Assembly: GCA_944384505.1 (NCBI GenBank)
Contig: CALWTQ010000027.1
Location: forward strand, 1-44,505
Direction of reading: 5' to 3'
Length of the DNA stretch: 44,505 nt
Source of the DNA: an uncultured Mediterraneibacter sp.
Lineage (GTDB): Bacteria > Bacillota > Clostridia > Lachnospirales > Lachnospiraceae
The stretch's first letter is position 1. Each line of letters starts with the position of its first letter. The notes beneath the pieces were generated by a model. It saw only the letters and a list, made by a program, of their open reading frames with translations. It did not search any database and had not been told where the DNA came from. The translations under genes were made by a program, and so were the position numbers. This document shows, one piece after another, positions 1-44,505 of this stretch.

Positions 1-475
1 AAATGGGGCTGTTTTCTGGGCTTTTTCAAACCGGGAGTCAGTGAATATATAGCTGCTACGAGAAGCAGGCGCGGCCGGAAGACTTTCGCAGTCGAAATCC
101 TACAAGCCGCGCCAACTTCACAGTTCAGCCCATTTAGGCAATGACACTTCCAACAGGAAATGCGCAGGAAGCGGATCGGATGGTTTGAGTATACTTTCTG
201 GGGAAGGGGGCAGCCGGAAGATGTGACTTTGGAGGAATCCGCTGAAAATCTTAAGGACGATGAGATGTTGTTAAGCGGCGCGCAGGGATTGTCTGAGCGT
301 CAGCGAGTTGCCCGGAGCGCCGCTTTGCCTTTAAACATCTCTTCGGCCTGTTAGATTTTCCGGATTCTGGAACGGAACATCGCACGGCTGTCCCCTTTCA
401 CAGAATACGTATCGCAAACCATCCGCTCCGCTTCCGAACGTGTTCCTCAGAAAGAGTTATTGCGCTAAATAGCTG
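1..475 (+). repeat. Large intergenic repeat, copy A (3' part; continues left of window)
   Basis: Non-coding repeat. From position 1 it matches, in opposite orientation, the second half of copy C (25529-26293), and its last part matches copy B (4651-4974). Visible parts in order: a conserved stem GGCGCGGC (68-75) pairing with GCCGCGCC (106-113), a block with GACACTTCC and GCAGGAAGCGG, a long stem-loop (235-367), a block CAGAATACGTATCGCAAACC shared with B, and the terminus GTTATTGCGCTAAATAGCTG (456-475). A possible 64-codon reading frame inside it follows the stem-loop and is not considered a gene. The left end lies outside the window. Confidence 0.75.
235..367 (+). other. Long stem-loop inside repeat copy A
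   Basis: Nested paired arms: GAATCCG (235-241) with CGGATTC (361-367), GAAAATCT (244-251) with AGATTTTC (353-360), GAGATGTT (262-269) with AACATCTC (334-341), and AAGCGGCGC (273-281) with GCGCCGCTT (317-325). The apical part holds TGTCTGAGCG and GCGAGTT. Copy C has the same architecture with different arm bases that still pair, which argues for selection on structure (RNA or extruded DNA). Confidence 0.75.
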
Positions 476-534
476 TACTGTCAAAAAACACTCTTTCCAA
501 AACATCGGCTTTTTGTTACAATATTTGATATAAT

Positions 535-583
535 TTGACACAAATCAGCTGTTAGTTGTGCCAAAGCCTTATATTTTGACACA
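535..583 (+). promoter_or_regulatory. Candidate operator upstream of the sigma-54 activator gene
   Basis: TTGACACAA (535-543) and TTGTGCCAA (556-564, complement TTGGCACAA) form an imperfect inverted repeat, and TTGACACA recurs at 576-583 just before the ribosome binding site. TATAAT is present at 529-534, but no convincing -35 box lies 17 bases upstream. No -24/-12 sigma-54 promoter was found here. The spacing suggests a binding site for a regulator, possibly the downstream protein itself; this is inference. Confidence 0.35.
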
Positions 584-601
584 CTTTTGGAGGGAATTAT
601 T

Positions 602-2587
602 ATGGCTGCTAATTATTCTACTATTTTCCCACGGGTGGAAGAAAACATTACTGAACAATATCGCCGGAAGCTCGCCCGCCTCTATACATTTCTGCACCGT
701 TATCTGGCAAAGACGATGACTTATGCCCACACCAGTGTATATGCTCTGGGACTATTTTCTGCCGACGGCATTCTTCTGGATCTGTTTGCCAATGAGGAAT
801 ATGTCTTGGATCAGCTTCATAAAAACGGTATTTACGCTTCTTCCGACTGGAAAGAGAGCGGATATAACGCGGTTTCGGAAGGGCTGCGCGACTGGAAAAG
901 TGTCAGCACCGTCGGCGACGAGAACGAACATCCCATTCTGAAAAACTACGCGGTTTATTTCTCGCCGATCAGTATGCTGAGTGTTTATGAGCCCTATGAG
1001 CCGATGGAGCAGTGCGGCCTCGCCATCATCATTCCAAAGGAGCACGCGTGGAAAGACTATCTGACCATGATCCTTACAATCGCTCATGATATGATGATCA
1101 CACTCCAGTTTAACAACATCGCTACCATGTATTACGAGCGGAGCGGGAAAGGGATCCTGTCTATTGATAATATTATGAGCCGAAACGGAGAGGCCCTTGC
1201 CACTTATTATAATCAGGAATTATTTGATCTTCTGGGGATCCCGGCCATGGATATTTATTATCGGCCTGCTGACCTCCTCATTGATCCTCTGCCCGCGAAT
1301 AAAGAGCTCTGGGATATTGTGGAGCATCACCGGACGATTTATAAACAGCCTATTACTGTCACATGCCACGGAAAAGAGGTCAGCCTGATCGCAACCACGG
1401 ACGCCTTCAACCAGCCCTCCCTTCCCGCCCACGGAGTCACTTTCTATTTTACAACCCAGCAGAAGATGACGGAAAAGCTGGCTAAAAAAGTGGCTAACGG
1501 AGCGATTAAGACCTTTGACGACATTATCGGACAGAATAAAAATCTCATCGCCATCCTGAGCCGCGCGAAGCAGATGGCGCAGACAGACAGCAACATCCTG
1601 ATCCTCGGGGAGAGCGGAACCGGGAAAGACGTCCTTGCGCAGGCAATCCACAACGCCAGCAGCCGGCGCGACAAGCCGTTTATCGCGATCAACTGCGGGG
1701 CAATGCCAAAAGATCTGATCGAAAGCGAATTGTTCGGCTACGACAGCGGGGCTTTTACAGGCGCGCGTAAGAATGGGAATATCGGAAAATTCGAGCTGGC
1801 CAGCGGAGGCACCATCTTTCTGGACGAGATCGGTGAGATGCCTCTGGATCTCCAGGCAAAACTTCTGCGTGTTGTAGAACAGAAGCAGCTGATGCGTCTG
1901 GGAAGCTCCCAGGTTATCAACGTGGATGTGAAAATCATCGCCGCTACCAATGCAAATATCTGGTCCATGATTGAACAGAAGCAGTTTCGGGCGGATCTTT
2001 TCTACCGGATCAGCACCATGCAGATCCAGCTTCCACCGCTTCGTGAACGAAGGGATGACATCATTCCGCTTGCCAGATACTTCATCCAGAAGGTTTCTGA
2101 CAGAACCGGGAAGGAGAACTGTATGCGCCTTTCCCCGGAAGCGCAAGAGCTCCTTGTAAAGCTTGAATGGCGCGGAAATGTCCGTGAACTTCAGAACCTC
2201 ATAGAGTGCATCGTGCAGCTCTATCCGGGCGACCTGATTCTCCCGCAGCATATCCTCGATAATGTCAGCGGATATCAGGCTCCCGATATAGCATCCAGCA
2301 CAGATCCGCAGCCCACATCCTATGTGCCGCCGCTGACCTCAGGATCCTACCCGCCGGTGATGCACCCCTCCGATCAGGACGGCTCCATCATCCGCCGGCC
2401 CGAAGGATATGTACAGGATTCCGGAATGGGATTCACCGGCGCCGTGCGCAAAAAGCCCTCTGAGCTCACCCGTGAGGAAATATTAAACGCGCTGGAAGCA
2501 TGCGGCGGAAACCGTTCGAAAGCCGCTGAGTATCTGGGGATCTCCAGGCGCACCTTTTATCGGAAATTAGAAAAACTGGAGTTATAG
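602..2587 (+). CDS. Sigma-54-dependent transcriptional activator (enhancer-binding protein)
   Basis: A 661-residue activator of RpoN-dependent promoters. The N-terminal ~170 residues look like a GAF-type sensor, followed by a PAS-like or linker region to ~290. The AAA+ domain carries Walker A GESGTGKD (~336), the sigma-54 contact loop GAFTGA (~383) and Walker B FLDEIGEM (~406). A proline/serine-rich linker leads to a Fis-type helix-turn-helix (GGNRSKAAEYLGISRRTFYRK) at the C-terminus. The start is ATG 602 with GGAGG at 589-593; an upstream TTG at 587 overlaps that ribosome binding site and is rejected. There is no receiver domain, so it probably senses a ligand directly. It lies 20 bases before rpoN, likely in one transcript. 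Its ligand and target genes cannot be read from the window. Confidence 0.93.
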   Translation: MAANYSTIFPRVEENITEQYRRKLARLYTFLHRYLAKTMTYAHTSVYALGLFSADGILLDLFANEEYVLDQLHKNGIYASSDWKESGYNAVSEGLRDWKSVSTVGDENEHPILKNYAVYFSPISMLSVYEPYEPMEQCGLAIIIPKEHAWKDYLTMILTIAHDMMITLQFNNIATMYYERSGKGILSIDNIMSRNGEALATYYNQELFDLLGIPAMDIYYRPADLLIDPLPANKELWDIVEHHRTIYKQPITVTCHGKEVSLIATTDAFNQPSLPAHGVTFYFTTQQKMTEKLAKKVANGAIKTFDDIIGQNKNLIAILSRAKQMAQTDSNILILGESGTGKDVLAQAIHNASSRRDKPFIAINCGAMPKDLIESELFGYDSGAFTGARKNGNIGKFELASGGTIFLDEIGEMPLDLQAKLLRVVEQKQLMRLGSSQVINVDVKIIAATNANIWSMIEQKQFRADLFYRISTMQIQLPPLRERRDDIIPLARYFIQKVSDRTGKENCMRLSPEAQELLVKLEWRGNVRELQNLIECIVQLYPGDLILPQHILDNVSGYQAPDIASSTDPQPTSYVPPLTSGSYPPVMHPSDQDGSIIRRPEGYVQDSGMGFTGAVRKKPSELTREEILNALEACGGNRSKAAEYLGISRRTFYRKLEKLEL

Positions 2588-2607
2588 TATATGAAAGGGA
2601 ACAGATT

Positions 2608-3990
2608 ATGGCACTTGAACTAAAGCAGGAACAAAAACAGCTTCTCTCCCAGAAGATGATCCAGTCCGCTTCTATTTTGCAAATGTCGGCTGCTGACCTG
2701 GAAGAATATTTAAACGAACAGTCATTGGAGAACCCGGTGATCGATCTCGTTCATAAGGAACCAGAAAAAACAGAGGAACAGGAGTCGGAGACATATCAGT
2801 GGATCAGTTCGCACGATGAGCAGAACCGCTATCTCTATCAGAAGATCGAGACAAGGGATGACGAACTCCCCGAATGGAATATTGACACGCATCAGACTGA
2901 AAGCCTTTCCGAGTATCTGTGGGAACAGCTTCTTGTGAAGCACATTCCCGGCGAGTATGAAGACGATATAAAGACAATACTGGAAAGCCTGGATGAAAAC
3001 GGCTACTTTTCCGAGCCTCTGGATGATTTTCTGCAGTATTTTCACATGGAGAAGGACTACTTCCTGAAGCTTCTCAGCCTGATCCAGACTCTCGAGCCCG
3101 CAGGAGTAGGCGCCCGGTCTCTCGCCGAATGTCTCTGCCTCCAGCTGGAGCGGAAAGACCTGCTCACCCCGACGCTGGAAAAGTTTGTGAACTATGATCT
3201 GGAAAAAATGGCGAAAAACCAGCTGCCCGCAATTGCAAAAGAGCTCGCCGTATCTGTGCAGGAAGTGAAGGAATATGCTGATCTGGTACGCAGGCTTGAC
3301 CCGAAACCCGGAGCTTATCTGGGGAGAGTGCAGCGCACACACTATATTAACCCGGATATTATTGTTGTGAAATTCAAAGGACATCTCGACATCCTGCTGA
3401 ATGATTCGGTCTACCCGGATATCTCGTTAAACTCCGGCTATGTACAGATGTCTCACAGCTGCGATGACAAAGAGGCCCGGGCTTATCTTCAGAAGAAAAT
3501 TAATCAGGCGGAATGGATCCGTCAGTGCATCGCCCAGCGCAATTCAACTTTGTTCAATGTGGCGCGGGAAATCGCGGCTTTTCAGTCTGACTTTTTCCTG
3601 AAAGGTGCAGCCTACTTAAAGCCTCTTCGCATGTCAGACATTGCGGACAGGCTTGAGATTCACGAATCCACAGTCAGCAGGGCTGTGCGCATGAAATACC
3701 TCCAGTGCACCTGGGGCACTTTCCCACTGAGCTATTTCTTTGCTAAAAACGCGGCGCGCTCCGCCACATCAGCTATTTTCGGCTCATCGGAAGAAGCGGC
3801 CACGGCCGCGGATATAAAAGCAGCGCTCAGAAAAATTATCGAAGAGGAAAACCGCCAGAAACCATACAGCGACCGCGCCCTTGCAGAAAAACTTGAAGAA
3901 CAGGGAATCTCCATCTCCCGGCGTACTGTGGCAAAATATCGGGAAGAGGAACATATCCCCAGCGCTTCCGGGAGGAAAGAATATATCTGA
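2608..3990 (+). CDS. rpoN: RNA polymerase sigma-54 factor RpoN
   Basis: A 460-residue alternative sigma factor that directs RNA polymerase to -24/-12 promoters and needs an ATP-driven activator. Region I is glutamine/leucine-rich at the start (LKQEQKQLLSQKMIQSASIL), followed by an acidic region II and a core-binding domain (~90-280). A helix-turn-helix-like segment around 340 (MSDIADRLEIHESTVSRAV) precedes the RpoN box at the C-terminus, seen as SRRTVAKYREEEHIPSA. Length is normal for the family. The partner activator is immediately upstream on the same strand. The ribosome binding site is weak (AAGGGAA), so coupling with the upstream gene is likely. Family assignment is certain from the N-terminus and the RpoN box. 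Confidence 0.97.
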   Translation: MALELKQEQKQLLSQKMIQSASILQMSAADLEEYLNEQSLENPVIDLVHKEPEKTEEQESETYQWISSHDEQNRYLYQKIETRDDELPEWNIDTHQTESLSEYLWEQLLVKHIPGEYEDDIKTILESLDENGYFSEPLDDFLQYFHMEKDYFLKLLSLIQTLEPAGVGARSLAECLCLQLERKDLLTPTLEKFVNYDLEKMAKNQLPAIAKELAVSVQEVKEYADLVRRLDPKPGAYLGRVQRTHYINPDIIVVKFKGHLDILLNDSVYPDISLNSGYVQMSHSCDDKEARAYLQKKINQAEWIRQCIAQRNSTLFNVAREIAAFQSDFFLKGAAYLKPLRMSDIADRLEIHESTVSRAVRMKYLQCTWGTFPLSYFFAKNAARSATSAIFGSSEEAATAADIKAALRKIIEEENRQKPYSDRALAEKLEEQGISISRRTVAKYREEEHIPSASGRKEYI

Positions 3991-3994
3991 TTGT

Positions 3995-4305
3995 CCTGTA
4001 TGGAAATCAGTTTACTGATTTTAATAATCCCGGAGGCTTCTTCCGTCAAAACATATGCCACCTGGATATAAAATTTTTCCCGGCCTTTATAACAGACAAA
4101 ATCAATTTCCTGTGTGTCCAGCTTACCTACTGTAACATCATATCCCCGGCTCAGCATTTCCAGATACACTGTATTCTCAAACAATTTACTTGTGTCAATC
4201 TGTTCGCTTGTCTTGCATATCTGGAGAGAATATCTTTCATGACGACCGAATCATAAGTTTCCGCAACCAGCCAGTCAAAGTCGCTCTGGCAGGTTCTGTC
4301 CTGCA
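3995..4305 (-). pseudogene. Remnant of a DUF4143-type AAA ATPase
   Basis: Read leftward, one frame gives a fragment with TYDSVVMKDILSRYAR (~4240-4290), typical of the middle of DUF4143 ATPases. A second frame gives KLFENTVYLEMLSRGYDVTV then GKLDTQEIDFVCYKG and YIQVAYVLTEE (~4020-4185), typical of the C-terminal nuclease-like part. The two lie next to each other in different frames, so most of the gene, including the Walker motifs, has been lost by deletion and frameshift. No intact open frame, start or ribosome binding site is present. The fragment sits between rpoN and tRNA-Cys and looks like decaying accessory DNA. Confidence 0.75.
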
Positions 4306-4331
4306 GACAGAACGGAAAGAAGCTAATAGAG

Positions 4332-4371
4332 AAAAAGGCGGCATAGCCCTTGAATGGGGAGCTATGCCGCC
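4332..4371 (-). terminator. Intrinsic terminator of the tRNA-Cys unit
   Basis: On the minus strand, an 11-base perfect stem GGCGGCATAGC (4361-4371) pairs with GCTATGCCGCC (4337-4347), followed by five T (complement of 4332-4336). It lies about 30 bases beyond the 3' end of tRNA-Cys. Confidence 0.85.
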
Positions 4372-4402
4372 TAATCGAAAAATATATTTCCTTTTTTCTG
4401 AG

Positions 4403-4474
4403 AGGCGCAGACGAGATTTGAACTCGTGAATCAGGGTGTTGCAGACCCACGCCTTACCACTTGGCTACTGCGCC
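4403..4474 (-). tRNA. tRNA-Cys (GCA), copy 1
   Basis: A 72-base cloverleaf on the minus strand: acceptor GGCGCAG/CTGCGCC with discriminator U, D stem GCC/GGC, anticodon loop CTGCAAC with anticodon GCA, and T arm ACGAG-TTCAAAT-CTCGT. The outermost anticodon-stem pair is a T-T mismatch. CCA is not encoded. It is identical over all 72 bases to the copy at 33106-33177. It is transcribed alone from the promoter at 4592-4620. Confidence 0.95.
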
Positions 4475-4591
4475 TTAAGTCATCCGCACTTAGCAGTCGT
4501 CTCTGGCCGTTTGCGTGCGATCAATACCGCCGCATTTATCAGACGGCTGCGGATATGTGCTCCACTATTATTATAGTTTTGCACTTTAAAA

Positions 4592-4620
4592 AGTATACCA
4601 AATCCGATCTGATTCGTCAA
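4592..4620 (-). promoter_or_regulatory. Promoter for tRNA-Cys copy 1
   Basis: On the minus strand, TTGACG (4615-4620), a 17-base spacer and TATACT (4592-4597). The stretch to the tRNA (4475-4590) resembles the spacer between tRNA-Glu and tRNA-Cys at 33178-33228: it shares GCACTTAGC and a TCT-TGG-CG-TT-CGTGC pattern. It may therefore hold the decayed remains of an upstream tRNA-Glu. Confidence 0.8.
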
Positions 4621-4650
4621 GAATTTTTTCAAGCCAGCAGTTGATGGAAG

Positions 4651-4974
4651 TTTAAGTTCACTAATGTCCGGATGTAAAACGTCCGAAAACAGGGGCTATT
4701 TCTGAGACGTATTCTGCGGGGATGGAGGACGGCGCGGCCAGAAGACTTTCGCAATGGAAAGCCTACAAGCCGCGCCAAACTGCACTTTACAGCTCTGTTT
4801 AGGGCAGTGACACTTCCGTCTGGGAATGCGCAGGAAGCGGAGCAGACGGCTTGAGTATACTTTCTGGGGAACGGAACATCTCCCAGCTGTCCCCTTTCAC
4901 AGAATACGTATCGCAAACCATCCGCTCCGCTTCCGGACGTGAGTCACAGGAATTGTTATTGCGCTAAATAGCTG
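4651..4974 (+). repeat. Large intergenic repeat, copy B (internally deleted)
   Basis: The left part (AAGTTCACTAATG, then ACGTCCGAAAACAG and ACGTATTCTGCGGGGATGGA) matches the right end of copy C read in reverse. It then joins directly to the conserved stem GGCGCGGC (4731-4738)/GCCGCGCC (4769-4776), followed by GACACTTCCGTCTGG, GCAGGAAGCGGAGC, and CAGAATACGTATCGCAAACC shared with copy A. It ends in GTTATTGCGCTAAATAGCTG (4955-4974), the same terminus as copy A. The long stem-loops of A and C are missing. The right end overlaps the last codons and stop of the MATE gene. Confidence 0.75.
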
Positions 4975-6391
4975 TATTCTCCCCAATGATATTCTCCAGC
5001 CACACTCCCCGCTTCACCAGTGCAAACCCGATCGTGCTTTTGATACATTCCCCGGTCTGCATTGCCGCGTACACGCCCCAGGGAGGCACAGCCGTATATC
5101 TGCAGAGCAGAAATACGATCGGCACGCTGACCGCCCAGAGGAATCCGCAGTCAAAAAAGAAGGTAATTCCTGTCTTGCCGCCCGCCCTCAGGGTATAGTA
5201 TGTGCCATTTAGGAAGGCGTTTTGCGGGACGAATACTGCCTGGACGACTATAATTCCTGTCGCAGCGGCGCGGACTGTGCCCGATGTATTGTAGAATCCG
5301 GGGAATATAGGCGATACGGCCAGCATCATCAAGGCGACTGTCAAGCTCGCCGCCACGCAGAAGGCGATCATCTTATTATCTGTATCTCTCGCTTTCTTCA
5401 TATCACCCGAGCCGAGCACCTGCCCCACGATAATTGCTACGGATTCTCCCATGGCCGCAAATACAACACTCAGTACATTATTAATCGTATTGGCAATATT
5501 CAGAGCCGCAATCACTTCCAGTCCCCGGACAGAATAACACTGCGTCAGCACCGCCATTCCCAGGGACCAGAGCGCTTCATTCATAAGAAGGGGCATTCCC
5601 TTGATGAAATAGGCCCGGACCAAATGAAACGGAATCCGCATCGTTCGGTAAAGGCCTTTTGCGTATTTATTCTGCTCCGGATGCATATGTGTCCATGTAA
5701 TTACAATCATAGCCTCCACATAACGCGACAGAACCGTAGCGGCTGCCGCCCCCGCCGCGCCCAGCTCCGGAAAGCCGAACTTTCCGTAAATCAGCAGATA
5801 GTTGAACACCAGATTAACCAGCACTGCCGCGATTCCGGCCTTCATAGGAACAACTGTTTCCCCGCACTCCCTCAAGGTGCTGGCGTACACCTGAAGCATC
5901 ATAAACGGAGGCAGCCCAAGCAGCATGATTTTCATATAGATTTTCCCACTCTCAAGAGCCATGGCCAGTTCCCCGGCTGCCGCCTCCCCGTTCAGATAGA
6001 GCTGTATCAGTTCATCTCCCCGGAGCCACAGAAGCACAATGGCGCCGGCCGTTACCGCCAGCGCCATCCAGAGCTTATATCGAAAAGTACTCCTTATCCC
6101 TTCCTCATCCCCGCGCCCATAATACTGAGCGGTAAAGATCCCGGCGCCTGCCACTCCTCCAAAGATGCAGAGATTATACACAAATATAATCTGGTTGACG
6201 ATGGACACGCCGGACATAGGCGCAGTGCCGAGCTGGCCGACCATAATATTGTCCAGCAGACTTACAAAGTTGGTAATACCATTCTGCACCATAATAGGCA
6301 CAGCAATTGCGAGGGCCATCCGGTAAAAGTTTCTGTCTCCTATAAATTTCTCTTTAAATTTTCCTGTCATATTCATTTTCTTTATACCCAT
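4964..6391 (-). CDS. MATE family multidrug/cation efflux transporter
   Basis: Polytopic inner-membrane exporter of about 475 residues, within the usual range for the MATE family, with about twelve hydrophobic segments. It exchanges drugs or organic cations for Na+ or H+. Features seen: AIAVPIMVQNGITNFVSLLDNIMVGQLG near the start is the typical first helix, and a similar pattern (FIKGMPLLMNEALWSLGMAVLT) starts the second half, reflecting the two-fold repeat. The start at 6391 (MGIKKMNMTGKF) is preferred, because the frame open further upstream runs into a hairpin at 6444-6468. The last five codons (ENTAI) and the TAG stop lie inside the terminus of repeat B. The substrate is unknown. Confidence 0.9.
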   Translation of the reverse strand: MGIKKMNMTGKFKEKFIGDRNFYRMALAIAVPIMVQNGITNFVSLLDNIMVGQLGTAPMSGVSIVNQIIFVYNLCIFGGVAGAGIFTAQYYGRGDEEGIRSTFRYKLWMALAVTAGAIVLLWLRGDELIQLYLNGEAAAGELAMALESGKIYMKIMLLGLPPFMMLQVYASTLRECGETVVPMKAGIAAVLVNLVFNYLLIYGKFGFPELGAAGAAAATVLSRYVEAMIVITWTHMHPEQNKYAKGLYRTMRIPFHLVRAYFIKGMPLLMNEALWSLGMAVLTQCYSVRGLEVIAALNIANTINNVLSVVFAAMGESVAIIVGQVLGSGDMKKARDTDNKMIAFCVAASLTVALMMLAVSPIFPGFYNTSGTVRAAATGIIVVQAVFVPQNAFLNGTYYTLRAGGKTGITFFFDCGFLWAVSVPIVFLLCRYTAVPPWGVYAAMQTGECIKSTIGFALVKRGVWLENIIGENTAI

Positions 6392-6443
6392 ATACCCATT
6401 CCTGTCCCGCTTCTCATGCCACATATAATTATGCATATGAAAT

Positions 6444-6468
6444 ATGCCGCCGGGCATTCCGACGGCAT
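6444..6468 (-). terminator. Possible terminator after the sugar operon
   Basis: On the minus strand ATGCCG (6463-6468) pairs with CGGCAT (6444-6449), followed by ATTTCATATG. It lies about 20 bases after the stop of the kinase gene. The T-run is weak, so it may only be an intercistronic hairpin. Confidence 0.4.
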
Positions 6469-6486
6469 TTTCAGCTGCTTCGCGGC

Positions 6487-7461
6487 TCAGGAAATATTCT
6501 GAGCCGCTTTTAAATTTTCCGTCATTTCTTCGCTGATGCTTCCCCCGCTCTTCCTGCAGGCCAGCAGAATACCTCCCGCCACAGGCAGAAGCTGCGGTTC
6601 ACACAGTTGATGGGGAACATCCGTAAGTGTTTCCTCCAATCCTGGTCTCAGATACTTCATAGACTTAAATACACCTCCGGAATAGGAAATATTTACAGGA
6701 GAGTCAAAGTTTCCCCTGCTGAAAATTCCTTCCACAATCAGCCCCAGTTCCACCGACGCGCACCGGAAGATCTCAATTGCTTTTGGATCTCCCTGCTCCG
6801 CCAGTTCACTGACGTCCCTTGAAAGTCCGGCTATCTTATCCCGCTTCCCCTGCCAGTCCGTAATCACCAGCTTCAGGATATCCTCCGGGCAGTCAAGCTT
6901 ATATTTTTCCATCATGTACCCATAGAGATCTGTCTTTTCTTCTCTTCCGTCCGCCTGCTTTGTGAAATGTACCAAAAGCTGACAGCCGATCCAGTAGGCG
7001 CTTCCCTCATCTCCTCCGAACAGATGATGCCATCCGCCGCTTCGGATATACCTTCCATCCAGGTCAATCCCAAGTCCGATAGATCCTGTCCCCGCAATAA
7101 TATGAATCCCCTGTTTTCCCAAAAGAGAACCTGCAAGCGCATTCTCCGTATCATTTCCTATCGCAAGCGGAATCCTTGGAAACGCCTCCTCCACCAGGCG
7201 GGTAATCACGGGGACGTCTCCCGGGACATCTCCGAAGCCGGCGATGGCGATAAAAGCTCCCGCAATATCGCTCTGCCCGATTCCGGCCTGCATACAGACC
7301 TTGAGAATCCCGTCTTTTAATATAGAAAGAACAGCGTCTGTCCCATTCACCATATAATTGGCCGGGCCAAGGATACATCCGGCCTCCGCAGTGCCGTCCT
7401 CGCGGCACAGGAGAAATGCAGTCTTTGTTCCTCCGCAGTCAACACTCAGATAACGTGCCAT
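6487..7461 (-). CDS. BadF/BadG/BcrA-type ATPase, probable N-acetylglucosamine-kinase-like sugar kinase
   Basis: A 324-residue ASKHA-fold kinase. The phosphate-1 motif is at the N-terminus (SVDCGGTKTAFLLC); a central IAGTGSIGLGIDLDGR segment gives the phosphate-2 loop, followed by GGWHHLFGGDEGSAYWIG, a hallmark of the N-acetylglucosamine-kinase branch. The adenosine motif ISYSGGVFKS is near residue 270. The start ATG 7461 has GAGGAGG just upstream. The gene begins inside the 3' end of the amidohydrolase gene (23-base overlap), so translational coupling is likely. It is the last gene of the operon starting at melA and probably phosphorylates the sugar released by the upstream enzymes. The exact sugar cannot be read from sequence. 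Confidence 0.82.
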   Translation of the reverse strand: MARYLSVDCGGTKTAFLLCREDGTAEAGCILGPANYMVNGTDAVLSILKDGILKVCMQAGIGQSDIAGAFIAIAGFGDVPGDVPVITRLVEEAFPRIPLAIGNDTENALAGSLLGKQGIHIIAGTGSIGLGIDLDGRYIRSGGWHHLFGGDEGSAYWIGCQLLVHFTKQADGREEKTDLYGYMMEKYKLDCPEDILKLVITDWQGKRDKIAGLSRDVSELAEQGDPKAIEIFRCASVELGLIVEGIFSRGNFDSPVNISYSGGVFKSMKYLRPGLEETLTDVPHQLCEPQLLPVAGGILLACRKSGGSISEEMTENLKAAQNIS

Positions 7462-8521
7462 GTGCTTCCTCCTCAAACTGGTCCGGATCAATACCCAAAA
7501 TCCTGCATGCATTCTTATAATAAACTTTCCGCAGAATCTCCGTATTCAACCCGATACCGTAGATTTCCCATCTGCCCTGTCCCGGCAGTTCATCATCCGG
7601 GTGATACGGGAAATATTCATCCTCCGTCTCCAGAAAGCGATAGTATATTTTATGATATCCCATGCTCAGCGGCGTGGAATCCGTACCAAACACAATCTGA
7701 TCCTGACAGTTTCTAAAAAATCTTCGTGCGCTGTAGGGTGCTCTGCCCAGCTCCGCCACCCGTGCCGCAATATCCACGTTCATATTCGGATATTTCTTAA
7801 GCTGCTCCTCGACCCATCCCAGATCTTCCGCGCAGCTTCCGACATGCGCCACAATAAACACTGTCTTCGGATGATTCCGGATGACATTTTCCTGCATTTC
7901 CATCAGCTCTTCAAAGCTCATATACTTTGAATGATCCGAAAAGTCCCACTCAGGCATCTCGTGAAGCTCTTCCCAGCGCTCGTTCGTCTCATCAGCCGGC
8001 ATGAAAAACGCCTTCGGATCCGCGATGTGCATCAGAATCGGAATGCCAAGCTCCGCGGCTGTATCGTAGACCGCATCAAATCTCGGATCATCCATACGGA
8101 GCGGATCTCCGTTTTTATCTTTCTTATACAGGGCGAGATCTTTCCACATCTTAATCCCTTTGCATCCCCTTCGGTGCGCCGCTTTAATCTGACGCCTGAT
8201 ATCCTCTGCAAATCCAGGCGTATCATAGCCGGAATAATCCAGCTGCATAAAATGAATAAACCGCTTTTCAAAACCGGCCGTCTTCTGTCTAAGCGCCCGC
8301 AGGTCCTCCCCGCCATAACCATCCATGTCCACAGCGAGGGCAACCCCGCTCTTCGTCAGTTCCCGCACATATTCCGCCGTATCGTATTTCTCCGCATAAT
8401 CGTCACCCAACAGCATCTTTCCCATGTGAGTGTGGAAATCAATCACCGGAAACGCCGGCTTCTCAACCTGCGTCTTCTTCAGTACCGCCGCACAGACAGG
8501 CCTGAAATCCTGTAATTCCAT
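7439..8521 (-). CDS. Amidohydrolase family (amidohydrolase_2) metal-dependent hydrolase
   Basis: A 360-residue TIM-barrel enzyme. Metal-ligand signatures are in order: VIDFHTHMG (His-x-His, first strand), ILMHIADP (His), FIVAHVGS (His) and IVFGTDSTPL (Asp). This is the PF04909 pattern, which contains lactonases, decarboxylases of the ACMSD type and other hydrolases. No signal peptide is present, so it is cytoplasmic. The start ATG 8521 has AAGGAGG upstream; an earlier ATG at 8545 precedes that site and is rejected. It lies between the permeases and the kinase of the GH4 operon, so it probably acts on a breakdown product of the imported glycoside, for example opening a lactone or removing a side group; this is inference. 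Confidence 0.82.
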   Translation of the reverse strand: MELQDFRPVCAAVLKKTQVEKPAFPVIDFHTHMGKMLLGDDYAEKYDTAEYVRELTKSGVALAVDMDGYGGEDLRALRQKTAGFEKRFIHFMQLDYSGYDTPGFAEDIRRQIKAAHRRGCKGIKMWKDLALYKKDKNGDPLRMDDPRFDAVYDTAAELGIPILMHIADPKAFFMPADETNERWEELHEMPEWDFSDHSKYMSFEELMEMQENVIRNHPKTVFIVAHVGSCAEDLGWVEEQLKKYPNMNVDIAARVAELGRAPYSARRFFRNCQDQIVFGTDSTPLSMGYHKIYYRFLETEDEYFPYHPDDELPGQGRWEIYGIGLNTEILRKVYYKNACRILGIDPDQFEEEAHGTLSEC

Positions 8522-8557
8522 CCTGCCGCCTCCTTTCTGTCTCATTCTAACAGCGAT

Positions 8558-8583
8558 AGTTCAGCCCATGCCATGGCTGAACT
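8558..8583. repeat. Short palindrome in the operon, TTCAGCC family
   Basis: AGTTCAGCC (8558-8566) and GGCTGAACT (8575-8583) form a perfect 9-base inverted repeat with an 8-base loop, between the second permease and the amidohydrolase gene. The arm equals the inner part of the 14-base terminus GTAACAGTTCAGCC found at 33396. It may be a minimal or deleted relative of that element, and may act as an mRNA-stabilising or attenuating hairpin. Confidence 0.55.
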
Positions 8584-8593
8584 GCTGCGTTAT

Positions 8594-9430
8594 TTACTTC
8601 ATTCCTGTCATTGCGATTCCCTTGATGAACTGCTTCTGGAAGATGATGAATACGATCGAAGCAGGGATCATAATCAGGGATGCGGCTGCCATTGTTGCAG
8701 ACAGGTCGTTCAAATGCTGCGTTGAGAAGAAGGACATTGCCAGCGGCAGCGTCATGTTCTTCGTGCTGTTTAAGTAAATCAACGGTGTCTGATAATCGTT
8801 CCATACGGTCAGGAACGTAAAGATCGTCAGGCTGCCAAGCGCGGGACGGATCCCCGGCAGCACAATTTTCCAGTAGATGATAAAGTCTGATGCGTTGTCC
8901 AGCATTGCGCACTCAAAAAGCTCACTGGGAAGATCATCGATAAACTGCTTGCACAGAAAGATTCCAAATGCGCTGACAAACATAGGAATAATAAGCGAAA
9001 TAATATTGTCATACCATCCCAGCCCCGAAATCAGCAGGAAATTCGGGATCATCATAGCCGCCGTTGGCATCATCATTGTAATCAGGATCACGTAAAAGAG
9101 TATCTTTTTAAGGCGGAACCTGTATTTTGAGAGCACGAATCCCACGATCGAGCTTGTAAACAGCACAACAACTGTATCAATGACTGTTATAAACAGAGAA
9201 TTACCAAGCCATGTAAAGAACGGCGACTCTGTCAGCACCTTCTCATACCCGGACAGTGTAAACTCGATAGGCAGCATATTCGTCGGGTGGAGCAGGATCT
9301 CTTTCGTTGACTTAAAGGAGTTGGAAAGCATCCAGAAATAGGGCGCAAGGAAAACCACCGCCAGCACGCTCAGCACAATGAATGAAAAGATCCTGAGTTT
9401 TCTGTTTTTCTTATCTTTTAATATTCTCAT
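8594..9430 (-). CDS. Carbohydrate ABC transporter permease (MalG type)
   Basis: A 278-residue inner-membrane permease with about six hydrophobic helices. The N-terminal MRILKDKKNRKLRIFSFIVL leads into the first helix, and the sequence LAPYFWMLSNSFKSTKEI is typical of the MalG/LacG branch. The coupling loop is ECAMLDNASDFIIYWKIVLPG, a variant of the EAA motif (Cys for Ala, Asn for Gly). The start ATG 9430 is preceded by AGGAGG; a longer reading start has no such site. It follows the partner permease by 10 bases. No cognate ATPase is encoded in the operon, so a shared MsmK-type ATPase elsewhere is expected. Confidence 0.93.
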   Translation of the reverse strand: MRILKDKKNRKLRIFSFIVLSVLAVVFLAPYFWMLSNSFKSTKEILLHPTNMLPIEFTLSGYEKVLTESPFFTWLGNSLFITVIDTVVVLFTSSIVGFVLSKYRFRLKKILFYVILITMMMPTAAMMIPNFLLISGLGWYDNIISLIIPMFVSAFGIFLCKQFIDDLPSELFECAMLDNASDFIIYWKIVLPGIRPALGSLTIFTFLTVWNDYQTPLIYLNSTKNMTLPLAMSFFSTQHLNDLSATMAAASLIMIPASIVFIIFQKQFIKGIAMTGMK

Positions 9431-9440
9431 AGCGCGCCTC

Positions 9441-10316
9441 CTAATATTCCCAGTCAACCTGGCTTCTCTTCTGTTCAATCAGTGACAGGATCATGATGAT
9501 CACAAACAAGACAAGTGAGATCGCAGAAGCATATCCCATATCTTTATATTCGAACGCTGTCTTGTAAATATATCTCGACAGAACGAGGCCTGAATTTTTC
9601 GGGCCATCCTTTAAGATCAGAACCGCAAACTGCGTGAACATCTGAAAGTGGGAAATCAATGTTTGTACGATTACAAACTGGAAACTGCGTCCCAGCAAAG
9701 GCCAGGTGATTTTGCGGAATTTTACCCACTCATTAGCGCCGTCCAAGTCTGCCGCCTCATAAACATACGTCGGAATTCCGTCGATTCCCGCGGAAAACAA
9801 GATAATATTATATCCCACGTCCATCCAAATTGAGTAAATGATCAAAGAGATCATAACTACCTTCGGATCGCCCAGCCAATTTACAGAAGGCAGGCCTACA
9901 GCATTTAAAATCACATTTAAAAATCCCGTGGTCGTCGGGAAAATCGACCGTGAAAATACAACCGCTGTTGCCGCCTGAGAAGCGATACAGGGCAGGAAAA
10001 AGATCATCCGGAACAGGCTCCGCACTTTATTGGACTTGAACCAGCTGATGCACTGTGCAATCAAAAGTGCGGTCACAATATTGAGAAAGACCGTTACGAA
10101 CACGAAAACAAATGTATTTTTCAGAGCAATCAGGAACTCATCATCTTCGAGAAGCGCCGTAAAATTGTCCAGTCCCACAAAGTAATTGTCCGAACTCAGC
10201 GGATTATAATGAAAAAATGAAATAACCAGCCCGATAATGATCGGAGCGATGATGAATATGCACATATGAAGCATGGAGGGGAGCATCACCGCCCATATGA
10301 ATTTCTTGTTTTTCAT
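9441..10316 (-). CDS. Carbohydrate ABC transporter permease (MalF type)
   Basis: A 291-residue inner-membrane permease with about six transmembrane segments. The N-terminus (MKNKKFIWAVMLPSMLHMCI) enters the membrane at once, as in UgpA/LacF-type permeases. The EAA coupling motif is EAADLDGANEWVKFRKITWP, in standard form. Pairs with the MalG-type permease downstream and the binding protein upstream. AAGGAGGA precedes the ATG at 10316. Confidence 0.93.
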   Translation of the reverse strand: MKNKKFIWAVMLPSMLHMCIFIIAPIIIGLVISFFHYNPLSSDNYFVGLDNFTALLEDDEFLIALKNTFVFVFVTVFLNIVTALLIAQCISWFKSNKVRSLFRMIFFLPCIASQAATAVVFSRSIFPTTTGFLNVILNAVGLPSVNWLGDPKVVMISLIIYSIWMDVGYNIILFSAGIDGIPTYVYEAADLDGANEWVKFRKITWPLLGRSFQFVIVQTLISHFQMFTQFAVLILKDGPKNSGLVLSRYIYKTAFEYKDMGYASAISLVLFVIIMILSLIEQKRSQVDWEY

Positions 10317-10343
10317 AGCACATCCTCCTTACAGATAGCGTGA

Positions 10344-10367
10344 AAGGGGCGTTCGAGCCGCCCCCTT
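10344..10367 (-). other. Intercistronic hairpin between binding protein and permease genes
   Basis: GGGGCG (10346-10351) pairs with CGCCCC (10359-10364) in the 62-base gap after the binding-protein gene. Such a hairpin usually protects the upstream message or lowers read-through, so that binding protein is made in excess over permeases. No strong T-run follows on the minus strand. Confidence 0.5.
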
Positions 10368-10378
10368 CGCCTTTTTGT

Positions 10379-11668
10379 TTATTTCAAAATCCCATTCAAC
10401 TCTGTATTTAAATGTTCCATCGCTTCATCGATTGAAGCATAATCACCTGAGCAGTATGCTACAAACGTATTGTTCACAGCTTCTTTCCAACGGTCTGTAT
10501 TAAAGCTTCCAATGAACTGACCGTCATCCAAAATTCCCGTCAGCACCTCCGCGTAAGGCATCTTCTCCAGATATTCCTCACTCTGGGCCAGACTCTTCTT
10601 CGCCGGAATCTGTGTACAGCTGACGTTCAAATCAAGCATCACGTCATCCTGATAGATATATTTCAAGAATTCAAGTGCGAGCTCCTGTTTCTTCTCGTCT
10701 GCGCTTGCGCTAACCGACATTGACCATCCGTTCTCTGCTGCGAATCTTGGCGTATCCGTATACCATGGCATTGCTACATAATCAAAATCCTTGCCAAGCT
10801 CAAGTTCAAATGACTGCTCGCCTTCAGATACCGTCCACGGTCCTCTCGGACACATCATGACACGGCCTGCATAGAGCTGCTGATATCCTTCCAGGTCTCC
10901 GCCTCCTGTCAGTCCTTCCAGGTCTGTCACATGGTCTTCTGTAACCATACTTGCCAGCTCGTCAAACGCCTTCTTTGCTTCCTCTGTTGTTACATTGAAG
11001 GCAGTTCCGTCCTCTGTCATATAATCCACGCCCTGCGAAAGAATCATGGAGAAGAATGTATATGGTACGGAATCCCAGTTTACAAAGTCAAATCCTTTTA
11101 CTTCAAACGTATCACCGTTATGCACAGTTCCCTCTATAGCTGTCTCTTTTAATTCATCCCACGTCGTCGGGACAGACAGCCCCGCTTCATCAAGAAGAGA
11201 GAGATTAACAAGCATTCCTCCGTTTTCAATATTGAACTCCATCGGAATTCCATACAGCTTATCCTCGTAGACCAGCGCTCCATATGTAGGCGCATATGTT
11301 TCTTCCATAACCTGAGATGCAAAGTCCTCCGGAATCTCCATCAGAGTGCCATAGGGTGTAAAGTCAAGAGCCCATCCGCCCCACATCTCATAGATATCTG
11401 CTCCTCCTTCACCGTCAATCAGAGACGTCTGCACTTTTGCTTCAAACTCATCATAAGGGAATGTCTCAATCTGGATATGAACGCCCTCGTGCTCAGCCTC
11501 AAACCCTTCAATAGCTCTCATATACGCGTCATACCACGGTTCGTTCTGGTGCGTCCACATTGTCAGAGTAACGTCGTCAGAACTTCCGCCGCCGGAACCG
11601 CCGGAGCATCCCGCCAGTGAAAATACCATAATCCCACATAATAACAGACTAACGATTCGCTTTTTCAT
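10379..11668 (-). CDS. Extracellular sugar-binding lipoprotein (family 1 solute-binding protein)
   Basis: A 429-residue lipoprotein. The signal peptide MKKRIVSLLLCGIMVFSLAG ends in the lipobox LAGC with Cys ~21, followed by a Gly/Ser-rich tether (SGGSGGGSSDD). The mature part starts VTLTMWTHQNEPWYDAYMRA, typical of family 1 carbohydrate-binding proteins, and contains GRVMMCPRGPWTVSE, a common ligand-pocket segment. It captures an oligosaccharide or glycoside and delivers it to the two downstream permeases. The gene starts 20 bases inside the 3' end of melA, suggesting coupling. The ligand is probably an alpha-galactoside given its neighbour, but this is inference. Confidence 0.93.
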   Translation of the reverse strand: MKKRIVSLLLCGIMVFSLAGCSGGSGGGSSDDVTLTMWTHQNEPWYDAYMRAIEGFEAEHEGVHIQIETFPYDEFEAKVQTSLIDGEGGADIYEMWGGWALDFTPYGTLMEIPEDFASQVMEETYAPTYGALVYEDKLYGIPMEFNIENGGMLVNLSLLDEAGLSVPTTWDELKETAIEGTVHNGDTFEVKGFDFVNWDSVPYTFFSMILSQGVDYMTEDGTAFNVTTEEAKKAFDELASMVTEDHVTDLEGLTGGGDLEGYQQLYAGRVMMCPRGPWTVSEGEQSFELELGKDFDYVAMPWYTDTPRFAAENGWSMSVSASADEKKQELALEFLKYIYQDDVMLDLNVSCTQIPAKKSLAQSEEYLEKMPYAEVLTGILDDGQFIGSFNTDRWKEAVNNTFVAYCSGDYASIDEAMEHLNTELNGILK

Positions 11669-13007
11669 GTAGCACCTCCATATCTATCTTTAAAGATTTA
11701 AAGTAACCAAGATATTCTGCGTTCTTATCCAGCATCTCCTGTACCATGTTCTGGATCTCATCCATACTGCACACCGCGCTTGTCAGCGGATCAAACAGAA
11801 TTGCTTCAAATACCTTGTTCGGATCTCCCTCGATCGCCGCCTGAACAGCCAGATCCTCAATAAGCGCTGAGTTATTTACCATGATCGCCAGATGATCCGG
11901 CAGGGTGATCTGTTTGATCGGCACGATTCCCGCTTCGGTAGCGACAGTCGGCACCTCAACGCATACTCCCTGTTTCACATTTGTAATATAACCGTGGTTT
12001 TTCAGATTACCGTTGAAGAAATATGGCGTATGGTCTCCAAAGATTGCATTGAAGATATTTGACGCATACTCCTCGCCTCTGGCAAGATCCACTTCTCCGT
12101 TCTCAAGCCAGTCCTGATACTCCTTCTCCCAGGTATCTTCGCGACCCAGATATTCGTCCAGTATGTAGCCGTAAGCGCCCGGGTTCCATCCGGTTCCGTG
12201 TGTACAGTACTTTTCGATCAGATCCGGACGTTTTCTGAACCATGCAACGTACTCTGAGTTGTGCCCGGAGGACTCTGTGTTAAAGTAACCCAGCTTTTTA
12301 AACATTTCGATTCTTACTGGCTCTTCGTTCGCCACTTCTTCCCGCTGGATTGCCTTGTAGAGATCCGGATACGCGTCCTTTCCATCTACTTTGAAGTCCA
12401 GATAGAAGGCCTGATGATTAATTCCCGCGCATGTATACTCTACCTTCTTATCCTCTGCTCCGACCCACTTAGCCAGCATCTGTGCCGTACCCTGAACGCT
12501 GTGGCACAGTCCTGTGATGTTCATGTCTGACATGGACTGCAGGTAGCTGACCAGCATTGCCATGGGATTTGTGTAATTAAGTACCACTGCATTCGGACAT
12601 ACCTCTTCGCAGTCGCGGATAATGTCCAGCATCACCGGCGCGGTTCTTAAGAACCGGAAGATTCCTGACGGCCCTCTCGTGTCTCCCACACAGATATCCA
12701 CGTTGTACTTCTTCGGGATTTCAATATCATGCCGCCATACTTCCACGCCGCCCTGCAGGATTGTAATCAGGACTCCGTCTGCATCTTTGAGAGCTTCCCT
12801 GCGGTTCTGCGTCCCCTTTACTGTAGCCGGATAATTTCCGGCATCCACAATTTTCTGCACTCCTTTCACCGCATACTCCAAACGTTTCGGATCAATGTCC
12901 ATGAGCATCAGCTCCGCATCTTTGAACGCGTCAAACGTCAGGATATCCCTCACGAGATCCTTTGTGAAATCCAGCGAACCTGCTCCAATGAATGTAAACT
13001 TTCTCAT
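11649..13007 (-). CDS. melA: Glycoside hydrolase family 4, alpha-galactosidase (MelA-like)
   Basis: A 452-residue NAD+- and Mn2+-dependent glycosidase that works by an oxidation-elimination mechanism. The N-terminal Rossmann motif FIGAGSLDFTKDLVRDIL binds NAD. The MelA-specific metal-site signatures GLCHSVQGTAQMLA and CAGINHQAFYLDF are present, as are LNYTNPMAM and EMFKKLGYFNTESSGHNSEY. The start ATG 13007 follows GGAGGTGCGAA; a longer start at 13031 overlaps the operator and is rejected. It is the first gene of the operon, divergent from the LacI regulator. The product acts in the cytoplasm on unphosphorylated substrate, consistent with ABC import. Family 4 also contains glucosidases and galacturonidases, so specificity is probable, not certain. 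Confidence 0.87.
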   Translation of the reverse strand: MRKFTFIGAGSLDFTKDLVRDILTFDAFKDAELMLMDIDPKRLEYAVKGVQKIVDAGNYPATVKGTQNRREALKDADGVLITILQGGVEVWRHDIEIPKKYNVDICVGDTRGPSGIFRFLRTAPVMLDIIRDCEEVCPNAVVLNYTNPMAMLVSYLQSMSDMNITGLCHSVQGTAQMLAKWVGAEDKKVEYTCAGINHQAFYLDFKVDGKDAYPDLYKAIQREEVANEEPVRIEMFKKLGYFNTESSGHNSEYVAWFRKRPDLIEKYCTHGTGWNPGAYGYILDEYLGREDTWEKEYQDWLENGEVDLARGEEYASNIFNAIFGDHTPYFFNGNLKNHGYITNVKQGVCVEVPTVATEAGIVPIKQITLPDHLAIMVNNSALIEDLAVQAAIEGDPNKVFEAILFDPLTSAVCSMDEIQNMVQEMLDKNAEYLGYFKSLKIDMEVLHEKANR

Positions 13008-13017
13008 TTCGCACCTC

Positions 13018-13030
13018 CGTTTAGTAAACA
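13018..13030. promoter_or_regulatory. LacI-type operator O1 (melA side)
   Basis: CGTTTAGTAAACA, matching the pseudo-palindrome TGTTTA-S-TAAACA at 12 of 13 positions. It lies directly upstream of the melA ribosome binding site, downstream of the melA promoter, where a bound repressor would block transcription. Confidence 0.7.
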
Positions 13031-13058
13031 TTTATGATTTGTTTATCATCCTGACCAT

Positions 13059-13087
13059 AATATAATACCATACAATATAAAATGCAA
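13059..13087 (-). promoter_or_regulatory. Promoter of the melA operon
   Basis: On the minus strand, TTGCAT (13082-13087), a 17-base spacer and TATATT (13059-13064). Operator O1 is about 30 bases downstream. Confidence 0.6.
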
Positions 13088-13147
13088 GTACTTTTCGATA
13101 ATTTTTTACTAATTTCTTGTAAATTTATCGTTATATTTTTGACATTT

Positions 13148-13160
13148 TGTTTAGTAAAAT
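13148..13160. promoter_or_regulatory. LacI-type operator O2 (middle of divergent region)
   Basis: TGTTTAGTAAAAT, one arm degenerate relative to TGTTTA-S-TAAACA. It sits between the two divergent promoters and could support looping with O1 and O3. Confidence 0.5.
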
Positions 13161-13194
13161 TTATTTGTATTTGTAATTTTAACCATTTTTACGC

Positions 13195-13235
13195 TTTACA
13201 TGGGCTTATTTTTATGATATTATGTTTAGTAAACA
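13195..13235 (+). promoter_or_regulatory. Promoter and operator O3 of the LacI regulator gene
   Basis: TTTACA (13195-13200), 17-base spacer, TATTAT (13218-13223), immediately overlapped by the perfect site TGTTTAGTAAACA (13223-13235), which runs into the AGGAGG ribosome binding site. This arrangement predicts autorepression. Confidence 0.7.
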
Positions 13236-13246
13236 GGAGGTGTTTT

Positions 13247-14236
13247 ATGGCAACTATCAGAGATGTAGCGAAGGAGGCCAAGGTATCTATTACTACTGTT
13301 TCCAAAGTTCTTTCAAACGATCCGTCCTTCCACGCAAGTGAATCTACCAGAAAGCGCATTATGCAGGCCGTCAAAGACTTGGGCTATAAATACGCAGAAA
13401 AAAAGAGCCAGATCCGTATCGGATGTATCATGTCCCTTACATACAGCTATTCCGACCCTTATTTCAGCGACATTTTAAGCGGCATACAGACTTATTGTGC
13501 CAGCCACAACGCTTTCATTTCATTAATTGTAAGCTACTCACAGCTGCGGGATGCAAAGTACGATCTGGAGAAGCAGCTCCAGGAACTTGACGGTTTTATC
13601 ATTACAGATCTCCCAGAAGGCAGATTTGAATTCATCACTAGCCTCGGGAAAAAAATTGTATTCGTAGATAATTATGTAGACAGTTATTGCAATGTTGGAT
13701 TCAACGACATTTATGCCAATCAGCTCGTCATGGATCATCTAATCAACTGTGGTTATCGAAAGATCGCTTATATCGGCGGCCCGTCCGATGCTCCAGACTT
13801 TCTCTCAAGTTCTAGGCTGATCGTCTATCGGGAAGTCCTGCGCAGGCAGAACATTCCCTATGACCCTGAACTAATCTATGACTGCGGCTGGGATAACAAA
13901 CTATGCGCCATGCAGACAAAAGAGTTGCTGACAAAGCGGCCGGACACGCAGGTTATCTTCGCAGGATCAGATTCCCTGGCCGTTGTAATTTTGTCACAGT
14001 TAAAAGAGATCGGCATGAAATGCCCGGACGACATCGGAGTCGTCGGTTTCAACGACATTATGCTGGCCGGAAGCTTTTCTCCCTCCCTGACCACAGTCCG
14101 TCTTCCCTCTATTGAGATGGGCGAACTGGCGGCAGAAATGCTGATCCGGCAGATCAAGACCAATACAACTTTAAATCAGCAGATCCTGCTGCCCGTGGAA
14201 TTAAAAGTAAGGGAGTCTACAAGAAAAATTAATTAA
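13247..14236 (+). CDS. LacI family transcriptional regulator of the GH4 operon
   Basis: A 329-residue repressor. The N-terminal helix-turn-helix MATIRDVAKEAKVSITTVSK is the canonical LacI/GalR reading head, followed by the hinge helix and a periplasmic-binding-protein-like effector domain from ~60 (IGCIMSLTYSYSDPYFSDIL). Late motifs include VIFAGSDSLAVVILSQLKE and IGVVGFNDIMLAGSFSPSLTTV, both usual for the family. The start is ATG 13247 with AGGAGG at 13235-13240; the frame is open upstream but across promoter and operator. It is divergent from melA and bracketed by three copies of the same operator, so it very likely controls both units. The inducer is unknown. Confidence 0.92.
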   Translation: MATIRDVAKEAKVSITTVSKVLSNDPSFHASESTRKRIMQAVKDLGYKYAEKKSQIRIGCIMSLTYSYSDPYFSDILSGIQTYCASHNAFISLIVSYSQLRDAKYDLEKQLQELDGFIITDLPEGRFEFITSLGKKIVFVDNYVDSYCNVGFNDIYANQLVMDHLINCGYRKIAYIGGPSDAPDFLSSSRLIVYREVLRRQNIPYDPELIYDCGWDNKLCAMQTKELLTKRPDTQVIFAGSDSLAVVILSQLKEIGMKCPDDIGVVGFNDIMLAGSFSPSLTTVRLPSIEMGELAAEMLIRQIKTNTTLNQQILLPVELKVRESTRKIN

Positions 14237-14255
14237 AGCAGGCATGCGCCTGCTT
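14236..14255. terminator. Possible terminator after the LacI gene
   Basis: AAGCAGGC (14236-14243) pairs with GCCTGCTT (14248-14255) right after the stop codon. No T-run follows, and the GNAT gene begins 20 bases later, so read-through is likely. Confidence 0.35.
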
Positions 14256-14275
14256 AACGAAAAGGAACTGCATTT

Positions 14276-14815
14276 ATGGAAATAATAAAACTAGATCCAG
14301 AGAAATACGCGGGCCGGAAATTTACCGTCCATTACAAAACCAATGGTTATTATGACATACGCCCGGACACTTCCGGCTTCCGAATAGAATACAGGCCATT
14401 CGGAAAAACAGTGGAAAAGTCTTTTGACGATGTATATTTCAATGAATGGCTGGAAGCGCCTGAGGGGTACGGAGCGTTCGAAAACGGCCGGATGATCGGA
14501 TACGTGGAAGGAACCCCCGAGACGTGGAACAACCGTTACCGCATCAGTAATATTTTCATAGCAGACGAAACAAACCGGCGCAGGGGGCTCGGCACACGGC
14601 TGATGGATACCATTCTGCCCGGAGCCCTCAAAAGCGGCGCGCGTATGATAGTTATCGAAACCCAGTCCTGCAACGTAAACGCAATCGCATTTTATCGAAA
14701 AAACGGTTTCGAAATCATCGGTTTCGATTTGTACTCCTACTCCAACACCGATCCTGATAGGCATGAAGTCCGGATCGAGATGGGGATGCACACGAAAGAT
14801 ACTCTCTTTATTTGA
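14276..14815 (+). CDS. GNAT family N-acetyltransferase
   Basis: A 179-residue acetyltransferase using acetyl-CoA. The fold motif A is seen as ISNIFIADETNRRRGLGTRLMD (pyrophosphate-binding R-R-x-G-L-G-T), followed by MIVIETQSCNVNAIAFYRKNGF, the usual strand-turn-helix of the C-terminal half. The C-terminal half (ETQ..N..A..FY...GF) resembles streptothricin-type acetyltransferases, but the N-terminal half differs and the substrate cannot be named. It lies 39 bases after the LacI gene on the same strand and overlaps the convergent 827-residue gene by 8 bases. Confidence 0.85.
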   Translation: MEIIKLDPEKYAGRKFTVHYKTNGYYDIRPDTSGFRIEYRPFGKTVEKSFDDVYFNEWLEAPEGYGAFENGRMIGYVEGTPETWNNRYRISNIFIADETNRRRGLGTRLMDTILPGALKSGARMIVIETQSCNVNAIAFYRKNGFEIIGFDLYSYSNTDPDRHEVRIEMGMHTKDTLFI

Positions 14816-17291
14816 TATACCCGATAAACGTATTCCCTCCACTCTCTGTCATATTCTCCATCTCACTCTTTCCTACAGTGATTTCCGCTCCGCTCTCCGG
14901 GTCGATATACGTGACATCTGTCAGTGTATACCCGGTCAGCAGAATCGCATGGTCCGTATCTGTCAGAGCAATGACCGGGCAGCCCCGGTTGATCACGTAC
15001 AGCACCTGATCCAGCGTGCATCCCGTCAGATCGATCCTGTGGGCGCCGTATGTCTCCATGTACCGCTCACACGCCTCAAGGGAAGTCTCTTCTCTTTCCC
15101 GTACAAACGAAGGCGTCTCTGTAGAATACACAAGATCGCGGTTTCCTTTCTCCCAGACATAAGTCTGATCTGAGGAGATCACAACTCCGGACACCTGCTC
15201 TGCTTTCTGCACCGCATCTCCTGCCCGGTCATAAACGCCTTCCAGCTCACCCATGCCGTATACATAGAATACTTCTTTTGTATTATTCTCTCCAAGGGTG
15301 ATCGTGAGAGGCTCCCGGGCCACGCTCATCTGCGGCTTTGCCACCGCCGGCTCTGACGTGTCTGTGCCATCTGCAAACACAAGTTTCATCTGACGCTCTT
15401 TTATATCTGTGCTGAACGCCTCCAAAGTTACTTTTGTCTTGGTCCGCTCCCTGTTGTTCGTCACGTATTCCTGGGAGGCCGCCACATACTGATCCCCGTT
15501 TTTCTGAACACGGTTCAGAGTCAGAAGATTTCCCTCGATAAGCACATCGCTCGTATAGATATTCTGATCCGTGAAAGAGTAGCTTGCCTCTTCCTCATTC
15601 TCGGAATTGCGTATCTCCACTTCATACATAGGTGAAATCTCATCTCCGGACACCATTGTCCCGGCGTCCTCCCGGCGCGCCTTTCCATACACAAAGTCTC
15701 CGTTTATGAACCCAAGAGGTTTCAGAGTCTCTCCATCCGCCGCCTGGATCTCGTAGCCTTCACCGCTTCTCAAATCCATCACCCGGATATCGGACGCTTC
15801 CTGATCCGCCCCTGCAGCCTCCTCATCTTCCTGTCCATCTTCTATCTGGCTTACTATTGTCTGATATGCCATCAGATGGGCGTCATCCGATACGGCATAC
15901 GCTCCGTCATCCAGGTTCTCAGCCAGCACAGTCTGCTCATCCTGCTCCAGATCGATCTGGTACAGCGTGCCGTCCGCCAGTACGTAGAGCATAGACTGGT
16001 CATGGTTATAGTATACCATCTTGCCGAGTTCGTCTTCTGCTATGGCAAATGACTTGCTGCTCGGAATAAATGCTTTTTCCTCTACAACAGAATCTCCCGC
16101 CGCATAATAATATATGCCGACTCCGACCTGGCCCTCATGAGACCCCCGGTTCATGTAGCCATAGACGGCAAAAGCAAGACTTCCATTTTCATCCATACTG
16201 ATAATGCGCACCGCATGCTGGTCATTCCTGCTGCGCACGTCCTGCCCTTCCTGGTCCGCAAAGCTGAATACTTCTGTAAAATTATCATTCTCCACATCAT
16301 AGAGCCACAGCTCACGTTCCTGCACGAAAGCCGCCAGAGTGCCGTCTTCATTTGTCTCATACTGCAGGCTGTCCGATGCAATCCCAAGCGAGATTCCGTC
16401 CTCGTCCACTGACTCCGCGGCCCCTTCAAATACTTCCTCCATATCCCTGTTGTAGTTCAGAAGATAGATCGTATCCTCCAGGTATCTGACCCGGAAGAAC
16501 TCCTTTATATTGTAGACCGCGCTTGTGCCATCTTCATCCTGGCAGACAGCCTGATACTTTGCCAGAATTGAGGTGTACACCGTATTACTCTCTTTAATGT
16601 TCCACTCCACATCTCCCAGGACCTGGGGCTTTAAGTCTCCCCATTGAATATGCGTAATATCCGAATGGATATTCACTGTCTGATAAGTCGTATTGTCACT
16701 TTCTTCTCCCGGCTCCAGATACTGCTCCATATCCTCAGCCGCCTCCCCGCTCAGGGCATTGGAATGAAAGCTCTGCGCAAAGGCAAGGCACCTGTCCGTG
16801 GACAGATCGTCCGGACGTATAATCCGGGTATAATAACTGACCGCATTCTCCGCAGTCTCAAGGACTACCTCAAGAACCGCTTCCTGCCCTGACTCAGGAA
16901 GCGCATCCCCCAGAGACAGAACCGCGCTCTCTCCACCCGCCGGTACGTCCGCATTCCCTTCCCCATAACGCTCCTCTCCGTTCAGAGAATATACGGTATA
17001 ACTGATCCCACTGATCTCATTGCCATCCGCCTCCACATACATGGCAAGAGTTCCGTCCTCATTCAGAGGAGTGATCGTATCTCGCATAGCTGTGATATCC
17101 ATTTCCCGGACATACCCGAACAGCGGATTAATCTCCTGATCACTCAGCGCAAATGAAATCCTCGGAAGCGACGGTGCCCCCATGTCAACCATATCATCAT
17201 CCATATCTCTGTTTATCACAAGACTGCTCACAAACAGCGCCACTATAAAAATGCCTGCCAGCACTCCTGCCTTGATTAATCTCTTCTTCAT
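14808..17291 (-). CDS. Membrane-anchored extracellular protein with C39-like C-terminal domain
   Basis: An 827-residue protein of unknown function. Residues 8-26 form one uncleaved membrane anchor, followed by an acidic ectodomain. The middle (~290-640) is a string of beta-rich repeats with patterns such as ENDNFTEVFSF and LYVLADGTLYQIDLEQDEQ that suggest a propeller. The last ~100 residues (GCTLDQVLYVINRGCPVIAL, then DHAILLTGY and YIDPESG) match the second half of C39-type peptidase-like domains, including the catalytic-type His. No CGP-type cysteine motif precedes it; the expected place reads TYVWEKGNRDLVYST. The domain is therefore probably non-catalytic. The gene starts 17 bases after the methyltransferase remnant ends. 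Confidence 0.7.
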   Translation of the reverse strand: MKKRLIKAGVLAGIFIVALFVSSLVINRDMDDDMVDMGAPSLPRISFALSDQEINPLFGYVREMDITAMRDTITPLNEDGTLAMYVEADGNEISGISYTVYSLNGEERYGEGNADVPAGGESAVLSLGDALPESGQEAVLEVVLETAENAVSYYTRIIRPDDLSTDRCLAFAQSFHSNALSGEAAEDMEQYLEPGEESDNTTYQTVNIHSDITHIQWGDLKPQVLGDVEWNIKESNTVYTSILAKYQAVCQDEDGTSAVYNIKEFFRVRYLEDTIYLLNYNRDMEEVFEGAAESVDEDGISLGIASDSLQYETNEDGTLAAFVQERELWLYDVENDNFTEVFSFADQEGQDVRSRNDQHAVRIISMDENGSLAFAVYGYMNRGSHEGQVGVGIYYYAAGDSVVEEKAFIPSSKSFAIAEDELGKMVYYNHDQSMLYVLADGTLYQIDLEQDEQTVLAENLDDGAYAVSDDAHLMAYQTIVSQIEDGQEDEEAAGADQEASDIRVMDLRSGEGYEIQAADGETLKPLGFINGDFVYGKARREDAGTMVSGDEISPMYEVEIRNSENEEEASYSFTDQNIYTSDVLIEGNLLTLNRVQKNGDQYVAASQEYVTNNRERTKTKVTLEAFSTDIKERQMKLVFADGTDTSEPAVAKPQMSVAREPLTITLGENNTKEVFYVYGMGELEGVYDRAGDAVQKAEQVSGVVISSDQTYVWEKGNRDLVYSTETPSFVREREETSLEACERYMETYGAHRIDLTGCTLDQVLYVINRGCPVIALTDTDHAILLTGYTLTDVTYIDPESGAEITVGKSEMENMTESGGNTFIGYIK

Positions 17292-17308
17292 TCTGTACCA
17301 TGCTCCCC

Positions 17309-17608
17309 TTAATCTGTAAGAATGCGTCCCAGTGTAAGTTCAGTTCCGAAAAACGAATTGCACTTTTTAATATTATCCGATGCTTTTTTATTTCTCTTTC
17401 CACTTTTCACTGCCCTTATCAGGATATTTTTGGGCGTATGCTCCATATCTATAAATTCAAGTATCTGGACTTCGTACCCCTCATTTTCGAGGTACTGCGC
17501 TCTCAGCCCGTCCGTCAGAAGCGCAGCGAAACGCTCTCTGAGCAGTCCATAACTGAGAATAGGCGCAAGGTAATCGGAAGCCTTCTTCGCATCATCCCTC
17601 TCACTGTT
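17309..17608 (-). pseudogene. C-terminal part of the methyltransferase, beyond an in-frame TAG
   Basis: Immediately after the TAG at 17609-17611, the same reading frame continues for 99 codons to a TAA at 17309-17311. Its product (SDYLAPILSYGLLRERFAAL, then YLENEGYEVQILEFIDMEHT and PKNILIRAV) is the conserved C-terminus of this methyltransferase family. No start codon with a ribosome binding site was found for independent translation. Either the gene is broken by a nonsense change, the stop is read through, or the base call is wrong. Confidence 0.7.
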
Positions 17609-18544
17609 CTACCCTCCAAAACGGCAGGGCTTCCCATCCTGATTCTCCCTGCTGCCAGAGAGCTGAGCATTCAGTTCATGCTGGCAGCACGGCACAGAAA
17701 GGATCACCTTCGCATTCCATCCCACCGCTTTTGCAAGCGCGTAATCTGTCGCCGTATCGCAGGCGTGAAGCGTCACTACCATATCAACACAGTCCACGCC
17801 TTTATAATCTGCGATATCCCCCTGGAGGAACGTAAGCTTCTCATATCCGTATTCCTCAGCCAGCTTCGCACAATGCGCGATCACCTCGCGCTTTAAGTCC
17901 AGACCGATAATCCGGATATCATAGCCTTTCAGCTCATACAGATAATAATACATGGCAAAAGTAAGATAGGACTTTCCGCAGCCGAAATCAAGTATTGTCA
18001 GCTCTCTCCCCTTATCAAGCTGAGGCAGGATATCCTCAATAAACTCCAGGAAACGGTTGATCTGACGGAATTTGTCCGTCTTTGTCCTCACAATTTTCCC
18101 CTCGTCCGTCATTACTCCCAGGTCTTTCAGAAAGGGAACGAACACCCCCTCCTCAAGAATATACCGCTTCTTCCGGTTATGAGACAAGTCAGCCCGGGCC
18201 GCCTCTTTCTGCCTCGTCTTCCTCTTGACCGTCAGCTTTCCCTTTTTACTGACCAGAACCGTACATTCTTCCTTCACAGTCCCGATCTGCATCTGGCGGA
18301 ATTCTGCTGCGCAATTTAATAATTTCTTATAAGCCTCTTCCATTTCCAGATTCTCGTGAAAAGCCTGGGTTTTTGTAAAAGACTCAAACTGAAAATAAAG
18401 TCTGCCCTGCTTTTCCACCGGGCGTACTTTTATCTTTATTATTCCCTCTTTTCCCCGCGGATTACTAATCACCGCCCGGATAAAATCTCTATTTAAAACC
18501 TCTTCCAGTAATTTTTCAAACTCTTTCAATTTCATTAACTCCAT
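17609..18544 (-). CDS. Class I SAM-dependent methyltransferase, interrupted by an amber codon
   Basis: The open part gives 311 residues. The N-terminal ~110 residues are family-specific; the Rossmann methyltransferase domain follows, with the SAM-binding motif LTILDFGCGKSYLTFAMYYY, the acidic loop IIGLDLKREVI, FLQGDIADY, and the late motif ILSVPCCQHELN. Relatives are about 390-400 residues long and continue with a region matched here only downstream of the TAG (17309-17608), in the same frame. Just before the TAG the sequence (SGSRENQDGKPCRFGG) is poorly conserved, so the stop lies in a variable linker. The catalytic core is complete, but the C-terminal segment of the fold would be missing. 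The substrate (RNA or small molecule) is unknown. Confidence 0.75.
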   Translation of the reverse strand: MELMKLKEFEKLLEEVLNRDFIRAVISNPRGKEGIIKIKVRPVEKQGRLYFQFESFTKTQAFHENLEMEEAYKKLLNCAAEFRQMQIGTVKEECTVLVSKKGKLTVKRKTRQKEAARADLSHNRKKRYILEEGVFVPFLKDLGVMTDEGKIVRTKTDKFRQINRFLEFIEDILPQLDKGRELTILDFGCGKSYLTFAMYYYLYELKGYDIRIIGLDLKREVIAHCAKLAEEYGYEKLTFLQGDIADYKGVDCVDMVVTLHACDTATDYALAKAVGWNAKVILSVPCCQHELNAQLSGSRENQDGKPCRFGG

Positions 18545-18594
18545 CTATTCTATTTCCAACAGCCATCCGGCGCATGCGTGGACTTGAAATCATT

Positions 18595-18646
18595 GTAAAG
18601 CAAAAGAGCAGACCGCGCAAGTCAAAAGCGCGCTGCCGTCTGCTCT
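18595..18646 (-). terminator. Intrinsic terminator of the nad operon, overlapping the niaR 3' end
   Basis: On the minus strand AGAGCAGAC (18638-18646) pairs with GTCTGCTCT (18605-18613), then TTTTGCTTT. Its upstream arm includes the last codons of niaR. Confidence 0.75.
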
Positions 18647-19146
18647 ACTAAAAATCCCTTTTCTCTCAGCATATTTTCAATCAGATCCAGAGTTTCCTCA
18701 CTGTCTGCCTGCACAGTGTGATAGTGATAACCTGACGTGATGTTTTTCAGGGGACTCGACTTCCCGTTTCTGATATCCTCAAGGAACTCAGCCGCCCTGC
18801 GGCGGGATGTGATATTCAGATCCGCCCTCATACGTCCATACACTCTGTGATTGACCATTACATCCAATACCTGTCCTCCCAGGTCCACAATCGAATTCAG
18901 TTCCTCCTCCAGCTGTTCGTCCGTGTGACGTACCTTGAAAACACGGCTCTCAAGACGCGGCTCATTAATCATATATCCTCTGTTCGTAGATATAATGTCA
19001 TGCCCCGCAGCCCGGATCAGCGCAATATCCTGTACGATCACCTGCCGGCTCACATCAAAGTCCGCCGCCAGAGTTTTCCCCGGAACCGGAGCCCCGCTCT
19101 CCCTGATCCTCGCAATAATCGCATTTCTTCTCTCAGAACCAGTCAT
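18622..19146 (-). CDS. niaR: NAD-pathway transcriptional repressor NiaR (HTH + 3H domain)
   Basis: A 174-residue repressor that binds nicotinic acid and shuts off NAD synthesis and salvage genes. The N-terminal winged helix (ERRNAIIARIRESGAPVPGK, then LAADFDVSRQVIVQDIALIR) is of the HTH_11 type. The C-terminal 3H domain is recognised by its three His regions: VRHTDEQ, VNHRVYG and SGYHYHTV. Length is normal. It lies 44 bases after nadC and is the last gene of the nadA-nadB-nadC-niaR transcript, which it should regulate through the site at 22397-22416. Confidence 0.92.
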   Translation of the reverse strand: MTGSERRNAIIARIRESGAPVPGKTLAADFDVSRQVIVQDIALIRAAGHDIISTNRGYMINEPRLESRVFKVRHTDEQLEEELNSIVDLGGQVLDVMVNHRVYGRMRADLNITSRRRAAEFLEDIRNGKSSPLKNITSGYHYHTVQADSEETLDLIENMLREKGFLVEQTAARF

Positions 19147-19190
19147 TCATTTCCCTCCCGACAAAAGCAGGCCCTTCTAAAATCATCCTG

Positions 19191-20045
19191 CTACTCTACA
19201 GCATGAAGGTTTTTCATGGAAATGTCAAGTATCGGAGCAGAATGTGTCAGCGCTCCGCTGGAAATATAATCTACGCCGATAGAAGCCATCCGGCCGATAT
19301 TCTCACGGGTCACATTTCCTGAGCACTCTGTTTCCGCCCGGCCGCCGATGACCCTTACTGCCTCTTCCATCTCATCAGGAGACATATTATCCAGCATAAT
19401 AATGTCAGCGCCAGCCTCCACAGCCTCCCGGACCATATCCAGATTCTCAACTTCAACTTCTATCTTCCTCACAAAAGGCGCATACTCTCTGGCCATTTTC
19501 ACTGCTTTCGCAACGCCTCCGGCGGCGCCGATATGGTTGTCCTTGAGCAGAACGCCGTCAGACAGATTATATCTGTGATTATATCCTCCGCCCACACGCA
19601 CGGCATATTTTTCGAAAATTCGCATATTAGGCGTTGTCTTTCTCGTATCCAGAAGCTTTGTCTTGCTGCCCTTTAAAAGTTCTGCGGCAGAGTGTGTATA
19701 AGTAGCGATCCCGCTCATCCGCTGAAGATAATTGAGCGCTACCCGCTCCCCGGAGAGAAGCACCCGGATATCCCCCGTCACCTTCCCCATGAGCTGCCCC
19801 TTTTCCACAGCATCTCCATCCTTGCAGTAAAACTCCGCCTCCGTCTCCGAATCCAGGAGCTCAAACACCCTGCGGAACACATCCAGCCCCGCCACAATGC
19901 CGTCCTGCTTGCAGATCAGTTCAACCTCGCCTTTTACCGCCTCTTTCATAACCGCATTTGTGCTCACATCTTCGCTTGATATATCCTCTTTCAGCGCCTC
20001 CAGGATCAGGTGGTCCGCCTGGAGCGTCATCGTTATCTGATTCAT
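19191..20045 (-). CDS. nadC: Nicotinate-nucleotide pyrophosphorylase (quinolinate phosphoribosyltransferase)
   Basis: A 284-residue cytoplasmic enzyme converting quinolinate and PRPP to nicotinate mononucleotide, the third step of de novo NAD synthesis. Typical motifs are LNYLQRMSGIATYTH, LLDTRKTTPNMRIFEKYAV, GGGYNHRYNLSDGVLLKDNH, IEVEVENLD, and ADIIMLDNMSPDEM, ending with SSGALTHSAPILDISM. The ATG overlaps the stop of nadB in an ATGA arrangement (20042-20045), so translation is coupled. Confidence 0.97.
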   Translation of the reverse strand: MNQITMTLQADHLILEALKEDISSEDVSTNAVMKEAVKGEVELICKQDGIVAGLDVFRRVFELLDSETEAEFYCKDGDAVEKGQLMGKVTGDIRVLLSGERVALNYLQRMSGIATYTHSAAELLKGSKTKLLDTRKTTPNMRIFEKYAVRVGGGYNHRYNLSDGVLLKDNHIGAAGGVAKAVKMAREYAPFVRKIEVEVENLDMVREAVEAGADIIMLDNMSPDEMEEAVRVIGGRAETECSGNVTRENIGRMASIGVDYISSGALTHSAPILDISMKNLHAVE

Positions 20046-21358
20046 GCGATATCCTCTCTTTCTGCTTTCTCTTTCGCTTTCTCCTCTGAAATCATATCCC
20101 TGTCATACCATCTGTGGCTGCCCGTCTGATATCCGTGATCTGCGCAGATCTTTGACGCTGCGCGTCCCGCAAACACAAGACTCTCCAGAAGAGAATTGCT
20201 TGCCAGCCTGTTGGCTCCGTGCACACCGTTGCAGCTCGTTTCTCCCGCCGCATACAGGTGTTTCATGGAAGTCCGGCTGTCACTGTCCACCCAGATGCCT
20301 CCCATGAAATAATGCTGTGCCGGAACCACAGGGATCGGCTCCTTTGTCACGTCATATCCCTCTTCCAGACAATGCCGGTAGATATTCGGGAAATGTTTCC
20401 GTATCTTTTCTTTCGGAATCTTTTCCATAGACAGCCACACATGATCCGTCCCGTCTTTTTTCATCTGTTCACGAATCGCCGCTGTCACCACATCTCTGGG
20501 CTGAAGCTCATCTGTAAATCTCTCTTTGTCTTTATTAAGGAGCACAGCGCCCTCTCCCCGGACCGATTCCGAGATCAGAAATCTCCGCCCCGGCTTCGCG
20601 GAATAAAGCGTGGTAGGATGGATCTGGACATAGTCCAGATGTTCCAGCCGTATGCCGTGCTTCTGCGCAATCCTCAGCGCGTCTCCTGTCAGGTGGGGGA
20701 AATTCGTAGAGTGCTGATACATCCCTCCGATCCCGCCACTGGCAAGGATCGTTTCCTCTGCACGGATCCTGTACTCCCCGCCGCCGGCGTCCCGCACAAC
20801 AATCCCTCTGCACACCCCGTTCTCCTCGATAATGTCTGTCATCTCAGTATATTCCAGTATCTCAACATTATCAAGCTCACGCACCCGGGCGAGCAGTACG
20901 CTCGTGATCTCCTTTCCGGTAATATCCTCGTGGAACAGAATCCTCGGCCTGGAATGCGCGCCCTCTCTCGTAAACGCGTACTCTTTCAAAAACCCGTCTG
21001 TATCCCCGTACTCCTCATCACCTAAATTCTTCTGGAATCTCACGCCATATCCGATCAGGCTGCGGATCACATCCTGAGAACTGCGGATCATAATATCGAC
21101 TGACTCCCTGCGGTTCTCATAGTGCCCTGCCCGCATGGTATCTTCAAAATAGCTGTCATAGTCTGCCTCACTTCTGAGCACACAGATCCCCCCCTGCGCC
21201 AGAAATGAATCACTGCTCTCCACATCCGATTTCGTAACCATGATAATCTTCTTGTCCCCGGGCAGATGCAGAGCACTGTAGAGCCCGGCCACTCCGGTCC
21301 CTGCAATCACTACGTCCGCATCCAGGTCTGTATGTTCCGTTCTCTTCTCCCTGTTCAT
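20042..21358 (-). CDS. nadB: L-aspartate oxidase
   Basis: About 438 residues, somewhat shorter than E. coli NadB because the C-terminal helical domain is reduced. FAD enzyme oxidising L-aspartate to iminoaspartate. The dinucleotide-binding motif is VVIAGTGVAGLYSAL, followed by SFLAQGGICV, the active-site segment HRPRILFHEDITGKE-like region (HSRPRILFHE), ASGGIGGMYQHSTN, QIHPTTLY, and the late FAD motif LYAAGETSCNGVHGANRLAS. Start choice: ATG 21358 has AAGAGG eight bases upstream, whereas ATG 21367 sits directly on it. Between nadA and nadC in the operon. Confidence 0.95.
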   Translation of the reverse strand: MNREKRTEHTDLDADVVIAGTGVAGLYSALHLPGDKKIIMVTKSDVESSDSFLAQGGICVLRSEADYDSYFEDTMRAGHYENRRESVDIMIRSSQDVIRSLIGYGVRFQKNLGDEEYGDTDGFLKEYAFTREGAHSRPRILFHEDITGKEITSVLLARVRELDNVEILEYTEMTDIIEENGVCRGIVVRDAGGGEYRIRAEETILASGGIGGMYQHSTNFPHLTGDALRIAQKHGIRLEHLDYVQIHPTTLYSAKPGRRFLISESVRGEGAVLLNKDKERFTDELQPRDVVTAAIREQMKKDGTDHVWLSMEKIPKEKIRKHFPNIYRHCLEEGYDVTKEPIPVVPAQHYFMGGIWVDSDSRTSMKHLYAAGETSCNGVHGANRLASNSLLESLVFAGRAASKICADHGYQTGSHRWYDRDMISEEKAKEKAEREDIA

Positions 21359-21407
21359 CGCATTCATCCTCTTTTCATTTCCTCATTTTCTGTCCGCCTC
21401 TTTACGT

Positions 21408-22313
21408 TCAGCGCGCCAGCTCCAGCATTCTCATAAGCGGCTGCCTGGACTCCTCACAGATCTCATCGTCAAGTTTCAGTTCATTTTCTCCGGTTTTCAG
21501 CACATGAAGCACCTTCTCCGGGGTGATCAGCTTCATATCTTTACATACCGGCTCTGTCACCGTAAAGTAAAATTTCTTGTCAGGATATCGGTTTTCCAGC
21601 TCATATCTGACGCCATTCTCTGTGGAAATGATAAACTCCTGCGCACTGCTCTCCCCGGCATACTGAATAATCCCGGAAGTACTTCCTATATAATCCGACA
21701 TGGCAAGAATCTCTCCCGGGCACTCCGGATGGGCAAGTATCTCCGCCTCCGGATGCGCCGCTTTTGCCGCCCTGATCTCGTCCACCCGGACATGCTCATG
21801 AACCGGGCAGAATCCTTCATTAAAGATGAAATGCTTTTCCGGTATCTGCTGAGCCGCATAGTGTGCCAGATTCCTGTCCGGGATAAAGAAAATATTCTTA
21901 TTCGGCAGCTTTCTTACAATCTGCACCGCATTCGCTGAAGTCACGCACACATCAGAGTGGCGTTTCAGCTCCGCCGTAGAATTAACATAACAGACAACCG
22001 CCAAGTCATCATACATTTCCCTCATCCGGCGGATCGTCTCCGCATCCGCCATATGCGCCATAGCACAGTCCGCACAGGGATCCGGCATCAGAACCGTCTT
22101 CTCAGGATTCAGCACCTTTGTGCTCTCCCCCATAAATGAAACGCCGCAAAATACAATCACCTTCGCATCTAGTCCCACTGCAGCCTTACTCAGGTAAAAC
22201 GAATCCCCGATATAATCCGCCAGCTCCTGAACCTCCGGCCGCACATAATAGTGCGCCATAATCACAGCGTCCTTTTCTTTCTTTAAACGTTCAATCTCTT
22301 CCTTTATCAACAT
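21408..22313 (-). CDS. nadA: Quinolinate synthase A
   Basis: A 301-residue [4Fe-4S] enzyme that condenses iminoaspartate with dihydroxyacetone phosphate to quinolinate. The start MLIKEEIERLKKEKDAVIMA HYY is typical. Conserved cysteine sites seen are PDPCADCAMA, EGFCPVHEH and EPVCKDM, which match the three cluster ligands of the family, plus FCGVSFMGES and HPECPGEI. GSTSGIIQYA is the substrate-phosphate segment. The start ATG 22313 follows AAGGAG; an upstream ATG at 22355 lacks a site. It is the first gene of the operon, behind a strong promoter with an overlapping candidate NiaR site. Confidence 0.96.
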   Translation of the reverse strand: MLIKEEIERLKKEKDAVIMAHYYVRPEVQELADYIGDSFYLSKAAVGLDAKVIVFCGVSFMGESTKVLNPEKTVLMPDPCADCAMAHMADAETIRRMREMYDDLAVVCYVNSTAELKRHSDVCVTSANAVQIVRKLPNKNIFFIPDRNLAHYAAQQIPEKHFIFNEGFCPVHEHVRVDEIRAAKAAHPEAEILAHPECPGEILAMSDYIGSTSGIIQYAGESSAQEFIISTENGVRYELENRYPDKKFYFTVTEPVCKDMKLITPEKVLHVLKTGENELKLDDEICEESRQPLMRMLELAR

Positions 22314-22381
22314 ATGTATACTCCTTTTCGTAAACCAAATTATCTTGCGCACCATTTGCGGATAATTTCACATTTTCGCAT

Positions 22382-22416
22382 AGTATACCACTATTCTTTA
22401 CAAGTGACAAGACAGA
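22382..22416 (-). promoter_or_regulatory. nad operon promoter with candidate NiaR operator
   Basis: On the minus strand, TTGTCA (22405-22410), 17-base spacer, TATACT (22382-22387). The -35 box is embedded in CTGTCTTGTCACTTGTA (22399-22415), a repeated TGTC/TTGT pattern that would suit a dimeric repressor. NiaR is the natural candidate because its gene ends this operon. The assignment rests on position, not on a measured motif match. Confidence 0.65.
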
Positions 22417-22575
22417 TGATTTTATAAAAGTTTACAGAAAAACAGGGGCATTTTTGACAATTTGGTGAATCTGCCAGCCATAAAGTTCATGCTTTTGATG
22501 TCCCCACATTTATCAGCAGGAGTTTTCCGGAAGGGTTGGAAACTTCCTGCATATTCAATTAAAAAGGAGGTTTTC

Positions 22576-22949
22576 ATGACAGAAGAAAAGCGAAAGACCC
22601 TGCGATGGCATCCCGCGTTTTATGCCGGAATTCAGATCGAATTCCGGGAAGAGGCTGACTGCCTCGAGTTTATCCAGGAGCACACGCTCGGAACAGAACC
22701 GGTTCGCACAAAACAAATCCGCTATACCGCACCGTTATGGATATTATCGTGCGGGCAAATCAAAAGGTATTTAAATTTGATAGGATACGGGCCGATGCAC
22801 GTACCGCCGGAGAGACTATCAGACTGCAGAAAGGACTTGCTGCCGGGCGCAGGGAAGGCCTCTCCATTGGCCGCAGGGAAGGACAGATCCAAGGAACAAA
22901 AGCTCTTATCGAAACCTTCAGAGATCTGAATGTCTCTATAGTTTTGTAA
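22576..22949 (+). pseudogene. Decayed Rpn/PD-(D/E)XK-nuclease-like gene
   Basis: It starts with a good site (AAAAAGGAGG, ATG 22576) and MTEEKRKTLRWHPAFYAGIQ followed by EFREEADCLEFIQEHTLGTEP, the start of a Lachnospiraceae nuclease-like family. That frame then loses similarity. A second frame, shifted at about 22735, gives VRANQKVFKFDRIRADARTA and a repeat-like tail KGLAAGRREGLSIGRREGQ with ALIETFRDLNVS, typical of the C-terminus of the same family. The central catalytic part is deleted. The region to 23069 holds only a hairpin (GCCGCCAGT 22968-22976 with ACTGGCGGC 22988-22996) and no gene. Confidence 0.7.
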
Positions 22950-23069
22950 AGACAGAACCCATTAACCGCCGCCAGTATGATGTTCACACTGGCGGCATAG
23001 TGCGGCATTAACAATTGTTTCAAGATAGTCACTCTTTTCTTAATGTGAGCGGATATCACGCATTCTACG

Positions 23070-24032
23070 TCAATCTTTTCTCACATAAACCGCGCGGGTT
23101 CTCTCTCCATCGTCAACCAGCTCCACTTCAGCAAAGCTCTGAATATACTGTTTAAACTGGGAGAATCCATAATCCCGCACCTTAAAGTCCCCAAACCTCA
23201 TCCGGATCCGGTTTCCGAGTGTACTTAAAGTAATTCCGTTTTTCCCGCTTCCTTTGATCTGGTAAATAATATATTCTTCGATCTGCTCCTGCCTGCTCTT
23301 ATCCTCGTATAGAGACACTGTCACCTGAGTCCCCACCTGGGTCAGTTTTAACTTTGGCAGAGTTTCCAGGAACTTAGACAAAAGGCTGTAGCCGTAACGT
23401 CTCACGTCAAAGTCCGGATACAGCTTAACCAGACGACTTCCTACTTCTCCCAATCCCGTCATCCTGTCATCGTTCTGATTCTCTGTAATAATTCTAACCA
23501 CGGCTTCCTCAATCTGTTCTTTGGAGACCGGAGCCTGTTTCTTCTGCCCCTTTCCATGTGAATGGACAACCGTGCCCTTTTCATCCTTATCCATGGTATT
23601 GTCCTCCAGGAGGAGCTCCAGCTCTGTGAAGATATCACAGGCTTTTCTGAAAGGCGACGGCGTCTTGTCCTCGCCCATACCGATCACCATTTTCCCGCTC
23701 TCGCGCAGGCGGCTTGCAAGCCTGGTGAAATCACTGTCACTTGACACAAGGCAGAAGCCTTCCAGCTCGCTTTTGTACAGCATGTCCATGGCGTCGATAA
23801 TCATGGCTGAATCCGTTGCATTTTTCCCATGTGTATAACTAAACTGCTGAATTGGAGTGATTGAATTTCTCAAAAGTTCCTCCTTCCAGCTCGCATTGTT
23901 CGTCTTGGTCCAGTCCCCGTAAATTCTCTTATATGTCACATTGCCGTACTTGGACAGCTCGTCCAGAATCGGCTGAATGTATTTTGCGGATACATTATCC
24001 GCGTCGATCAAAAGCGCGAATCTGTCTTCCAT
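23070..24032 (-). CDS. NYN domain protein with two OST-HTH/LOTUS domains
   Basis: About 320 residues. The N-terminal NYN domain (PIN-like RNase fold) begins ALLIDADNVSAKYIQPILDE and keeps acidic residues in IDADN, KNATDSAMIIDAMDML and LVSSDSDFTRLASRLRE, expected metal ligands. A charged linker (~145-170) leads to two OST-HTH/LOTUS-type domains, each with a similar pattern: LGEVGSRLVKLYPDFDVRRY-GYSLLSKFLE and LSTLGNRIRMRFGDFKVRDY-GFSQFKQYIQ. LOTUS modules bind RNA (often G-rich structures), so an RNA processing or decay role is likely. The start ATG 24032 has GGAGGAG upstream and overlaps the phosphoesterase 3' end by 25 bases, so the two are co-translated. Confidence 0.87.
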   Translation of the reverse strand: MEDRFALLIDADNVSAKYIQPILDELSKYGNVTYKRIYGDWTKTNNASWKEELLRNSITPIQQFSYTHGKNATDSAMIIDAMDMLYKSELEGFCLVSSDSDFTRLASRLRESGKMVIGMGEDKTPSPFRKACDIFTELELLLEDNTMDKDEKGTVVHSHGKGQKKQAPVSKEQIEEAVVRIITENQNDDRMTGLGEVGSRLVKLYPDFDVRRYGYSLLSKFLETLPKLKLTQVGTQVTVSLYEDKSRQEQIEEYIIYQIKGSGKNGITLSTLGNRIRMRFGDFKVRDYGFSQFKQYIQSFAEVELVDDGERTRAVYVRKD

Positions 24033-24613
24033 TTCATATACTCCTCCCCCTCTAGATTCTTCCATGCAAATCCCCCGTTCTCGTAAACCATATAGCTGTG
24101 CGCGGAGCCTTCCTTGGGAATAGACACAGAGCCGGGGTTCAAATATTGATATGTCCCGCCTTTCATATCCAGAATCTCCTCACAGGCCGGGATATGGGTA
24201 TGTCCGTTTAACAAAATATCACCATCTCTCAAAGGCGGCAGATGATGTGGGTGGAATACATGTCCGTGGGTGGCAAATAATGTTATCAAGTCCTGATGTG
24301 TATTTTCTTCCTGTGCACAGCCGCAGGGCAGCTCCAGGAAACAGTAATCCGCCATAATCGGGAACTCCAGCACCATCTGGTCCACTTCCGTGTCGCAATT
24401 TCCCCGGACACAGAGGATCTGGTCCTTCATCGAATTTAGCATGGCGATCACTTCCCTGGGGGCATATCCCTCCGGCAGATCATTGCGCGGGCCATGGTAA
24501 AGGATATCTCCAAGCAGAAGAAGCCGGCCCGCTCCTTCCCGCTCATACGCTTCCAGCATCCGCCTGCAGTACAGGGCCGAACCGTGTATGTCCGATGCAA
24601 TCATAAGTTTCAT
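24008..24613 (-). CDS. Metallophosphoesterase, YfcE/MJ0936 type
   Basis: A 201-residue calcineurin-like phosphodiesterase. Metal-binding blocks in order: ASDIHGS (D-x-H), LLLGDILYHGPRN (G-D), VRGNCDTE (G-N-C/H-D), FATHGHVF (G-H) and LLNGHTHIPA (G-H-T-H). These match the YfcE subfamily, which hydrolyses phosphodiester model substrates; the natural substrate is unclear. AGGAGG lies before the ATG at 24613. It overlaps the NYN gene downstream, which suggests that both act in nucleotide or RNA turnover. Confidence 0.9.
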   Translation of the reverse strand: MKLMIASDIHGSALYCRRMLEAYEREGAGRLLLLGDILYHGPRNDLPEGYAPREVIAMLNSMKDQILCVRGNCDTEVDQMVLEFPIMADYCFLELPCGCAQEENTHQDLITLFATHGHVFHPHHLPPLRDGDILLNGHTHIPACEEILDMKGGTYQYLNPGSVSIPKEGSAHSYMVYENGGFAWKNLEGEEYMKWKTDSRF

Positions 24614-24637
24614 ATGTTCAAGTCCTCCTGTTTATTT

Positions 24638-24759
24638 GTAACAGCTCAGCCACTGGGACGGCAAGACTGTTACGGTCATTCTTCCTATATCTTACCACAT
24701 GCCCCGCCATTTTTCACGAATACGCAGAAATATTTTCCTTTGATCGTAACAGCTCAGCC
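24638..24759 (+). repeat. Two direct copies of the GTAACAGCTCAGCC repeat end
   Basis: GTAACAGCTCAGCC occurs at 24638-24651 and again at 24746-24759 in the same orientation. The first is also paired with CTGTTAC at 24669-24675. The 94 bases between hold no gene. The motif is the terminus of the element at 33396-33559 (there with T instead of C at one position). Confidence 0.65.
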
Positions 24760-24761
24760 CC

Positions 24762-24898
24762 TTGACAACGGTGCTATAGTATAAGTGTAGCAAAGAAATA
24801 CACTTAACAAAACCTGTTTTTCGTATCTGCGTGGCTGTCTGAAATCTAATACTGTTACAATATAGATTCGGCAGCCGGGCGATAAACTTGAAGGCTGC
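24762..24898 (+). promoter_or_regulatory. Promoter and structured leader of rplY
   Basis: TTGACA at 24762-24767 follows the repeat end directly; TATAGT (24775-24780, preceded by TG) and TATAAG (24780-24785) are possible -10 boxes but spacing to TTGACA is short, so an extended -10 promoter is possible. The leader has GGCTG (24833-24837) pairing with CAGCC (24872-24876), supported by TGAAATCTA against TAGATTC. GCAGCC (24871-24876) can instead pair with GGCTGC (24893-24898). The two hairpins exclude each other, which is how attenuators and ribosomal-protein leaders work. No known family was recognised. Confidence 0.45.
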
Positions 24899-24931
24899 TA
24901 AGCGTGATTCAGTGATTGGAGGAAAAGATAA

Positions 24932-25522
24932 ATGAATACTTTAAAAGCTGAAAAAAGAGACCTGACAATTAAAGCCAAAAAACTTAGAAGAGAAGGATTT
25001 GTTACTGGAAACCTCTTCGGACGCGAGATGAAAGAATCTATCCCGCTTAAGATGGAGAAGGGTGCCGTAGACCGTCTGCTGAAAGAAGAAGGCAAAGGCG
25101 GAAGAGTCCGCCTGGAAGTTGACGGACAGACTTTCGATACCCTGATCAAAGAGGTGGATTATAACGCGATGAAGGGATGGGTTGATGAGATTGATTTCCA
25201 GGCGCTGGTAAGCACTGAGAAAGTTCACTCATCCGCTGAGATTCACCTGATCAACGCAGATAAACTTGTTGCCGGAGTTCCGCAGCAGATGCTCCATGAA
25301 GTAGATTTTAAAGCTCTGCCGTCCGCACTGGTTGAGAAGATCGAACTGGATATCGGCGATCTGAAAGCCGGCGATACGATCCGCGTGAAAGATCTTGACA
25401 TCGCAAAAGATAAAGACGTAGACCTGACCACAGATCTCGAAGCAACCGTTGTCACCGTAACAGAAGTAAAGGCAGCGGCCGCTGAGACAGATGAAGAAAC
25501 CGAAGAGACTGCGGCAGAATAA
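24932..25522 (+). CDS. rplY: 50S ribosomal protein L25/general stress protein Ctc
   Basis: A 196-residue L25 of the long Ctc type. The N-terminal L25 domain (~1-90) binds 5S rRNA (LKAEKRDLTIKAKKLRREGF, typical start), followed by the TL5/Ctc C-terminal beta domain (VPQQMLHEVDFKALPSALVE, DIGDLKAGDTIRVKDLDI). The tail is acidic (ETDEETEETAAE), common in the family. GGAGG lies nine bases before the ATG at 24932. Single gene, no partner pth beside it, bounded downstream by repeat C. Confidence 0.95.
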   Translation: MNTLKAEKRDLTIKAKKLRREGFVTGNLFGREMKESIPLKMEKGAVDRLLKEEGKGGRVRLEVDGQTFDTLIKEVDYNAMKGWVDEIDFQALVSTEKVHSSAEIHLINADKLVAGVPQQMLHEVDFKALPSALVEKIELDIGDLKAGDTIRVKDLDIAKDKDVDLTTDLEATVVTVTEVKAAAAETDEETEETAAE

Positions 25523-25636
25523 AAACAGCAGCTATTCAGTTCACTAACACCTTCCATTAAAATGTGTCCGGAAGCGGAACAGATATTTTGTAACGCGTAT
25601 TCTGATGAAGGGAACAGGAGTACCATGCTTCGTTCC

Positions 25637-25784
25637 GGAATCTGGGAAGAATCTAAGAAGCCGAAGAGTTGTTTAACAGCAAAGCGGTACGCCGGGGAAC
25701 TCGTTTCACTCAGACACCCCCGCCGTACCGCTTAACAACACCTCTCCGCCTTCTAAGATCTTCCAACAGATTCCTCCAAAGGCG
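25637..25784 (-). other. Long stem-loop in repeat C, homologous to that of copy A
   Basis: Outer arms GGAATCTG (25637-25644) and CAGATTCC (25777-25784), then TTCTTAGAT-type and GAAGAGTTGTT-type arms, then AAGCGGTACG/CGTACCGCTT around a loop that reads TGTCTGAGTGAAACGAGTT on the minus strand. Compared with copy A, arm bases differ on both sides in a way that keeps pairing (GAATCCG/CGGATTC becomes GAATCTG/CAGATTC; GGCGC/GCGCC becomes GGTAC/GTACC). Confidence 0.75.
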
Positions 25785-26064
25785 CATGTCCCTCCTGTTC
25801 CCTCCCTCAGATCATACGCTCAAAATATCCGCTCCGCTTCCTGCTCATTTCCAGACGGAAGTGTCACTGCCCTAAACAGAGCTGTAAAGCGCAGTTGGCG
25901 CGGCTTGGAGACTTTCCATTGCGAAAGTCTTCCGGCCGCGCCTTACTTCTGGAAGCTATATATTCACTGACATCCGATTTAGAAAGCCCAGAAAACAGCC
26001 CCATTTCGAGAAAGATTCTGCGGGGATGGAGGATGGCGACGGGCGCCTTCGAAAGGGAATTAGT

Positions 26065-26179
26065 GAATCTTGAAGTTGCGGTTACGGATGTTGGGCCAGC
26101 CGGGGAGACTTGTCTGAGCGAAGCGAGTTGCTCCCCGGCTGGCCCTGCTTTTAATCCGTGGCCGGAACTTCTTAGATTC
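26065..26179 (+). other. Second long stem-loop in repeat C
   Basis: Arms GAATCT (26065-26070)/AGATTC (26174-26179), GAAGTT/AACTTC, ACGGAT/ATCCGT, and a 15-base GC-rich stem GGGCCAGCCGGGGAG/CTCCCCGGCTGGCCC. The loop is TGTCTGAGCGAAGCGAGTT. It is the third stem-loop of the family, in the opposite orientation to the one at 25637-25784. The loop includes GCGAAGC, known as an unusually stable DNA mini-hairpin. Confidence 0.75.
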
Positions 26180-26296
26180 CCTTATTTCCTGGAGCGAAGC
26201 CCTGAGCCGTCCTCCATCCCCGCAGAATACGTCTTAGAAACAGCTTCTGTTTTCGGACGTTTTTCCAAAGGGCGTTAGTGAACTAAATAGCCGCCC

Positions 26297-27970
26297 CTAC
26301 TTATACCAGATCACAGCCTCATATGGCCTCATCCTCAGCCCCTCGCTGCCATTCTCTCCGCAGCGCTCCGGCTCTCCTTCGTAATTTCCAAGCACCTTCT
26401 TAAATCCTTCCAGATCCGGCGCGTTTTTCCACTCGTACTCTTTCCCATAGAAGTTCGCGGCCACAATCATTTCATGCCCCTCATAAGTTCTACGGTATGC
26501 GAACACAGACGGATCTTTCTGCGCCAGCGGCTCGATATCTCCATAAGGAATCACATCCAGCTCTTTTCTCAGTGCGATCAGCTTCTGATAATAATGGAAT
26601 ACGGAATCCTCATCTTTCAACTGATCTGCCGCATTGATCTTCGTATGATTTCCATTTACGCCGATCCATGGCTCTTTGCTGTCCTCGGCTGAGAATCCTG
26701 CATACTTTGTATCATCCCACTGCATTGGAGTACGTCCGTTGTCACGGGAGTGAACCTGTACAATACGCAGAGCATCGGACGGGGACATTCCCTTATCCTG
26801 CAGGATTTGATAATGATTCAGGCTTTCTACGTCTTTAAACTGCGAAATGTCTGTAAAGTCTGTATTCGTCATTCCCAGCTCTTCCCCCTGATAGACATAC
26901 GGGGTTCCGCGCAGGCCGTGGATGATTGTTCCCAGCATTTTCGCGGACTCTTTCCAGTACTTTCCTTCATCCCCAAAACGGGATACCACACGGGGCTGGT
27001 CATGATTGCACCAGAATACTGCGTTCCATGCATTGTGCTCCGCCATGCCTGTCTGCCACTGGAAGATAATATCTTTGAGTTTCTGGAAATCTGCCGGAAC
27101 AAGCACCCATTTTTCATTTCCCATAAAGTCCACTTTCAGATGATGGAAACTAAATACCATGGACAGCTCGCCCGTGTCATGTCCCGCATACTGGTAGCAG
27201 TTTTCGATGGATGTGCTGGACATTTCTCCCACTGTCACGATCTGAGCATCAGTTCCGAATGTTGTATCGTGAAACTCTTTCAGATACTGATGGATCTTAG
27301 GCCCGTCCGTATAATATTTTCTTCCGTCCCCTGTTTCATCGTCCTCAATGGCCGCTTTGCTGATCAGATTGATTACGTCGAAGCGGAATCCTTTTACGCC
27401 CTTTTCCATCCAGAAACGGACGATCTTCTGGATTTCCTTTCTCACGTTTTCATTTTCCCAGTTTAAGTCCGCCTGGGTCACATCGAAGAGGTGAAGGTAA
27501 TATTCGTCAAACTTCTCTACATATTCCCACGCGCTTCCGCCAAACTTACTCTCCCAGTTTGTAGGAGCGCTGCCGTCCGCTTTCCCTCTGCGGAAGAAAA
27601 AGAAATCTTTATAGTACGGATCTCCCTCCATGGCCTTCCTAAACCACTCATGGCGCGTAGACACATGGTTGAACACCATATCAAACATCAGACCCATGCC
27701 GCGTTTGTCCGCCTCTGTAATCAGCTCTTCTACGTCTTCCATTGTTCCATATCTCGGATCAATGTTGTAGTAATCCTCTACATCATATCCGTTGTCATTC
27801 TGAGGAGATACGAAGAACGGGGTCAGCCAGATATAATCCACGCCAAGCTCTTTAATATAGTCCAGCTTCTCAATTACACCGCAGAGGTCTCCAAGGCCGT
27901 CCTTGTTGGTGTCACAGAATGACTTCGGGTAAATCTGGTATACTGTGCTCTTTCTGAAATCTTTGCTCAT
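26297..27970 (-). CDS. treC: Alpha,alpha-phosphotrehalase (GH13)
   Basis: A 557-residue cytoplasmic hydrolase splitting trehalose-6-phosphate into glucose and glucose-6-phosphate. The N-terminal VYQIYPKSFCDTNKDGLGDL and the (beta/alpha)8 barrel are typical of the oligo-1,6-glucosidase/TreC subfamily. The catalytic regions are GFRFDVINLI (nucleophile Asp), VTVGEMSS (acid/base Glu) and FWCNHDQPRVVSR (transition-state Asp). DNGRTPMQWDDTKYAGF is also conserved. Subfamily members include plain alpha-glucosidases; the assignment to trehalose-6-phosphate rests on the adjacent trehalose-type PTS gene and treR. It follows the PTS gene by 21 bases and ends 4 bases before repeat C. Confidence 0.92.
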   Translation of the reverse strand: MSKDFRKSTVYQIYPKSFCDTNKDGLGDLCGVIEKLDYIKELGVDYIWLTPFFVSPQNDNGYDVEDYYNIDPRYGTMEDVEELITEADKRGMGLMFDMVFNHVSTRHEWFRKAMEGDPYYKDFFFFRRGKADGSAPTNWESKFGGSAWEYVEKFDEYYLHLFDVTQADLNWENENVRKEIQKIVRFWMEKGVKGFRFDVINLISKAAIEDDETGDGRKYYTDGPKIHQYLKEFHDTTFGTDAQIVTVGEMSSTSIENCYQYAGHDTGELSMVFSFHHLKVDFMGNEKWVLVPADFQKLKDIIFQWQTGMAEHNAWNAVFWCNHDQPRVVSRFGDEGKYWKESAKMLGTIIHGLRGTPYVYQGEELGMTNTDFTDISQFKDVESLNHYQILQDKGMSPSDALRIVQVHSRDNGRTPMQWDDTKYAGFSAEDSKEPWIGVNGNHTKINAADQLKDEDSVFHYYQKLIALRKELDVIPYGDIEPLAQKDPSVFAYRRTYEGHEMIVAANFYGKEYEWKNAPDLEGFKKVLGNYEGEPERCGENGSEGLRMRPYEAVIWYK

Positions 27971-27991
27971 AACTTCAAACCCTTTCCTTTC

Positions 27992-30028
27992 TTAATCCCA
28001 GGAAATCACTGCCGTCTCGCCGGCTTTTGCTTCCATTCCGGAATGCATCTTAATATTTGCCGCATTTCCTTCCGCTGTCACGATCAGCATAGTTGTGCAC
28101 GGATGGCCTGCTGCCTTGATCTTCTCCGGATCAAACTCGATCAGCGGCTGTCCGGCCTTTACATGGTCTCCTTCATTTACAAGGAGTTTGAAGCCATCTC
28201 CGCCCATGTCCACTGTGTCAACGCCTACATGGATCAGAAGCTCTACGCCATTCGGAAGCGTCAGACCGCACGCATGGCCCGTATCAGCCATAACTACGCT
28301 CACATCGCAGTCAGCCGGAGCGGTTACTACCGTGTTAGAAGGCTCGATTGCCACGCCGTCCCCCATAATCTTCTGGGAGAATACATCGTCCGGAGCTTCT
28401 TCAATCGGCATTACCTTTCCATCCAGGATGGATTTTAACTCTTTCACGTCTGATGCCGCGCTCTGTGCTGCGCCGGATGCTTCCACGCCAGCAGATGCGT
28501 CAGAAGCTGCATCAGATCCTGCTGCAGATGCTGTCGCAGATACTGCTGCAGATACTGCTGCTGTGTCCGCTGCCGGAGCATTTCCCGCAGGTTTCTTTCC
28601 ATATTTGTCTTCTTCTGTAAGTTTCATCTTACCTACAATAAATGTAAGGATAAACGGAATCACAATCGCAACTGCCATAGCAGCGAGGAAGATCAGGTAA
28701 TATTCCGGTTTGATGGACAAGATACCCGGAAGACCGCCTACTCCGATGCTCAGCGCCTGCACGCCGCATCCTACAGAGATCATCGCCGCGCAGCAGGAAC
28801 CAATCATACCGCACACAAGCGGGAACCCGTATTTTAAGTTTACACCGAAGAGAGCCGGCTCTGTTACGCCCAGGTAACATGAGATGCATGCCGGTACGTT
28901 TACCTGCTGCGCGCGCTCGTTCTTCTTCTGGAGCACTGACATAGCAAGTACACTGGAGCCCTGAGCGATATTGGAAAGCGCGATCATAGGCCACAGGATT
29001 GTTGTCTTCGGCGGGATCGCCAGAAGCTGAGAGTCAATTGCGTTAGTCATATGATGAAGTCCGGTCATTACAAGCGGTGCATACAGCAGGCCAAACACTG
29101 CCGCGAACAGGAATCTGAAATTCGATGTCAGTCCGGCGTAAACTACATTTCCAATCGCATCGCCGATTGCCCAGCCGATCGGTCCGACGATTGTATGCGC
29201 GATAATCACCGCCGGAACAAGCGAACAGAACGGTACTACGATCATACTGATTACTTCCGGACAGATCTTTTTAAAGAATTTCTCAAGGTATACAAGGACA
29301 AACCCAGCCATCATCGCCGCGATCACCTGTCCCTGGTAGCCAATCATCTTTACCTGTGCAAAACCGAAATCCCATACCGGAATCTCATCCGCCGGTGTAG
29401 AAGAAACGCTGAAACCGTTCAGCAGCTGAGATGACACCAGAGTCAGTCCGAGGATAATACCAAGGATCTGTGTCGTGCCCATTTTCTTCGTGATGGACCA
29501 TACGATACCTACAGGGAGCAGATGGAATACAGCTTCACCGATCAGCCAGAGGAAGTTATACATTCCATTCCAGAACTGATATACGTCCGCAAGACTCTCT
29601 GTTCCGTTGTTAAAGAAATTAATCTCTCCGATTACATTTCGAAAGCCGAGCACAAGACCGCCGCAGATCAGGGCCGGGATCAGAGGAGCAAAGATCTCTC
29701 CTAGAGTTCCCATGATCTTCTGGAGCGGATTCTGGTTTGTCTTGGCCGCCGCCTTCACCGCATCCTTACTCACGCCTTCGATTCCCGCATAAGCTGTAAA
29801 CTCATTGTAAAATACAGATACATCATTTCCGATGATAACCTGATACTGCCCCGCCTGTGTAAATGTTCCTTTCACACTCGGCAGATCCTCGATCGCTTTC
29901 TCATCTGCTTTCTTTGGATCCACCAGAACGAAACGCATCCTGGTCATACAGTGGGAAACTGCCTGGATGTTCCCCTTTCCCCCGACGAGTTCCAGCAGAC
30001 GTTTTACATCATTATCATACTTTCCCAT
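27992..30028 (-). CDS. treP: PTS system trehalose-specific EIIBC fused to EIIA
   Basis: A 678-residue phosphotransferase permease that imports trehalose as its 6-phosphate. The EIIB domain at the N-terminus has the phosphocysteine in AVSHCMTRMRF (~Cys27). The EIIC membrane domain (~105-470) has about ten hydrophobic segments, with GLHHMTNAIDSQLL and GVTEPALFGVNLKYGFP typical of the glucose superfamily. An Ala/Ser-rich linker (~480-530) precedes an EIIA domain of the Crr type with GVELLIHVGVDTVDMGGDGF (phospho-His in HVG) and VKAGQPLIEFD. Own EIIA means no separate glucose EIIA is needed. First gene of the operon, with a promoter at 30103-30131. Confidence 0.93.
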   Translation of the reverse strand: MGKYDNDVKRLLELVGGKGNIQAVSHCMTRMRFVLVDPKKADEKAIEDLPSVKGTFTQAGQYQVIIGNDVSVFYNEFTAYAGIEGVSKDAVKAAAKTNQNPLQKIMGTLGEIFAPLIPALICGGLVLGFRNVIGEINFFNNGTESLADVYQFWNGMYNFLWLIGEAVFHLLPVGIVWSITKKMGTTQILGIILGLTLVSSQLLNGFSVSSTPADEIPVWDFGFAQVKMIGYQGQVIAAMMAGFVLVYLEKFFKKICPEVISMIVVPFCSLVPAVIIAHTIVGPIGWAIGDAIGNVVYAGLTSNFRFLFAAVFGLLYAPLVMTGLHHMTNAIDSQLLAIPPKTTILWPMIALSNIAQGSSVLAMSVLQKKNERAQQVNVPACISCYLGVTEPALFGVNLKYGFPLVCGMIGSCCAAMISVGCGVQALSIGVGGLPGILSIKPEYYLIFLAAMAVAIVIPFILTFIVGKMKLTEEDKYGKKPAGNAPAADTAAVSAAVSATASAAGSDAASDASAGVEASGAAQSAASDVKELKSILDGKVMPIEEAPDDVFSQKIMGDGVAIEPSNTVVTAPADCDVSVVMADTGHACGLTLPNGVELLIHVGVDTVDMGGDGFKLLVNEGDHVKAGQPLIEFDPEKIKAAGHPCTTMLIVTAEGNAANIKMHSGMEAKAGETAVISWD

Positions 30029-30052
30029 CGCTTTACTTCCTTTCTTTATTCA

Positions 30053-30131
30053 CGTGTTTGTCCGCTTGTTTGAGAAAACCCGCGACTTGTTTGAACAACT
30101 CAAATATATCACTCTTGTTTAAACATGTCAA
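30053..30131 (-). promoter_or_regulatory. Promoter of the trehalose operon with TreR boxes
   Basis: On the minus strand, TTGACA (30126-30131), 17-base spacer, TATATT (30103-30108). The spacer holds CTTGTTTAAACATG (30114-30127, plus strand). Further copies downstream of the start are CTTGTTTGAACAA (30086-30098), CTTGTTTGAGAAA (30065-30077) and the half-site CGTGTTTG (30053-30060). Repressor bound here would block polymerase. Confidence 0.75.
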
Positions 30132-30240
30132 TCGGATTTAAAAAAATATTGAGATTCAGAAACCTGCACAAAATTCAGATTTCAATTTTGTTACTTCTGC
30201 CAAAACACAAATAGAAAGTCGGTTTTTGGCGCTGTTTGAC

Positions 30241-30290
30241 TTGATTTTAGTACATAGGATTTTTATAATAGAACAAGATGTTTAAACAAG
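30241..30290 (+). promoter_or_regulatory. Promoter of treR with operator
   Basis: TTGATT (30241-30246), 17-base spacer, TATAAT (30264-30269), followed by ATGTTTAAACAAG (30278-30290), the same box as at the divergent trehalose promoter. This predicts autoregulation of treR. Positions 30132-30240 hold no gene. Confidence 0.7.
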
Positions 30291-30308
30291 CAGGAGTTGA
30301 TTACAGCA

Positions 30309-31046
30309 ATGCCAAAAGCAAAATATGACCATATTTACAGAGACTTAAAAGAAAAAATCGAAAGTGAAGTGTACGCCTATCAGGAGATGCTGCCCTCAGA
30401 AAATACTCTGGTCACAGAGTACAGCTGCTCCCGCAACACAGTGCGGCGCGCTCTTGCCGAGCTGACGGCCGACGGATATGTGCAGCCCATGCACGGCAAG
30501 GGCGTCCGGAATATTTTCCAGCCTGTTGAGCAGACCTCTTTTACCGTAGGCGGAATCGAATCCTTTAAGGAGTCCGCTATCCGTAACAACCGCACTGCCT
30601 TTACCAAAGTCCTGCTCTTCACTGAGCTCACGGCAGATGAAAAAATTGAGAAAAAAACCGGCTTTAAAAAAGGCTCTGAGCTTTATTATATCCAAAGGCT
30701 CCGTTCTCTGAACGGAAAGCCACTCATCCTGGATCACAATTATTTCTTAAAAGAAGTAATCCCGGGGCTCACCCCCGGGATCGCATCACAATCTATCTAC
30801 GATTATCTTGAAAATGATCTGGGCATTACGATTACTACCAGTAAGCGGACGCTCACTGTGGAACGTGTAACCCAGATCGATGAGAAATATATTGACCTGC
30901 AGGATTATAACTGCATGGCCGTTATTACGAGCCAGACTTTTGATGATAATGGAATTCAGTTTGAGTACACACAGTCACGGCACCGCCCGGACTATTTCCG
31001 CTTTCAGGATGTGGCAACAAGGAGACGTCCTCCTCAATATCTGTAA
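30309..31046 (+). CDS. treR: Trehalose operon repressor TreR (GntR family)
   Basis: About 245 residues. The N-terminal winged helix reads YDHIYRDLKEKIESEVYAYQ and LPSENTLVTEYSCSRNTVRR-ALAELTADGYV, the GntR/HutC pattern. The C-terminal UTRA effector domain (~90-235) includes FKKGSELYYIQRLRSLNGKP and ILDHNYFLKEVIPGL, and ends in the family-like SRHRPDYFRFQDVATRRR. Trehalose-6-phosphate is the usual inducer. ATG 30309 is preferred; GGAG lies 12 bases upstream, slightly far, and a TTG at 30297 is too close to it. Divergent from the PTS gene. Its last 122 bases overlap the convergent DUF975/CmpB gene. Confidence 0.93.
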   Translation: MPKAKYDHIYRDLKEKIESEVYAYQEMLPSENTLVTEYSCSRNTVRRALAELTADGYVQPMHGKGVRNIFQPVEQTSFTVGGIESFKESAIRNNRTAFTKVLLFTELTADEKIEKKTGFKKGSELYYIQRLRSLNGKPLILDHNYFLKEVIPGLTPGIASQSIYDYLENDLGITITTSKRTLTVERVTQIDEKYIDLQDYNCMAVITSQTFDDNGIQFEYTQSRHRPDYFRFQDVATRRRPPQYL

Positions 31047-32871
31047 CGCCTCTTCCTACATTCGGATGGATCTGCGAATAGGCCGCGTCCGCGATAAACA
31101 CCGCCAGCAGTACAACACACACTGCCTTGACCGGTTTTTCATTTACCTTTTCCAGAAGGTTGTCAGTCATCGGAGCCAGTACATACACGATAGCCAGGCC
31201 GCCGATGCCAAACACCAGCAGTCCCTCTGCGCAGATCCTTCCGTTCAGGTTCAGGAAATATCCGCTGTAATCCCACCATTTCGTACCGCCGCTCATGATC
31301 TCCATCACAAGGGATGTCATATATTCCAGAGTCCCGCACAGTACAATTGTCGCCACGAATTCCAGAGCCGGATTCTTTCTCAGCCGATTCAGGACCGTGA
31401 GTATCAGCACTGCTCCGGTTCCGTAGATCGGGATCCATGGTCCGTGCAGTGATCCTCTGTTTACAAATTCGCCGTACGCCACAAGATGCATCCCCACTTC
31501 CAGCAGCCATCCGAAGAATGACAGCCCCAGGAATATCACGATCAGAGACCAGAGCGAATAATGTCTCATATAGTTGAGAGACTGAACCAGACGTCTGCGC
31601 TCCTCCTCCGGAATCGGATAGAGCCTTACCGGGTAAGCTTCTCCTCTGGCGTCGTCCATCAGCGCCTGAAGCCGTACAGTCTGTTCCTGCCGCTTCTCAT
31701 ACCGGCGCTCCTGTTCTCTCCGAAAGAGCAGAATGCCGAAATTGCGCGCCAGAAAACCGCGCCATCCGGTCAGCCCCGCCTCTTCCAGTGTTTCCTCCGG
31801 CGGATTCTCCATCACATTGATCACATCTGCATACTTCGCCGCCAGAATGCCCGCATTTGCCTTCTCATACAGATACGTGTCATACAGAAGTTCCGCGTCC
31901 GGGATTCCCGCCTCCTTGGCCATCATCCGCAACTCTGCATAATACCGTGTAAACGCCGCGGTCTTGTAGGGATTCGTATAGAAAATATTGAACACACCCA
32001 TGGTAAGCAATCCCAGGATCTCCCAGCCGATAAAAGACAGTTCAAATACAAAGCACTCCCATTTGTGTCCTTTCATCATTTTCCTGGACAACGTGATCGC
32101 CTGGCGCGCCGTCATATCCGGATTCTCCGCGGCAATAAACGGAACCATGAAATAGGAATACCGCTTCACCGCAATCCCCAAAACTGTAAAGCACCAGAAA
32201 AAATAATACATATACTTGACAAACATGATCCAGGAAGCTTTCAGCCACTTCCGGATCCTCAGCAGGAAGATAAAACGCTGCGGCGTGACCCTCTCGTAGT
32301 TCATCCCCTCCAGGAATATCCTTCGTATTACTACAGGAAATGTATTCTGAATGAGAAACCATAGCAGAAACATCCCCAGAGCGCCTAAAATGATCAGAAT
32401 CAAAATTCCAAGGTTGTCAGAGCCTGTGATTGACCCGATCGCCGCTGCCGCTGTTACCAGTATGGAACCGGAGCTGACCTGGTTGACAACATTGGAGAGC
32501 ACGCCCCTCGTCCGCCCGAACATAGGGCTGCCCTGCTTAGACTCCTCAATCTCATTTTCCCGGATCTCATTCGCAAGTTCCCGTCCGGCCTGGGTATTTC
32601 TCTCAGCCATAACCCGGAGGACATCCGACCAGTCCACACTTCCCATCGTAGTGGTAACTACAAATTCCGGAAGATCATCTTCCCCCTCCTGAACTCTCTC
32701 ATAACTCTGCTGAATATACCGTTCTTCATTCTGCGCCGAAGAAAAATTAAGAGAACCGGTAAATTCGGCAGACAGAAACGCCGCAATCAGGCAGGCCGCC
32801 ACAAAAACCGCATAGTGTCTCTTAAGGGAACTTCTCCCCTCTTTTTTCATTTGTTTTCTGATTACTCTCAT
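30925..32871 (-). CDS. DUF975 and ABC-type-IV (CmpB) fused membrane protein
   Basis: About 648 residues. The N-terminal part (~10-320) is DUF975-like: a membrane helix at ~20, LVTAAAAIGSITGSDNLGIL with hydrophobic stretches, and RQAITLSRKMMKGHKWECFV-FELSFIGWEILG, typical of that family. The C-terminal part (~430-600) matches putative ABC-transporter type IV proteins: SFFGWLLEVGMHLV, GSLHGPWIPIYGTGAVLILT, and LEYMTSLVMEIMSGGTKWWD-YSGYFLNLNGRICAEGLLVF. Function is unknown in both families. ATG 32871 follows AAGGAG; an ATG at 32886 precedes it. The last ~40 residues lie antisense to the 3' end of treR and look unlike a family C-terminus, so the original stop may have been lost. Confidence 0.83.
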   Translation of the reverse strand: MRVIRKQMKKEGRSSLKRHYAVFVAACLIAAFLSAEFTGSLNFSSAQNEERYIQQSYERVQEGEDDLPEFVVTTTMGSVDWSDVLRVMAERNTQAGRELANEIRENEIEESKQGSPMFGRTRGVLSNVVNQVSSGSILVTAAAAIGSITGSDNLGILILIILGALGMFLLWFLIQNTFPVVIRRIFLEGMNYERVTPQRFIFLLRIRKWLKASWIMFVKYMYYFFWCFTVLGIAVKRYSYFMVPFIAAENPDMTARQAITLSRKMMKGHKWECFVFELSFIGWEILGLLTMGVFNIFYTNPYKTAAFTRYYAELRMMAKEAGIPDAELLYDTYLYEKANAGILAAKYADVINVMENPPEETLEEAGLTGWRGFLARNFGILLFRREQERRYEKRQEQTVRLQALMDDARGEAYPVRLYPIPEEERRRLVQSLNYMRHYSLWSLIVIFLGLSFFGWLLEVGMHLVAYGEFVNRGSLHGPWIPIYGTGAVLILTVLNRLRKNPALEFVATIVLCGTLEYMTSLVMEIMSGGTKWWDYSGYFLNLNGRICAEGLLVFGIGGLAIVYVLAPMTDNLLEKVNEKPVKAVCVVLLAVFIADAAYSQIHPNVGRGVTDIEEDVSLLPHPESGNSPGGAVTVCTQTEFHYHQKSGS

Positions 32872-32964
32872 TTTATACTCCTTCAATACTGCCCTCTGTG
32901 TCTGCTCATAGCTTCATTAATGTTATTTTATAAAAGCAGCATCAGTATGTAAAAACACAGTACC

Positions 32965-32993
32965 AGTATATAGGAAGGGGAATATTTTTTCAA
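32965..32993 (-). promoter_or_regulatory. Promoter of the DUF975/CmpB gene
   Basis: On the minus strand, TTGAAA (32988-32993), 17-base spacer, TATACT (32965-32970), about 90 bases before the start codon. Confidence 0.6.
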
Positions 32994-33059
32994 CGGCAAA
33001 GACACCACGAATTGTTACTTACGTTTCCAGAATGTTAGAATTCACATCCAGTCCGTCTA

Positions 33060-33096
33060 AAAATAAAATAAGCCTGGAAAACTTTTGTTTTCCAGG
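33060..33096 (-). terminator. Intrinsic terminator of the tRNA-Glu/tRNA-Cys unit
   Basis: On the minus strand CCTGGAAAAC (33087-33096) pairs perfectly with GTTTTCCAGG (33073-33082), followed by CTTATTTTATTTTT. Confidence 0.85.
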
Positions 33097-33105
33097 CCCT
33101 CAGAG

Positions 33106-33177
33106 AGGCGCAGACGAGATTTGAACTCGTGAATCAGGGTGTTGCAGACCCACGCCTTACCACTTGGCTACTGCGCC
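33106..33177 (-). tRNA. tRNA-Cys (GCA), copy 2
   Basis: 72-base cloverleaf identical to the copy at 4403-4474: acceptor GGCGCAG/CTGCGCC, anticodon GCA, discriminator U, no encoded CCA. It follows tRNA-Glu by 51 bases in the same transcript. Confidence 0.95.
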
Positions 33178-33228
33178 TTGAGTATAATATGAGCACTTAG
33201 CGCCCATTCTTTGGTCGCTTACGTGCAA

Positions 33229-33300
33229 TGACCCCGACGGGAATCGAACCCGTGTTACCGCCGTGAAAGGGCGATGTCTTAACCGCTTGACCACGGGGCC
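33229..33300 (-). tRNA. tRNA-Glu (TTC)
   Basis: 72-base cloverleaf: acceptor GGCCCCG/CGGGGTC with one G-T pair, D stem GTC/GAC, anticodon arm TCGCC-CTTTCAC-GGCGG with anticodon TTC, T arm CGGGT-TCGATTC, discriminator A, no encoded CCA. First tRNA of the pair. Confidence 0.95.
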
Positions 33301-33336
33301 TCAGTGCAGTCACCGCTTCCGCAGTGACCGTTTTTT

Positions 33337-33365
33337 ATGATATCATAGGGAGCTGGCAATTGCAA
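33337..33365 (-). promoter_or_regulatory. Promoter of the tRNA-Glu/tRNA-Cys unit
   Basis: On the minus strand, TTGCAA (33360-33365), 17-base spacer, TATCAT (33337-33342), about 37 bases before tRNA-Glu. Confidence 0.7.
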
Positions 33366-33395
33366 GAACTTTTTTTATATTTTCTGAAGGTGTGG

Positions 33396-33559
33396 GTAAC
33401 AGTTCAGCCATGGAGCTGCCTGGGAGAGAAAATCATGCTCGCATGATTTTTCGAGCGTGCAGTTTCATGAGCTGAGCGCCCGCTTATGAGGAAAACAGCG
33501 GGGCAGCCGCAGTAAGCACGTTAGTGCGGTTTTCCGAATGGCGCGGGCTGAACTGTTAC
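33396..33559. repeat. Small inverted-repeat element (164 bp), GTAACAGTTCAGCC ends
   Basis: Perfect 14-base inverted terminal repeats: GTAACAGTTCAGCC (33396-33409) and GGCTGAACTGTTAC (33546-33559). Inside are a perfect hairpin AAAATCATGC/GCATGATTTT (around 33430-33452) and GC-rich palindromic stretches, and no open frame of note. Related ends occur singly or as pairs at 8558, 24638, 24746 and 39446. The form is that of a MITE or other non-autonomous repeat. Confidence 0.7.
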
Positions 33560-33572
33560 AGTTGTGGCAACA

Positions 33573-33609
33573 GCTCCGCCAGAAGATACACCATATCTTC
33601 TGGCGGAGC
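33573..33609 (-). terminator. Long hairpin downstream of the PepSY-like small gene
   Basis: GCTCCGCCAGAAGATA (33573-33588) pairs perfectly over 16 bases with TATCTTCTGGCGGAGC (33594-33609) across a 5-base loop. It lies 13 bases after the stop of the minus-strand gene at 33623. The T-run is weak on both strands, so its role as a terminator is probable but not proven. Confidence 0.55.
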
Positions 33610-33622
33610 CGCTTTCTTGATA

Positions 33623-33922
33623 TTAATATCTGTAACTGTTTCCTGTCCCGGATTCAATTCCTTCTATATTACCGAAACCGCCGATTTCAATTTCGTACCA
33701 ATTATCTCCATTCACAACAAGATACTGGTATTCATTCCACAGGCCTTCGCTGCTGACTTCCTGAGAGATAATTTCGCCTCCGCCTGCCTGCTGAATCGCG
33801 ATCTGCTGCGCTTCTGTCCCGTCAACTCTTAATACCATAATTGCTACAATTACAGCAATTGCCAGGATAACTACAGCTCCGACAATAATTCCTACAATAC
33901 CTTTTGTTCCTAATTTTTTCAT
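33623..33922 (-). CDS. Small membrane-anchored protein, PepSY-like
   Basis: 99 residues: a short basic start (MKKLGTKG), one membrane helix (~9-31, IVGIIVGAVVILAIAVIVAI), then a small outside domain with EAQQIAIQQAGGGEIISQEV and YQYLVVNGDNWYEIEIGGFG. The pattern of an initial helix followed by strands is PepSY-like, as in the neighbouring lipoprotein. RBS AGGAGGAT precedes the ATG. It lies 31 bases after the lipoprotein gene and is probably co-transcribed. Exact function unknown. Confidence 0.65.
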   Translation of the reverse strand: MKKLGTKGIVGIIVGAVVILAIAVIVAIMVLRVDGTEAQQIAIQQAGGGEIISQEVSSEGLWNEYQYLVVNGDNWYEIEIGGFGNIEGIESGTGNSYRY

Positions 33923-33953
33923 TCCTTTTATCCTCCTGAAAATTATATATTAT

Positions 33954-34535
33954 TTACCATCTTTCCTCTTCCCACTTTAGGATAGTACCTGTATTTGCGT
34001 CAATTTCAAATTCATATTCTACTCTGTTATACAGAATGTCTCCTTCATATATATACCATCCATCATCAAAGTCGAGATGAATCGTCATATCTCTGTCTGT
34101 TGCTCCGGCCACTCTCGCAAGCGCGGTCTGCTTCGCCTGCTCCAGACTTATGCTGACATTCGGACTTTGCCGGCTTGACGCGGCTCCTGAATTGTTATTC
34201 TGTACCTGAGCTGCTGAATCCGTCTGTGCCTGACTGTTATCTGTTGTCTGGCTGCCGCCTGTTGTCTGGCTGTTGTCCGATGACGGAGTGGAATTCTGTG
34301 CGTTCTGTGTATCAGCCGATTTTAATTCATTAAGTTCCTGACGCAAAGCATCAATTTCAGACTGCAGCTCCTGCTCTTTTTCCGTCGATTGTCCTGACGA
34401 ATTACTGCTGGATCCGCTATTATTTCCACTTTCCGAAGTGGTGTTCAACTGGCCGGAAGGATTTGCGCCACATCCAGTCAGCACTGCAAATGATAAAATT
34501 AAACCTGCTAAAAGTACAAAATATTGTTTCTTCAT
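33954..34535 (-). CDS. PepSY domain lipoprotein
   Basis: 193 residues. Signal peptide MKKQYFVLLAGLILSFAVL with lipobox LTGC (Cys ~22), then a long low-complexity Ser/Asn/Gln/Thr tether (~25-125) broken by a short coiled-coil (KEQELQSEIDALRQELNELK). The C-terminal PepSY domain has ISLEQAKQTALARVAGATDR and YEFEIDANTGTILKWEEERW, the family's classic ending. PepSY domains often inhibit peptidases or bind envelope partners; a specific partner is not visible. GAGGAGG precedes the ATG. A 186-base gap upstream separates it from spmA. Confidence 0.88.
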   Translation of the reverse strand: MKKQYFVLLAGLILSFAVLTGCGANPSGQLNTTSESGNNSGSSSNSSGQSTEKEQELQSEIDALRQELNELKSADTQNAQNSTPSSDNSQTTGGSQTTDNSQAQTDSAAQVQNNNSGAASSRQSPNVSISLEQAKQTALARVAGATDRDMTIHLDFDDGWYIYEGDILYNRVEYEFEIDANTGTILKWEEERW

Positions 34536-34721
34536 ATTGTATTGCCTCCTCTCTTAATTCTTAATGGCAGTATATCTTTGAAAGATTAAAAGAACATTAA
34601 AGAACAATACAAATTTTGACAATATTTACACTTTTTCGCACCAGTTCCTTCAGCTGTCATCAAAGAGCGGTTTTATGTCGCGTAAAATCCGGTGACTGAT
34701 GTACAGTTGTACAGAGAGCCA

Positions 34722-35339
34722 TCACGCCCTCCTCCCCCGGTCCATCACTTTGCAGAACACCACCGCCGCCCCGGTGCTCACCATCGTGGCCACAATCCCC
34801 GCTCCGATGATCCCTGCCGGATTCACGCTCCCATACTGACTCCGGTAAGCGATTACATTCATGGGAATCAGCTGCAGGGATGAAATATTTAAAATAAGGA
34901 AAGTACACATCTCATTACCGGCAATCCCCTTTTTTCTTGCAGGTCCGGCCGCTTTTCCTTTTCTCCTGTCCTCTTCCAGTTTCTCAAGTTCTTCCATGGC
35001 CTTAAGGCCCGCCGGAGTCGCCGCCCATCCGAGTCCGAGGAAATTCGCAATGAAATTCGTAGAAATATGTTCATTTGCCTTGTGTTCTGCCGGAAGCGAC
35101 GGGAACAGAAATTTAAGAAGAGGTCTCATTTTATCAGACGCCATCCGGATAATTCCCGCTCTGGACGCGATCTCCATGATCCCGGTCCAGAAGGCCATTA
35201 CCCCGATCATCGTAATGCATAACGTCACAGCCTCTTTTGACGAGTCCAGCGCTGCATTCGTAATATCCTGCATTCTCCCGTTAAAAGCCCCGAAAATAAT
35301 ACCCACAAGGATCATACCGGCCCACAGATAATTCAACAT
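34722..35339 (-). CDS. spmA: Spore maturation protein A
   Basis: 205 residues, membrane protein of the nucleoside-recognition (gate) family, needed for spore core dehydration. Typical features: MLNYLWAGMILVGIIFGAFN at the start, GVMAFWTGIMEIASRAGI, NFLGLGWAATPAGLKAMEEL and the C-terminal NEMCTFLILNISSLQLIPMN-VIAYRSQYGSVNP. RBS GAGGAGG precedes the ATG. It follows the DUF885 gene by 19 bases on the same strand, so the two form a unit. The partner spmB is on the other strand at 37289, not adjacent as is usual. Confidence 0.95.
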   Translation of the reverse strand: MLNYLWAGMILVGIIFGAFNGRMQDITNAALDSSKEAVTLCITMIGVMAFWTGIMEIASRAGIIRMASDKMRPLLKFLFPSLPAEHKANEHISTNFIANFLGLGWAATPAGLKAMEELEKLEEDRRKGKAAGPARKKGIAGNEMCTFLILNISSLQLIPMNVIAYRSQYGSVNPAGIIGAGIVATMVSTGAAVVFCKVMDRGRRA

Positions 35340-35358
35340 CCCGCTCCCTCCTCAGCCC

Positions 35359-37152
35359 CTATTCTTCTAATACTTTCCACATATAGTCCTCAACAATCTC
35401 AAAGGGCGCAGGCCCCACATTCAGAACCGCCTCATGAAACTCTTTCTGCGAAAACGCATCGCCCTTTTCTTCAATCCAGTCTTTTTTCAGCTCAAGAAAT
35501 TCTACATATCCGATATAATATTTCAGATAGTTGGCCGGTGAACCGATTATAAGTTCATAGATCCGCTCCACTGTCTCCGCATCTGTGATCCCGTAGTTTT
35601 TAAAGAACTCAACCGCTGCCATCCGGTCCCATCCGTCGTAATGTATCCCCATATCTGCCAGGGCATAAAGAGCCAGGATGATAGACGCATTTTTCTGGAG
35701 GAGTACGGACTGCTCCTTTGACAGCGGCATCAGATAATAACTGCCCATTTCCGCATATGTTGCCCAGCCTTCTGTATATCCGCCAAAGCTGAATATACTC
35801 CGGATCGGATCCGGGTCTGTACTTTCATAGTACACGTTCTGATACAGGTGCCCGGGATACCCTTCATGGGCCAGTGTCGTAAATAAAGTCAGGTCGTCTC
35901 CCATCTGTGCCTGATTAATATAGATCACATTCTCCCCGGTGTTATCAATCGCAGGGATCATATAAAATGCAGGGCTTAAATGTTCCTCCATCGCCTCCGG
36001 GACGTATTTCACTTCCAGATTCGTCTCAGGAGCTTCCGGAAATGCCGCAGTAATTCCGTCTTCCAGGTGACTCAAAATCAGCTCAGCGCTCCCCTGTTCC
36101 ATTCCTGCCGCAGTCTCCTTCGCCTCTTCAGCCGTAATTCCCAACACCTGTTCCATAGCTTCCAGATCGTCTGTTATCTGGCGGCGGGTCATATCCTCCA
36201 GCTCTTCTACAGAGCGGTCCGTTCCCACAGACTGTTTTACCAGTATTTCATAATATTCTTTCCCCTCTGGGAGCCAGACAAGCCCCTTCTCATTCTGGCC
36301 GCTTCCTTTCAGCTTTTCCAGATCAGCAGTCATCTTCTCATATGCCGGGATAACATTATCCTGTATAGCAAGTGCATTATCCTGTATATAGTCACTTTTT
36401 TCTTTCTCTGTCAATCCATCTACTTCTCCAACTCTATCCACAAACGTAGAGTACAGATAATTCCCGTCCCCCATATCAATGAATGCCTGACACTGGCTGA
36501 TCACCGTATCCACCGCGTAATCCGCCATAAAAAGACCTGCCTCTGCCTTTTCCCGCTCGAATTCCAGAATCTGGTCAAAATAATCTCCTGTTGTCTCTAA
36601 AAGCTCCAGGTATGTATCCACGTCCTCCCGGTTATAAAACTGATACTCGGACAAAACAACCGGCAGCTGTGTCTGCACGCCGCTTACCAGACTGAGAGGC
36701 TCTTCATATAAAATATAATCAGCCTGTTTTTTCATCATTTTCAGCTGATAGTTTAACAGATCATATGTCAGCCTGTTCTGGACGTCCAGATCATCATAGG
36801 TATATTCCAGCAGCGCCTGCTGCATATTTTCCGCCGACGCCTTCACTGTTTCCGCGTCTGACACGACTGTCCCGAATGTAGGCTCACATCCCGATATTCC
36901 ATATGCTGCCGGATCTTTCAATGTATAGTGCAGGCTCACTGTGTCGGACGATATCTCGCTTCGGAACAATTCCCCTGTATATTTCTCAAACCGCTGGTTT
37001 TCCTCTGCTCCACTTCCTGCCTGCAGCACATTACACCCTGCTGCGGCAATGACAGATGCAAACGAAAGCATCACCACGCTGATGCTGATGATCCTTTCTG
37101 ATGCCTTTTTCTTATTTATAAATGGATTCTTATCAGAATAAAAAGAGCGCAT
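35359..37152 (-). CDS. DUF885 family metallopeptidase lipoprotein
   Basis: 597 residues. A long basic start (MRSFYSDKNPFINKKKASER), a hydrophobic stretch and the lipobox-like AAAGC (Cys ~39) indicate export and lipid anchoring. The zinc-type site is TTLAHEGYPGHLYQNVYYES (HExxxxH), followed by YTEGWATYAEMGSYYL carrying the further Glu ligand, and a C-terminal SPANYLKYYIGYVEFLELKK. This is the DUF885 pattern, distantly related to M3/M32-like gluzincins. It is predicted to act on peptides outside the membrane. Placed between spmA and spmB; a link to sporulation or envelope remodelling is inference. GGAG lies before the ATG at 37152. Confidence 0.87.
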   Translation of the reverse strand: MRSFYSDKNPFINKKKASERIISISVVMLSFASVIAAAGCNVLQAGSGAEENQRFEKYTGELFRSEISSDTVSLHYTLKDPAAYGISGCEPTFGTVVSDAETVKASAENMQQALLEYTYDDLDVQNRLTYDLLNYQLKMMKKQADYILYEEPLSLVSGVQTQLPVVLSEYQFYNREDVDTYLELLETTGDYFDQILEFEREKAEAGLFMADYAVDTVISQCQAFIDMGDGNYLYSTFVDRVGEVDGLTEKEKSDYIQDNALAIQDNVIPAYEKMTADLEKLKGSGQNEKGLVWLPEGKEYYEILVKQSVGTDRSVEELEDMTRRQITDDLEAMEQVLGITAEEAKETAAGMEQGSAELILSHLEDGITAAFPEAPETNLEVKYVPEAMEEHLSPAFYMIPAIDNTGENVIYINQAQMGDDLTLFTTLAHEGYPGHLYQNVYYESTDPDPIRSIFSFGGYTEGWATYAEMGSYYLMPLSKEQSVLLQKNASIILALYALADMGIHYDGWDRMAAVEFFKNYGITDAETVERIYELIIGSPANYLKYYIGYVEFLELKKDWIEEKGDAFSQKEFHEAVLNVGPAPFEIVEDYMWKVLEE

Positions 37153-37288
37153 AGAAACTCCTAAAGTTTTCTTTCTTCTATCCTATGTCCACGGCACAGA
37201 CAATATTCCGTACATTCTTTTTCCATTCATAAGACTTTCCTGTAGCTCATATAGTTTACAGACATGTATGTACTTTCAGGAGGCGTCT

Positions 37289-37825
37289 ATGCACATTCTT
37301 CTCTACATTTCCGATTTTATCGTTCCGTTTATTATCCTGAGTATTGTTATATACGGGATCCTGTCCGGGATTAACGTCTACGAATCTTTTATCAAAGGAG
37401 CGCGCAGCGGTTTTCTTACTGTGATCCGAATCATGCCCACTCTGATCGGGCTTATGGCGGCGGTCGGTATTCTCAGAGCCTCCGGTTTTCTCGATTTTAT
37501 CGCCGCACTGCTCGGAAAATTCACCTCCGGTATCGGCTTTCCCGGCGAGCTTGTGCCGCTCACAATCGTAAAGATGTTCTCCTCCTCGGCCGCGACCGGA
37601 CTCCTCCTTGATATTTTTAAAGAATTCGGCACGGATTCCCGTATTGGCCTTATTGCGTCAATCACTCTGTGCTGTACAGAAACCATTTTCTATACGATGA
37701 GCGTATACTTCATGACAGCAGGCGTAAAGCATTCCCGGTATACACTGGCCGGCGCTCTTCTGGCCACCTTTGCAGGACTCGCGGCCAGTGTAATTCTGGG
37801 GGATCTCATGCTTGCAGCCGGATAG
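37289..37825 (+). CDS. spmB: Spore maturation protein B
   Basis: 178 residues, second subunit of the SpmA/SpmB pair. Features: MHILLYISDFIVPFIILSIV, GILSGINVYESFIKGARSGF, PTLIGLMAAVGILRASGFLD, and the conserved MFSSSAATGLLLDIFKEFGT-DSRIGLIASI followed by CCTETIFYTMSVYF. Four or five membrane segments. ATG 37289 has CAGGAGG upstream; the frame open to 37268 lacks a site. It is transcribed away from DUF885 and spmA, so the region 37153-37288 must hold divergent promoters, although no clear box pair was found there. Confidence 0.94.
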   Translation: MHILLYISDFIVPFIILSIVIYGILSGINVYESFIKGARSGFLTVIRIMPTLIGLMAAVGILRASGFLDFIAALLGKFTSGIGFPGELVPLTIVKMFSSSAATGLLLDIFKEFGTDSRIGLIASITLCCTETIFYTMSVYFMTAGVKHSRYTLAGALLATFAGLAASVILGDLMLAAG

Positions 37826-37835
37826 GTCTTTGGGA

Positions 37836-37864
37836 TTGTCGGTCGTAAGTCTTTGTGTTAAAAT
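37836..37864 (+). promoter_or_regulatory. Promoter of the orphan ABC ATPase gene
   Basis: TTGTCG (37836-37841), 17-base spacer, TAAAAT (37859-37864). It begins 10 bases after the spmB stop, so the ATPase gene can be expressed on its own. Confidence 0.6.
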
Positions 37865-37894
37865 AAAGACATGATTTGACTGGGAGGTGTTTTT

Positions 37895-38548
37895 ATGGCC
37901 AGTGTGACCTTCGAACACTTGACAAAAACTTATCCAAATGGGTTTATCTCTGTAAACGATATTAGTCTCCATATAGACGACGGCGAATTTGTTATCTTTC
38001 ACGGCCCCAGCGGATGCGGCAAATCCACAGTTCTCCGCATGATCGGCGGGCTGGAGGATATCACCTCAGGTAAGATTTATCTGGGGGACGAGCTCCTCAA
38101 CGATATCCTTCCACGTGACCGGCAGCTTGCAATGGCGTTTCAGAATTATACACTCTACAGGCACTTTAACGTATATGATAATATTGCTCTTGGCCTTCGG
38201 CTTCGCAATCTTCCGAGAAATGTAATCGACAGCCGCGTAAAGGCAGCGGCCCAGTTTTTCGGCATCACAGATATTCTTGAGAAAAAGCTGCGGTCAGTCT
38301 CCCCTGCGGACAAGCAGAGGGTCGCTCTCTCCCGGGCTGTTGTCTGCCGTCCCAAAGTACTTCTCGTAGACGAAGACTTTGCCCGGCAGGATGAGGACCG
38401 CAGACTTGAGATGATCGGCGATATCCTTGAAATCAATGCCGATCTTAAAACTACGGTACTCTATGTGACCAACCGCTATGAAGAAGCCGTGGGACTCAAA
38501 AAGAAAATCGTATTTATGAAAGACGGAAAAATAACAGGCATTGGATAG
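37895..38548 (+). CDS. Truncated, degenerate MsmK/MalK-type ABC ATPase
   Basis: 217 residues. The N-terminal half matches MsmK/UgpC ATPases closely: VTFEHLTKTYPNGFISVNDI, Walker A HGPSGCGKST, and Q-loop MAFQNYTLYRHFNVYDNIALG. The signature motif expected as LSGGQRQR reads VSPADKQR; Walker B is VLLVDEDFARQD with DE kept; the H-loop expected as VTHD reads VTNR, so the switch histidine is missing. The regulatory C-terminal domain of about 150 residues of MsmK is absent. It could be a pseudoenzyme, a regulator or a decaying duplicate. Despite this the frame is open and the start has GGGAGG. No membrane partner is adjacent. Confidence 0.85.
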   Translation: MASVTFEHLTKTYPNGFISVNDISLHIDDGEFVIFHGPSGCGKSTVLRMIGGLEDITSGKIYLGDELLNDILPRDRQLAMAFQNYTLYRHFNVYDNIALGLRLRNLPRNVIDSRVKAAAQFFGITDILEKKLRSVSPADKQRVALSRAVVCRPKVLLVDEDFARQDEDRRLEMIGDILEINADLKTTVLYVTNRYEEAVGLKKKIVFMKDGKITGIG

Positions 38549-38572
38549 CTCCAACGCCTGCTATTTGTCTTT
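38535..38572 (+). terminator. Terminator after the ABC ATPase gene
   Basis: CAGGCATTGGA (38535-38545) pairs with TCCAACGCCTG (38550-38560) with one A-C mismatch, followed by a T-rich stretch. It overlaps the stop codon and also lies at the 3' end of convergent rsmI. Confidence 0.6.
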
Positions 38573-39412
38573 ATTCTTTTCCAGATAATTATATACTTCC
38601 CTTTTCTGCATCCCCCGGTCCTTTGCAGTCTGTTTCATCGCGCCTTTCTTATCCATGCCCAGGGCCATGTAATATTCCACATGCTCCCCTATGCCCATAT
38701 CCTGCCATTTTTCCCGTTCCTTCCGTTCAATCTCCTGACGGCTCAGGCCCTCAATCACAATAACGCACTCCCCTTTCGGCGCATTCTCAGCATAATATGA
38801 AGCCGCTTCGACAAGCGTTGACCGATATACAGTCTCATGCCGTTTTGTCAGTTCCCGGCATACGCTTACTTTCCTCGCCCCCAGCAGTCCGCTTAAAAGT
38901 TCAAGCGTCTTTACCAGACGGTGCGGCGCCTCATACAGAACAATGGTTCTCTGTTCATCCTTTAATTCCTGCAGAACAGCCTCCCGCTCTTTCTTATCGG
39001 ACGGGAGGAATGCCTCAAACGCAAACCTTCCTGTTGGGAGCCCGGATATCGTAAGCCCTGTAATACAAGCCGCCGCCCCCGGAACAGCAGTCACCGGCAC
39101 CCCGCTTTCATAGCACATCTGCACCAGTTCTTCTCCCGGATCAGAGATCCCGGGAGTCCCGGCATCTGTGATCAGAGCAATATCCTTTCCTTCCAAAAGC
39201 TGTTCCACCAGCTTACGGCCTTTGTCGTACTTATTATACTCATGATAGCTTGTCATCGGTGTACGGATGTCAAAATGATTCAGAAGCTTTAAACTATTAC
39301 GCGTATCCTCCGCCGCAATCAGATCCACTTCTTTGAGTATGCGCACAGCGCGGAAAGTCATATCCTCCAGATTCCCGATCGGCGTCGCGCAAAGATATAG
39401 TGTACCAGACAT
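38561..39412 (-). CDS. rsmI: 16S rRNA (cytidine(1402)-2'-O)-methyltransferase
   Basis: 283 residues, tetrapyrrole-methylase fold, 2'-O-methylating C1402 in the decoding centre of 16S rRNA. Motifs: MSGTLYLCATPIGNLEDMTF at the start, LIAAEDTRNSLKLLNHFDI, ALITDAGTPGISDPGEELVQ, AVPGAAACITGLTISGLPTG, and RTIVLYEAPHRLVKTLELL. The start ATG 39412 follows GGAGGG; ATG 39424 would overlap that site. Last gene of the minus-strand block. Confidence 0.97.
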   Translation of the reverse strand: MSGTLYLCATPIGNLEDMTFRAVRILKEVDLIAAEDTRNSLKLLNHFDIRTPMTSYHEYNKYDKGRKLVEQLLEGKDIALITDAGTPGISDPGEELVQMCYESGVPVTAVPGAAACITGLTISGLPTGRFAFEAFLPSDKKEREAVLQELKDEQRTIVLYEAPHRLVKTLELLSGLLGARKVSVCRELTKRHETVYRSTLVEAASYYAENAPKGECVIVIEGLSRQEIERKEREKWQDMGIGEHVEYYMALGMDKKGAMKQTAKDRGMQKREVYNYLEKNKDK

Positions 39413-39424
39413 ACTTCCCTCCAT

Positions 39425-40162
39425 TTATTCCCGCTCGCCCCTGATGGCTGAGCTGTTACTGTAAATCACAATCGGCGGTTCAATCGTAACCCGGGGCCTG
39501 GCGCCGCGTACTCCTTCAATCAGAACCAGTACCGGTTCTCTGTCTATATACGGGTGAATAAATTGAATCCTCTTCGGCTCGATCTTATACCGGTTCATCT
39601 TTATCACGATCTCCGTCAGCCGGAATGGGCGGTGCACCATATAAAACCGGCCTTTATCCTGCAGAAGTTTCATGCTTTCCCTCAGGATGTCGTCCAGGGA
39701 GCACAGCACTTCATGCCGCGCTGCCGCCTTTGCGTCATCAGGATTTTTCAGTCCGTGCTCTGCTATCATATAAGGCGGGTTTATCGTAATTACGTCAAAA
39801 AAGGACGGCTTAAAAATATTCGCCGCCTCTTTGATATCTCCTGTCACAATCTCAATCCGATCTTCCAGATGATTATGCGCAACGCTCCGCCGCGCCATAT
39901 CCGCTGTCTCCGCCTGGATCTCCAGGCCGGTAAACTTACGCCCCTGTGTTTTTGCTGACAGAAGGATCGGGATAATGCCGTTCCCCGTCCCCATATCAAG
40001 CACAGTCTCATCCGGTTTTACTTTCGCAAAATCCGAGAGAAATACCGCGTCTATACCAAAACAGAACTTGTCCGGGTTCTGGATCAGCTCCAGGCCATTG
40101 AGCTGAAGGTCATCCAGACGTTCACCGGGCCTCAGCTCTGTTTCCTTATTGCTATTTGTCAT
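39425..40162 (-). CDS. tRNA1(Val) A37 N6-methyltransferase-like (TrmN6/YabB)
   Basis: 245 residues, class I methyltransferase. Motif I is VLDMGTGNGIIPILLSAK, and the N6-adenine motif is DVITINPPYMIAEHG. The N-terminal LQLNGLELIQNPDKFCFGID is typical of the subfamily. The tail ends IVIYSNSSAIRGERE; the codons for SNSSA coincide with the repeat end GGCTGAGCTGTTAC (39446-39459), so the natural C-terminus may have been replaced. It overlaps ricT by 11 bases. Confidence 0.9.
   Translation of the reverse strand: MTNSNKETELRPGERLDDLQLNGLELIQNPDKFCFGIDAVFLSDFAKVKPDETVLDMGTGNGIIPILLSAKTQGRKFTGLEIQAETADMARRSVAHNHLEDRIEIVTGDIKEAANIFKPSFFDVITINPPYMIAEHGLKNPDDAKAAARHEVLCSLDDILRESMKLLQDKGRFYMVHRPFRLTEIVIKMNRYKIEPKRIQFIHPYIDREPVLVLIEGVRGARPRVTIEPPIVIYSNSSAIRGERE
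39446..39459 (-). repeat. Single copy of the GTAACAGCTCAGCC repeat end inside a gene
   Basis: GGCTGAGCTGTTAC on the plus strand, identical in complement to the copies at 24638 and 24746. It lies within the last 12 codons of the methyltransferase gene. Confidence 0.6.
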
Positions 40163-41057
40163 CTAACTTCGATGCTCCTTCTTTCTTTTCCAGTGCAGCA
40201 AGCTTTTTCATCTCTTCTTTAGAAATTTTTTGCTTTCTTTTTCTAGGTTTAAATTTCAAATCATCTGCATCATATTCACGGATTTCTTTCTCATCGTTAT
40301 CAAGATTTACAATGACTTTTACTTTCTTGCGCAGTACGCTGAGCGACTGGACTACACCTGTCAGTCCTTCCTTCGTCGTTACTGTGTCGCCCGTGGAAGG
40401 AAGCTGGCTGTTCAGGATTTCATATGTCTCCTCTTCATTGTTCAGGCAGCACATCAGTCTTCCGCACACCCCTGATATCTTTGTCGGATTCAGAGAAAGG
40501 TTCTGCTCCTTCGCCATTTTAATCGATACCGCTGAAAATTCTGTCAGATAAGTGCTGCAGCACAATGCACGGCCACAGATCCCTAATCCCCCGCGTATCT
40601 TCGTCTCATCACGCACTCCGATCTGTCTTAACTCTATCCTTGTGCGGAACACTGCGGCCAGGTCCTTTACAAGCTCCCTGAAATCAATCCTTCCATCCGC
40701 CGTAAAATAGAAAAGGATCTTATTGCCGTCAAATGTATATTCCACATCAATCAGCTTCATTTCAAGTCCATGCTTCCGGATCTTTTCCTGACAGATCTTA
40801 AATGCCTCTTTTTCTTTCTGTTTGTTCTTTTCCACAGTTTTTCTGTCCTGCTCTCCCGCCATACGGATCACTGATTTGAGAGGCTGAACCACATCTTCGC
40901 TGCGGACTTCCCTGGGCCCGCTTACCACCCGGCCGAATTCCACGCCACGGGCCGTTTCAACGATTACGTTGTCTCCCTGCTTTATGTCAAACTTTCCCGG
41001 AGCAAAGAAATATATCTTCCCTGCCGTCCGGAATCTTACGCCGATCACTTTTGTCAT
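40152..41057 (-). CDS. ricT: PSP1 domain protein RicT (YaaT)
   Basis: 301 residues. Part of the RicA/F/T (Y) complex, which in Bacillus affects RNase Y-dependent mRNA maturation and sporulation. MTKVIGVRFRTAGKIYFFAP at the start, VDYTFDGNKILFYFTADGRIDF-like segment (IDVEYTFDGNKILFYFTADG), then GLGICGRALCCSTYLTEFSA and ISGVCGRLMCCLNNEEETYE, whose paired cysteines bind the complex's iron-sulfur clusters. A basic tail (KPRKRKQKISKEEMKKLAAL) follows. It lies 3 bases after holB. Confidence 0.95.
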   Translation of the reverse strand: MTKVIGVRFRTAGKIYFFAPGKFDIKQGDNVIVETARGVEFGRVVSGPREVRSEDVVQPLKSVIRMAGEQDRKTVEKNKQKEKEAFKICQEKIRKHGLEMKLIDVEYTFDGNKILFYFTADGRIDFRELVKDLAAVFRTRIELRQIGVRDETKIRGGLGICGRALCCSTYLTEFSAVSIKMAKEQNLSLNPTKISGVCGRLMCCLNNEEETYEILNSQLPSTGDTVTTKEGLTGVVQSLSVLRKKVKVIVNLDNDEKEIREYDADDLKFKPRKRKQKISKEEMKKLAALEKKEGASKLDDK

Positions 41058-41060
41058 TTT

Positions 41061-42056
41061 TTAATTCTCCTTTATTGTAAGCAGAAGAAGCTCTATTACC
41101 AGTTCGAAGTTTACATTCGCCTTCATCCTTGCTTTTGCTTTCTCCAGTGCATCCAGAATATTCTCAATTCCCTCATAAGAGCTCTTGCTTGCCCGCTCTC
41201 TGATATACTTCATCTGATCAGAGAATACCACCCGGTCCACACTCTTTGTCGCCTTATAGATCAGAACATCTCTGTACCAGATCGCAATAATGTCCAGATA
41301 ATCATTGATTTCCAGCTTATAGGTCATGCACCGTTTTACTGCCTCCATCACCTCGGACACAGACATGTCATTAATGTTGCGCAGAAGATGCACTGCCTCT
41401 TCCTTTATCTCATTAAAGTGCTCCGAATTTGCCAGCATGATGGCTTTCCCCATATTCCCCTGGGCAAAAGCCACGCAGACGTCTGCTTTGTAATCCGGCA
41501 CCTCCAACTGTTCCATGAGGTATTTCTTTACAAGCTGATCCTTGATATTGCGAAGTTTCATCATCACGCATCTGGAGCGGATCGTTGGGAGCAGCGTCTC
41601 CGCGTTCTCCGTAAGCAGCATGATTACCGCATACTCCGGCGGCTCCTCAATCGTTTTGAGCAGCGCGTTCTGCGCCTGTACGCTCATCATATCCGCGTCC
41701 GCAATAATATAAATCTTGTACCTGCTGCTGTAAGGCCGGATTACGATATCATCGTTTACCTGCACCCGGATATCATCTACGCTGATCGTATTCGGTTTTT
41801 CATGGGTAACGCGGATAATATCCGGCTGATTTCCATTTACCGCCTGTCTGCAGGACTGGCATTTCCCGCATGCGTCTCCGTCTTCGCCGCGGTTCTGGCA
41901 CTGCAGACTCATGGCAAAAAGATTCGCAAGAAGCTTTTTCCCCGATCCTCGTTCTCCGTTCAATATATATGCATGGGAAACCGCGTCTGCCGATACCGCG
42001 TTCTGGATATATTTTATAATATTCTTATGTCCTACAACATCTTTAAAACTACTCAT
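41061..42056 (-). CDS. holB: DNA polymerase III subunit delta'
   Basis: 331 residues, clamp-loader subunit. P-loop-like NGERGSGKKLLANLFAMSL, zinc-binding cysteines in DACGKCQSCRQAV, then IIADADMMSVQAQNALLKTI-EEPPEYAVIMLLTEN, the family's SRC motif in LLPTIRSRCVMMKL. The start ATG 42056 follows AGGTGAT; an in-frame GTG at 42065 overlaps it. Position in the block between a guanylate-kinase-like gene and ricT corresponds to holB in Bacillus. Confidence 0.95.
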   Translation of the reverse strand: MSSFKDVVGHKNIIKYIQNAVSADAVSHAYILNGERGSGKKLLANLFAMSLQCQNRGEDGDACGKCQSCRQAVNGNQPDIIRVTHEKPNTISVDDIRVQVNDDIVIRPYSSRYKIYIIADADMMSVQAQNALLKTIEEPPEYAVIMLLTENAETLLPTIRSRCVMMKLRNIKDQLVKKYLMEQLEVPDYKADVCVAFAQGNMGKAIMLANSEHFNEIKEEAVHLLRNINDMSVSEVMEAVKRCMTYKLEINDYLDIIAIWYRDVLIYKATKSVDRVVFSDQMKYIRERASKSSYEGIENILDALEKAKARMKANVNFELVIELLLLTIKEN

Positions 42057-42125
42057 ATTTATCACCTGCCGACTGTAAAATTCAATTCAATAGCTATGCT
42101 TAGTATAACACAATCTCACCCGGAG

Positions 42126-42704
42126 TTATAGCCCCATATATTCCTCAATCTCTTTTATGCAGCTGTTCAGTTCCACATTCTGAAACCGCTTCGTAATACC
42201 TGCCTGTCTCAGATTCTCCTCCGAAAAGTCCTCCTCATCCGCAAGAAATCTCCTGCACATCTCCGCGTATTTAGGTGCGTCCTGACCGCGCTCCCGCTCA
42301 AGCGCCCGGGAAAGTCTCAGGCCGGCTTCCACCTCAATGTATACCGGAACCAGGTATTCCTCTCCAAAATAATCTCTCAGTGCACGGTAAGACACCAGCG
42401 TCCCAATAACAAGATAATTGTAGGATTTCAGGTTAATCTGTCCGTCATCCGCTGTGAAATACGTCCATATGCCACACCTGGTATTATAGGAGCGTACTTC
42501 AATCACCTGATCCGCTTCCTGCATCTGCCTGAGCCTCTCATCATCCACAAAAAAATATTCCACGCCATCTCTCTCTCCCTCACGGATAGGACGCGTTGTA
42601 TAAGGAACTATCGTGCGCAGCTCCTGATGCCCTTCCATCATCTTTTTATAAATCGTATCTTTCCCTGACGCACTTTTCCCCATTACATAATAAATCTTAC
42701 CCAT
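42126..42704 (-). CDS. Guanylate kinase-like nucleotide kinase
   Basis: 192 residues. P-loop VMGKSASGKDTIYKKM, then IVPYTTRPIREGERDGVEYFFV, the guanylate-kinase GMP-binding block (T-T-R-P-x-R-x-G-E), and a lid region (LRLSRALERERGQDAPKYAE). The P-loop is not the GPSGxGK of the main guanylate kinase, so this is a paralogue. In related clusters this place holds thymidylate kinase (tmk); here it does not. It overlaps the decarboxylase gene by 8 bases. Substrate is unverified. Confidence 0.87.
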   Translation of the reverse strand: MGKIYYVMGKSASGKDTIYKKMMEGHQELRTIVPYTTRPIREGERDGVEYFFVDDERLRQMQEADQVIEVRSYNTRCGIWTYFTADDGQINLKSYNYLVIGTLVSYRALRDYFGEEYLVPVYIEVEAGLRLSRALERERGQDAPKYAEMCRRFLADEEDFSEENLRQAGITKRFQNVELNSCIKEIEEYMGL

Positions 42705-44208
42705 TTATCAGCACCTCGATTCTCCCCTGTTCCTGTGTTCCTTCTATCCGAAAGCCTTCTGTCTCATAAAATACAAGCAGTTCCGCCGTCTCCTCAGATA
42801 TTCTTTCCCCCGGCACTATAAGCGGAATGCCCGGTGGATATACATAGGCAAATTCCACTGCAATCCGCCCTGCGCATTTCTGCCAGCCGAGGGATACAAC
42901 TGTTTTCTCTTCCTGCATAGAAAACGCCGGCATCACGGAAGTTGTTCGTACCGCTGCGGCTGGCGTCAGGACCGCCTTATTTTCCCCGCTCAGAGAGATA
43001 TTTGCAGGTTTTCCTTCATTCAAGTTGATTTTTACAAGTTTTTGGTCAATTTCTTCCAGCGCTGCAGCCAGTCTCTGCATTCCGTACACCGTATCGCCCG
43101 GAGCAGTCATGGCAATAATGTAATCAGGCGCTGCCATCTCCATCTGAAGATGGTACTGCGCTCCCAATTCATCATATAAATCTTTTCCTGTATATTTTTT
43201 TATTTTTTTAGAGCTTTTTTCAATAAGGTTCTCACAGGAAATCAGAATCTTAGAGGGATCACAGCAGCTTGCATCAATAAGCCGGAGATTCCGCAGTCTC
43301 CCGATCCTCTTTCTCGTCTTATTTAGCAGTTCTGTATACGTCCCGAAGATCTCATTCTGGTTTTCCTCCAGGCACCTCACACATTCATCAATCCCGGCCA
43401 TCAGTACATAGGATGGACTGCTGGACTGTAGCATATGCAGATGCCTTCGCACACTCCTTCGGTCCACAAGCTCCCCATTAATATGAAGCAGTGCGGATTG
43501 TGTCAGCGCCGGAAGAGTTTTGTGCAGACTATGTATAACAAGATCCGCTCCATTTTGGTTACTATTTTCCGGGAAATACGGGTGAAAGCCCAGATGAGCT
43601 CCGTGCGCTTCATCTACAATCAATGGAATTCCCCTGCGGTGTACGACGGCTGCAATAGCTTTTATATCAGATATAACCCCGTCATATGTAGGCGAAGTAA
43701 CTACAACCGCCTGTACATTCGCCTCCGTATTCAGGAGGCGTTCCACATCACCTGGCACGATCTGTCCATTGAGCGTGCACCTGTTTTCCGAAACTCTCTT
43801 ATCATCATCCTCGCCCCACCGGCGGGGATAAACATACACCGGAGTAAGGTTGTTTAATGTCACCGCGTTATACACAGATTTGTGGCAGTTCCTGGCCATC
43901 ACAATTTTCCCTCTCGGCCGCGTTGCTCCCAGAACAGCGCTCAGTATTCCGGCTGTGCTTCCGTTCACCAGATAATGAGTCTCCTCTGCATGGAAAAGCT
44001 CTGCCGCGCTTTCCTGAGCATCCCTGAGAAGCCCTGTTGCATGGTGAAGATCATCAAAGCCACTAATCTCTGTAATGTCGATTTCATAAGGAAGATTCGC
44101 ACCTGTCAGCCCTTTCCTGCGTTTATGCCCGGGCATATGGAAGGGATAATAGTCAGACTCCGAATAGCGCTTCAGTTTTTCATATAAATACTCTCTGTTT
44201 TTTCTCAC
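42697..44208 (-). CDS. Orn/Lys/Arg decarboxylase family PLP enzyme
   Basis: 503 residues, fold-type I PLP enzyme of the SpeA/Cad/YaaO type. MPGHKRRKGL (substrate/PLP) near residue 25, ETHYLVNGSTAGILSAVLGA, VTSPTYDGVISDIKAIA, IVDEAHGAHLGFHP and the lysine-bearing SLHKTLPALTQSALLH are all canonical. The C-terminal domain (~400-500) has YPPGIPLIVPGERIS. It probably makes cadaverine or agmatine (polyamine pathway); which amino acid is used is not visible. First gene of the block. The upstream region 44209-44428 is AT-rich with a palindrome at 44281. Confidence 0.93.
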   Translation of the reverse strand: MRKNREYLYEKLKRYSESDYYPFHMPGHKRRKGLTGANLPYEIDITEISGFDDLHHATGLLRDAQESAAELFHAEETHYLVNGSTAGILSAVLGATRPRGKIVMARNCHKSVYNAVTLNNLTPVYVYPRRWGEDDDKRVSENRCTLNGQIVPGDVERLLNTEANVQAVVVTSPTYDGVISDIKAIAAVVHRRGIPLIVDEAHGAHLGFHPYFPENSNQNGADLVIHSLHKTLPALTQSALLHINGELVDRRSVRRHLHMLQSSSPSYVLMAGIDECVRCLEENQNEIFGTYTELLNKTRKRIGRLRNLRLIDASCCDPSKILISCENLIEKSSKKIKKYTGKDLYDELGAQYHLQMEMAAPDYIIAMTAPGDTVYGMQRLAAALEEIDQKLVKINLNEGKPANISLSGENKAVLTPAAAVRTTSVMPAFSMQEEKTVVSLGWQKCAGRIAVEFAYVYPPGIPLIVPGERISEETAELLVFYETEGFRIEGTQEQGRIEVLING

Positions 44209-44280
44209 ATTTTTTCCTCTTTACTCTAAATAAACTTTACATGTTTTTCATATATTCAACACATACTTCTCACACTTAAA

Positions 44281-44295
44281 GTTTATATTATAAAC
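44281..44295. promoter_or_regulatory. Palindrome upstream of the decarboxylase gene
   Basis: GTTTATATTATAAAC: a 15-base palindrome (GTTTATA-T-TATAAAC) about 75 bases before the start codon. Its AT-rich centre could also serve as part of a promoter. A possible operator; the protein is unknown. Confidence 0.4.
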
Positions 44296-44338
44296 ATACA
44301 AAGCGATATGCTTTTTTATATAAATTTCCTCTTTTCTC

Positions 44339-44366
44339 AGCCGGGATATTATATCCGGCTTTTTTA
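44339..44366 (+). terminator. Terminator-like hairpin on the plus strand
   Basis: AGCCGGGATAT and ATATCCGGCT (44339-44360) form a stem with one bulge, followed by six T on the plus strand. No plus-strand gene lies just upstream, so what it ends is unclear. Confidence 0.5.
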
Positions 44367-44388
44367 TATTAGAAAAAAGGCTTTAAGC

Positions 44389-44417
44389 AAAAAGACCCGG
44401 GAAATAACGATTCCCGG
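44389..44417 (-). terminator. Intrinsic terminator of tRNA-Lys
   Basis: On the minus strand CCGGGAA (44411-44417) pairs with TTCCCGG (44397-44403), then GTCTTTTTGC. It lies 11 bases after the tRNA 3' end. Confidence 0.8.
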
Positions 44418-44428
44418 ATCACTACTCA

Positions 44429-44501
44429 TGAGCGTGCGGGGATTCGAACCCCGGACAACTTGATTAAAAGTCAAGTGCTCTACCACCTGAGCTACACGCC
44501 C
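44429..44501 (-). tRNA. tRNA-Lys (TTT)
   Basis: 73-base cloverleaf on the minus strand: acceptor GGGCGTG/CACGCTC, D stem GCTC/GAGC, anticodon arm CTTGA-CTTTTAA-TCAAG with anticodon TTT, T arm CGGGG-TTCGAAT-CCCCG, discriminator A, no encoded CCA. The promoter lies beyond the window. Confidence 0.95.
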
Positions 44502-44505
44502 TTAT

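Follow-up and report, generated by a model that had tools for sequence, protein, structure and literature searches.

The stem-loop at 26048-26192 of the window, by which we mean the whole 44,505-nucleotide stretch of DNA analysed here, is part of a dispersed, mobile-looking repeat that is common to several bacterial phyla. The window makes up contig C27 in a genome of 3.95 Mb and contains one complete copy of this repeat, an element of 765 bp with two large hairpins. Its copies are numerous, have discrete ends and are absent from the compared loci of relatives; their stems covary, their mismatches favour one strand, and their loops fall into a few classes. The best reading, to which we give a probability of about 0.5, is a non-autonomous mobile repeat resembling BIMEs and MITEs, one DNA strand of which would fold as a giant hairpin and be read in single-stranded form. 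We infer that the element moves as single-stranded DNA and that one class of enzyme reads its tip.

Anatomy and copies of the element

The complete element fills the gap between the stop codons of rplY/ctc and of an alpha-amylase gene (neighbouring genes assigned by Pfam), starting 6 bp past the first and ending 3 bp short of the second (Table 1). Its left end deviates from the consensus end of the genome, and the final bases of its right repeat are CG, not TG. The two hairpins are divergent, A lying on the minus strand and B on the plus strand; the stem-loop first described at 26065-26179 forms the inner portion of B. The fold of hairpin A reaches further out on both sides of its core and the outer stem of hairpin B spans about 26015-26228, so that the stems continue towards the inverted terminal repeats. 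For the 226 nt at 26010-26235 the fold scores z = -12.5 when treated as DNA and z = -13.5 when treated as RNA, and none of 200 shuffles was as good in either case.

Table 1. Coordinates of the element, its parts, its neighbouring genes and its other copies in the window
Feature	Position	Strand	Basis
rplY/ctc (ribosomal L25/ctc) gene	24932-25522	+	Pfam
Complete two-hairpin element, 765 bp	25529..26293		ends and size measured
Left terminal inverted repeat, CAGCTATTCAGTTCACTAAC	25529..25548	+	end seen in the sequence
Hairpin A core	25634..25780	-	covariance model (126.2 bits), folds
Hairpin A conserved tip, TGTCTGA-GTGAAAC-GAGTT	25698..25716	-	motif match, fold
Small central inverted repeat separating hairpins A and B	25897..25944		repeat family, inverted pair
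Hairpin B core	26048..26192	+	covariance model (138.5 bits), inverted repeat, folds
Hairpin B conserved tip, TGTCTGA-GCGAAGC-GAGTT	26111..26129	+	motif match, fold
Right terminal inverted repeat, read as GTTAGTGAACTAAATAGCCG from the + strand	26274..26293	-	end seen in the sequence
Alpha-amylase gene, convergent	26297-27970	-	Pfam
Hairpin of second element copy	228..371	+	covariance model (122.6 bits)
Degenerate third element copy, both hairpin tips gone	about 4652..4974		repeats; right end 4955-4974 by end pattern

A sequence-only reading of this DNA had described three stem-loops of one design, and all three exist: hairpins A and B and the hairpin of a second copy, which is truncated by the start of the contig and has its tip at 290-309 (+) and its right end, by the end pattern, at 456-475. 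A covariance model based on 24 copies, among them these, matches exactly these three stem-loops of the window, the sole further match being the opposite strand of hairpin B (35.4 bits). The paired stem changes named at that time, and the change of the mini-hairpin from GCGAAGC to GTGAAAC, are present in the sequence. Two points of that description need amending: the stem-loop drawn at 25637-25784 belongs to the minus strand, and the stems extend far past the limits given to them. In the degenerate copy, which the covariance model does not match, both hairpins are shortened, as if deletion had trimmed palindromes. Elsewhere in the window, two tRNA-Cys genes (4397-4480 and 33100-33183) show 98% identity across 84 nt, a stretch that takes in a few bases on the flanks.

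The search for further copies, which had been set beforehand as a test that could refute the structure, found many. The motif TGTCTGAGYGN{0,8}CGAGTT occurs 178 times in the genome of the window and its backwards pattern never; the consensus end GTTAKTGNRCTWWATAGCTG has 271 exact matches and its reversed control none. Because the length of the mini-hairpin varies, a fixed-spacing form of the motif matches only one of the three hairpins in the window. Many contigs of this genome end no more than a few hundred bases from a hairpin (for example C1:69-88, C26:91-110 and C27:1-475), so that the copy numbers are probably too low and the repeat breaks the assembly.

Forty complete copies, with both ends recognised at no more than two mismatches per end, were measured. 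Their size is 758-771 bp in 37 cases, 548-549 bp in two and 403 bp in one. Abutting direct repeats of at least 4 bp, as expected of a target-site duplication, flank none of the 40, and repeats of 1-3 bp are at shuffle level. Nor are the two flanks of each copy more complementary to each other than shuffled flanks, so the stem is part of the element and not of the site; the same measurement led us to reject the ideas that the element inserts into hairpins already present or that its arms are duplicated target sequence. The outward flanks lean towards (T/A)AC at positions 1-3, with A in 45/80 at position 2 and C in 36/80 at position 3, possibly a weak target preference. Close hairpin pairs (within 1200 bp, 38 distinct) are divergent in 31 cases, convergent in 4 and in the same direction in 3. 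Outside this genome 9 of 15 pairs are divergent, in Marinobacter, Herminiimonas, Gallionellales and others, and all three pairs of Luteimonas are convergent.

At the ctc locus, 22 of the 23 relatives' loci examined out of 29 (mostly 3.3-3.6 kb each) lack the exact motif, and the remaining one, L251, has it upstream of the gene. At a second locus, in genome G118, the motif is absent from all six congeners even with three mismatches allowed. When a 20-kb stretch of contig C40 was compared with six relatives of about 75% identity, a segment that is inverted and some of the breaks in synteny coincided with elements; at least one break, near 8350-8530 of locus L276 in genome G374, has no element. 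At 18246-18695 of L276 two elements enclose a gene segment whose orientation is reversed with respect to several related genomes, as recombination between copies of the element could produce. As the relatives are only about 75% identical, no clean empty site can be read at base level, and this tells against a mobile element. Not all copies are recent insertions, since two Marinobacter records keep a hairpin pair at an orthologous locus. In the first hairpin of this pair the stem differs at three positions where both arms have changed and still pair, and there is one uncompensated change; in the second, the pair adjacent to the tip is changed on both sides and pairing is lost.

Stem covariation and the folded strand

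Covariation was measured in an alignment of 24 copies, made up of the window's three hairpins and 21 others among the 65 counted in its genome. Of the 45 base pairs in the consensus structure predicted from it, 33 have two-sided changes. Pairing is found in 95.7% of cells, against 73.4% after shuffling, and 278 cells are changed on both sides against 94, a number reached in none of 500 shuffles; structures slid along the alignment pair in only 40-49% of cells. The number of further pair types does not exceed that of the shuffles (63 vs 66.8), which counts against the best reading. Five families, each analysed separately against its own predicted structure, all point in the same direction: 96.4% pairing against 75.1% in the control for 64 copies of the window's genome, 98.2 against 92.9% for G326 (7 copies), 97.5 against 95.3% for G347 (6 copies), 91.0 against 78.4% for G080 (13 copies) and 96.0 against 79.7% for G118 (4 copies). 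Mismatched, asymmetric internal loops are conserved along with the tip. In these larger alignments the covariation first noticed in three stem-loops thus far exceeds what shuffling or sliding yields, so that the structure also passes the second test set beforehand as able to refute it. A conserved loop on a covarying stem had been taken as the signature of a recognised structure; conservation and covariation both stand, and recognition by a factor is a step of inference beyond them.

The mismatches within the stems indicate which strand folds. When the arms were aligned with wobble-blind scoring, 146 of 234 hairpins passed a score of 60, and their isolated in-stem mismatches comprise 209 G.T and 73 A.C. 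With one hairpin per locus in a cross-phylum set, 42 G.T and 15 A.C were counted in 41 loci (p = 0.0005), and a laxer cut gave 74 and 34 in 88 loci. Both types would be equally frequent without selection and G.T is about three times commoner; therefore the strand bearing TGTCTGA is the folded form. Three small groups have no clear G.T excess when taken alone (G.T:A.C of 2:3 in G261, 3:3 in G046 and 3:2 in G118), and this weighs against the best reading.

Of the tip loops in 181 distinct hairpins whose stem has 7 bp or more, 116 are triloops, 52 are tetraloops and 13 are of neither kind; many of these hairpins share ancestry, so that the counts are not independent. Given the G that the locus search pattern forces at the first loop position, 111 of 112 G-first triloops are GNA and all 50 G-first tetraloops are either GNNA (29) or GNAB (21), with GNRA in only 14 of the 50. 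DNA mini-hairpins in which a GNA or GNNA loop sits on two G-C pairs are described as extraordinarily stable (PMC4686876), and tetraloops of the GNNA and GNAB classes are able to form stably in DNA (PMC8373063, citing a 2002 study). Since the tips belong to these classes, single-stranded DNA is favoured over RNA. The earlier suggestion that the structure is recognised in that form gains support from both the loops and the strand bias, and the tip is probably read as single-stranded DNA; the G.T bias and a stable loop would fit RNA as well.

Spread across genomes and phyla

The distribution of the motif within the genus is patchy, with 33 of 58 genomes positive (that of the window included) and up to 60 copies per genome apart from the latter. 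In a sample of the family it is present in 24 of 299 genomes, again with the window's own genome included, the reversed control giving three single matches. A scan of GTDB genomes found it in at least 120 stretches. Among the matches listed in genome contigs, 81 of 116 of 19 or 20 nt, but 3 of 20 of other lengths, top a stem of at least 7 bp; the corresponding figures for the matches listed in viral contigs are 2/21 and 0/100. Altogether, such a stem accompanies 84 of 136 listed matches in genome contigs against 2 of 121 in viral contigs, where the motif matches are essentially chance. The covariance model, run on 30 of 120 viral contigs, gave four weak matches (best E 0.006). An origin from phage or plasmid was rejected, as a 731-bp query had no match in either collection and viral motif matches had a stem in only those 2 of 121 cases.

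In 24 genomes picked for at least one copy, the motif occurs 1 to 52 times per genome and the controls never, with 52 copies in Clostridium peptidivorans, 23-28 in three Marinobacter genomes, 12 in a fourth and 18 in Rufibacter sediminis. Judged by eye, the stems in those genomes have no sequence in common with the stems of the window. Bacillota, Bacteroidota and Pseudomonadota have the identical tip on stems that are unrelated, as a rule in multiple copies, and one tip on wholly different stems in several phyla points to a candidate factor that recognises the tip. Within the genus, genome G331 has stems and a loop that closely match those of locus L179 from an uncultured Mediterraneibacter. 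Genome G326 has another pair of terminal inverted repeats (alignment read by eye). The covariance model from 24 copies also matches, outside the window's genome, 64 of 68 loci at E <= 1 and 43 at E <= 0.001, many of them at full length; these loci were picked for carrying the loop, which itself adds to the matches. It further matches partner hairpins that lack the exact motif, for example at 3395-3536 of L209 and 3354-3501 of L216.

Proposed mode of spread and alternative explanations

A mechanism for the element can be proposed in outline. The strand with TGTCTGA...GAGTT would fold into a giant hairpin whose tip would be a GNA, GNNA or GNAB mini-hairpin flanked by two GA steps, and a putative enzyme, supplied in trans, would read this tip together with the conserved asymmetric internal loops. 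The stems would be a mere scaffold and therefore free to change while pairing holds. Insertion would take place without target duplication, and copies would settle in intergenic spacers. A wider proposal, plausible although we would rather bet against it, is a previously undescribed, cross-phylum class of single-stranded DNA hairpin transposons, in which one enzyme family other than RAYT reads the universal tip TGTCTGA-[GNA/GNNA/GNAB mini-hairpin]-GAGTT and the bulges. Stem sequence would be irrelevant to the enzyme, so that each lineage could evolve its own stems and ends.

A structured RNA would account for several of the same observations, the transcribed element either acting as a non-coding RNA or spreading through an RNA copy and a reverse transcriptase. 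Strong covariation, the excess of G.T (G.U) over A.C on one strand and the conserved internal loops all suit it, and we consider it unlikely while still giving it serious weight. However, the element corresponds to no Rfam family: only tRNAs matched in the window, in 11 further loci the sole match was a SAM riboswitch at a distance from the hairpin, and matches at the hairpins were none at gathering score, the weak ones being far below. Its orientation shows no clear bias with respect to neighbouring genes, GNRA is scarce among the tetraloops, of which GAAT, GGAT and GAAC belong to the DNA-stable GNAB class, and the 1-kb region has one promoter-like match where shuffles average 0.4 (sd 0.7). 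A role as transcription terminator or as stabiliser of mRNA 3' ends, in place of ordinary terminators, is suggested by the many copies close behind stop codons and by two loci where, by eye and in folds, several relatives have a terminator-like hairpin at the place of the element in the window's genome or in G118. We hold it to be very improbable, because the element has no terminator-like match (a T tract after a stem), the sole one in the 1-kb region being inside the upstream gene and at shuffle level, because orientation does not clearly favour the strand of the upstream gene, and because a terminator needs neither a 19-nt tip conserved across phyla nor 400-770 bp.

The covariation itself might be mutational and not selected, if template switching between the arms (quasi-palindrome correction) keeps a drifting repeat paired. 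Three neighbouring compensated changes in one Marinobacter stem could indeed be a single templated event, and such switching may well contribute to the joint change of the two arms. As the full explanation it is rather improbable: mismatched internal loops and the tip persist and are not corrected away, symmetric correction predicts no excess of G.T over A.C on the tip strand, and the identity of the tip across phyla is left unexplained. Slighter still is the chance that these are repeats of the REP type that a RAYT or another Y1 (HUH) transposase mobilises, in spite of the hairpins, their inverted pairing, the intergenic placement and the lack of target duplication, all of which resemble REP/BIME. 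The genome does have one RAYT-like gene, of 255 aa, at locus L184, where the hairpin motif is absent. Yet PF01797 is present in only 9 of 20 hairpin-bearing genomes, frames of RAYT size (at least 250 aa) are equally frequent in genomes with the motif (8/16) and without it (8/16), and the motif is absent from the 50 Y1 loci of other genomes that were examined (20 loci, L186-L205, and 30 loci, L476-L505). Furthermore, the inverted repeats beside RAYT-like genes in the genus are separate ones, of the GGGGACGTAGTAAAAT / ACTACGTCCCC type, and differ from the hairpins; such repeats were seen at L184 around 1099-1866 and at L492, L494-L496 and L498-L501. On this co-occurrence and flank evidence a RAYT or Y1 transposase was rejected as the mobiliser.

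Against a mobile element stands the failure to find a mobilising enzyme for it. Clustering of the open reading frames at 120 loci of the GTDB scan gave no gene that travels with the hairpins at a common distance, and the clusters that recur beside them are ordinary families such as ABC transporters. No autonomous copy and no parent insertion sequence was seen among the first 100 listed of the 271 ends. Two divergent hairpin pairs enclose a gene, namely an orphan frame of 157 aa that matches nothing in Pfam, in Gallionellales (L123, 4005-4942), and an LRR/BspA-type gene in Bacteroidales (L143, 3380-6753); neither pair contains a transposase.

Known systems share parts of this picture. REP/BIME families, such as those tagged GTAG or CGTC, are dispersed intergenic palindromes of high copy number, often in inverted pairs, in which folding of a strand matters and which are mobilised in trans by current thinking (PMC3733652). 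They differ in being 20-40 bp long and not 400-770 bp, in conserving a tetranucleotide tag where the element conserves a tip common to several phyla, and in their link to RAYT genes, none having been found for the element. The loop classes of the tips are those of d(GCGNAGC), GNNA and GNAB mini-hairpins, which have been studied as model oligonucleotides, whereas the element is a genomic family (PMC4686876, PMC8373063). Like MITEs, the element is short and non-coding, with terminal inverted repeats, many copies and no gene; unlike them, it has structured hairpins with covarying stems and, in 40 copies, no target-site duplication. Integron attC sites and IS200/IS605 hairpins are single-stranded DNA hairpins read by their structure, with bulges and free stem sequence, and by analogy the element may be of the same kind. 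In attC, conservation lies in the core boxes at the base and spares the loop, whereas the element conserves the loop, and in contrast to IS200/IS605 no association with Y1 was found.

We found no description of the element in the text of the open-access literature, a search that covered neither figures and supplements nor closed papers, and core strings of the hairpin had no match there. The 10-mer TGTCTGAGCG occurs in open-access papers that are, among those listed, unrelated by title, and TCTGAG is absent from the accessible text of PMC3733652 and PMC2267715. If the mobile reading is right, this would be a widespread class of repeats, with up to 178 motif copies per genome, that has a conserved recognition element and no known enzyme, and an oligonucleotide of the folded tip would offer a ready assay to fish out a new recombinase that binds single-stranded DNA. 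The copies would also provide a natural data set on the persistence and co-evolution of long palindromes in bacterial chromosomes, and would explain assembly breaks and some rearrangements near them.

Two of the five Y1 loci of the window's genome, both of IS200 type, lie within or adjoining elements; sequence comparison shows that their TnpA genes (L182, 1456-1884; L183, 1468-1782) were inserted into copies of the hairpin element.
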